Below, piece after piece: positions 1-35,636 of a DNA stretch of 35,636 bases (positions are counted from its first letter, which is position 1; each line of letters starts with the position of its first letter). The stretch lies in NCBI GenBank assembly GCA_022841645.1, contig JALHRC010000015.1:1-35636 (forward strand). The letters run 5' to 3'. The notes beneath the pieces are model-generated. The model did no database searches. It had not been told where the DNA came from and worked only from the letters and a program-made list of their open reading frames with translations. Origin of the DNA: Minisyncoccota bacterium (GTDB taxonomy: Bacteria > Patescibacteriota > Minisyncoccia > Phycocordibacterales > UBA918). Both the position numbers and the translations under genes were made by a program.

Positions 1-20
1 TCTGGGGCCGCCCGCCGTGG

Positions 21-26
21 TATAAA
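21..26 (+). promoter_or_regulatory. -10 box of tmk
   Basis: TATAAA preceded by TGG gives an extended -10 (TGnTATAAA). It ends 10 nt before the ATG at 37, so the transcript probably starts at or next to the start codon. No Shine-Dalgarno sequence is visible. The -35 region would lie outside the window. Confidence 0.5.
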
Positions 27-36
27 CTACGTGCGT

Positions 37-744
37 ATGTCCACGACCGGAAAACTGATTGTCATCGATGGTGCTGACGGTGCGGGCAAGGCTACTCAGA
101 CCAAGCTCCTTGTTGATCGACTACGCGGAGAGGGGAGGCGAGTGGAAACAACATCATTCCCGCAGTACGAACAGAACACCTTCGGCAAATTACTACGTGA
201 ATGCCTGAGCGGCCTGCGTGGTGATTTTCGTAAAGACGGGAAGGTGGGAGACTTTGCCTCACTCGATCCGCGCATTGCTTCGACGCTCTATGCAGTGGAT
301 CGTTTTGAATCTCGGCCACAGCTCGAGGCGTGGCTCACGGAGGGGGCGACGGTTATTTTGGATCGCTATGTGAGTTCTAATATGCTCCACCAGGGCAGCA
401 AGATTGTGGGTAATGAGGCGGCACTCAAAGAATTCCTAGCCTGGAACGACCATGTTGAGCACACCATTTTCGGGCTGCCTCGCCCGGACACCATTTTGTA
501 CCTCGATGTGCCATTTATGGTGCGAAAAATGCTGATGGAAAAAGACGCCGGCCGCGATGGGCTCGATACAGTAGAGAAAGACGAACAGTATCAACTGGCT
601 GCTGAAGAATGTGCGAAGGCGCTTCTTTCAGACCTCAATACCTGGGTCTCTATCCCGTGTACAGAAGGGAATGCCTTGAAGGGCAAGGAAGTCATTCATG
701 GGCTGGTACACGCTGCAGCGTGCGAGGTACTGGAGTCAGCCTAA
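37..744 (+). CDS. tmk: Thymidylate kinase (dTMP kinase)
   Basis: Phosphorylates dTMP to dTDP with ATP, the step that commits thymidylate to dTTP synthesis in the cytoplasm. The N-terminal P-loop GADGAGKAT is at residues 12-20, the DRY motif (DRYVSSN) is near residue 109, and a charged lid-like stretch follows around residues 170-185. At 235 aa it is somewhat longer than the roughly 205-215 aa bacterial norm. An in-frame GTG lies at 31, but ATG 37 is better spaced from the TATAAA box at 21-26. The next gene is dut, so enzymes feeding the dTTP pool are adjacent. The family assignment is firm; the exact start is inferred. Confidence 0.93.
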   Translation: MSTTGKLIVIDGADGAGKATQTKLLVDRLRGEGRRVETTSFPQYEQNTFGKLLRECLSGLRGDFRKDGKVGDFASLDPRIASTLYAVDRFESRPQLEAWLTEGATVILDRYVSSNMLHQGSKIVGNEAALKEFLAWNDHVEHTIFGLPRPDTILYLDVPFMVRKMLMEKDAGRDGLDTVEKDEQYQLAAEECAKALLSDLNTWVSIPCTEGNALKGKEVIHGLVHAAACEVLESA

Positions 745-747
745 GTT

Positions 748-756
748 TGCTATACT
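748..756 (+). promoter_or_regulatory. Extended -10 promoter of dut
   Basis: TGCTATACT is a complete extended -10. It ends 9 nt before the dut ATG at 766, leaving almost no 5' leader. The same TGCTATACT occurs before the gene at 8963 and at 29779-29787. Confidence 0.55.
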
Positions 757-765
757 GCCGGACGT

Positions 766-1188
766 ATGAAACTTCTCATCAAAAAACTTCACCCCGACGC
801 GAAGGTACCGTCGTTTGCTCACGCTACTGACGCCGGGCTCGATCTATGTGCGCTTGAAAATGTGACCATAGCACCAGGAGCACGCGCATCACTGCGCACC
901 GGTATTGCGCTTGCTATTCCCGAAGGGCATGTGGGCCTCGTGTGGGACAAAAGTGGTATCGCGCATAAAGGTGGGCTGAAAACACTTGGTGGGGTCATCG
1001 ATGCTGGCTATCGCGGTGAGGTGTTTGTGGGGCTTCTCAATACCAGTGACGTTCCGTACACCTTCGAGGCTGGTAACAAAGTTGCTCAGATTCTTATCCA
1101 AGCGATCGTGCAGCCGGAGCTGGTCGAAGCCGACGAGTTGCCTGAAGCCGACCGGGGTGACAAAGCCTTTGGCAGCACGGGTAAGTAA
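766..1188 (+). CDS. dut: dUTP diphosphatase (trimeric dUTPase)
   Basis: Hydrolyses dUTP to dUMP and pyrophosphate, which keeps uracil out of DNA and supplies dUMP for thymidylate synthesis. All five trimeric dUTPase motifs are present in order: AGLDL near residue 24; DKSGIAHKG (motif 2, with DKSG where PRSG is usual); GGVIDAGYRGEV (motif 3, with the catalytic Asp); NKVAQILI (motif 4); and RGDKAFGSTGK at the C-terminus (motif 5, the P-loop-like arm that closes over the nucleotide). The 140 aa length is typical. It sits between tmk and a MazG-like gene, and its own promoter-like box suggests leaderless transcription. Confidence 0.95.
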   Translation: MKLLIKKLHPDAKVPSFAHATDAGLDLCALENVTIAPGARASLRTGIALAIPEGHVGLVWDKSGIAHKGGLKTLGGVIDAGYRGEVFVGLLNTSDVPYTFEAGNKVAQILIQAIVQPELVEADELPEADRGDKAFGSTGK

Positions 1189-1197
1189 TTATTCGTC

Positions 1198-1539
1198 ATG
1201 GAATTTAATTTCTACCAGCAAAAAACTTCAGAATACTGGCGGTACCCTGATGCGGGGAACAACTTTTTGTTTCCTACTCTTGGGCTAGCGGGTGAAGTCG
1301 GTGAAGTGGTAAGTAAGATAAAAAAATTGATGCGCGACAAGGGCGTGTTTACACCCACTGCTCTATCGGCTGAGGACACAGAGGAACTAGTGAAAGAGCT
1401 GGGCGATGTACTTTTTTACCTTTCAGCCATGGCAAAAGAACTGCACGTCAACTTGTCTGACGTAGCACAAGTAAATTTAGATAAGATTGAGGATCGCCGC
1501 AGGCGGGGTACGTTACTAGGCAGTGGTGATAACCGATAA
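1198..1539 (+). CDS. MazG-like nucleoside triphosphate pyrophosphohydrolase
   Basis: A single all-alpha MazG-type domain of 113 aa. The metal-binding pattern is clear: GEVGEV supplies E33 and E36, and KELGD supplies E67 and D70, matching the ExxE...ExxD signature of all-alpha NTP pyrophosphatases. Such enzymes remove aberrant or excess NTPs and dNTPs. The single short domain resembles phage-type or HisE/MazG-like proteins more than the two-domain E. coli MazG, so the substrate cannot be read from the sequence. It starts 9 nt after dut and ends 5 nt before glyA, so the three are probably co-transcribed. No Shine-Dalgarno sequence is evident. Confidence 0.85.
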   Translation: MEFNFYQQKTSEYWRYPDAGNNFLFPTLGLAGEVGEVVSKIKKLMRDKGVFTPTALSAEDTEELVKELGDVLFYLSAMAKELHVNLSDVAQVNLDKIEDRRRRGTLLGSGDNR

Positions 1540-1544
1540 ATAAC

Positions 1545-2813
1545 ATGTCACACTACAATTTCATCAAGGCCCAAGACGCAGAGGTGTACGCTACCCTCGC
1601 GGGTGAGGAGGAGCGAGAGGCGCGGGGGATTGAACTCATCCCGTCCGAGAACTACGTTTCGCGGGCAGTGCTGGAGGCTAGTGGCTCGGTGTTTACCAAC
1701 AAGTATTCAGAAGGGTATCCCGGCAAGCGCTACTACGGTGGCCAGCAGTACACCGACATTGTCGAGAATATTGCCATCGACCGTGCCAAGCAGCTCTTTG
1801 GAGCGAAGTACGCGAACGTGCAGCCCCTCGGTGGCGCGGCCGCCAACGTCATCATGTATTTCGCGCTCATGGAGCCGGGGGACACGGTCCTTGGTATGGA
1901 CCTCTCTCATGGTGGTCATCTCACGCACGGTCACCCGACGACTGCCATCAACAAAGTCTTCAATTTTGTGCGCTACAAGATGAAGAACGTCGACACCGGG
2001 GAGATCGACTACGACGAGCTGCGCGCCGTGGCGCTCGAGCACAAGCCCAAGATTATTCTCGCCGGTTTTTCTGCCTATAGCCGCGAACTCGACTACACAA
2101 AATTTGTTGAGATTGCTAAGGAAGTGGGCGCGTACACAGTGGCTGACATGGCGCACATCGCCGGACTCATCGCTGGTGGGGTGCTTAAAAATCCTTTTGA
2201 TGCTGGCTTTGACGTAATGACGACCACTACCCACAAGACACTGCGCGGGCCCCGCGGCGGCATGATTCTTACCCGCGAAAACGAGGATATCGCAAAACGT
2301 ATTAATAAAGCGGTGTTCCCGGGCATGCAGGGAGGTCCACATATGCATCAGATAGCCGCCAAGGCGGTGGCCTTTGGCGAGGCGCTCACCCCCGCTTTTA
2401 AAATCTACTCGCAGCAAGTTCTCGTAAACGCTAAGGCCATGGAAGCGGTCTTTAAACGCGAAGGGGTGCGACTCCTCTGTGGTGGTACCGACAACCACTT
2501 GCTCCTCGCTGATGTCTTCGGTTCGCTCGGAGTGACGGGGAAGGACGCTGAGGTGGTGCTCGACGAAGTCGGTATTACCCTTAACAAAAACATGATCGCC
2601 GACGAGACCCGCACGGCAATGGATCCTTCGGGTATTCGTTTTGGTACGCCAGCCATGACGACCCGTGGTATGAAAGAGAAAGAGGCCACCCGCCTTGCCG
2701 AGCTGATGCTCGAGACCTTGCGGCATAAAGATGACGCGGGGAAGAAGGCGGCGGTGAAAAGTGAAATTACGGAGATGTGTCTCTCGCACCCGGTCCCGGA
2801 ATCGTTTGTTTAA
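1545..2813 (+). CDS. glyA: Serine hydroxymethyltransferase
   Basis: PLP enzyme interconverting serine plus tetrahydrofolate with glycine plus 5,10-methylene-tetrahydrofolate, the methyl donor for dTMP synthesis. This fits the neighbouring dut and tmk. The N-terminal substrate region ELIPSENYVS and the PLP-lysine motif TTTTHKTLRGPRGG (K231) are intact. The 422 aa length matches bacterial GlyA (about 415-430). It begins 5 nt after the MazG-like gene. A long ORF on the opposite strand (1707-2861) is a shadow of this coding region. Confidence 0.97.
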   Translation: MSHYNFIKAQDAEVYATLAGEEEREARGIELIPSENYVSRAVLEASGSVFTNKYSEGYPGKRYYGGQQYTDIVENIAIDRAKQLFGAKYANVQPLGGAAANVIMYFALMEPGDTVLGMDLSHGGHLTHGHPTTAINKVFNFVRYKMKNVDTGEIDYDELRAVALEHKPKIILAGFSAYSRELDYTKFVEIAKEVGAYTVADMAHIAGLIAGGVLKNPFDAGFDVMTTTTHKTLRGPRGGMILTRENEDIAKRINKAVFPGMQGGPHMHQIAAKAVAFGEALTPAFKIYSQQVLVNAKAMEAVFKREGVRLLCGGTDNHLLLADVFGSLGVTGKDAEVVLDEVGITLNKNMIADETRTAMDPSGIRFGTPAMTTRGMKEKEATRLAELMLETLRHKDDAGKKAAVKSEITEMCLSHPVPESFV

Positions 2814-2830
2814 GTGTGGTGAGGGTGTAG

Positions 2831-2836
2831 TATAAA
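2831..2836 (+). promoter_or_regulatory. -10 box of candidate ncRNA
   Basis: TATAAA lies just after the glyA stop codon, with a weak -35-like TTGTTT at 2806-2811 (spacing 19). Transcription would start near 2842, at the head of a structured non-coding segment that ends in a terminator. Confidence 0.4.
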
Positions 2837-2840
2837 GAGT

Positions 2841-3027
2841 GGACGTGTACGCCCCGCACATTTACGTGTGGGGAGACCTGTCCCTGGACACCTTGAATGG
2901 ACAATTTTGGCATCCGCTTCGTCCGCTAGGCCCGCCTTCGGCGCCTCGAGGACAGTCTTCACCGCGGCTCCTCCCGGCCGCAGACAGTCAATTCTAGTAG
3001 AGCCGCCCCAGAAAGGAGGCGGCTTTT
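2841..3027 (+). ncRNA. Candidate structured RNA of about 190 nt, class unknown
   Basis: There is no convincing ORF, but the segment is full of helices. CCCCGCAC (2852-2859) pairs with GTGTGGGG (2866-2873) around a 6-nt loop. GACCTGTCC (2875-2883) pairs with GGACAGTC (2950-2957), with one bulged C, to enclose a domain. Inside it AGGC/GCCT and GCC/GGC form a hairpin at about 2928-2946. GCGGC (2964-2968) pairs with GCCGC (2977-2981). It ends in GCCGCC...GGCGGC plus TTTT (3002-3025), a rho-independent terminator. A promoter-like TATAAA lies 5-10 nt upstream. The length would suit 6S RNA, but I cannot see diagnostic sequence. It lacks the SRP RNA GGAA-loop consensus, the RNase P core and a tmRNA acceptor end. 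Confidence 0.5.
3002..3027 (+). terminator. Rho-independent terminator of the candidate ncRNA
   Basis: GCCGCC and GGCGGC pair around a loop holding CCAGAAAGGA, followed by TTTTCTC. It closes the structured segment that starts near 2841. Confidence 0.7.
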
Positions 3028-3049
3028 CTCATGCCTAAAGAAGTTGAAA

Positions 3050-3087
3050 CACCCACTGCATTAAATACGTATTTAATGCAGTGGGTG
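3050..3087. repeat. Perfect 38-bp palindrome, no spacer
   Basis: CACCCACTGCATTAAATAC (3050-3068) is followed directly by its exact reverse complement (3069-3087). There is no T-tract of its own; it abuts the terminator at 3088. It could be a protein-binding site, a cruciform or a transcript 3'-end hairpin. An ORF reading through it from 3031 is not a credible gene. Confidence 0.9.
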
Positions 3088-3122
3088 AAAAAGCCCGGAC
3101 CCCTTTGGGGTCCGGGCTTTTT
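3088..3122. terminator. Bidirectional rho-independent terminator
   Basis: AAAAAGCCCGGACCCC (3088-3103) and GGGGTCCGGGCTTTTT (3107-3122) form a perfect 16-bp stem with a TTT loop. A-tract and T-tract arms make it functional in both directions. It separates the ncRNA region from the promoter of the next gene. Confidence 0.9.
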
Positions 3123-3137
3123 CGTACCACCGTACGG

Positions 3138-3143
3138 TACAAT
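3138..3143 (+). promoter_or_regulatory. -10 box of the DUF2914-like gene
   Basis: TACAAT ends 6 nt before ATG 3150, immediately after the terminator at 3088-3122. This implies leaderless transcription and supports ATG 3150 over the upstream in-frame start at 3081, which lies inside the terminator. Confidence 0.5.
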
Positions 3144-3149
3144 ACGCCT

Positions 3150-4241
3150 ATGCTTCCGCAGAGAATCCTTGAACATCGGTCGGTGTGGTTTGTGCGCAAG
3201 CACTTTCTTTCGCTCGCTTTCGTCTTTGGGTTTTTGACCGACCTCATCCTGCTCAATCAGATTGATAGTCTGGTCGACAATCTCATTCTCCTCACCTATG
3301 TGGTGCTCGCCACGTCCTCACTCCTTCTTTTTTACGCGGGCGTGGCCGGGCGTTTTAGTGACCGGGCGGCTGCTTTTCTTGAATTACGCATGCCGTATCT
3401 CATGCAGTATTCTTTCGGCGGTCTCCTCTCGGGTATGCTCATTTTCTACGGCCGTTCCGGCGACTTTTTCGTGAGCGCGCCGTTTTTCCTCCTCATTATT
3501 TCTGTCGTGCTGGGTAACGAGTTTATCGTCAAGCGCAGCAACCGGCTATTGTTCCACCTCGCTCTTTACTTCATCGGCACCTTTGCCTACCTGGTGATGG
3601 TGGTGCCGCTCTTATCCGGCTACATGGGTGATGTCGTCTTTGTGGCGTCTGGCTTTTTAGCGCTCCTGCTTATCACCGGCGTGGTGAAGCTACTCGTCCG
3701 GATTATTCCAAATTTTGTGACCATGCAGATCCGCTCCATTGTGGTGATGCTGGGTGGCATCTACGTCCTTATGAACGGTCTCTATTTCTTTAATGTTATT
3801 CCGCCAATCCCGCTCTCGCTTACCGAGCTTCATATCTATCATTCGGTAGAAAAAACTGCTGCCGGCAGCTACCGCATCATGACTGAAAACAGTTGGTTGC
3901 CCGACATTCCGTTCCTCGCGCAGCGTTTTACACCGCTCTCGGGGAAGGGTGCCTACTGCTTTGCGCGTGTCTATACACCCGTACGCCTCCATACCGATGT
4001 CTATCACCGCTGGGAGTATTTCAATGAAGACACGGGGGCGTGGGAGGAACGCTTTCGGATCGGCTATCCCATTTCGGGTGAAAATAAACGTGGCTACGGA
4101 GGCTACTCAGTCTCGAGTATTTTGCGTGACGGTACCTGGCGCTGTAGTGTCGAGACCGAGCGTGGGCAGGTGCTTGGCCGGCGTACTTTTGTAGTTGAAC
4201 TCGGAGGGGAGGTGGGGGAGATGGTCACCCAAATTGAGTAG
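3150..4241 (+). CDS. Polytopic membrane protein with C-terminal DUF2914-like domain
   Basis: The 363-aa protein has about seven hydrophobic segments in its first 230 residues (for example LAFVFGFLTDLILL, YVVLATSSLLLFYAGV and the stretch ending GIYVLMNGLYFFNVIPP). A soluble C-terminal domain of about 130 residues follows, presumably outside the membrane. That domain has the pattern typical of DUF2914: an HRWEYF strand, a conserved GYGGYSVSSI-like turn, then GTWRCSVET.RGQVLGRRTFVV. The function of DUF2914 is unknown. The start at ATG 3150 is chosen because the longer ORF would begin inside a terminator hairpin and because TACAAT sits 6 nt upstream. The DUF name is from memory of the family pattern. 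Confidence 0.75.
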   Translation: MLPQRILEHRSVWFVRKHFLSLAFVFGFLTDLILLNQIDSLVDNLILLTYVVLATSSLLLFYAGVAGRFSDRAAAFLELRMPYLMQYSFGGLLSGMLIFYGRSGDFFVSAPFFLLIISVVLGNEFIVKRSNRLLFHLALYFIGTFAYLVMVVPLLSGYMGDVVFVASGFLALLLITGVVKLLVRIIPNFVTMQIRSIVVMLGGIYVLMNGLYFFNVIPPIPLSLTELHIYHSVEKTAAGSYRIMTENSWLPDIPFLAQRFTPLSGKGAYCFARVYTPVRLHTDVYHRWEYFNEDTGAWEERFRIGYPISGENKRGYGGYSVSSILRDGTWRCSVETERGQVLGRRTFVVELGGEVGEMVTQIE

Positions 4242-4244
4242 TAC

Positions 4245-4270
4245 CCATAGTACGATCGATCGTACTATGG
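4245..4270. repeat. Perfect 26-bp palindrome after the DUF2914-like gene
   Basis: CCATAGTACGATC is directly followed by GATCGTACTATGG. It starts 3 nt after the stop codon at 4241 and lies 28 nt upstream of the ileS -10. It may be a transcript-end hairpin without a U-tract, or an operator for ileS. Confidence 0.85.
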
Positions 4271-4297
4271 AGGGTAGCTTTATGACTGTCTGCTTTG

Positions 4298-4306
4298 TGG
4301 TATAGT
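4298..4306 (+). promoter_or_regulatory. Extended -10 promoter of ileS
   Basis: TGGTATAGT is an extended -10. Transcription starting near 4312-4314 gives a leader of about 68 nt, unusually long for this window, filled by the hairpins at 4311-4368. Confidence 0.55.
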
Positions 4307-4310
4307 GCAA

Positions 4311-4368
4311 AAACATGCCTGATATGCATGTTTCTGGATAGTCATATCCAGTATGTCTGATATACATA
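4311..4368 (+). promoter_or_regulatory. Three-hairpin leader of ileS with a duplicated loop
   Basis: Hairpin 1 is AAACATGC (4311-4318), loop CTGATAT, GCATGTTT (4326-4333). Hairpin 2 is CTGGATA (4334-4340), loop GTCA, TATCCAG (4345-4351). Hairpin 3 is TATGT (4352-4356), loop CTGATAT, ACATA (4364-4368). Hairpins 1 and 3 share the same 7-nt loop, and the loop-closing pair changes from C-G to T-A, a compensatory change between the two copies. The hairpins abut with no gaps and end 12 nt before the ATG. No Shine-Dalgarno sequence is present. No T-box elements were recognised. Confidence 0.6.
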
Positions 4369-4380
4369 ACTTCATTTCAT

Positions 4381-7300
4381 ATGAGCAAATTACATGGCCG
4401 TGAGAACGACACCGTCGAGGTAGACGTTGTCGAGAAGAGCGAAGTTGCCCGGCGCGAAGAGGTAATCCAAGCGTTTTGGGAAGAGCACGACATTTTTCAT
4501 AAAAGTATCGAGACGCCAGCTGGTGGAGCACCGAAGGGTGATTTTGTTTTTTACGATGGACCCCCGTTTGCAACCGGCACCCCGCACTACGGCCACATTC
4601 TTGCCGGTACCATCAAAGATGCTATTCCGCGCTTTTGGACGATGCAGGGTTACCGCGTCAGGCGTACCTGGGGGTGGGACTGTCATGGCCTACCACTTGA
4701 AAACCTCATAGAGAAAAAACTTGGTCTCGCCACCAAGCGTGATATCGAAGCCTACGGCGTAAAGAACTTTAACGAAGCAGCCCGCGCTACCGTGATGGAG
4801 TACGCCGACGACTGGGCCAAGGTAGTGCCTCGCATGGGGCGCTGGGCCGACATGCAGAACGACTACAAGACGATGGATAGCACCTACACCGAAAGTGTGT
4901 GGTGGGTCTTTTCAGAACTCAACAAGAAGGGCTTGGTCTACGAAGGCTTTAAGACCATGCACCTCTGCCCGCGCTGCGGCACAACCCTATCTAACTTTGA
5001 AGTGAACTTGGGGTACAAAGACATCAAAGATATCGCCGTAACAGTGAAGCTCCCGCTTCTTGATGACACTGGTAACGCAACTGACACGAGTCTCCTGGTG
5101 TGGACGACCACCCCCTGGACGCTCCCGGGCAATATGGCGGCGGCAGTACATAAGGATTTTAAGTACAATAAATTAAAAATTAAAAGTGAAGCAGGAAAAG
5201 TTGAACACATCATCCTAGCTAAGGAGCGAGTAGCGGCAGTGCTGGGAGCGATTGAGGGTGAAGTGGTAGAAGAAATGAAAGGCGCGGACCTCGTAGGCCG
5301 CTCCTACCAACCACCTTTCGACTATTGGCAAAAACAGGAGTTTGAAGGGAAGGATAAAGCCTGGAAAATCTATCACGCCGACTACGTGGAGCTTGGCGAA
5401 GAGGGAACGGGGGCGGTTCACCTCGCACCAGCTTATGGTGAAGAGGACATGCAGCTTGCGAAAGTCCACGGCGTACCGATCGCGCACCATGTCGATGAGA
5501 GCGGGCACTTCAAGGACTTCGTCACCGACTTTGCGGGGCAACTGGTAAAGCCAAAAGACGACGATGAAGCCGGAGTCGACCACAAAGCCGCCGACATCGA
5601 GGTGCTGAAAAAACTCCAAGAGTTAGGGAAAGTATTTAAAAAAGAAAACATCACGCACAGTTACCCACACTGTTGGCGCTGTGATACACCGCTCCTCAAT
5701 TACGCGACGACCTCGTGGTTTGTGGAGGCGACAAAAATTCGCGATGAACTGGTAGCGGCCAACAACACCGTAAAGTGGGTGCCCGAGCACGTCGGCAGCA
5801 ACCGCTTTGGGCGGTGGCTTGAAGGTGTTCGCGACTGGGCCGTGTCGCGCCAGCGCTATTGGGGTGCACCCCTTCCGATTTGGAAGAATCCCGTCACCGG
5901 GCAGTACAAAGTATTTGGCTCGCTTTCAGAATTGCAGCAGCGTACGCGCAAAAGCGGCAATACCTACGTGCTTATGCGTCATGGGGAAAGTGAGAGTAAC
6001 GTGCGAGGTGTCATTAGTGCTGATCCGGAAACTGTCGACGGGCTGACTGAAAAGGGCAGGGAGCAAGTCACACATACGATTGCGACACTAAAAAATTTGG
6101 GCATTGATCTCATCATCCACTCTGGCTACCAGCGCACGCGAGAGACTGCTCAGATGGTGGCAACCGCACTTGGCCTCGACCAAGATGCTGTTGTAGCGGA
6201 TATGCGTATTGGTGAGGTCAAAACCGGCGCAGCTTTTGAAGGCGGCGTATGGGATCACTACAACCAACAGTACGGAGATTGGGAAGGGCGCTTTACAAAG
6301 CACTTTGACGATCAAGAGAATCGCCGCGACGCGCAAACACGAGCGGCGCAGTTCCTTTTTGATGTTGAAGCGCAGTATAAAAACAAGAAAATTCTTGTAA
6401 TAAGCCACGGTGGCGTATTGTTCGCCCTTGAGTGCGCGGCGAGCGGTGCAGATATCGCCCAGGCGCTCTACATTCACGACACCAGTCGTTATATGGACAA
6501 TGCGGAAGTGCGCTCCTTAACTTTTGTGCCATTCCCTCATAATGATAATTTCCTGCTCGACTACCATCGTCCATACATCGACGAGTATGAGGTGTTTGAT
6601 GAGGACGGCACGAAGCTCGTGCGCGTCCCTGATGTGTTCGACTGTTGGTTTGAATCGGGATCGATGCCGTATGGCCAGCACCACTATCCATTTTCGTGTG
6701 AGGAAGAGGAGTTTGGCAAAGAATACTTCCCAGCGCAATTCATTGCTGAAGGGCTTGATCAAACTCGTGGCTGGTTCTATTCATTGATTGTGCTGGGTAC
6801 GGCATTGTTTGGAAAGTCGCCGTACGAGCATGTGATTGTAAATGGCCTCGTGATGGCCGAGGATGGTAAGAAGATGAGTAAAAAATTACGTAACTACCCT
6901 GACCCAATGGAAGTAGCTGACCGAGTGGGGGCTGATGCAATTCGGTATTACCTCCTCACCTCGCCAGTAGTGCGGGGGGAAGATTTGAGTTTCTCAGAAA
7001 GAGAAGTGCTCGAGCAGCAGCGCAAAAACATCGGTCGCCTCCACAACGTACTGGCTATGTACGAGCTCTATGCCGATAGTACGAAAGCAAGCGACACCCC
7101 CACCCACGTACTCGACCATTGGATCATAGCGCGTCTGAATCAGCTAGTCGCTGAAAGCGAGGCTGGCTATAAAGCCTACGAACTCGATCGCGCCACTCGT
7201 CCCATCGCTGACTTTATTGACGATCTTTCGGTGTGGTATCTGAGGCGCTCGCGTGACCGATTTAAGAGTGATGATCAGCGCGACAAGCAGGCGGCACTCG

Positions 7301-7923
7301 CGACCCTCCGCCACACGCTCCGGACGCTCGCGCTCGTCATGGCCCCCGTCATGCCATTTTATGCTGAGTACCTTTGGCAAGCGGTGAAAGCTGAAGATGA
7401 CGCAGAAAGTGTGCACCTTGGCGCGTGGCCGAAAGGCGGGGAAGTAGATAGTGAGCTTGTTGAAGCGATGGCGGTGGTGCGGCAGCAGGTGACGATCGCG
7501 CTTGAGCTGCGCACCAAGGCCGGCATCAAAGTGCGCCAACCCCTCGCGACCTTGGAGCTAGCTCTTGAGCTACCTCTAGAGCTGGTTTCCATTATTAAAG
7601 ATGAGGTCAATGTGAAAGAGGTGCGCAGTGGCGCAGTCGTGAAGCTCGATACCACGCTCACACCCGAACTGATTGCTGAAGGGAATGTGCGTGAATTTAT
7701 GCGCGGGGTGCAAGAGCAGCGCAAGGAAAATGGCCTAGCGCCCGCGGATCGAGTTGTACTCACCATCGGCACTTCACCCGAAGGCCAAGCGCTTATCGAA
7801 CGTTCCCGTGACACTATCATGAAGACGGTAGGCGCTGCCGACCTTGTTTTTGCTCCTACCGAAGGAGCCACGATCGCTGCCGGCGAATACTCGTTTGTGG
7901 TGAGTCTGGTAAAACGAACGTAG
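4381..7923 (+). CDS. ileS: Isoleucyl-tRNA synthetase with inserted histidine-phosphatase domain
   Basis: Charges tRNA(Ile). HYGH is at residues 69-72 and KMSKK at 831-835 (the eukaryote-like type has KMSK-R/K). The CP1 editing domain shows the TTTPWTLPGN motif and GTGAVHLAPAYGEED. Two CxxC pairs (CPRCGT near residue 198; CWRCDT near 437) are visible. From about residue 525 to 720 there is an extra domain absent from ordinary IleRS. It has LMRHGES (R533, H534), SGYQRTRETA (R585), a candidate acid at E612 and VISHGG (H676), the full catalytic set of the histidine phosphatase/phosphoglycerate mutase superfamily. The insertion lies between the PLPIW...GSLSEL segment and LDYHRPYID, which are near-adjacent in ordinary IleRS. 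Total 1180 aa, about 985 without the insert. The frame is unbroken, so this is not an assembly join. Confidence 0.96.
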   Translation: MSKLHGRENDTVEVDVVEKSEVARREEVIQAFWEEHDIFHKSIETPAGGAPKGDFVFYDGPPFATGTPHYGHILAGTIKDAIPRFWTMQGYRVRRTWGWDCHGLPLENLIEKKLGLATKRDIEAYGVKNFNEAARATVMEYADDWAKVVPRMGRWADMQNDYKTMDSTYTESVWWVFSELNKKGLVYEGFKTMHLCPRCGTTLSNFEVNLGYKDIKDIAVTVKLPLLDDTGNATDTSLLVWTTTPWTLPGNMAAAVHKDFKYNKLKIKSEAGKVEHIILAKERVAAVLGAIEGEVVEEMKGADLVGRSYQPPFDYWQKQEFEGKDKAWKIYHADYVELGEEGTGAVHLAPAYGEEDMQLAKVHGVPIAHHVDESGHFKDFVTDFAGQLVKPKDDDEAGVDHKAADIEVLKKLQELGKVFKKENITHSYPHCWRCDTPLLNYATTSWFVEATKIRDELVAANNTVKWVPEHVGSNRFGRWLEGVRDWAVSRQRYWGAPLPIWKNPVTGQYKVFGSLSELQQRTRKSGNTYVLMRHGESESNVRGVISADPETVDGLTEKGREQVTHTIATLKNLGIDLIIHSGYQRTRETAQMVATALGLDQDAVVADMRIGEVKTGAAFEGGVWDHYNQQYGDWEGRFTKHFDDQENRRDAQTRAAQFLFDVEAQYKNKKILVISHGGVLFALECAASGADIAQALYIHDTSRYMDNAEVRSLTFVPFPHNDNFLLDYHRPYIDEYEVFDEDGTKLVRVPDVFDCWFESGSMPYGQHHYPFSCEEEEFGKEYFPAQFIAEGLDQTRGWFYSLIVLGTALFGKSPYEHVIVNGLVMAEDGKKMSKKLRNYPDPMEVADRVGADAIRYYLLTSPVVRGEDLSFSEREVLEQQRKNIGRLHNVLAMYELYADSTKASDTPTHVLDHWIIARLNQLVAESEAGYKAYELDRATRPIADFIDDLSVWYLRRSRDRFKSDDQRDKQAALATLRHTLRTLALVMAPVMPFYAEYLWQAVKAEDDAESVHLGAWPKGGEVDSELVEAMAVVRQQVTIALELRTKAGIKVRQPLATLELALELPLELVSIIKDEVNVKEVRSGAVVKLDTTLTPELIAEGNVREFMRGVQEQRKENGLAPADRVVLTIGTSPEGQALIERSRDTIMKTVGAADLVFAPTEGATIAAGEYSFVVSLVKRT

Positions 7924-7927
7924 CGAA

Positions 7928-7960
7928 AGGAAGAGAATGAATTTTTTCATTTTTCTTCCT
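7928..7960 (+). terminator. Hairpin after ileS
   Basis: AGGAAGAGAATGAA pairs with TTCATTTTTCTTCCT around a T-rich loop, with one mismatch. It lies 5 nt after the ileS stop and 18 nt before recO. There is no strong T-tract after the stem, so it may stabilise the 3' end rather than stop transcription. Confidence 0.45.
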
Positions 7961-7978
7961 TAATCATTCACCCTTCAC

Positions 7979-8557
7979 ATGTCCTACTCGACGTATACCA
8001 CCGAAGCGATTGTCTGTGGTACCTACGACCGCAATACGACCGACCGCTCGTTTCTTCTCTTTACGCGCGATGGTGGCATGCTTTATGCGCAGGCGCGGGG
8101 GGTTCGCAAAGAGGGAAGTCGGCAGCGCAGCGCCCTCCAGGACTTTACGCGGGTGCGCGTCTCACTCATCCGCGGCAAGTCGGGATGGCGGGTGGGGAGT
8201 GTGGAAGCGCTCTTGAATTATTACGCCCTCGCTGATGAGCGTACAGCGCGTGGGAGTATTGTTGCCCTTACAAAACTCGTGCGCCGCTTTGCCCGTGGTG
8301 AAGAGCCGATGCCGAGTGTGTACGACTTTGTGGAGGCCGCGCTCGCCATGCTCGCACGGCCTACCCCCGACCGCCCCTTTCTTGATGCCTACATCCACAT
8401 GCACTTTCTCGCTCAACTTGGCTACGTAGCACTTGAGACACTCCCCGCCTCCTTGCGTGTCGCCGATCTCGCCCTTGCTCCCACGCTGGCTTGCCCCGAC
8501 CATTTGGCCCGCCTCTCTCTCCAACTCGAAAGTGCCATCTCCCACAGCCATCTTTAA
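7979..8557 (+). CDS. recO: DNA repair protein RecO (short form)
   Basis: RecO loads RecA onto SSB-coated single strands in the RecFOR pathway. The N-terminal OB-fold pattern is recognisable: TTEAIVCGTYDRNTTDRSFLLFTRDGGMLYAQARGVRKEGSR, with the typical 'G..L.A.A.GvRk..S' phrase, then LQDFTRVRVSLIRGKSGWRVGSVE. An alpha-helical C-terminal half follows. At 192 aa it is shorter than the usual roughly 240 and no four-cysteine zinc site is visible, as in many reduced genomes. It follows ileS by 55 nt. ssb (17717) and recA (24683), its functional partners, are in the same window. Confidence 0.78.
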   Translation: MSYSTYTTEAIVCGTYDRNTTDRSFLLFTRDGGMLYAQARGVRKEGSRQRSALQDFTRVRVSLIRGKSGWRVGSVEALLNYYALADERTARGSIVALTKLVRRFARGEEPMPSVYDFVEAALAMLARPTPDRPFLDAYIHMHFLAQLGYVALETLPASLRVADLALAPTLACPDHLARLSLQLESAISHSHL

Positions 8558-8584
8558 TTAAAAAATGAGCCGCTGTCTTAAAAA

Positions 8585-8643
8585 CATCCACGGGCGAGCC
8601 TCCTTCAAAAACTTCATTGCGGAGCGGTAGCTACGGTATACGG
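8585..8643. repeat. Direct repeat copy 1 (about 60 bp)
   Basis: CATCCACGGGCGAGCCTCC onward to GGTATACGG recurs at 8769-8828 with about four differences over 60 positions. It lies in the 405-nt gap between recO and the surface-protein gene. Confidence 0.85.
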
Positions 8644-8768
8644 TGGCGGAGCAGAAAAGTGTATACATCCTAATCCGCACACGAGCGAGGACACAGCAAA
8701 AAAGCCACTGCGAGAGGGGTTTCTACTGTGCACAGAGCTGCCTATAAAACCGCCGTTGTATTCGAAAC

Positions 8769-8947
8769 CATCCACGAGCGAGCCTCCTCCAAAAAACTTC
8801 ATTGCGGAGCGGTAGCTACGGCATACGGCCGGCGTGCAGAAAAATGCATTGTTTGAACGGAGTGAGTTATGCATTTTTCGTTGCAGAGCCGGCGCTATGC
8901 CGTCTACAGCGCAGCACTCTGAAGTTTTTTGGAGGAGGCGAGTGAGT
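8769..8947. repeat. Long imperfect inverted repeat containing direct repeat copy 2
   Basis: The left arm (8769-8833, including direct repeat copy 2) matches the reverse complement of 8888-8947. GAGCCTCCTCCAAAAAACTTC on one side corresponds to GAAGTTTTTTGGAGGAGGC on the other, and GCCGGC (8828-8833 and 8888-8893) closes the arms. Inside, AAAAATGCAT (8840-8849) pairs with ATGCATTTTT (8869-8878). The element is about 180 bp, MITE- or REP-like, and codes for nothing convincing. Its right end touches the promoter of the gene at 8963. Nothing else was recognised in the rest of 8558-8962. Confidence 0.8.
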
Positions 8948-8955
8948 GCTATACT
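8947..8955 (+). promoter_or_regulatory. Extended -10 promoter of the gene at 8963
   Basis: TGCTATACT ends 7 nt before ATG 8963. It lies at the right edge of the inverted repeat, and it argues against the longer in-frame ORF that begins at 8834 inside the repeat. Confidence 0.55.
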
Positions 8956-8962
8956 GATCCCA

Positions 8963-10912
8963 ATGCCCGATTTTAAGGACAAAGAACGCCTTGATGCCCT
9001 CCGCGAACGCTTGTATGAACGCGCCCCGGCTGATGGTGGGCCGACTACGCCGCGCGCTGGCTTTAGTGCTGGACGGGCGTTTGATGTAGCGCGTGGTTGG
9101 GCGAACATCACCCCAGCCCCAGTTGCCTCCCCATCCGTCACCCCTGTGGCGCCGATTGGCGTACCAATCACCCCCGAGATCGTTGCTTCGTCAGAGAAGC
9201 GGCGGCGCTCGTATCGTACGTACATCCTTCTCGCGAGCATCGCTGTGTTTGTACTCGCGCTTGTCGGCTCAAGCCTCTATCTTATATTTGGTAGCAATCA
9301 AATTTCCGGTCGCAACATTTCCCTTACTGTAGCCGGACCGCTCGCTATTGCGGGCGGTAACGTCCTTACTCTCGGTGTCACTGTCGACAACCAAAATCCG
9401 GTGGCTATTGAAGGCGCTACGCTCATTATTAATTACCCATCAGGGACCAAGTCGGCCGGAGAAAATCCACGCGATCTTTTTGAAGAACGGATTCAACTCG
9501 AACCTATTCCGTCGGGAACGTCGCGCGCTATCCCCGTTAACGCAGCGATCTTTGGTGAGGAGAATGAAGAAAAGACTATTGAAATTGCGGTTGACTATCG
9601 GGTGACGGGGAGTAACGGAACATTTTTTAAGCGCGCTGAACCCTACAAGGTGACGGTAAACTCATCGCCTCTCATTCTGCGGGTAGAAAGTATCGAGAAG
9701 GTATCTGCCGGACAGGAATTTGATGTAAAACTCGTTGTCCAGTCCAATGCCGAGACCCCGCTATCAAATGTCTACGTAAATGCTACCTACCCAGAAAATT
9801 TCCGCATCGTGCGCACCGAACCTGCTGCCGACTACCGCGACAACGGCTGGACGCTCAAGGAATTGGCTGCTAAGGGTACGCAGTCAATTACGATTCGTGG
9901 CGTTGCGAGCGGTCTCTCTGAAGAATCGTTCCTTATTCGATTCCAGGCTGGTACGCCGCGCAGTGACAACCAGTTTATCGTTGGCTCAGTCTTAGCCCAG
10001 ACCGCCGCGACGTTCACAGTCGAACAGCCGTTTGTTGGTGTGGAGGTAGTAGTGAATGGTGACCGTGATGGCGACGCTGTTATTCCTTCTGGCGGTGCCA
10101 CTGAGGTAACTATCACCGTAACCAACACCCACGCGGTGCCGGTGTACGACATGAATGTTCGTGTGGCACCGACGGGTAGTGCGTTTGATGAATCACGTCT
10201 TGAAGTTAATCATGGCTTTTACGACTCGGTAGCCAAAACGCTGCGGTGGGAAGTGTCTGGTTCGCCCGAACTTGCGAAGGTGTTGCCTGGTGAAGAGCGT
10301 GAATTTCGTTTTAAGCTAGGAAGCGATCGTGACGCGCGTACTGCTACGCTCGACCTCGATACCACTGTCTATGCGCGGCGAGTGAGCGAGTCAAGCGTTG
10401 CCGAAGAACTTATCGGGGCGGCTAAGGCGTCAGTACGTTATTCATCAATGGTGTCAGTAGAACGCCAAATTGATCACCTGGCTGGTCCCTTGCCGCCACA
10501 GGTGAATAAGGAAACCCTCTACACGCTCACGCTGGCCGCGACCGCCGGTGCCAACGATCTTTCGGGGGCAGTATTAACCGCCTCGCTACCGCAGTACATT
10601 CGTTGGGTAAATACCTATGAGGGTCCAGGAAAGGTAGAGTTTAATCCGGTCAATAAGGAGCTGCGTTGGTTAATTGGCGAAATGAAGGGGCGCGAGCAGG
10701 CAATGCTCACCTTCCAAGTAGCCTTTACGCCCGGTTTGTTGCAAGTTGGCACCACCCCCGTTATGATGAACCGGCAAGAATTTACGGCCACCGACCGCTT
10801 TACCGGTGCTCCCTTGCGAGCCGAAGCCTCGCCTATCACTGCCGAGCTCTCCGGGGAAGCTGGTTTTGATAGCAAAAGTGGCATTGTGGTAGGCGAGGAG
10901 GGGAGTGAATAG
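8963..10912 (+). CDS. Single-span surface protein with beta-sandwich repeats
   Basis: No specific family is recognised. The 649-aa protein has a cytoplasmic N-terminus rich in Arg, Pro and Ala (residues 1-85), one membrane span at about 86-109 (YILLASIAVFVLALVGSSLYLIFG), and about 540 residues with the strand-rich pattern of Ig/CARDB/DUF11-like domains. Examples are 'LTLGVTVDNQNPVAIEGATLIINYPSG', 'VYVNATYPENFRIV' and 'TEVTITVTNTHAVPVYDMNVRV'. Such repeats usually form extended cell-surface stalks. There is no signal-peptidase site; the span acts as an anchor with the C-terminal part outside. ATG 8963 is chosen because the upstream extension lies inside a repeat element. Confidence 0.8.
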   Translation: MPDFKDKERLDALRERLYERAPADGGPTTPRAGFSAGRAFDVARGWANITPAPVASPSVTPVAPIGVPITPEIVASSEKRRRSYRTYILLASIAVFVLALVGSSLYLIFGSNQISGRNISLTVAGPLAIAGGNVLTLGVTVDNQNPVAIEGATLIINYPSGTKSAGENPRDLFEERIQLEPIPSGTSRAIPVNAAIFGEENEEKTIEIAVDYRVTGSNGTFFKRAEPYKVTVNSSPLILRVESIEKVSAGQEFDVKLVVQSNAETPLSNVYVNATYPENFRIVRTEPAADYRDNGWTLKELAAKGTQSITIRGVASGLSEESFLIRFQAGTPRSDNQFIVGSVLAQTAATFTVEQPFVGVEVVVNGDRDGDAVIPSGGATEVTITVTNTHAVPVYDMNVRVAPTGSAFDESRLEVNHGFYDSVAKTLRWEVSGSPELAKVLPGEEREFRFKLGSDRDARTATLDLDTTVYARRVSESSVAEELIGAAKASVRYSSMVSVERQIDHLAGPLPPQVNKETLYTLTLAATAGANDLSGAVLTASLPQYIRWVNTYEGPGKVEFNPVNKELRWLIGEMKGREQAMLTFQVAFTPGLLQVGTTPVMMNRQEFTATDRFTGAPLRAEASPITAELSGEAGFDSKSGIVVGEEGSE

Positions 10913-10983
10913 GTCGCACACCACCATTGATCACGTTAGAGACTGCCCACGTTTGCCTTACCAAAATACTTTACTGTCTGCTT

Positions 10984-12369
10984 ATGAATAATAAAGACTC
11001 TAATGTGATGGAGAAAATCGTGTCGCTGTGTAAGCGACGCGGTTTTATCTTTCAAGGCAGTGAAATTTATGGAGGCCTTGCTGGTACCTTTGACTACGGC
11101 CCCTTAGGTCTCGCTATCAAGAAAAATATCGAGCGGCTGTGGTGGAAGCAGTTTGTTGACGATCGTACCGACATGTACGGGATTCAGGCTTCAAACATTT
11201 CGAGTGCTAAAGTGTGGGAAGCGTCGGGCCATACGACCACCTTCCATGATCCCTTAGTGGAAGACGTAAAAACAAAAAAGCGCTATCGCGCCGACCACTT
11301 GCTTGAGGAGGCGGGACATAGTGCCGAGGGGCTATCACTTGAGGAGTTGGGCGCGAAGCTCAAGGAGCATGGTGTGGTAAGTCCTGAAGGTAATCCAATT
11401 TCCGAGCCCAAGGTATTCAACCTCCTCTTTCCGGTGTACATGGGCGCGGTGGCGAATGACGAATCGCTGGCGTACCTGCGTGGCGAGACCGCCCAGGGAA
11501 TGTTCACCAATTTCAAAAATATTCTTGATTGCTTTGCTCCCAAGCTGCCGTTTGGCATTGCTCAGATTGGGACGTCGTTCCGCAACGAAATTGCTGCTCG
11601 CGATTTTATCTTCCGCGTACGTGAGCTCGAGATTATGGAGTTTGAATACTTTATCAAAGCGAGTGAGTGGGAGGAGCAGTTTGAGGCGTGGCGTGCTGAG
11701 TACCACCGCTGGTTTGCGACACTGGGCTTTTCACCTGAGGACTACCAGGAAGTTGAACTCGATGAGAAGGACCGCGCCCACTACAGCAAGCGTACGATGG
11801 ACTTCTATTTTAAGTACCCGTTTGGATTTAAAGAAATTGGTGGTATTGCCTACCGCACCGACTACGACCTCAAAAATCACATGGAAAAAAGTGGCGTTGA
11901 CATGCGCTACCTTGACGCAGAAACCAACGAGAAGTTTATTCCGCATGTGATGGAGCCTACCTTTGGTCTTGGCCGCACGGTTCTCGCGGTAATTGCCAAG
12001 GGCTACACCGAAGACGAAATGAGTGGGGAAGTACGAACGTACTTAAAGCTGCCCGCCCACCTCGCACCGTACCGCGCCTGTGTTTCTCCCCTCCTTCGAA
12101 ATAAACCGCCGCTCGTTGAGAAAGCGCGTGAAGTGTTCCTCGCGCTCAAGAAAGAGTTTGGGAACATCACCTGGGACGACAATGGCAACATCGGCAAGCG
12201 CTACCGCCGCCAGGATGAGATCGGCACGCCGTACTGCATCGTCATTGACTTCGATACGCTCGGTGAAGAGAACCCGGTCCATAAAGATACGGTCACCATC
12301 CGTAACCGCGACACGGGCGAGCAAGAGCGCGTGGCAGTCGTCGACCTGTTAGCGCGCTTGCGCGGTTAG
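10984..12369 (+). CDS. glyS: Glycyl-tRNA synthetase, dimeric (alpha2) class II type
   Basis: Charges tRNA(Gly). The alpha2-type landmarks are all present: RGFIFQGSEIYGGLAGTFDYGPLG at the N-terminus, YLRGETAQGMFTNF, PFGIAQIGTSFRNEI (motif 2), EFEYFI, and the motif-3 phrase FGLGRTVLAVI. A C-terminal anticodon-binding domain follows (residues about 350-461). It is 461 aa from ATG 10984. An upstream in-frame non-ATG start at 10927 is possible but adds an unconserved tail. metG begins 40 nt downstream, and ileS lies earlier on the same strand. Confidence 0.95.
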   Translation: MNNKDSNVMEKIVSLCKRRGFIFQGSEIYGGLAGTFDYGPLGLAIKKNIERLWWKQFVDDRTDMYGIQASNISSAKVWEASGHTTTFHDPLVEDVKTKKRYRADHLLEEAGHSAEGLSLEELGAKLKEHGVVSPEGNPISEPKVFNLLFPVYMGAVANDESLAYLRGETAQGMFTNFKNILDCFAPKLPFGIAQIGTSFRNEIAARDFIFRVRELEIMEFEYFIKASEWEEQFEAWRAEYHRWFATLGFSPEDYQEVELDEKDRAHYSKRTMDFYFKYPFGFKEIGGIAYRTDYDLKNHMEKSGVDMRYLDAETNEKFIPHVMEPTFGLGRTVLAVIAKGYTEDEMSGEVRTYLKLPAHLAPYRACVSPLLRNKPPLVEKAREVFLALKKEFGNITWDDNGNIGKRYRRQDEIGTPYCIVIDFDTLGEENPVHKDTVTIRNRDTGEQERVAVVDLLARLRG

Positions 12370-12392
12370 GCCTACCCCTTTTATCGGCGGAG

Positions 12393-12401
12393 TGCTAAAG
12401 T
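12393..12401 (+). promoter_or_regulatory. Extended -10 promoter of metG
   Basis: TGCTAAAGT ends 8 nt before ATG 12410. It is of the same leaderless type as the dut and 8963 promoters. Confidence 0.45.
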
Positions 12402-12409
12402 AGGTTTTT

Positions 12410-13858
12410 ATGAAGCCCCGCTACCTCACCACCACCTTGCCGTACGTCAATTCCGATCCCCATATCGGATTTGCGCTCGAGATATTACAGGCGGACGCGC
12501 TCGCGCGCTACTCTCGCTCAGAGGGTCACGAAGTCTTTTTTAACACCGGTACTGACGAGCATGGCCAGAAGATCGCCCAAGTAGCTGACCGCGCCGGGCA
12601 AGACCGCCAAGCCTACGTCGACCATTACGCTGGCGAATTTAAAAAACTCGGTGCGGCCCTCGACCTTTCCTACGACCGCTTTATCCGCACTACTGATCCT
12701 GAACACAAAGCTGCTGCTCAGGCGATCTGGCAGCGTTGTGCTGCGCAGGGTGATATCTACAAAAAAAGTTATCGGGGTCTTTATTGTGTCGGTTGCGAAC
12801 TCTACTATCAGGAAGACGAGCTCGACGAAAACCGCTGTTGCACTATTCACGGCAAGCCAGTCGAAGAGGTCGAGGAAGAAAACTACTTTTTTGCGCTCTC
12901 TAAGTATCAGGCTTACCTCGAGGAATATCTAGAGCAGCCTGGTGTTGTTTTGCCCGAGTGGCGTCGCGAAGAGGCGATAACCTTTGTGAAGAAGGGTCTT
13001 CAAGACTTTAGTATCAGTCGCAACCGCGCGCGACTTGATTGGGGAATCCCCGTACCCGGCGACGACGAGCAAGTGATGTACGTCTGGTTTGACGCCCTCA
13101 CCAATTACATCAGTACCCTCGGCTGGCCCGACGACGCAGAAGGAACTTTCAAGAAGTTTTGGACGGATGGTGAGACACTGCAAATGGCCGGGAAGGATCA
13201 GGTGCGTTTCCAGTCCATCATGTGGCAGGCGATGCTAAAGAGTGCCGGCGTAAAGGCCACTGACCAGGTGGTCTACCACGGCTTTATTACCTCCGCTGGA
13301 CAGAAGATGAGTAAATCAATTGGGAACGTCATTAGTCCCTATGAGCTCACTGCCCGTTATGGTACCGACGCGACGCGCTACCTCCTGTTGCGTCACGTGC
13401 ATCCGTTTGAAGACACTGACATTACCTGGGAGCGCCTTGATGAGTGGTATACCGCCCACTTGGTAAACGGCCTCGGCAACATCGTAGCCCGCGTAATGAA
13501 AATGGCGGAAACCCATCTAGAAGCACCGGTCGCAGTGGTAGACGAACCAACTGAATCTTCTTACCAGGAGCTGCTTTCTGCGTACAATCTCCAGGCCGCT
13601 CTCGATCGGATTTTTGAGCATATTCAAAAAGCTGATGAACACATCCAGACCACCGAGCCATTTAAAAAAATTAAGTCGAACGACGAGGGGGAAGTGGCTG
13701 AAGCAAAAGAAATAATTGCACGCCTCGTTCAAAATCTGTACACGGTAGCAACGTACCTTGCGCCCTTTATGCCAACCACCGCAGCGGCCATCGTGCGTGC
13801 TGTTTGTGAAAATAAAAAACCGGCAAACCTCTTCCCGCGCCTAGAAGATAAAAAATAA
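12410..13858 (+). CDS. metG: Methionyl-tRNA synthetase (short form)
   Basis: Charges initiator and elongator tRNA(Met). HIGF is at residues 18-21 (HIGH-type motif) and KMSKS at 299-303. The knuckle region has CVGCELYY and a second pair (ENRCCTIHG), so at least part of the zinc site remains. The helical anticodon-binding domain runs from about 350 to 480. The protein stops at 482 aa without the C-terminal tRNA-binding (EMAP/Trbp111-like) domain found in the roughly 650-aa forms. A hydrolase gene starts 4 nt downstream and is probably co-transcribed. Confidence 0.95.
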   Translation: MKPRYLTTTLPYVNSDPHIGFALEILQADALARYSRSEGHEVFFNTGTDEHGQKIAQVADRAGQDRQAYVDHYAGEFKKLGAALDLSYDRFIRTTDPEHKAAAQAIWQRCAAQGDIYKKSYRGLYCVGCELYYQEDELDENRCCTIHGKPVEEVEEENYFFALSKYQAYLEEYLEQPGVVLPEWRREEAITFVKKGLQDFSISRNRARLDWGIPVPGDDEQVMYVWFDALTNYISTLGWPDDAEGTFKKFWTDGETLQMAGKDQVRFQSIMWQAMLKSAGVKATDQVVYHGFITSAGQKMSKSIGNVISPYELTARYGTDATRYLLLRHVHPFEDTDITWERLDEWYTAHLVNGLGNIVARVMKMAETHLEAPVAVVDEPTESSYQELLSAYNLQAALDRIFEHIQKADEHIQTTEPFKKIKSNDEGEVAEAKEIIARLVQNLYTVATYLAPFMPTTAAAIVRAVCENKKPANLFPRLEDKK

Positions 13859-13862
13859 CAAT

Positions 13863-14405
13863 ATGCGTGTCCTTCTTGTATTACCTGGAAATAGTCTCAA
13901 GAACAAAGCTTGGGGCGAGGCGATAGCCGAGCACTACGGCCCGCGGTTTGATCAAGTGATCAATCACCAGTATGAGCACTGGGAGAACGGTGCTCCCAAC
14001 ATTGATTTTTCTCGCGAGACAGAGCGCTTGCGCGAAGCCGTGGCGGCAGTACCGGAGGGAAGTGAATTAGTGGTGTGTGCCAAATCGGCTGGGTCGCTCC
14101 TCACCTTCATTGCGGTCAAGGCGGGCGCTCTGGCGCCCGCCCGCTGTGTCTTCTTCGGTATCCCCTTTGAGATGGCCAGCACGGGACTATTTGAGCATGA
14201 TTGGTCGCCCGTCGAGAGTTTTGCTATTCCTGCTATCGCTTTCCACAACGAAGCAGACCCCACCGCAGCCTACGCCCCAACCGCCGAGACTATCGCTGCT
14301 CGCTGTCCGCATATCACGCTTGTGACCACCCACGAGGTCGACCACTGGTACGGTGACTTCACCAGTTACGACTCTTATTTACAAGTCTTTTTATCACACA
14401 ACTAA
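13863..14405 (+). CDS. Small alpha/beta hydrolase (RBBP9/YdeN-like)
   Basis: A 180-aa minimal alpha/beta hydrolase. The first strand VLLVLPGNS, nucleophile elbow AKSAGS (S75; the first Gly of GxSxG is replaced by Ala), acid region FHNEADP (D132) and terminal VDHWYGD (H161) give a complete Ser-Asp-His triad. The small size and the 'QYEHWENGAPNIDF' region resemble the RBBP9/YdeN serine-hydrolase group. The substrate is unknown. It begins 4 nt after metG, so it is likely in the same transcript. It ends 8 nt before a palindromic terminator shared with the convergent regulator gene. Confidence 0.75.
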   Translation: MRVLLVLPGNSLKNKAWGEAIAEHYGPRFDQVINHQYEHWENGAPNIDFSRETERLREAVAAVPEGSELVVCAKSAGSLLTFIAVKAGALAPARCVFFGIPFEMASTGLFEHDWSPVESFAIPAIAFHNEADPTAAYAPTAETIAARCPHITLVTTHEVDHWYGDFTSYDSYLQVFLSHN

Positions 14406-14412
14406 GCTGCTG

Positions 14413-14438
14413 AAAACCTTCGGTTAACCGAAGGTTTT
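14413..14438. terminator. Perfect 26-bp palindrome between convergent genes
   Basis: AAAACCTTCGGTT is directly followed by AACCGAAGGTTTT. The A and T tracts allow it to terminate the hydrolase (+) and the TrpR-like gene (-). Its 18-bp core CCTTCGGTTAACCGAAGG is identical to that of the palindrome at 14865-14892 at the other end of the regulator gene. Confidence 0.8.
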
Positions 14439-14440
14439 AT

Positions 14441-14851
14441 CTAGTGCTTAAGAAATTTCCAACGGTCCCGGGCGCTGTACTTCCTTGGCAAAAAGCCCAA
14501 GTGGAGCACTTGATCTAACGTCTCAATAAAATCAGTGAAAGTAACTGGCTCCTTTTTAAAGAGGGTATGTATTCGCTTAAAGTCGCCTCGATGATACCGT
14601 TCAGTAATTGCACTTACGGTACTGCCACTAAGCTTCAATGATTCTGCTATTCGGTACTGGCTGTATCCCTCGTGTAACATAATGATCGTAGCAAGTCGTT
14701 TGGCAAGCATTATTCGCTCTTCTGGGCCGAGCAATTCAGTAAGAAATGCATCTGCTTGTACCTCATTAAGTCTGCTCACAATGGTGTTCAGTTGCGAGAA
14801 TAGCGTGGCAAGATGTTTAGGGTCGAGTTGGTTTTTTGATACGTTGACCAT
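14441..14851 (-). CDS. TrpR/YerC-like DNA-binding repressor
   Basis: A 136-aa protein with the Trp-repressor superfamily (YerC/YecD group) pattern. A helical N-terminal part (LLGPEERIMLAKRLATIIMLHEG) precedes the helix-turn-helix YSQYRIAESLKLSGSTVSAITERY at about residues 63-87, followed by a basic tail (PRKYSARDRWKFLKH). It probably binds a palindromic operator, with an unknown small-molecule ligand. ATG 14851 is chosen over an upstream in-frame start (14902), because the longer version would translate through the palindrome at 14865-14892. It is divergent from tatD and convergent with the hydrolase. Confidence 0.82.
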   Translation of the reverse strand: MVNVSKNQLDPKHLATLFSQLNTIVSRLNEVQADAFLTELLGPEERIMLAKRLATIIMLHEGYSQYRIAESLKLSGSTVSAITERYHRGDFKRIHTLFKKEPVTFTDFIETLDQVLHLGFLPRKYSARDRWKFLKH

Positions 14852-14864
14852 ACCAGTATAATAG

Positions 14865-14892
14865 CAAACCCTTCGGTTAACCGAAGGGTTTG
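14865..14892. promoter_or_regulatory. Perfect 28-bp palindrome, putative operator of the TrpR-like gene and tatD
   Basis: CAAACCCTTCGGTT is followed directly by AACCGAAGGGTTTG. It lies between the divergent starts at 14851 (-) and 14923 (+). It overlaps the expected -35/spacer region of the minus-strand promoter (TATTAT/TATACT close to 14851) and lies just upstream of the tatD box TGTTAACTT (14908-14916). It shares an 18-bp core with 14413-14438. Autoregulation is inferred. Confidence 0.65.
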
Positions 14893-14922
14893 GATGAGTC
14901 AAAAATGTGTTAACTTTAGTCT

Positions 14923-15777
14923 ATGGCCTATCGCTATATCGACACGCATGGGCATGTGAATTTAGCGGCGTTTGATAATGATCGGGAGGTAGTTTTAGAG
15001 CGAACGCGCAGTGCAGGGGTGGCGCACATAAATGTCGGTACCAAGCAAAGTACGAGTAAGATAGCGGTGGAAATTGCCGAAGCTCACGAGAATGTCTGGA
15101 CGATTGTGGGGCTTCATCCGATTCAGACAGTGCCACAGCACCACGATGAAGAAGAGATCGGCGTGGGCGGCGCACCCTTTACCTCAAAGGGTGAAGTATT
15201 TAATAGCGAGTATTACCGCGCGCTCGCGCGCTCGCCTAAGGTAGTGGGTATTGGTGAGTGTGGCTTCGATTACTATCGCTGTGACGCTAGTACCTACGAG
15301 CTCCAAGAAGCGGCGTTTGTCGCGCAGATTGCTCTTGCGAATGAACTTGGACTGCCGCTTATGATTCACACGCGCGATCCTAGGCCCGGCATGCCGACGC
15401 CGACCGGCCGTAGTGCGTATGAAGATGTGCTCATACTTTTGCGGGAACATGCCGTCGTGCCGGGCAATGTGCACTTCTTTGCGGGTACGTACGAACAGGC
15501 CAAGCAGTTTTTCGATATTGGCTTCACCGTTTCCTTCACCGGCGTTATTACATTTGCTAAAGCTTATGAAGAGGTGGTGCGAGCGGTGCCGCTTGACCTC
15601 ATGCACGCCGAAACCGATTGTCCGTTTGTGGCGCCAGTGCCGTATCGTGGGCAGCGCTGTGAACCGCTCCATGTGATGGAGGTAGTGAAAGCGATTGCTA
15701 CCATTAAAAGCTTGCCACAGGAGGTGGTAGAGGAACAGTTACAGGAGAATGCTGTCCAGTTGTACAGACTTCGGTAG
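14923..15777 (+). CDS. tatD: TatD-family metal-dependent hydrolase/DNase
   Basis: TatD proteins are TIM-barrel metal-dependent nucleases (3'-5' DNase, possibly a D-aminoacyl-tRNA or repair role). The metal ligands are visible: HxH at H9/H11 (DTHGH), E112 in GIGECGFDYY, H149 in MIHTRD, H184 in VHFFAGT and D232 in HAETDCPF, followed by APVPYRGQRCEP, the usual family ending. The 284-aa length is slightly above the roughly 260 norm because of an insertion around residues 70-90. A possible leaderless promoter TGTTAACTT ends 6 nt before the ATG. The palindrome at 14865 suggests control by the divergent TrpR-like protein. Confidence 0.92.
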   Translation: MAYRYIDTHGHVNLAAFDNDREVVLERTRSAGVAHINVGTKQSTSKIAVEIAEAHENVWTIVGLHPIQTVPQHHDEEEIGVGGAPFTSKGEVFNSEYYRALARSPKVVGIGECGFDYYRCDASTYELQEAAFVAQIALANELGLPLMIHTRDPRPGMPTPTGRSAYEDVLILLREHAVVPGNVHFFAGTYEQAKQFFDIGFTVSFTGVITFAKAYEEVVRAVPLDLMHAETDCPFVAPVPYRGQRCEPLHVMEVVKAIATIKSLPQEVVEEQLQENAVQLYRLR

Positions 15778-15810
15778 TTTGGTAGGGTGTGAGAGAAAAG
15801 GGAGGCAGCA

Positions 15811-16083
15811 ATGTGCAGAATCTGCGACCACGTCTGTGACGACTGGCCAGTTGCCAATTTCGAGGAGTCGGTGACCTGCCAGTTGCCAGCTGAACACGAA
15901 GGTATGCACCTTTCCCAGAACGGGAATGGTACGTGGCATCTGTGGCGTTACCAGATGTGTGATGACCTTGAGTGTGCTCAATGTTCCGTGGATCTAACTG
16001 GCTGTATGCTTGACTACACAGAAACAAGCGAAGCGGTGGCGCTCGCGATGCTAAACCAAAAGAGGAGCGAAGATGATGGCTAG
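15811..16083 (+). CDS. Cys/His-rich mini-protein, probable metal binder
   Basis: Not recognised. The 90-aa protein has a CxxCxxxC cluster at its N-terminus (MCRICDHVC), a central Cys/His-rich segment (C-x4-EHEGMH, with three His up to TWH) and a second Cys group (C50, C55, C58, C65), suggesting one or two zinc sites. The tail is acidic (KRSEDDG). A strong Shine-Dalgarno GGGAGG lies 7 nt before the ATG, unlike most neighbours. The stop codon runs directly into a GC-rich terminator. The layout matches the small genes at 18719-19294. It is possibly a recently acquired or separately regulated gene. Confidence 0.7.
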   Translation: MCRICDHVCDDWPVANFEESVTCQLPAEHEGMHLSQNGNGTWHLWRYQMCDDLECAQCSVDLTGCMLDYTETSEAVALAMLNQKRSEDDG

Positions 16084-16112
16084 GGACGCAGCCTCAGGTT
16101 GCGTCCCCTTTG
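16083..16112 (+). terminator. Terminator of the Cys/His-rich gene
   Basis: GGGACGCA (16083-16090) pairs with TGCGTCCC (16100-16107) around GCCTCAGGT, followed by CTTTG. It overlaps the last base of the stop codon. The convergent vanY gene ends 9 nt later. Confidence 0.75.
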
Positions 16113-16115
16113 TGT

Positions 16116-17027
16116 TTAATCAAACGTATTTACCAAATACTCGTCAATTTTTCGTTGGTCCCAGTCGTAGAAGTTGGCGTTGTCTTTTTTAAGGTCACCA
16201 GCGAGTTTGCGTCCCACAAAGCGCCAGTGCCACGGCTCGAAAATATAGTACGCATTGCCTTGGGGATAGGAGAGGACAAAGCCGTATTCATGAGCGTTTT
16301 TGATGAGCCACTGGTACGCTTCTGTGTTGGCAAAGCTGGCGAAGGCGCCCCCGGTCGTGGCATCGGTAAAGTCGATGGTTGTGCCAAGTTGGTGTTCAGA
16401 GTAGCCTTGGTCGGCCGAGAAGGTGTTGGCGCCGCTCCCATACTGCTGTGTGTAGCTGCCCTTCAGTTCATTCTGTTCGTCAAACGAGCGATAGGCCGAG
16501 ACCACCTTGAGGTCAATGCCGTCGTCTTCTGCAGCATCTAAGAGACGCTTTAAATATTTATAAGCTGAGGCGTGGAAGTACTGATCCTTTTTGCCGGGCA
16601 GGATGTAGCTTTCGGGAATTTGGGTGAGGCGGGTCGGAATATAGTTTTCGTTGAGGAAGTATACCTTTGAGTATTTTTGGAGGAGCTCCTCGTCGGTTTT
16701 GGCGAGTTTGTCGAGCATACCCACGGTGCCCGCGAGTTCCCGTAGCTCGTCTTCAAAGTCGTCGTTGCGGTCCTTCTCTCGCTCGAGCGCTTCTTCGGCA
16801 GCGTGAAGATCGGCCATCGTGATGGCGAGGGTGGCACTGGTTGAACTCGCGAGCTCACGCTCACGCTGTAGGGCGGCGCTTGATGAGCCGTATTCACCCA
16901 TGAAAAACTGCCGCTCGTTAAGGAGAAGTTCGATGGTACTTTGGTGCCGGTATTCACGGTAGCCCAGGACCCCCACGAGGGTAACGAGAAGGAGGCCACA
17001 CAGGATAATAGTAGAGCGCGAAAACAT
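16116..17027 (-). CDS. vanY: Membrane-anchored D-alanyl-D-alanine carboxypeptidase, VanY/M15B type
   Basis: Trims the terminal D-Ala from peptidoglycan stem peptides, outside the membrane. It is 303 aa. A single N-terminal span lies at about residues 7-23, a charged probable coiled coil at about 30-115, and the M15 peptidase domain at 130-300. Catalytic features are SAYRS (R180), the zinc motif SEHQLGTTIDF (H212, D219) and EPWHWR (catalytic E264, zinc ligand H267), all intact. Met at 17027 is used because the upstream extension to 17144 has no membrane or peptidase signal and crosses a strong hairpin. It is divergent from rpsF. The symbol reflects the family, not vancomycin resistance. Confidence 0.92.
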   Translation of the reverse strand: MFSRSTIILCGLLLVTLVGVLGYREYRHQSTIELLLNERQFFMGEYGSSSAALQRERELASSTSATLAITMADLHAAEEALEREKDRNDDFEDELRELAGTVGMLDKLAKTDEELLQKYSKVYFLNENYIPTRLTQIPESYILPGKKDQYFHASAYKYLKRLLDAAEDDGIDLKVVSAYRSFDEQNELKGSYTQQYGSGANTFSADQGYSEHQLGTTIDFTDATTGGAFASFANTEAYQWLIKNAHEYGFVLSYPQGNAYYIFEPWHWRFVGRKLAGDLKKDNANFYDWDQRKIDEYLVNTFD

Positions 17028-17034
17028 AGGCGAG

Positions 17035-17053
17035 GTGCTACCAATGGTAGCAC
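17035..17053. promoter_or_regulatory. Inverted repeat upstream of vanY
   Basis: GTGCTACCA-A-TGGTAGCAC is a 9-bp inverted repeat around one base, 8 nt upstream of the vanY ATG. On the minus strand it contains TGCTACCAT, a possible extended -10. It may be an operator or a leader hairpin. Confidence 0.45.
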
Positions 17054-17058
17054 GAAGA

Positions 17059-17091
17059 GGGCGCAAGGCGGCGGCGAGCCGCCTTGCGCCC
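17059..17091. terminator. Strong GC hairpin between divergent vanY and rpsF
   Basis: GGGCGCAAGGCGGC and GCCGCCTTGCGCCC form a perfect 14-bp stem with a 5-nt loop GGCGA. No T-tract follows on either strand. It lies between two divergent genes, where no transcript should need to end, so it may be a regulatory structure or an insulator. Confidence 0.6.
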
Positions 17092-17144
17092 TGGCCCCTC
17101 CCATGGTACGGTGTGCCCGTTATTAGTAGTAGTTGTTCATACAC

Positions 17145-17681
17145 ATGGACGAATCAAACATGCCAGCGGCTGAGGCCGAGGTAGTAGAGGGCGGGATTGA
17201 ACCCGTCGCCTACGAGCTCGCCTTCCACGTACTTCCAACAGTCGCTGAAGGGGAAGTAGCTACCGTCGTTGCGGGACTCATTAGTGAGCTCACCCGTGCC
17301 GGCGCGACGATTTTTGATCAAGAAGCAGCCGAGCGATTTGACCTCGCGTACGAAATTGAGAAGTACCTTGAAGGACGGCACCGCCACTTCAAGAGCGCTT
17401 ATTTCGGTTGGGTGCGTTTCCGGCTTACCCCGGCGGCCCTCGAGGGTGTCGCTGAGTACCTGGGTGCTCATAAGGAACTCCTCCGGTACTTGCTCGTTCG
17501 CCTCACCAAGGAAGAAGAGGCGCGACCATTTCGTTTCCACGAGTCACTGGCGGTAAAGCGTGTGACCACGATTGGTAGTGAAGAGGAGGTGGTTGAAGTA
17601 ATTCCTGAAGTAGCTGCTACCGAGGTGGTAGAAGAGGTGGTAGTGGCCGAGCGTGGCGAGGAGGTGAAGGAATCGGTATAA
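17145..17681 (+). CDS. rpsF: Ribosomal protein bS6 with acidic C-terminal extension
   Basis: Identified by pattern and synteny. YELAFHVLPTVAEGEV at residues 23-38, AERFDLAYEIEKYLEGRHRHFKSAYFGWVRF at about 66-97 and a final LLRYLLVR (118-125) follow the bS6 scheme ('YE...L.P', 'LAYpI.k...g.Y', 'vLRyl.vr'). It is followed by ssb and then rpsR, the standard bacterial order. bS6 pairs with bS18 on the 30S platform. It is 178 aa, versus about 100-135 usual. The excess is an unconserved N-terminal stretch of about 20 residues and a Glu/Val-rich C-terminal tail of about 35 residues. ATG 17160 is an alternative start. Confidence 0.88.
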   Translation: MDESNMPAAEAEVVEGGIEPVAYELAFHVLPTVAEGEVATVVAGLISELTRAGATIFDQEAAERFDLAYEIEKYLEGRHRHFKSAYFGWVRFRLTPAALEGVAEYLGAHKELLRYLLVRLTKEEEARPFRFHESLAVKRVTTIGSEEEVVEVIPEVAATEVVEEVVVAERGEEVKESV

Positions 17682-17699
17682 TAGCGGGGTATTTACCCC
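17677..17699 (+). promoter_or_regulatory. Internal promoter and leader hairpin of ssb
   Basis: TATAAT (17677-17682) overlaps the rpsF stop codon. GGGGT-ATTT-ACCCC (17686-17699) follows as a hairpin at the start of the 35-nt leader. ssb can thus be transcribed apart from rpsF. Confidence 0.5.
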
Positions 17700-17716
17700 T
17701 AACGTTACCGCCCACT

Positions 17717-18169
17717 ATGTACCTCAACAAAGCGATGATTTATGGCAATCTCACCCGCGACCCGGAGCTTAAGGCGCTCCCGAGTGGGATGAACATCTGC
17801 TCATTTTCTATCGCCACCAACCGCATCTTCAATGACCGTGATGGCAAGCGTCAAGAGCAGACCGACTATCACAACATCGTAGTATTCGGAAAGCAGGCCG
17901 ACACCGTCGCCAAGTACCTGCAGAAAGGTAGCAGCGCGTATGTGGAGGGTCGCATCCAAACACGCAGTTGGGAGAAAGACGGCCATAAGCAGTACCGCAC
18001 CGAAATCGTCGCTGACCGGGTCCAGTTCGGCCCACGTGGCGGTAGTGGTGGGGGAGGCGCTCCGGCCGCAGCGAGTACTACCGGCAGCAGTACCCAGGAT
18101 GATCGTAGCGGCCCGGCGCTACCAGAGTATCCAACCGAGGAAATCAATCCCGAGGACATTCCGTTTTAA
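17717..18169 (+). CDS. ssb: Single-stranded DNA-binding protein
   Basis: Coats single-stranded DNA in replication and repair. The OB fold covers residues 1-108 (MYLNKAMIYGNLTRDPELK; FSIATNR; TDYHNIVVFGKQADTVAKYLQKGSSAYVEGRIQTRSW). A Gly/Ala/Ser-rich linker follows, then the acidic tip EDIPF, the docking site for repair partners such as RecO, which is encoded in this window. At 150 aa it has normal length. It sits between rpsF and rpsR. Confidence 0.97.
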   Translation: MYLNKAMIYGNLTRDPELKALPSGMNICSFSIATNRIFNDRDGKRQEQTDYHNIVVFGKQADTVAKYLQKGSSAYVEGRIQTRSWEKDGHKQYRTEIVADRVQFGPRGGSGGGGAPAAASTTGSSTQDDRSGPALPEYPTEEINPEDIPF

Positions 18170-18207
18170 CGCGCGTTACTAATCCATCTACGGCGCTCTA
18201 CGCGGCG

Positions 18208-18249
18208 AAGAAATGCTCACTGTACACCTACGTACACCTCGCACTTCTT
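18208..18249 (+). promoter_or_regulatory. Long hairpin in the ssb-rpsR gap
   Basis: AAGAAATGC (18208-18216) pairs with GCACTTCTT (18241-18249) with one mismatch. Inside, TGTAC (18221-18225) pairs with GTACA (18232-18236) across a symmetric internal loop (TCAC/CCTC). The apex overlaps a GTACACCT direct repeat. It lies in the 191-nt non-coding gap before rpsR and could attenuate or process the transcript. No match to the known bS6:bS18 leader motif could be confirmed. The rest of 18170-18360 shows no gene. Confidence 0.45.
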
Positions 18250-18360
18250 CTTGTTCGCGCCTTGTATCTGGATCAGTACCCCACGTTAAAATCATCGCTA
18301 GGTATGTCACATGTTCATGCGAACACGAAATAGCAAAATTAATTATTGAAATTTACTACC

Positions 18361-18564
18361 ATGGATAAACCAAACATTCATAAAAAGGCTCCGGTCGAAC
18401 ACATCGACTACAAAGACGTGACGCGTCTTGGAGCGCTCGTCAATCCGCACGCCCGTATCCTTAATCGCCGTCGCACTGGCCTTTCGGCCAAGGCGCAGCG
18501 CGACCTCTCAAAGGCCGTCAAGCGCGCCCGTTTTTTGGCGCTCATGCCGTACATCCAGCACTAA
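18361..18564 (+). CDS. rpsR: Ribosomal protein bS18
   Basis: Small-subunit protein that partners bS6. It is 67 aa with the family core [49 protein letters not shown], close to the canonical 'DYKD...L..F....GKI..RR.TGL.AK.QR.L..AIKRAR.LALLPY'. ATG 18361 is chosen over an upstream in-frame start at 18346. The three-gene order with rpsF and ssb supports the call. A 44-bp palindrome lies 41 nt after the stop. Confidence 0.96.
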
Positions 18565-18605
18565 GATTACAGCGAAGTCCAAAAGAACGAGCAATTGCGA
18601 ATATT

Positions 18606-18649
18606 ACACCACACGCCGCGGGGCCCTAGGGCCCCGCGGCGTGTGGTGT
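18606..18649. terminator. Perfect 44-bp GC-rich palindrome after rpsR
   Basis: ACACCACACGCCGCG + GGGCCCT runs straight into its exact reverse complement, with no spacer. It has no T-tract, yet its position after rpsR suggests it marks the transcript end. It is one of several zero-spacer palindromes in this window. Confidence 0.65.
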
Positions 18650-18676
18650 TGTGCAACCTGCCCGTATTAGCGCCAG

Positions 18677-18682
18677 TATAAT
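18677..18682 (+). promoter_or_regulatory. -10 box of small membrane gene 1
   Basis: A consensus TATAAT, with transcription expected near 18689. A short leader follows (hairpin GGGA/TCCC at 18690-18701), then a strong Shine-Dalgarno. No good -35 is seen. Confidence 0.55.
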
Positions 18683-18718
18683 AATTGTGGGAATGGTCCC
18701 AAATCAGAGGAGGAGGAC

Positions 18719-18889
18719 GTGACTGATCGTACGCCTGCTCAACTTTTGGCGGGCTCTCATCAACCGGGAGAGCTGGTCAAGCCTCCCTCAGATCGTCTGC
18801 CCTGGCCGCTCGCCGCACGGGTCATCGCTGGCCTGTCGCTTCTCGGTTGGCTGGCGATTCTGACCCTGATGCTTCCCGTGATCGCCTGA
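18719..18889 (+). CDS. Small single-span membrane protein (56 aa)
   Basis: Too short for most gene callers. The GTG start lies 4-5 nt after an exceptionally strong Shine-Dalgarno (AGAGGAGGAGG, 18706-18716). The protein has a polar N-terminus of about 28 residues (MTDRTPAQLLAGSHQ...) and one hydrophobic segment (RVIAGLSLLGWLAILTLMLP) reaching almost to the C-terminus, so N-in/C-out or tail-anchored insertion is plausible. The stop is followed 10 nt later by a perfect terminator hairpin. A complete cassette (TATAAT, Shine-Dalgarno, ORF, terminator) makes it a likely real gene. No family is recognised. Confidence 0.68.
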   Translation: MTDRTPAQLLAGSHQPGELVKPPSDRLPWPLAARVIAGLSLLGWLAILTLMLPVIA

Positions 18890-18898
18890 GTCCGTTGC

Positions 18899-18924
18899 GG
18901 GCGCCGAGAACAGTCTCGGCGCCC
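18899..18924 (+). terminator. Terminator of small membrane gene 1
   Basis: GGGCGCCGAGA-ACAG-TCTCGGCGCCC is a perfect 11-bp stem, followed by AAAGCTTTTG. Confidence 0.75.
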
Positions 18925-18959
18925 AAAGCTTTTGTACAAAAATCAGAGGGAGATTCACC

Positions 18960-19082
18960 ATGTCTGCTTCAGACAATTCGACTAAGAATGAAGACAATCT
19001 TAGCGCAATGAAGGGAATCTTCGGAATGGGCTTGATCGGGGCTGTCCTTCACCTCACTCTCATCTATATATTCGTTTTGTGA
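18960..19082 (+). CDS. Small single-span membrane protein (40 aa)
   Basis: ATG 18960 follows AGAGGGAG (18944-18951) with 8-nt spacing. The translation begins MSASDNSTKNEDN, is polar and acidic for about 14 residues, then has a span (GIFGMGLIGAVLHLTLIYIFVL) running to the C-terminus. The upstream sequence AATCAGAGGGAG closely repeats AATCAGAGGAGG before the 56-aa gene, suggesting the two cassettes are related. The reader may have no call here because of its length. Function unknown. Confidence 0.6.
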   Translation: MSASDNSTKNEDNLSAMKGIFGMGLIGAVLHLTLIYIFVL

Positions 19083-19159
19083 ATATGCAGATGAAACCCC
19101 GACGGCCCCTTTTGCATACAAAAAATTATGCTACATTCCGCCCCGGAAAGGAGAAGAAC

Positions 19160-19294
19160 GTGGTACACCGCATTGATCCGCAAAAGCTAATGAACGAGAA
19201 GACGGCTGCCAGCAGAGGTATCCTTTTGGCCTGTCTCCTCAGTATCATTGGCATCGCTGTAGTTTTGGGTCTCTGGGCCCATTTCTCAAGCTAA
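19160..19294 (+). CDS. Small single-span membrane protein (44 aa)
   Basis: GTG 19160 is preceded by AAAGGAG (19147-19153), a good Shine-Dalgarno at 6-nt spacing, so it is preferred to the longer in-frame start at 19079. The longer version would overlap the previous gene and read through a promoter-like TGCTACAT (19129-19136). The protein starts VVHRIDPQKLMNEKTAASRG and ends in one span (ILLACLLSIIGIAVVLGLWAHF). It is followed within 2 nt by a terminator. It is the third of a row of tiny tail-anchored proteins. Function unknown. Confidence 0.62.
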   Translation: MVHRIDPQKLMNEKTAASRGILLACLLSIIGIAVVLGLWAHFSS

Positions 19295-19295
19295 A

Positions 19296-19317
19296 GGGCG
19301 CCGCGTAAGCGGCGCCC
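19296..19317. terminator. Terminator between small membrane gene 3 and efp
   Basis: GGGCGCCGC-GTAA-GCGGCGCCC is a perfect 9-bp stem, 1 nt after the stop. It also lies downstream of the convergent efp gene. No T-tract is seen. Confidence 0.65.
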
Positions 19318-19343
19318 TCGCTGCGTTTAGAGTTTAAGTGCGG

Positions 19344-19919
19344 CTACTTCTTGCTCACTCGCTCAGCGTACAGCCCAGTTTCGGTATTGATAGCGATTAC
19401 GTCGCCCTCACCGATAAACATCGGTACCATGATGGTCGCACCGGTTTCGAGCGTGACTTCCTTTTGAGCGCTCGATGAGGTGTTGCCCTTCACGGCGTCC
19501 ATCGCCTCTTTGACCTTGAGCTCCACCTTGATCGGGAACTTGAGCCCGATAATCTCGTCATCAAACGCTACTGCGTCGTAGTCGTTACGTTCCTTCATAA
19601 ACTGGCCTTGCTCACCAATCAGCTCCTCGCCGAGCGCAAAGCGCTCTGCTGGCTTGCCTGCTGTATGGAACCAGTACTCGCCCGGTTTTTTGTAGATAAA
19701 GGTCACAGTGCGGCTCTCGAGGTCCGCTTCCTCGGCGGTCTCATTGACGTGGAAGGTGTTTTCGACTACTCGGCCGGATTTGAGGCCCTTGAGCTTCGTA
19801 ATATTCACCGGCTTACGCTGCTGCTTACGAAAAACGTGGTAGGAAAGCACCAGGCAGGGCTCACCGTTAAAAATGATGACCTTTTTCGGAGTGATTTCGT
19901 TATAACTGAGGATGGCCAT
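19344..19919 (-). CDS. efp: Elongation factor P with Gln at the modified-lysine position
   Basis: EF-P relieves ribosome stalling at polyproline. The 191-aa protein has all three domains (KOW-like N domain, OB domain II, C-terminal OB), ending ...GEGDVIAINTETGLYAERV. Counting without gaps from the invariant GEP (19-21), the loop normally bearing Lys34 (KPGKGQAF in E. coli) reads RKQQRKPV, so residue 34 is Gln, flanked by R35 and K36. No epmA/epmB/earP gene is in the window. It is convergent with the small membrane genes and divergent from the sigma gene at 19969. Confidence 0.95.
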   Translation of the reverse strand: MAILSYNEITPKKVIIFNGEPCLVLSYHVFRKQQRKPVNITKLKGLKSGRVVENTFHVNETAEEADLESRTVTFIYKKPGEYWFHTAGKPAERFALGEELIGEQGQFMKERNDYDAVAFDDEIIGLKFPIKVELKVKEAMDAVKGNTSSSAQKEVTLETGATIMVPMFIGEGDVIAINTETGLYAERVSKK

Positions 19920-19955
19920 ATAATGAGTCTGCAGAGGTAACTGGATAACGCGTCC

Positions 19956-19961
19956 GATACT
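19956..19961 (+). promoter_or_regulatory. -10 box of sigma gene 19969
   Basis: GATACT ends 7 nt before ATG 19969, a leaderless arrangement. It lies in the short divergent gap with efp. Confidence 0.4.
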
Positions 19962-19968
19962 ACCATAT

Positions 19969-20556
19969 ATGTTCGGTCTTTCAACCGATTCCCCCCGCGA
20001 TTTCTCCGACGAGGAGCTCCTTTCTCGTAGCCGGGTCGAGCCCTGGCTCTTTACCTTTATCGTCGAGCGCTACGAGGCACCCTTTGTGCGCAAGGTCCGC
20101 GGCATCATTCGCGACGAGCGGGATGTAGAAGAAGTGGTGCAAGACGCTTTTGTAAAAATTTACGTCAAGGCCGATTCCTTTACGCCGCAGCCCGGGGCAT
20201 CGTTTTCTTCCTGGGCCTACCGCATTCTTCTCAATACTGCCTTTACTCGCTACCAGAAGCTCCGCAAAGAAGGGGAGCGCTTTCTCTCTACTGATCCCGA
20301 GTTCATGGAATTCATCGCGGTCGAGGAAAATCTCACCGTGGTCAATATGGACCGCGACGGCATCGAGCGGGTGCTCGCCCGCCTGCCGGGCGGGTTTGCC
20401 GAGGTGCTGCGCCTTCACTACCTCGAGCGCTGGTCCCACCGCGACATTGGGGAATCGCTTGGTGAAAATGAGGGGACGGTAAAGGCGCGCATCCACCGCG
20501 CCAAGGCGGCGTTTCGGAAGGCGTTAAAAGGAAGGGAGGCAGAGACGCTTTTATAA
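19969..20556 (+). CDS. ECF-type RNA polymerase sigma factor
   Basis: A 195-aa sigma-70 family protein with regions 2 and 4 only. Region 2 spans about residues 20-95 (FIVERYEAPFVRKVRGIIRDERDVEEVVQDAFVKIYVKADSF...SSWAYRILLNTAFTRYQKLR). Region 4 spans about 125-185 (LARLPGGFAEVLRLHYLERWSHRDIGESLGENEGTVKARIHRAKAAFRKAL). It directs polymerase to a regulon. The next gene, 43 nt away on the same strand, encodes a small membrane protein that could be its regulator, though it does not resemble a known anti-sigma domain. Confidence 0.92.
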   Translation: MFGLSTDSPRDFSDEELLSRSRVEPWLFTFIVERYEAPFVRKVRGIIRDERDVEEVVQDAFVKIYVKADSFTPQPGASFSSWAYRILLNTAFTRYQKLRKEGERFLSTDPEFMEFIAVEENLTVVNMDRDGIERVLARLPGGFAEVLRLHYLERWSHRDIGESLGENEGTVKARIHRAKAAFRKALKGREAETLL

Positions 20557-20599
20557 AAAAGCGTAACCTTTGCAAACCAGCTGGCGTTATACAAGGCAT

Positions 20600-20941
20600 A
20601 TGGAAACCGTCAATAAACGTCTTCATCGTCGCATTATGTACCGCGTGTACGTGAGTTTTATGCTCTCGATCGCCGAGCACCGTTTCTTCTGGCAAGGCTT
20701 TCTTTTTGGCGCGGCCCTCGCCCTCTTTGGTCGTTTGGTCCATGTCACGGCCCTTACCGACAACGCGCTCTCGACGCCACTTTTGGAACTTCCGTACTTT
20801 GTGGTTGGTGCCTTTCAGCACGCCTTTTCAAGTGGGGAATTCCTGACCATTCTTGCCACGCTCGTTATCCTGACAGTAGGTGTATCATTTGCCCGCGCCT
20901 TTGTCCGCCTCACTCTCCTCGAACGTCACCGCGCCGCCTAA
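20600..20941 (+). CDS. Small membrane protein next to an ECF sigma factor
   Basis: Not recognised. From ATG 20600 it is 113 aa: a basic N-terminal segment of about 28 residues (METVNKRLHRRIMYRVYVS), a span at about 31-50 (FWQGFLFGAALALFGRLVHV), an external stretch, and a second span at about 83-100 (LTILATLVILTVGVSF), ending in a basic tail. A TATACA box (20588-20593) lies 6 nt before the ATG, so a leaderless start is likely. An alternative TTG start at 20570 would read through that box. The position after the sigma gene suggests, but does not prove, a role in sigma control. Confidence 0.7.
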   Translation: METVNKRLHRRIMYRVYVSFMLSIAEHRFFWQGFLFGAALALFGRLVHVTALTDNALSTPLLELPYFVVGAFQHAFSSGEFLTILATLVILTVGVSFARAFVRLTLLERHRAA

Positions 20942-20951
20942 CAGTTCCCGC

Positions 20952-20995
20952 TAGGTGTTACGTAACTTGTTATATAACAAGTTACGTAACACCTA
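20952..20995. terminator. Perfect 44-bp palindrome between convergent genes
   Basis: TAGGTGTTACGTAACTTG + TTATA is followed with no spacer by its reverse complement. It lies 10 nt after the gene at 20600 and 20 nt after the end of the minus-strand DUF5667 gene, so it may end both transcripts. It contains the sub-palindromes TTACGTAA on each side. Confidence 0.75.
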
Positions 20996-21015
20996 TTCTT
21001 AACCAACGGGGTTCC

Positions 21016-21924
21016 TTAGTTAGGTAGTGAAGCGTCATCTTCTGCCATACCCTCTAGGTAGGACTCGGTGAGAAGAAGTTGCTGGCTGTCAGAAATGAAG
21101 TCATGTGCTTCACGCAGTTCTCCGTCCGCAAGGGCATCATCGGCTTCGGTAAGGTATTGTTCGACGCGAGAGACCGTGGACGAGCTGTGGTCGTCGCTGT
21201 CGAGTTCAACGTCAATGTCGTGCAGTGAGTCGGCTACGTAAGCAGTAAGGGTAGTGGTTGCCCCCGCTTCTTCCAAATCAGCTACTGCCGCTTCGTGGCT
21301 TGATTCAAGAGCATCGGCCGCATTCTCAAGAGTTACCGAATCAGCCGCAGTAGTATGGTTCTCCAAAAGCTCTTCGTGGGCCGCGATCAAAGCCGAGGCA
21401 CGGTCGAGTGAAGCGAGCGTGCTGGTGCTTACCAGGAGTGCGTCGTTCCCGGTGAGCTCCTCAATCAGTGTGTCGGTGTGTTCATTAAGCCCCGCCACCA
21501 TGTCAGCTGAGGCTTCGTCATTATGCTCCTGTAATGCCGTGAGTTCCTTCGCTTCCATAAGACGACGTTCGAGTCGTAGCACCTGTGTTTCAATCGGTGA
21601 GAGTTCGGAGTGGTATAGTGCCAGTTCGATAGGTTCGATGATGCTGAGCTTCACGGGATAGAGAAGTTCGCCAGGAGCACTGCGTCCCGCCTCAGCGCCA
21701 GTGACTGCAAGCAAGAGGAGTGGCAGAGCCATAGTGCCACCTACAAACCAACGTCGAACAAAAGATGTGGGCGCTATCACGCCTGCTACCGCCCGCTCAT
21801 GATAGCGGGCATGGGCTAAGAGTGACGCCTTTAATTCGGCGCGCTCTGTGGGCACGAGTTCAGCCGTAGGCCGCTGCGCGCGGAGTGAATCTTCTAATGC
21901 GTTATGTTCGGGGGGGTGGTTCAT
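21016..21924 (-). CDS. DUF5667-containing membrane protein, putative anti-sigma factor
   Basis: The 302-aa protein has a cytoplasmic N-terminus of about 60 residues. One span follows (about 60-78, RRWFVGGTMALPLLLLAVTGAEA), then the characteristic GELLYPVKLSIIEPIELALYHSELSPIETQVLRLERRLMEAKEL, the DUF5667 signature found in many sigma-linked proteins. The remaining exterior part is acidic and helical. Its ATG overlaps the TGA of the upstream sigma gene (ATGA, 21921-21924), so the two are translationally coupled, as for sigma/anti-sigma pairs. The longer ORF from 22110 is a shadow of the sigma gene. The anti-sigma role is inferred from context. Confidence 0.82.
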   Translation of the reverse strand: MNHPPEHNALEDSLRAQRPTAELVPTERAELKASLLAHARYHERAVAGVIAPTSFVRRWFVGGTMALPLLLLAVTGAEAGRSAPGELLYPVKLSIIEPIELALYHSELSPIETQVLRLERRLMEAKELTALQEHNDEASADMVAGLNEHTDTLIEELTGNDALLVSTSTLASLDRASALIAAHEELLENHTTAADSVTLENAADALESSHEAAVADLEEAGATTTLTAYVADSLHDIDVELDSDDHSSSTVSRVEQYLTEADDALADGELREAHDFISDSQQLLLTESYLEGMAEDDASLPN

Positions 21925-22436
21925 GGTGTTGGGCTCGTGGGTGGTGAATAAATATGCCGCAGGGCAGTGAGAGCACGCTGTAGGCGCATCGAGACGGCAT
22001 TTTCCCGGGCGTCGTAGATATGAGCGATGTCCTGCACACTGAGGCCGTCTTGATAGCGCAGCCGCAGAAGTTCTTGCGCGGCGGGTGGCAGCTGCGTTAC
22101 ATGGCGCCATATTTCGGTGAACTCGGCGACAGTTTCGGGGGTTGCTTCTCCGTCTCTCGGCTCGAAGTCGTGCTCTTCGCTTAAGGTATCAAGCGAAAGT
22201 TGCCGCTCGGGGGTCCGAATTTCGTTGATGAAAAGACGTTTAGCAATCGTGTAGAGAAAAGCTTTTTCATAGACAATCGTCTCTCCCTTTTGGAGCTGCG
22301 ACCATAGCCGCACGAAAACTTCGTGGGTCAGTTCTTTCGCACGCTCTCGGTCGCCAAGGCGCCCGGCGAGGTAGCGAAATATCATATCAACGTACTCATC
22401 GTACAAGCGCTCGAAGATTTTGATCGACTCCTCCAT
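21921..22436 (-). CDS. ECF-type RNA polymerase sigma factor coupled to a DUF5667 protein
   Basis: A 171-aa two-region sigma factor. Region 2 is at about residues 8-75 (LYDEYVDMIFRYLAGRLGDRERAKELTHEVFVRLWSQL...AFLYTIAKRLFINEIR). Region 4 is at about 112-160 (LPPAAQELLRLRYQDGLSVQDIAHIYDARENAVSMRLQRALTAL). The stop overlaps the start of the DUF5667 gene. It is divergent from a secreted S-layer-like gene (22601), with a set of inverted repeats between them, so that gene is an obvious candidate target. Confidence 0.92.
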   Translation of the reverse strand: MEESIKIFERLYDEYVDMIFRYLAGRLGDRERAKELTHEVFVRLWSQLQKGETIVYEKAFLYTIAKRLFINEIRTPERQLSLDTLSEEHDFEPRDGEATPETVAEFTEIWRHVTQLPPAAQELLRLRYQDGLSVQDIAHIYDARENAVSMRLQRALTALRHIYSPPTSPTP

Positions 22437-22440
22437 AGGT

Positions 22441-22519
22441 TAAGACACAGTATGCCCCAAAATCTCACATCAGTATAGAGTGAGATTTTCCGTACTCGGG
22501 TGTCTTAATGAGAGTACGG
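22441..22519. promoter_or_regulatory. Nested and competing inverted repeats between sigma and S-layer-like genes
   Basis: Pair A is TAAGACAC (22441-22448) with GTGTCTTA (22500-22507). Pair B, inside A, is AAAATCTCAC (22459-22468) with GTGAGATTTT (22480-22489). Pair C is CCGTACTC (22490-22497) with GAGTACGG (22512-22519), whose loop contains the right arm of A. The centre of B carries TATAGA on + and TATACT on -, so each direction has a -10-like box inside the repeat. The rest of the gap to 22600 shows no gene. Confidence 0.6.
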
Positions 22520-22600
22520 GCAGATATACGGTGCACCCTTGGTCTGCCTGCTACCACTACCTCGTAGTGACCGCACGACGTACATTACATCAACAATTAT

Positions 22601-24607
22601 ATGACTATGAACACCATCAAACACTTTTCCTGGCGACATGGTGTGGTAGCTGGACTCATGACGCTCACGGTACTCGGCAGTACTCCACTGCCAGCCCAAG
22701 CGCAAGCTACTACCAACACCGAACTTCAGGCCTTAATTAATGAGATCCTGGCGCGTATTGCTGTCCTTCAGGGCACCAGCGTGCCCACCACCCCAGGCAC
22801 CACCCTACCAGCCTATACGTGGTACACCTCGCTTTCGCTGGGTGCTACTGGCGAAGCGGTACGTGAACTACAGCGCTTCCTTAACAGCGATGTCGATACA
22901 CGCGTAGCGCTCAGTGGCGCCGGCGCTCCCGGGAGTGAGACCACTTATTATGGTCCTGCTACTGCAGCTGCTGTCTCGAAGTTTCAAGCGAAGTATCGTA
23001 GTGACATCCTAGTCCCTAACGGTCTTGCTGCTCCGACTGGCATCTTTGGTCCTTCTAGTATTGCAAAGGCCAATGCGCTGCGGGCTGCCGCCCCCACTAC
23101 TCCTACCAACCCAACCAATCCTACGACACCAACCAATCCCGGTGGTAGTGGTGGAGTGGTGTTGCGCGGAGAGGGTGAGCTCGCTGACGTCATGATCATC
23201 GAGGCTGACGATATGGACATCACCGAAGGATCAAGCGACGTCCCGGTGGCCGAGCTTTCCCTCGAAGCAAAGAATGGTGATATCCGGGTGACGCGACTTG
23301 ACCTCGCGCTCGTAGCCGACAGCGGCAACGGTGAGCGTGATCCATGGGATACCTTCGAGTCGATCTCGCTTTGGCTAGGTTCAAAGAAACTGGCTGAAAA
23401 AAACATTGACGCCAGAACTGATTACCAAAATCGCAACGACGGCACCATTCGTCTAAGTGGTCTCGATATCGTCGTCCGTGAAGATGACTGGGCTGATGTG
23501 GTGATTGCGCTGACACCTCAGAACAACGTGCGCGGTGCCGGTACAGCTGCTGATTGGTCGCTCTCGGTCGACGGTATGCGCTATTTTGACGCCGACGGCG
23601 TATCAAATGATGACCGCAGTACCGGTGAATTGGGGCAAGCAATTGCTTTCAGCATCGTACCGCGTGGCGATCGTGAAGAACTAAAGTTCTCACTCGCGAG
23701 CAGTAACCCCACCCCAACGAGTGTCATGGTCGACGAACGTCGTCGCACCAGTGGCGTGACGGTACTCGAGTACGAAATCGAAGCGGTAGCGGGAGATATT
23801 GAGCTCGATGAGCTTGCGATCAACCTGAGAACTGGCACCGCAGCCTACAGCGATGTCATCGACGCCGTACGGATTGTCGTAGATGGCACTACCTTCCGTA
23901 GTCGCTCTATTACTACTACCGGCGACTATTCTCCAACGAGTGTTTTGGCACTCTTTGATCTCGGTGGTCGAGTGACTATCGATGAGGATGAGTCAGTGAC
24001 CGTGGAAGTAGTGGTGGACATAAAGCCACAAACTGCGTACCAAAACGGCGAGACCATTCTTGCTCAGGTAACGAGCTTGGAGCGGAGTCGCACCCAGGCC
24101 GAAGGGGAAGACGACATCACCGTGTTCTCCGGTACCGTAGTGGGCGAAACGCACCGGCTGGTGGCGGAGGGCATTACGCTCGACACTGAGCGGGTGCGCA
24201 CTACCACTGCTACCTTGGGACAAAACTCTACTGCCGGTGTCTTCACCCTCAGTGTGCCCATGACAGCTATCGGAAACGACTTCTATGTTGTTCCGACAGC
24301 GTCTACCGCAGCAGCAGTTGGCGGTTTCACTTACACGATTGACGGCGGTACTGGCTTTGAGGTCGCTTCGGCGGTTCTTAGCTCAACTGCCGACGAAACG
24401 GGAAGTGGTGTCTACATTGTGCGCGAGGGCCGCACCGAAACCTTCACGCTCACGGTCACGCTTGACCCTAGTGCAGCGGGGCAGTATCGGATTGGTCTTG
24501 CGGAGGTGACGTACAGTGCCAACACTGACGGCACCACCAGTGGAGAGACATTCCCGATTAACGAGATCAACCGCTTCCGTACCGGCTACCAGTTCATCAA
24601 CAACTAG
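22601..24607 (+). CDS. Secreted peptidoglycan-binding/S-layer-like protein, paralogue 1
   Basis: The 668-aa protein has a signal peptide (hydrophobic GVVAGLMTLTVLGSTPL, cleavage expected after PAQAQA). A PG_binding_1-like domain at about residues 68-165 includes LSLGATGEAVRELQRFLNSDVDTRVALSGAG and YYGPATAAAVSKFQAKYR. A Thr/Pro/Asn linker (TPTNPTNPTTPTNP) leads into about 480 residues of beta-rich domains. Its architecture and much of its sequence match the protein at 30315-32288. It probably forms or anchors the outer surface layer. A second ATG at 22607 is an alternative start. The last codon is followed by a bidirectional terminator. Confidence 0.87.
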   Translation: MTMNTIKHFSWRHGVVAGLMTLTVLGSTPLPAQAQATTNTELQALINEILARIAVLQGTSVPTTPGTTLPAYTWYTSLSLGATGEAVRELQRFLNSDVDTRVALSGAGAPGSETTYYGPATAAAVSKFQAKYRSDILVPNGLAAPTGIFGPSSIAKANALRAAAPTTPTNPTNPTTPTNPGGSGGVVLRGEGELADVMIIEADDMDITEGSSDVPVAELSLEAKNGDIRVTRLDLALVADSGNGERDPWDTFESISLWLGSKKLAEKNIDARTDYQNRNDGTIRLSGLDIVVREDDWADVVIALTPQNNVRGAGTAADWSLSVDGMRYFDADGVSNDDRSTGELGQAIAFSIVPRGDREELKFSLASSNPTPTSVMVDERRRTSGVTVLEYEIEAVAGDIELDELAINLRTGTAAYSDVIDAVRIVVDGTTFRSRSITTTGDYSPTSVLALFDLGGRVTIDEDESVTVEVVVDIKPQTAYQNGETILAQVTSLERSRTQAEGEDDITVFSGTVVGETHRLVAEGITLDTERVRTTTATLGQNSTAGVFTLSVPMTAIGNDFYVVPTASTAAAVGGFTYTIDGGTGFEVASAVLSSTADETGSGVYIVREGRTETFTLTVTLDPSAAGQYRIGLAEVTYSANTDGTTSGETFPINEINRFRTGYQFINN

Positions 24608-24634
24608 TAGTGGGGAGGGAGAGGAGGAAATAAT

Positions 24635-24676
24635 AAAAACAGCGGGTGGCCCCTAAAGGGGCCACCCGCTGTTTTT
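24635..24676. terminator. Bidirectional terminator between S-layer-like gene and recA
   Basis: AAAAACAGCGGGTGGCCCC, loop TAAA, and the exact complement ending TTTTT form a perfect 19-bp stem serving both convergent genes. Confidence 0.93.
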
Positions 24677-24682
24677 GTTTTG

Positions 24683-25825
24683 CTATTCCTCCGGTGGGGC
24701 ATCATCGTCATCTTCGGTAGCACTGCCGCGCGGCATGCTGCCTACGACCTTGGCGTCGCTCTTAAGGGCTTCGCGGATGTGGCCGAGGAGTTCATCACCC
24801 AGCTTTGGGTTCTCGCGTAGGTAGGTGCGCGACGCGTCGTACCCGCGGCCAAGCTTCACCTCAGCGCTCTCGTCGCCACCAGGGGGAAGGTAACTGTACG
24901 AAGCACCCGACTTGCGGACAAAGCGGTATTTCTCACCAAGGGCGAGCAGCTCACCTTCACGACTGATTCCCTCACCGTAAATGAGGTCAAACTCAGTGGT
25001 GCGGAAAGGGGAGGCGACTTTGTTCTTCACCACCTTTACGCGGTGACGGCCACCCACCACCTCCTCACCTTTTTTAATCTGGGCGATGCGTCGGATATCG
25101 AGACGCACCGAGGTATAGAACTTGAGTGCCTTACCGCCTGGGGTAGTTTCAGGGTTACCAAACATCACCCCCACCTGCATGCGGATTTGGTTGATAAAGA
25201 CCACCACCGTTTTGCTTTTGGCGACGATACCGGTGAGCTTGCGCAGAGCTTGGCTCATGAGACGCGCTTGCTTGCCCACATGGTGGGCGCCCATCTCGCC
25301 CTCGATTTCGTCTTTGGGGGTCAGCGCTGCCACCGAGTCGATCACGATGACGTCGATCTTGCCCGAACGCACGAGCGATTCCACGATCTCCAGTGCCTGT
25401 TCACCGTTATCGGGCTGGGAAATAAGGAGCTCTTCCAGTTTTACACCCAGATTACGCGCGTATTCAGGGTCCATGGCGTGTTCAGCGTCGATAAAGGCGC
25501 AGATACCCCCGAGCTTTTGTGCCTCAGCAATGGCGTGCAGGGAAAGGGTAGTCTTGCCTGAAGATTCAGGGCCAAAGATTTCCAAGATGCGTCCCCGTGG
25601 GTAGCCGCCGATGCCGAGCGCGTCGTCAAGACCGATGGATCCTGAGGGAATCGCATCGATATCGACCTTCTTGCTCTCGTCGAGCGTCATGATGGCATCG
25701 TCACCAAATTTGGTTTTGATACTGCGCAAGGTCTCGGCGATCGAGGCGATGCCACCGCTGTGCTTGTCAGACGTGCCTGAGACAGCCCCGGTTGGCTTTT
25801 TTGGCTTGGGAGTTTTTTTCATCAT
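24683..25825 (-). CDS. recA: Recombinase RecA
   Basis: Strand-exchange ATPase and LexA co-protease. It is 380 aa. A Lys/Pro-rich N-terminal extension (about 25 residues) precedes the core. Walker A GPESSGKT is at residues 85-92, the Walker [38 protein letters not shown] block follows, then INQIR and loop L2 [19 protein letters not shown]. An acidic C-terminus ([10 protein letters not shown]) is typical of RecA autoregulation. A second Met follows the first immediately. It starts 16 nt after the Ig-like membrane gene and appears to be the last gene of an ftsK-led operon. Confidence 0.98.
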
Positions 25826-25841
25826 AGTGATGGCGTGATAG

Positions 25842-26219
25842 TTATTTAAACACTAACGTACTTGGTATATACACAAACTCGCGCGCGATGTCGGTGTGAC
25901 GGCCGTACCGATCTTCGGCGGTGAGGGTAGCTATAGTATAGCCGTTTTCGAGCACTAGTGCCTCTTCAAAATTGCCCTCGCGGTCTGTGTAGATGGGGCG
26001 ATTGTTGAGCCAGAGGCGCGTGATGTTGTGTGCGGTACCTCGCAACACCACCACTGGTTGGTTGTGTCGCCCAGGATGGGTAGGTTCGAGAGTAATTTGT
26101 GGTCCGAGGAGGAAGAAGCGTCCCTGAAAAGCGAGATAGAGAGAAAGCAGCAGGAGTCCACCGACCAGCGCGAGAATCGCGAGGACAGTACGCAGGGTGA
26201 GGCGGGGTGGGTGGTACAT
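25842..26219 (-). CDS. Single-span protein with extracellular Ig-like domain
   Basis: The 125-aa protein has an N-terminal span at about residues 12-32 ([20 protein letters not shown]). A domain of about 85 residues follows, with the pattern of glucodextranase-B-like/bacterial Ig folds: [53 protein letters not shown]. These domains occur on bacterial surface proteins, and the partner is unknown. It starts 3 nt after the ftsK stop and ends 16 nt before recA, so the three form one minus-strand operon. Confidence 0.78.
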
Positions 26220-26222
26220 GGC

Positions 26223-28427
26223 TTAGAAGGCGCGGTCAGCGCTGTCGCCCTCCTCACTATCGCCTCCGCGACCGACAATTACCTCACGTCCCTTGGAGCC
26301 GTTTTCAGGGCCGATGATGCCGTTTTCCTCCAGGAGGTCGACCAGGCGCGCGGCGCGTGAGTAGCCAATCCTCAGCTTGCGCTGTAGGTACGAGGTAGAG
26401 GCTTTACCGGCCTCGAGCACCGCTTGCTTGGCGTCTTCGTAGAGATCGTCATCGTCGCCACTGCTGTCACCCATGAGTGACTTGATAAAGGAGTCGCCCG
26501 AGCCGCCGTCCTTTTCATCGAAGTTGATCGTATCGACCAAGCTGTGGGCATCGCGATCCTTGAGGTAGCGCACGACACTCTTGATTTCGTCTTCGGGCAC
26601 GAAGGCCGACTGCAAACGCATGGGCTTGGGGGAATCGCTCGAGAGGTAGAGCATGTCGCCTTTCCCGAGGAGCTTTTCCGCACCCACTTGGTCGAGAATA
26701 GTACGGGAATCGATCTGTGACGCGACGTTAAGCGCGATACGCGTCGGAATATTGGCTTTGATAGTACCGGTGATGACGTTCACGCTCGGGCGTTGGGTGG
26801 CGAGGATAAGGTGAATACCCACCGCGCGACTCATCTGCGCCAGGCGCACGATCAGTGCCTCGAGCTCGCGAGGGTAGGCGAGCATGAGGTCGGCGAGCTC
26901 GTCCATAATAACCACGATATAGGGAAGAGGTTCAGGCAGTCCGGCCTGTTCTTCCTCCAGGCGTCCTTTAGCTTCCCAAGCCTCCTTGGCGGGCTTGTAG
27001 ACATTGCTGTGGTAAGAGTCGATGTTCTGGATCTTCTCGCTTTGCAGAATATCGTAGCGGCGTTCCATTTCCTTAGCTGCCCACTTGAGCATAAGAAGGG
27101 TTTTCTTAGGATCGGTGATGACCGGCGTAAGTAGGTGGGGAATACCCTCATAGAGGGTGAGCTCCACGCGCTTCGGGTCCACCATAAGGAAACGCAGCTG
27201 TTCGGGGGAGTTGCGGAAGAGGAGCGAGAGAATGAGGTCGTGAATGAGGGCTGACTTGCCCGAGCCCGTCGTACCCGCAATGAGCGCGTGCGGCATGCGG
27301 GCGATGTTTGCAAAGTGTACGCCGCCAGCTACGTCTTTGCCGAGGGCGACGAGGAGTGGCTTCGGGGAGTCGGTGTATTCGGGGTTTGCAAGGAGGGAAG
27401 CAAGGCCAATCGTCGAACGCACCAAGTTTGGTACCTCGATACCCACGAGCGACTTTCCGGGGATCGGCGCTTCAATACGCAGATCGACCGCCCTCAGGGC
27501 CGATTGTAGTTCTTGCTGTAGCGCCACGATGCGCGAGAGTCGCACACCCTGGGCGGGCTTTAGCGAATAGCGGGTAATGGTAGGACCGCACTCCACGGTG
27601 TCCATCTCGACGCTAATGCCGAAGTCACGCAGCGTGCGCTTAATAATGAGCGAGTTGCTCTTCATGTCGCCCGCCTGTGGCTTCCCTTTGTCTTTTCCAA
27701 GGAGCGACAGGGAAGGGGGTACATAGGCGCCACTCCAGTGTTTGACGACGATCTCGCCACTCTTGCCGGTGAGCGTCTCGCTTACCTTGTCGGCCATTTT
27801 CTTTACCGCACTTTTTTCGGCTACCGCTCCTTCGGGTAGCGCTTCAGGGGTAGTGTCATCTGCGTCGGCCGAAGCATCGAGCGGGAGACTCAGGTCACCC
27901 AGTTCAAAGTCATCTTCGATTTCTTCACTGGTTTTTGCACCAAAGCGCGGGAAAGATAGGCCGGTATTAAAGGTGAGGAAGATACCTATTAATATGAGTG
28001 CACCAAGGAGCACCCCAGTGACCATCGTGCCAAAGAGTACCGAGAGTGGCCAGGTAAGCGCAAGTGCGACCGCCCCACCCAGTTCTGCTTGGTACAGCTC
28101 GAGGCTTCCTAGGATGGCAAAAAAGAGGAGAGCGATACCCACGAGCTTCGCGGCGCTAAGGCGCTTGTCTTCACGGGGGCGCAGGAGCGCCACTACATAG
28201 AAAGCCGCCGTGATAGGTGCAAGCCACGCACCAGTACCAAAGAGGTAGCGCAGCGAAAGGTCGGTGTACGTCCCGGCCATACCGGCATAGGAAAGCAGGG
28301 AGAGGAGGAAAAATATACCGATCACACCGACAACGACCGCCGCGATTGCTTGACGGGTACCGGAATGAAGATCGTCAAACAAGGGCGCACGGGGCGAGGG
28401 TTCAGGAAGTTTTCGTTTTCGGGACAT
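26223..28427 (-). CDS. ftsK: DNA translocase FtsK/SpoIIIE
   Basis: Pumps chromosomal DNA through the closing septum. It is 734 aa. Four hydrophobic segments lie in residues 27-155, followed by an acidic linker (about 160-215) and the alpha/beta motor. Walker A GTTGSGKSAL is at 385-394, Walker B VVIMDELADLM at about 505-516, and RLAQMSRAVGIHLILATQRPSVNVITG follows. The gamma winged helix (about 665-720, STSYLQRKLRIGYSRAARLVDLLEENGIIG) normally reads KOPS/SRS-type sequences. The linker is short, as in SpoIIIE-like forms. It is the first gene of an operon with the Ig-like gene and recA. Confidence 0.97.
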   Translation of the reverse strand: MSRKRKLPEPSPRAPLFDDLHSGTRQAIAAVVVGVIGIFFLLSLLSYAGMAGTYTDLSLRYLFGTGAWLAPITAAFYVVALLRPREDKRLSAAKLVGIALLFFAILGSLELYQAELGGAVALALTWPLSVLFGTMVTGVLLGALILIGIFLTFNTGLSFPRFGAKTSEEIEDDFELGDLSLPLDASADADDTTPEALPEGAVAEKSAVKKMADKVSETLTGKSGEIVVKHWSGAYVPPSLSLLGKDKGKPQAGDMKSNSLIIKRTLRDFGISVEMDTVECGPTITRYSLKPAQGVRLSRIVALQQELQSALRAVDLRIEAPIPGKSLVGIEVPNLVRSTIGLASLLANPEYTDSPKPLLVALGKDVAGGVHFANIARMPHALIAGTTGSGKSALIHDLILSLLFRNSPEQLRFLMVDPKRVELTLYEGIPHLLTPVITDPKKTLLMLKWAAKEMERRYDILQSEKIQNIDSYHSNVYKPAKEAWEAKGRLEEEQAGLPEPLPYIVVIMDELADLMLAYPRELEALIVRLAQMSRAVGIHLILATQRPSVNVITGTIKANIPTRIALNVASQIDSRTILDQVGAEKLLGKGDMLYLSSDSPKPMRLQSAFVPEDEIKSVVRYLKDRDAHSLVDTINFDEKDGGSGDSFIKSLMGDSSGDDDDLYEDAKQAVLEAGKASTSYLQRKLRIGYSRAARLVDLLEENGIIGPENGSKGREVIVGRGGDSEEGDSADRAF

Positions 28428-28489
28428 ATAACAAAAGCCAGAGCGGCCGAGCGTTCACACACCCAGAGTGAGCCGAAGTAGCACCGACA

Positions 28490-28498
28490 TAATACCAC
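28490..28498 (-). promoter_or_regulatory. Extended -10 promoter of ftsK operon
   Basis: On the minus strand TGGTATTAT is an extended -10, giving a leader of about 55 nt before the ftsK ATG at 28427. It is part of the 248-nt gap (28428-28675) shared with the divergent winged-helix gene. No gene is seen in the gap. Confidence 0.5.
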
Positions 28499-28574
28499 GC
28501 GTGCTCAGAGGTGCGTCTTTATGCGCCCACACTAAGGGGGGTTCGGTCGCTGTAGGCAGCGTAAATAGCACCGC

Positions 28575-28602
28575 TTGCAATTAACGGACAGCCCTTTATA
28601 GT
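28575..28602 (+). promoter_or_regulatory. Promoter of the winged-helix gene
   Basis: TTGCAA (28575-28580), 16-bp spacer, TATAGT (28597-28602). The expected leader is about 67 nt and holds four copies of an AAAGAC motif (near 28605, 28612, 28650 and 28670). The same TTGCAA with 16-bp spacing occurs before the LCAT-like gene. Confidence 0.65.
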
Positions 28603-28675
28603 ATGAAAGACAAAAGACAAAACCGGCCCCTACCGACATTTCCTACACCTAAAAGACTACATCACCTTAAAAGAC

Positions 28676-29422
28676 ATGAACCCAGCACCCGAAAAAGACT
28701 TCTCAGTTGTGATAAAGACGTTGTCTCAAAGCAACGATTACTATAGTAGTGTTTTTAAAAAGACAGAACGAATAGTTTCCGTCCTTTTCTACATACTGTC
28801 CTTTGTAGACAATACCCCTCGAGTCCGTGTCCATGAAGAGCAGCTCACCACCCGCGGCCTCGCCCTCTATGAGACAGCCTTGGCGAGTCTCCTCTGGCCC
28901 GAGTCGGCTGGGAAAGAGCGTCTCCCGACCCTCGTACAGGCAGTGGTAGCCTTCCTCGGTAGTGTGCGGTTTGCGGAGGGGGCGCGAGTTCTCTCACCCG
29001 AGCTCGCCCACCAGCTCTCTTCTGAGCTCGACCTCATACTCCGCTATGTGCGCAATCACTACCTCGATCGGTCCGACAGCGGACTCTACTCTGCGACTGA
29101 AGTGACGTCACCCGCACGGCGCGCGGCCACTCCCGCTACGCCGCGCCCCGTGCGTTCGGCTCCGAGCCGCAGCGCCATTCCGCCCGGGGACATCAGCTCT
29201 GATGCTCATTTGGTGTACGCCTCGCTTACCGACCGGGCGTCGCGCATCACCACTGTCCTTGAAGCCAAACCAGAGGCCACTATAAAAGACATTGCGGAAG
29301 TCATCACCGACGTCAGTGAAAAGACCATCCAACGTGAGCTCAATAGTCTTATAGAAAAAGGACAAGTTATACGACAGGGTGAGCGTCGCTGGTCCAAGTA
29401 TTCAATGGCTAGGTCATCCTAG
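28676..29422 (+). CDS. Protein with C-terminal winged-helix domain, putative regulator
   Basis: The 248-aa protein is not recognised as a named family. Residues 1-130 are helical and could be a dimerisation or sensing part. A Pro/Arg/Ala/Ser-rich linker follows (about 140-170, SPARRAATPATPRPVRSAPSRS). The C-terminal 65 residues form a winged helix: RASRITTVLEAKPEATIKDIAEVITDVSEKTIQRELNSLIEKGQVIRQGERRWSKYS, with a DeoR/MarR-like recognition helix and wing. No membrane segment is present. It lies between ftsK (divergent) and the 890-nt region upstream of the second S-layer-like gene. Confidence 0.75.
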   Translation: MNPAPEKDFSVVIKTLSQSNDYYSSVFKKTERIVSVLFYILSFVDNTPRVRVHEEQLTTRGLALYETALASLLWPESAGKERLPTLVQAVVAFLGSVRFAEGARVLSPELAHQLSSELDLILRYVRNHYLDRSDSGLYSATEVTSPARRAATPATPRPVRSAPSRSAIPPGDISSDAHLVYASLTDRASRITTVLEAKPEATIKDIAEVITDVSEKTIQRELNSLIEKGQVIRQGERRWSKYSMARSS

Positions 29423-29424
29423 GT

Positions 29425-29445
29425 TGTCTCTTTAAGTCAGAGACA
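29425..29445 (+). terminator. Hairpin after the winged-helix gene
   Basis: TGTCTCT (29425-29431) and AGAGACA (29439-29445) pair around TTAAGTC, 3 nt after the stop codon. No T-tract follows, so termination is uncertain. Confidence 0.45.
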
Positions 29446-29487
29446 CATGGCTCGTAGTCTCCCCAGAAGGGAAGTGGGCTACCGTAA

Positions 29488-29607
29488 CTGATCATCTTAC
29501 TAAAGGACAACTCATGGTTGTATGCCGCCCTCGGCCTCATTTTTGCTCCTATACCCCCTGCATTGCCGCTTTGCCTTTTCTATTACCTAATGCGCCGCGG
29601 CACGTAA
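29488..29607 (+). CDS. Possible tiny membrane peptide (about 39 aa), weak
   Basis: The frame ending at TAA 29605 reads LLKDNSWLYAALGLIFAP, then IPPALPLCLFYYLMRRGT, a plausible hydrophobic peptide with a positively charged end. The only start in place is CTG 29488 right after an in-frame stop. There is no ATG/GTG/TTG before the hydrophobic part and no clear Shine-Dalgarno. It could be a decayed gene or chance. It is recorded because tiny membrane proteins occur elsewhere in this window. Confidence 0.22.
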   Translation: MIILLKDNSWLYAALGLIFAPIPPALPLCLFYYLMRRGT

Positions 29608-29656
29608 GAAGCCTTGTAACATAACGTCATAACAGTAGATCACCATAGGGGATTTG

Positions 29657-29685
29657 TTGACGCACCTAGGCAACTAGCGTATCGT
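29657..29685 (+). promoter_or_regulatory. Promoter-like element in the long intergenic region
   Basis: TTGACG (29657-29662), exactly 17-bp spacer, TATCGT (29680-29685). No ORF starts immediately downstream. It may drive an untranslated RNA or a long leader of the S-layer-like gene at 30315. Confidence 0.4.
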
Positions 29686-29778
29686 AGCTCACGTTTTCAG
29701 GGTGATGGCAAACAGTCAGCTGAGCCTTGCTCTACTAGCTGTATCCACATCAGGAAAGCCGCACGACGCTGCCTCGGT

Positions 29779-29839
29779 TGCTATACTGCTCCCTATGCGC
29801 GAGATGTGCGTTTCTCTCGTCCTTTCAGCCACTCTATAG
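29779..29839 (+). promoter_or_regulatory. Leaderless-type promoter with a 14-codon ORF
   Basis: TGCTATACT (29779-29787) ends 7 nt before ATG 29795, the spacing seen at dut and 8963. The ORF (29795-29839) would encode a 14-residue peptide beginning MREMCVSLVL. It could be a leader peptide or simply the start of a non-coding transcript. Confidence 0.3.
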
Positions 29840-29909
29840 TCTAGAGTTCGCTCAGGGATGAACCAAGAAACCTATCTCCGTGTGAATGTTCTTTGTCATA
29901 AATGAGTAA

Positions 29910-30001
29910 ACGAGCGTAGCGACTATTACGAATTTAGTTCCCGATGTGCTCTTTCCTAAAGCACATCGCTGGAACACGAATTTAGATGTAGTGTCGCTCG
30001 T
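29910..30001. repeat. Nested inverted repeat, about 92 bp
   Basis: Outer arms: ACGAGCG(TAG)CGAC (29910-29923) and GTCGCTCGT (29993-30001). Inside are two direct copies of ACGAATTTAG (29928-29937 and 29976-29985). These flank the stem GTTCC+CGATGTGCT (29937-29950) with AGCACATCG+CT+GGAAC (29960-29975). It could fold as one long hairpin in RNA or be a repetitive palindromic element. The rest of 29423-30314 contains no recognisable gene. Confidence 0.6.
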
Positions 30002-30208
30002 CCAGTCTCATCATATATATACTAGATCCCGCCTTCGTGTGTGCGGCAGCTTCCTGTAGTACAGGGAGCCATCATACGTTTCCGCACTCCTTGTCCCGTC
30101 CTTGGCCGTTTATGACAGACACGCAGACTTCCCTTGCAGCTGACCACGGGCTGAGCGCAAGCTTGGCACGTGGTTGGTGAATATTACGTAAGTGGCCTGA
30201 TAAACCGC

Positions 30209-30235
30209 TTGCGAATATGAATTAATTCATATTAT
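30209..30235 (+). promoter_or_regulatory. Promoter with palindromic operator for the S-layer-like gene
   Basis: TTGCGA (30209-30214) and TATTAT (30230-30235) are 15 bp apart. The perfect 20-bp palindrome AATATGAATT/AATTCATATT (30214-30233) fills the spacer and overlaps both boxes. A repressor or activator site is inferred. The spacing is short, so the -10 may be shifted. Confidence 0.45.
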
Positions 30236-30314
30236 CAGTTCTTATCAAAGTAATGCCGTGGTGGGAAACTGCCGCGGCCGCGCATTAATCCTGCGCACAC
30301 TACAACAATTACAT

Positions 30315-32288
30315 ATGACGATTATTGCAAAAAATCTTGCAGGAAAGGCAGCAGTTGCCTTTGTTGCAGCTGCGATGGTCTTCACACTCTTTGCTCCGGC
30401 TGTCCGGGCGCAGAGTATGGACCTCCAGAACATGAGCGTCGATCAGTTGCGCGATCTTATCGCACAGCTCCTCGGTGGTCAGACAGGTGGCAGTTACGGA
30501 GTAACTGGCGCTTGCCCTTACACATGGACCCGCGACCTCTCACAGGGTTCGACAGGTGCTGACGTAATGGCACTCCAGAAGTTCCTCAACGCAGATGCTG
30601 AGACTCGCGTCGCAGTATCAGGCGCTGGCTCTGTCGGCATGGAGACTCAGTACTTCGGACCTGCTACAGCAGCCGCAGTTTCTAAGTTCCAGGTTAAGTA
30701 CCGTTCAGAAGTTCTCGTAGGCCTTGTTAACCCAACCGGTTACTTTGGTCCTGCTTCACGCGCTAAGGCTAACGCTCTTTGCGTAGGTGCTCCAACCACT
30801 CCAACCACTCCAGATGTAGATGAGCCAGGTGAAGAGCCAGGTGAGGACACTGACCTCCAGGGCGAAGCTGACCTCACTAAGGTTGAAATCTCATCTGCAG
30901 ATGACGACCAGATTGAGGAAGGTGCTGAAGGTGCTCCAGTAGCTGAACTTACTGTTGAATTTGAAGACGGTGATGCTGAAATCTCACGCATCGACGTTTC
31001 AATCTCAAGTACTTCAGTAGACTCATGGGATGTACTTGAAACGGTATCTCTCTGGGTTGACGGAGAAATGGTCGCTGAACAGGATGCTGGCGACAAGGAT
31101 GATTACCTCGATGAGGATGATGGTTCAATTCGCTTCTCTGGCCTCGATATCGTAGCTATGGAAGATGAAGAACTTGACATCGTTATCGGTGTAACTCTTC
31201 AGGGCGCTATCGATTCAGAGGACCTGACCACTTTCGAGGTGTCAGTTAACTCAATCCGCTTCTTCGACGCTGATGGTGTTGCTACTACAGACGACGAAAC
31301 AGGTGACATGGATACTCCTGAAACAGTAAACTTCACCATTGAAGAGGCTGGTTACGAAGACGAAGTGATCGCTCGTTCTAACAGTACTGACCCTGATTCA
31401 GCTACCCTCAAGGTAGAAGATGATGCAAAGTCTGACTGGTACACAGTATTCGTCTTTGACCTCGATACTGATGACTCAATGAATGACATTGAGATCAACG
31501 AAGTTGGCGTTGCTCTTACTCTCTCACTTGGCTACAACGTACTTGTAGACGATGCAGAGCTCGTAATTGACGGCACAACTATCGATGACTTCACTGTCTC
31601 GAGTACTACTGGTACTAACCCAACTCTTACCTTCGATGTTGATGGTGATGTCACTATCGACGCTGGTGATCGTGTAGAGGCTGAGCTCAAGCTCCGCTTC
31701 AAGTCACTCTCTTCAGGTAACGAAGGAGCAACTGTACAGGCCTCAATCGACGGTACAACCGTTGATGCTGAAGGTGCTGACGATGTAACAGGAGAAGGTG
31801 CAGCAACTGGTGAACAGCACACCCTCCGAACAACTGGTATCGATGTAGAACTCGATTCAGCTGATTCTGCTGTAACTACTTCTGACGGTGCTCTTAACGA
31901 TTACGCAACCTACACTATCGTGTTGGACGTAACCGCTTTCGACCAGGAAGTATTCATCCCAATCTCTTCAGCTTCTACTTCATGGTCACTCGTTGACGGT
32001 AGTGGTAACACACTTACTGTTCCAACTGGTTCAACTACTGTAGTAATCAGCTCGACAGCAGATGAAGGTGGTGCTGGTGACGCATTCTACGAGATCAACG
32101 AAGGCCAGACTGAGACTGTTACTATCAAGGTAACTTACACTCCGTCTATCGCTAACCGTACAGCTCGTTTGGTGCTTAACTCACTCCGGTTTGACGAAAC
32201 TGGTACTGTAACAGGTACAGACGACAAGACTTGGAACGCTCTTCCAGCTTCGACCTACCGTACTGATGTAGAGACTATCGTTAACTAA
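30315..32288 (+). CDS. Secreted acidic peptidoglycan-binding/S-layer-like protein, paralogue 2
   Basis: From ATG 30315 it is 657 aa. The signal peptide is MTIIAKNLAGKAAVAFVAAAMVFTLFAPAVRA-Q. A PG_binding_1-like domain at about residues 68-155 (LSQGSTGADVMALQKFLN...YFGPATAAAVSKFQVKYR) precedes about 480 residues of Asp/Glu-rich beta domains parallel to the protein at 22601. Codon use is strikingly uniform (Gln almost only CAG, Lys AAG, Asn AAC, Ala GCT/GCA, Thr ACT/ACA), unlike its neighbours, which suggests very high expression. The leader ends CAACAATTACAT-ATG, close to CAACAATTAT-ATG of the paralogue. It is probably the main surface-layer protein. The longer ORF from 30258 lacks a signal peptide at its start. 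Confidence 0.88.
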   Translation: MTIIAKNLAGKAAVAFVAAAMVFTLFAPAVRAQSMDLQNMSVDQLRDLIAQLLGGQTGGSYGVTGACPYTWTRDLSQGSTGADVMALQKFLNADAETRVAVSGAGSVGMETQYFGPATAAAVSKFQVKYRSEVLVGLVNPTGYFGPASRAKANALCVGAPTTPTTPDVDEPGEEPGEDTDLQGEADLTKVEISSADDDQIEEGAEGAPVAELTVEFEDGDAEISRIDVSISSTSVDSWDVLETVSLWVDGEMVAEQDAGDKDDYLDEDDGSIRFSGLDIVAMEDEELDIVIGVTLQGAIDSEDLTTFEVSVNSIRFFDADGVATTDDETGDMDTPETVNFTIEEAGYEDEVIARSNSTDPDSATLKVEDDAKSDWYTVFVFDLDTDDSMNDIEINEVGVALTLSLGYNVLVDDAELVIDGTTIDDFTVSSTTGTNPTLTFDVDGDVTIDAGDRVEAELKLRFKSLSSGNEGATVQASIDGTTVDAEGADDVTGEGAATGEQHTLRTTGIDVELDSADSAVTTSDGALNDYATYTIVLDVTAFDQEVFIPISSASTSWSLVDGSGNTLTVPTGSTTVVISSTADEGGAGDAFYEINEGQTETVTIKVTYTPSIANRTARLVLNSLRFDETGTVTGTDDKTWNALPASTYRTDVETIVN

Positions 32289-32337
32289 CGTTGACTTCAG
32301 TTTTTACTAAGGCGTAATGTCTAAGTAAAGAAGAAAG

Positions 32338-32363
32338 AAAAACCCCGCTTCGGCGGGGTTTTT
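32338..32363 (+). terminator. Terminator of the S-layer-like gene
   Basis: AAAAACCCCGC-TTCG-GCGGGGTTTTT is a textbook stem with a UUCG tetraloop and T-tract, 50 nt after the stop. Confidence 0.93.
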
Positions 32364-32385
32364 CTGTTGCTTTAGGGTAGCTCTT

Positions 32386-32433
32386 GAATTAACTCTTGAA
32401 TTAACTCCTGAATTAACTCCTGAATTAGCTCTA
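32386..32433. repeat. Four 12-bp tandem repeats
   Basis: GAATTAACTCTT, GAATTAACTCCT, GAATTAACTCCT, GAATTAGCTCTA lie in a row, downstream of the terminator. Read on the minus strand they give a short ELIQ repeat, but no credible gene contains them. Confidence 0.9.
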
Positions 32434-32498
32434 GGGTTAATTCACGAGTTCTGTTTATCCCAAAACCCGAAGACCGACCTCGGGAACGGGAACTCCAA

Positions 32499-32525
32499 TC
32501 TTTCACAGGTCTTTCCTGTGAAAGA
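32499..32525. repeat. Perfect hairpin near the transposase 3' end
   Basis: TCTTTCACAGG and CCTGTGAAAGA pair around TCTTT. It lies between the tandem repeats and the transposase-associated palindromes and may belong to the mobile unit. Confidence 0.75.
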
Positions 32526-32548
32526 CCCAGAAACAGTAAACAGTCCCT

Positions 32549-32589
32549 TATCAAGGTGTCACCTCCAATATCAAGGTGTCACCTTGATA
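32549..32589. repeat. REP-like palindromes at the 3' end of the transposase gene
   Basis: A partial copy TATCAAGGTGTCACCT (32549-32564) is followed by a complete 21-bp palindrome, TATCAAGGTG-T-CACCTTGATA (32569-32589). The same palindrome with a central A lies at 33298-33318 on the other side of the gene. The transposase stop codon (32579-32581) falls inside it. Confidence 0.88.
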
Positions 32590-33247
32590 AGAAGAAATCA
32601 GCTGCATCGGCAAGCAGGGCTTCGATCGAAGTGGTGTGCTGGTAGTTTCGAAAAAACGACATAGCGCTGGGTGAAATGATACCGGCCTCCTTAGAGTTGT
32701 CTCCAGTATAGGTAGCCATGCTTGAATAACGATACGAGTGCAAGTACTTTTTGAGCGCTACGACTTCCGTATGCGCTGGCGGAGTTTCCTTCCAAGTCTT
32801 ATCAAAAAGATCGAGCGGGTTGAGGTGAACATGTGCGAGGGCCCGCTTCGCGTAGCTGTCATCGTAGAGATGGCGCGACCTGAATGGTTTTACAAAAAGA
32901 TTACCAATACGCTCATGTTTTTTGTTAAAGTACATCGTGTATCCTGTGCCTAGTTTGCGCATAAATGAGGTGATGCCGGACGGGATTGCTTCTTTTATGA
33001 CAAGGTGAAAGTGGTTTGGCATAAGACAATAGGCACCAATATGTACGAGTGGTTCTTCTCGCTTAAGAAGAAAAATATCAACGTCAGTTTTAAGATTGCT
33101 CCGGTGGACCGACTGCTTGTTGTTACAAAGGTATAGCAGCTCTAAGAAACGCTCATAATCAGCCGGAGAGAAAAACGTTTGACGCTTATCTACTCCGCGA
33201 GTGTAGCAGTGGTACCATTCGTCGGGTGCGAAGGGCACGCGGTTCAT
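32579..33247 (-). CDS. REP-associated tyrosine transposase (Y1/HUH, RAYT-like)
   Basis: A 222-aa single-domain Y1 transposase of the IS200/TnpA-REP superfamily. The N-terminal pattern YHCYTRGVDKRQTFF.PADYERFLELL is present. The HUH motif YCLMPNHFHLV supplies H79 and H81. Candidate catalytic tyrosines Y103/Y106 lie in LGTGYTMYFNKKHER, and the family ending GNLFVKPFRSRHL...ALAHVHLNPL follows. These enzymes nick single-stranded palindromes, and matching 21-bp palindromes lie at both ends of the gene. A TATAAT on the minus strand (33254-33259) ends 6 nt before the ATG, so the gene looks leaderless and intact. It is either a mobile unit or a domesticated RAYT. Confidence 0.92.
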   Translation of the reverse strand: MNRVPFAPDEWYHCYTRGVDKRQTFFSPADYERFLELLYLCNNKQSVHRSNLKTDVDIFLLKREEPLVHIGAYCLMPNHFHLVIKEAIPSGITSFMRKLGTGYTMYFNKKHERIGNLFVKPFRSRHLYDDSYAKRALAHVHLNPLDLFDKTWKETPPAHTEVVALKKYLHSYRYSSMATYTGDNSKEAGIISPSAMSFFRNYQHTTSIEALLADAADFFLSR

Positions 33248-33297
33248 TGCTCAATTATAGCTCGAAGCAATTGTAGTAATTGTCCATCGCCAGGGCG

Positions 33298-33318
33298 TAT
33301 CAAGGTGACACCTTGATA
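33298..33318. repeat. REP-like palindrome at the 5' end of the transposase gene
   Basis: TATCAAGGTG-A-CACCTTGATA matches the palindrome at 32569-32589 except for the central base. The pair brackets about 750 bp containing the transposase gene. Confidence 0.88.
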
Positions 33319-33356
33319 TTAGTTTACTCACCGGTGTGTGGGTGTGTATATAGTGT

Positions 33357-33384
33357 TTGCAAGCACCAAAAAAGACGCTATTGT
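33357..33384 (+). promoter_or_regulatory. Promoter of the LCAT-like gene
   Basis: TTGCAA (33357-33362), 16-bp spacer, TATTGT (33379-33384). The start would be near 33391, leaving a leader of about 8 nt before ATG 33399. Confidence 0.55.
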
Positions 33385-33398
33385 GGATAAATAACCTT

Positions 33399-35525
33399 AT
33401 GGGCACCTGGCGCTTTGTCGCGGTTCTCATCTTCCTCACTTTTGTAGGACCAGTTTCGTATGCTCAAACTGAAACCTGCGGGGCGATTATTACCCCTGCT
33501 GGCTACTACGACGAAGATAGTGAAGAACAGCGCAGTCCGATTGAAAACTGCGCAAATCCGTTTAACGGCACAGAAGGGATCGATGACTTTTTGGTTGGTG
33601 AAGACCCAGTCGCTAACGGTCAGACAATAACTGTGCCTGATACAGGCCTTGCAAACTATGGGTATTCCAATGAGAACTACTACCAGACTTCTGCACAAGT
33701 ATATCGCCACGTGGGGAGCGATTATGTCCTGGCCAATGTAAGTTTTGCTGAACCAACTGACGACGACCGGCGCACTGCCATCTCTGAGTACTTTGACGAC
33801 GACCCATCGCAAGCAGCCTTTTATACGCTTATCTATTTTTCTTCAGACCAGTTTAGTTACTTCTTTGTCGACGGGAACACGTTTGATCCGATTACCGATG
33901 CTCGGGCAGGTCGTTACGTGGTTGATGTGTTTCGAGACGTTGAAGAGTACGTAGAGCGAAATGTTCGTTCACAACGAGCGCCGTTACCTCCAGGTACCTA
34001 CACGGTGGTTCGGTCATTTGATGACTCCGGACCTGCGCCATCGGCCATCCCCTCGGTGCGGTGGTTATCCTGGCTCGTGCCAACCGCTCAGGCTGCGCAA
34101 ATTGTGCAGACGGTAACTTTTACCCTTGTTACCGAACTCCCGCCTGAGGCAGGTGCCTCCAGCGTGCTCTTTTTGCCAGGTGTAATGGGGTCGCGGTTGT
34201 TTGAGGTAACCAACGCCTGCGGAGCAGATGGGGAAGAACACGAGGTTTGGGTAGATAGCAACGAATGCTTTCAGGCACGGATGGCGATGACTAGTGCTGG
34301 TGAATCAATTAACCCTCTGTACACGTATGTCGGGCGGCGGGGACTCGTGGACGAGGCCTACACACTTAATTACTACAAATCCTTCATCAATTCACTTGAT
34401 GACTGGCAAGATGAAGGAACGATCGCTGATTACACTATTGTCCCGTACGATTGGCGTCTAAAGTTATCCGACACATTGCTATCATGGCGTGCAGCTACCA
34501 CTGATCAGCTACTATCGCGGCGAGACCTGCCGCTACGCGAGCAACATCTCTATAAAACCTTGGCCGCTTTGGCATCCACCTCGCTTTCTGGCAAGGTGAC
34601 TATGGTGGCACATTCAAACGGGGGATTGGTGGCAAAGCAGTTTTTGATCAAACTGGCTGAAGCCGATGATCCGCTGCTTGCCAAGATTGACAATCTGATT
34701 CTTGTCGCCGTACCTCAGGTGGGGACACCGGAAGCTCTAATATCTCTTCTTCACGGCACTGATCTTGGTCTCGGTTTTGTGCTCGATGAAGAAATGTCAC
34801 GTTGGCTCCTTAATAACATGCCAATGGGATATCATTTGCTCCCAAATCAGGAATATTTTGATGGTCAGGGTAGCAGTGTTTCCACCCCGGTTATAGATTT
34901 TGAGGCAGGAGCATCTACCACTGCCTGGCGTAACGAGTATGGTGACGTTATTGACCGATCTACCCTCCATCATTTTCTTGGTAGCAGCAGCGGTCGTTCT
35001 TCGACACTGGACCAAGACCTGGTTACGCCACAGTTATTAAACGACGAGCTTTTGGCCTATGCACGAGAAATTGAAGAAGAGCAAGCTGCTTGGCAGCCAC
35101 CGCAGACATTAAAAGTCTACCAAATTGCTGGGGTAGGACTATCGACACCGGCTAAAATTACGTACACTACAGTACGAGTTTGCGCGAAGTTTATTTCTGG
35201 CACTTGTATTCAGTACCTATGGGAGGTCCGGCCTCAAATACGAACGGTGATCGATGGCGACGAAACAGTAGTTACTCCGAGTGCACTTGCTTTAACTGGT
35301 AATAATGTGGAGAGGTGGTGGTTGAATCTTGCTGCCTATAATCAAAGTGTCTTTCTTAACCGGCGTCACGCAAGTATTATCGAAGTAGAAGATGTAATTA
35401 ACTTTGTTCAAGACTCTGTCTCGGGTAGTGTTCATGCACCATATGATTACCTTACTAAAGACGCCCCCAATTTGACCAATCTTAATCGTCTGAGCTTCCA
35501 ACTCCACTCCCCACTAGATTCCTAA
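33399..35525 (+). CDS. Secreted lecithin:cholesterol acyltransferase-like enzyme
   Basis: The 708-aa protein has a signal peptide (FVAVLIFLTFVGPVSYAQ). Residues about 25-250 show no recognised fold. The LCAT/alpha-beta hydrolase part runs from about 255: SSVLFLPGVMGSRLFEV, IVPYDWRLKLSDTL, then the nucleophile elbow MVAHSNGGLVAKQFL (S406) and LVAVPQVGTPEAL, all typical of LCAT-type acyltransferases and lipases. The acid and histidine are not certain (H in STLHHFLG is a candidate). It probably acts on lipids or acyl groups outside the cell. ATG 33399 is chosen because the upstream extension from 33357 would precede the signal peptide and cover the promoter. Confidence 0.83.
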   Translation: MGTWRFVAVLIFLTFVGPVSYAQTETCGAIITPAGYYDEDSEEQRSPIENCANPFNGTEGIDDFLVGEDPVANGQTITVPDTGLANYGYSNENYYQTSAQVYRHVGSDYVLANVSFAEPTDDDRRTAISEYFDDDPSQAAFYTLIYFSSDQFSYFFVDGNTFDPITDARAGRYVVDVFRDVEEYVERNVRSQRAPLPPGTYTVVRSFDDSGPAPSAIPSVRWLSWLVPTAQAAQIVQTVTFTLVTELPPEAGASSVLFLPGVMGSRLFEVTNACGADGEEHEVWVDSNECFQARMAMTSAGESINPLYTYVGRRGLVDEAYTLNYYKSFINSLDDWQDEGTIADYTIVPYDWRLKLSDTLLSWRAATTDQLLSRRDLPLREQHLYKTLAALASTSLSGKVTMVAHSNGGLVAKQFLIKLAEADDPLLAKIDNLILVAVPQVGTPEALISLLHGTDLGLGFVLDEEMSRWLLNNMPMGYHLLPNQEYFDGQGSSVSTPVIDFEAGASTTAWRNEYGDVIDRSTLHHFLGSSSGRSSTLDQDLVTPQLLNDELLAYAREIEEEQAAWQPPQTLKVYQIAGVGLSTPAKITYTTVRVCAKFISGTCIQYLWEVRPQIRTVIDGDETVVTPSALALTGNNVERWWLNLAAYNQSVFLNRRHASIIEVEDVINFVQDSVSGSVHAPYDYLTKDAPNLTNLNRLSFQLHSPLDS

Positions 35526-35572
35526 AACTTACCCCGTCTGCTCTGCAGCGGGGAGACGAGAAGCCACAAGGA

Positions 35573-35604
35573 AAGTTTGAAAACCTTGGTTTTCAATTAA
35601 ACTT
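35573..35604. repeat. Hairpin after the LCAT-like gene
   Basis: AAGTTTGAAAACC, TT, GGTTTTC, AATT, AAACTT: the stem is GAAAACC/GGTTTTC with outer AAGTTT/AAACTT. A second short stem CCCCG/CGGGG (35532-35552) precedes it. It may be the 3' end of the transcript. The window ends 32 nt later, in ACGAGCGAAGC-type sequence similar to that at 29910. Confidence 0.5.
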
Positions 35605-35636
35605 ACGAGCGAAGCTCCTGACGATACCCCGCCGTA

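What the first reader, a model, noticed from the sequence alone, without database searches (positions are those of the whole stretch)
4311..4368. ileS leader made of three abutting hairpins, two with the same loop and a compensating stem change
Hairpins at 4311-4333 and 4352-4368 share the loop CTGATAT, and their closing pair differs in a compensatory way (C-G versus T-A). A third hairpin separates them with no gap. The leader is long in a region where most genes appear leaderless, and it precedes the unusual IleRS fusion. A twin-hairpin protein- or ligand-binding leader that controls ileS is a reasonable hypothesis.
Basis: seen in the sequence. Interest (0 to 1): 0.6.

Follow-up and report, generated by a model that had tools for sequence, protein, structure and literature searches.

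The report
Twin tRNA-Ile anticodon mimics before ileS
The messenger RNA for the isoleucine-charging enzyme of this tiny uncultured bacterium starts with two hairpins that copy the anticodon arm of isoleucine tRNA, which suggests that the enzyme switches off its own production by binding its own message.

Summary
The genome's own tRNA-Ile(GAU) reads CUGAUAC, the only tRNA found there with a CUGAU loop. In 45 ileS leaders of the window's family (Patescibacteria, Kaiserbacteria-like), 40 carry two such hairpins. CUGAU is invariant, stems covary strongly, and an extended -10 box sits at a fixed distance, so the transcript should begin with hairpin 1. The middle hairpin is a bridge: spacers are 5-11 nt, or at least 19 nt and always folded. 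A second family has one such hairpin whose 5' arm contains the ileS start codon. Nine other synthetase genes lack a conserved mimic, and well-supported genome hits fall only at ileS. Best explanation: IleRS binds the mimics and represses its own translation, as ThrRS does on the E. coli thrS operator. Binding and repression are inferred, not shown. It is not in Rfam, and I found no report of an ileS anticodon-mimic operator in the open-access library. New variant of a known kind.

The parts
4298..4306 (+). extended -10 promoter element TGGTATAGT of ileS
   Evidence: TGnTA motif at a fixed distance (about 21 nt before the loop of hairpin 1) in 35 of 40 family genomes; sequence
4311..4333 (+). 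hairpin 1: tRNA-Ile(GAU) anticodon-arm mimic, 8-bp stem, loop CUGAUAU at 4319-4325; stable, with a stem that varies among genomes
   Evidence: 40 of 45 family genomes carry it together with hairpin 2; covariation at all inner pairs; own tRNA-Ile(GAU) loop CTGATAC
4334..4351 (+). middle hairpin: structural spacer between the two mimics, not conserved in sequence
   Evidence: spacers are either 5-11 nt or at least 19 nt; all 20 long ones fold into their own hairpin
4352..4368 (+). hairpin 2: second tRNA-Ile(GAU) anticodon-arm mimic, weak A/U stem, loop CUGAUAU at 4357-4363, 12 nt before the ileS start codon
   Evidence: 98% of stem cells paired, all 5 pairs with two-sided changes; isolated stem about -0.3 to -2.8 kcal/mol in the 12 leaders folded
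4369..4380 (+). short unstructured stretch between hairpin 2 and the start codon, without a recognisable Shine-Dalgarno sequence
   Evidence: sequence ACTTCATTTCAT; first AUG 4-19 nt after hairpin 2 in 39 of 40 genomes
4381..7923 (+). ileS, isoleucyl-tRNA synthetase (1180 aa) with an inserted histidine-phosphatase domain; the presumed repressor
   Evidence: TIGR00392 868 bits, cut-off 621; Pfam PF00133, PF08264, PF00300

Best explanation
The ileS leader is a translational operator built from two mimics of the tRNA-Ile(GAU) anticodon arm. When IleRS exceeds the tRNA-Ile available, free IleRS binds the hairpins through its anticodon-binding domain. Hairpin 1, stable and at the 5' end of the transcript, acts as the anchor. 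Hairpin 2, intrinsically weak and 4-19 nt before the start codon, is held folded by the enzyme, which then covers the ribosome landing site and represses translation. When tRNA-Ile is plentiful it competes for the enzyme and ileS is translated. The middle hairpin, where present, keeps the two mimics close together. Shown: the hairpins, their conservation and covariation, loop identity with the cognate anticodon loop, position, promoter phasing and restriction to ileS. Inferred: IleRS binding, repression, tRNA competition, and the anchor and weak-site roles.
For: The loop is 7 nt with the tRNA layout, and its core CUGAU is invariant in every aligned hairpin 1 (37 distinct sequences) and hairpin 2 (25). 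The genome's tRNA-Ile(GAU) anticodon loop is CTGATAC; no other tRNA loop resolved has CTGAT. In 30 family genomes the matched tRNA-Ile(GAU) loop is CTGATAC, and the leader loops also have a pyrimidine at 38 almost always. Stems covary: hairpin 1 score 0.999 against 0.317 shuffled, hairpin 2 0.477 against 0.132. Genomes with wholly different stems (TGTGG/CCACA, TACCG/CGGTA) keep the loop. The twin model hits once per genome in family genomes with a hit, each at ileS; an exact 15-mer of hairpin 2 likewise. Nine other aaRS gene groups in up to 6 genomes show no conserved mimic. Known bacterial Ile identity elements include position 34, A35, U36, A37, A38 and C29-G41 (PMC9976931). In family f86 the start codon itself lies inside the hairpin, which suits repression at initiation.
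Against: No binding or expression data exist. The closing pair 31-39 is C-G or U-A in leaders but A-U in most family tRNAs. A37 is replaced in a few loops (CTGATTT, CTGATCT). G039 has tRNA loop CTGATAA but leader loops ending in C and U. Bacterial isoleucylation often needs modified t6A37 (PMC9976931), which an mRNA hairpin may lack. Three family genomes (G017, G043, G044) have no such leader and G041 has one hairpin. Isolated folding of the whole leader often does not give hairpin 2 as the best structure. Why hairpin 2 keeps an almost fixed stem is not explained.
Confidence: 0.77

Rival explanations
1. The hairpins bind IleRS, but the outcome is control of mRNA stability or storage of the enzyme on its message, not occlusion of the ribosome.
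For: Hairpin 1 is placed at the very 5' end of the predicted transcript, where a stable hairpin commonly protects mRNA (general knowledge).
Against: A simple protective hairpin would not need an invariant CUGAU loop or a second, weak hairpin just before the start codon. In family f86 the single hairpin overlaps the start codon.
Confidence: 0.1
2. Another tRNA-Ile-binding factor (for example a tRNA-modifying enzyme acting at the anticodon loop) or an unknown RNA-binding protein recognises the loops.
For: Only the loop is seen in the sequence, and other proteins contact anticodon loops. The nearly fixed stem of hairpin 2 hints at further recognition.
Against: The element is found only at ileS; the simplest cognate protein is the gene's own product. 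The known precedent is synthetase autoregulation (PMC9976931, PMC6542539).
Confidence: 0.09
3. A DNA operator: the near-palindromes are binding sites for a transcription factor.
For: The hairpins are inverted repeats next to a promoter.
Against: The stems of hairpin 1 differ freely but covary, while the asymmetric loop is invariant, the reverse of a palindromic DNA site. They lie downstream of the -10 box, and hairpin-to-hairpin spacing runs from 5 to 130 nt.
Confidence: 0.02
4. A leader peptide or upstream ORF: the AUG in hairpin 2 (ATG TCT GAT ATA CAT) starts a short peptide with an isoleucine codon that senses isoleucine.
For: Most family genomes have an ATG in hairpin 2. In family f86 the same ATG is the IleRS start codon.
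Against: In the window family the frame relative to ileS is scattered over all three phases. The Ile codon ATA becomes ACA, AAG or TTT in several genomes, and some genomes have no ATG there (TTGGT, TACCG, CACGG). No terminator was found on the + strand.
Confidence: 0.02
5. A T-box or other tRNA-sensing riboswitch.
For: It precedes an aminoacyl-tRNA synthetase gene; T-boxes often do (general knowledge).
Against: No Rfam family reaches threshold, and the weak matches are unrelated. The loop carries the anticodon GAU, not an AUC specifier, and there is no terminator on the + strand.
Confidence: 0.01

Closest known systems
E. coli thrS operator (ThrRS translational autoregulation)
   Same: Two anticodon-arm mimics of the cognate tRNA in the mRNA leader of a synthetase gene, upstream of the start codon (PMC9976931, PMC6542539).
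   Different: Here the cognate is tRNA-Ile(GAU) and a class Ia synthetase, as a rule monomeric where ThrRS is a dimer (own knowledge). The leader is short and lacks a recognisable Shine-Dalgarno sequence; the spacer is 5-11 nt or a hairpin; the organism is a patescibacterium. In family f86 there is a single mimic that contains the start codon.
Yeast HisRS, AspRS and ThrRS/RPC10 anticodon-mimic elements
   Same: A synthetase binds an mRNA element resembling its tRNA anticodon arm; HisRS and AspRS regulate themselves this way (PMC6542539, PMC9976931, PMC9956033).
   Different: Eukaryotic, other amino acids, different placement and mechanism.
T-box riboswitches of synthetase genes in other bacteria
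   Same: Leader RNAs that control synthetase genes according to tRNA state.
   Different: The T-box binds uncharged tRNA through a specifier codon. This leader carries the anticodon itself and has no T-box match.
Ribosomal-protein autoregulatory leaders
   Same: The mRNA mimics the natural RNA target of the encoded RNA-binding protein.
   Different: The target is tRNA, not rRNA.

Membership tests
Anticodon-mimic synthetase operator (thrS type) | anticodon-arm-like hairpin with the cognate anticodon in the leader of the synthetase gene | tested here: met
   7-nt loop CU-GAU-A-Y before ileS in 40 of 45 family genomes; own tRNA-Ile(GAU) loop CTGATAC
Anticodon-mimic synthetase operator (thrS type) | two such mimics | tested here: met
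   40 of 45 genomes with two; G041 has one; family f86 has one
Anticodon-mimic synthetase operator (thrS type) | stem structure conserved by compensatory change | tested here: met
Anticodon-mimic synthetase operator (thrS type) | operator close enough to the start codon to interfere with ribosome binding | tested here: met
   first AUG 4-19 nt after hairpin 2 in 39 of 40
Anticodon-mimic synthetase operator (thrS type) | the synthetase binds the leader in competition with tRNA | not testable with these tools
   needs protein and RNA
Anticodon-mimic synthetase operator (thrS type) | binding represses translation of its own gene | not testable with these tools
   needs a reporter or toeprint assay
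E. coli thrS operator itself (by descent) | homologous gene and element | tested here: not met
   the gene is ileS, not thrS; the similarity is of design, not descent
T-box riboswitch | match to the T-box family in Rfam | tested here: not met
   no Rfam match at gathering score in the window; weak ones are unrelated
Leader-peptide attenuator | conserved short ORF with cognate codons and a terminator | tested here: not met
   frame and Ile codon not conserved, no + strand terminator

The most novel reading that the evidence does not exclude
A two-site design: a stable 5'-terminal anticodon mimic recruits IleRS, and a weak second mimic folds only when IleRS holds it, closing the start region of an mRNA with no recognisable Shine-Dalgarno sequence. 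In family f86 this is reduced to one mimic whose stem contains the start codon of a nearly leaderless mRNA, so the synthetase would mask the start codon directly.
Probability: 0.4. Interest if true: 0.8.

Novelty: new variant of a known kind. Interest (0 to 1): 0.72.

Why it matters
Autoregulation of a bacterial synthetase gene through an anticodon mimic is, as far as the papers found here say, established for E. coli thrS (plus an old proposal for hisS). This would be an independent case for another amino acid, a class Ia synthetase and a bacterial group that is almost entirely uncultured. It is compact (about 60 nt), shows clear covariation, and has two architectures, so it can be tested in vitro with short RNAs. 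It would also give a concrete gene-control mechanism for Patescibacteria, and a way to ask how a synthetase regulates mRNAs that lack a Shine-Dalgarno sequence.

Tried and rejected
Rfam at gathering and at permissive thresholds gave nothing relevant. Hypotheses of a T-box, leader peptide and DNA operator were tested and rejected. I first took pyrimidine 38 as proof of co-evolution with the tRNA. G039 (tRNA CTGATAA, leader CTGATAC and CTGATAT) and other families with C38 but no leader weaken that, so I use it only as mild support. A pattern search of 384 genomes of the class gave hits outside the family that are not near an ileS match and look like chance. The weak covariance-model hit in G291 is not at ileS. 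Folding the whole leader of each genome in isolation does not reliably give hairpin 2; the covariation, not the energy, carries the argument. A conserved upstream ORF was tested by frame and rejected. Literature searches found no prior report for ileS or for Patescibacteria, but only open-access papers are held.

Full report
What is there. The window is contig C15 of a 1.1-Mb genome. Its named relatives are mostly labelled Patescibacteria, Candidatus Kaiserbacteria, Elulimicrobium or Nomurabacteria. The gene at 4381-7923 is ileS (TIGR00392, 868 bits, cut-off 621). In one sequence alone the folding energy is unremarkable (z -1.4), so the case rests on comparison.

What the loop is. Both outer hairpins have a 7-nt loop C-U-G-A-U-A-U. 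This is the layout of an anticodon loop (positions 32-38) with anticodon GAU, that of the major isoleucine tRNA. The genome's tRNA-Ile(GAU) has anticodon arm TTCGA-CTGATAC-TCGAA, and its second isoleucine tRNA, tRNA-Ile(UAU), has loop CTTATAC. No other tRNA anticodon loop resolved in the genome contains CTGAT. A motif search in relatives found CTGATAC in the tRNA-Ile(GAU) of 30 family genomes and CTGATAA in two (G017 and G039). The known bacterial isoleucine identity elements in the anticodon arm are C29-G41, position 34, A35, U36, A37 and A38 (PMC9976931).

Conservation. I took ileS upstream regions from 90 genomes and listed every hairpin with a 7-nt loop, U at the second loop position and at least 4 pairs. 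Forty genomes have two or more with U-GAU, all in the window's family, where 45 genomes could be examined. No other triplet occurs twice in more than one genome. A 41st, G027, has both hairpins but the second has one extra loop base. G041 has one. G017, G043 and G044 have none. The sampled genomes from other families of the order have no such twin.

Covariation. Hairpin 1 (37 distinct sequences) pairs in 100% of cells at its five inner pairs. All seven pairs show changes on both sides; the covariation score is 0.999 against 0.317 in shuffles, and slid controls are far lower. Hairpin 2 (25 distinct sequences) pairs in 98.4% of cells, with two-sided changes at all five pairs. Its stem is otherwise nearly fixed (TATGT/ACATA), but two related genomes have entirely different stems around the same CUGAU loop. 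CUGAU is invariant in both alignments. Those shuffle controls do not remove relatedness; the many different stem types argue against relatedness alone.

Anatomy. An extended -10 box (TGnTA) lies at a fixed distance, about 21 nt before the loop of hairpin 1, in 35 of 40 leaders. The predicted transcript therefore begins at the foot of hairpin 1. The spacer between the two mimics has two modes: 5-11 nt in 20 genomes, and 19-130 nt in the other 20. Every long spacer folds into its own hairpin, of unrelated sequence. The window's middle hairpin is one of these, so it looks like a bridge that keeps the two mimics close. Hairpin 2 is followed by an AUG within 4-19 nt in 39 of 40, and in the window no Shine-Dalgarno sequence is visible. 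In the 12 leaders folded, isolated hairpin 1 has -3.8 to -7.6 kcal/mol and hairpin 2 only about -0.3 to -2.8.

Specificity. A covariance model of the twin hairpins, run over 397 genomes of the order, gives one hit in each of ten family genomes, each at the ileS place. It also gives one hit in another family at ileS (G355) and one weak hit elsewhere (G291). The exact 15-mer ATGTCTGATAYACAT occurs in 11 of the 397 genomes: seven in the window family and four in family f86, all at ileS; the reversed control pattern shows no match in the listed genomes. Nine other synthetase gene groups in up to six genomes show no conserved cognate mimic.

A second architecture. In four genomes of family f86 the same hairpin is single, and its 5' arm holds the IleRS start codon: ATG TCT GAT ATA CAT, protein MSDIH. 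In three of the four a TATAAT box lies 7-10 nt before that ATG, which suggests a nearly leaderless transcript. The 15 bases are identical in all four, including the synonymous positions and the ATA codon, while the protein diverges right after; but the four were found with this pattern, so the identity is partly a result of the search. In the window family the corresponding ATG is in all three frames relative to ileS, so it is not a conserved start there. In an IleRS tree the f86 enzymes are not inside the window family, and relatives in which no such hairpin was found lie between them. One origin with losses and independent gains both remain possible.

How it most likely works. By analogy with the E. 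coli thrS operator, where two anticodon-arm mimics bind ThrRS and ribosome binding is blocked (PMC9976931, PMC6542539), free IleRS should bind these mimics and repress ileS translation, with tRNA-Ile as competitor. The stable 5' hairpin would be the anchor and the weak hairpin before the start codon the switch. All steps from binding onward are inferred.

What weighs against it. Leaders have C-G or U-A at pair 31-39 where most family tRNAs have A-U. Position 37 is not always A. The mRNA may lack the t6A37 modification that bacterial IleRS often needs for charging. Whole-leader folding does not always favour hairpin 2. No experiment is available.

Novelty. No Rfam family matches, and the open-access literature searched has no ileS anticodon-mimic operator and nothing on such control in Patescibacteria. 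The principle is known; the gene, the tRNA, the lineage and the start-codon-in-mimic form look new. I score it as a new variant of a known kind.

Noticed in passing
window 4245-4270: Perfect 26-nt palindrome CCATAGTACGATCGATCGTACTATGG just upstream of the ileS promoter; not visible in the corresponding region of relative G036.
   Followed up: no
window 3050-3087: Perfect 38-nt palindrome CACCCACTGCATTAAATACGTATTTAATGCAGTGGGTG upstream of the DUF2914 gene.
   Followed up: no
window 5968-6477 (IleRS residues 530-699): A histidine-phosphatase domain (PF00300) is inserted between the halves of the IleRS catalytic domain; the same insert is in L027, L069, L072 and L075 but not in L079.
   Followed up: partly
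L039 1501-1573 (own genome): The genome has a tRNA-Ile with anticodon UAU (loop CTTATAC); no CAU-type isoleucine tRNA was recognised as such.
   Followed up: no
L192 (G041 ileS upstream region): This family member has one strong anticodon mimic (8 bp); other hairpins take the place of hairpin 1, and its ileS frame contains one TAG.
   Followed up: no
window 10927-13858: Two further synthetase genes appear to lie in the window (hits to PF00587 at 11473-11997 and to class I synthetase domains at 12431-13396); their exact identity was not checked.
   Followed up: partly
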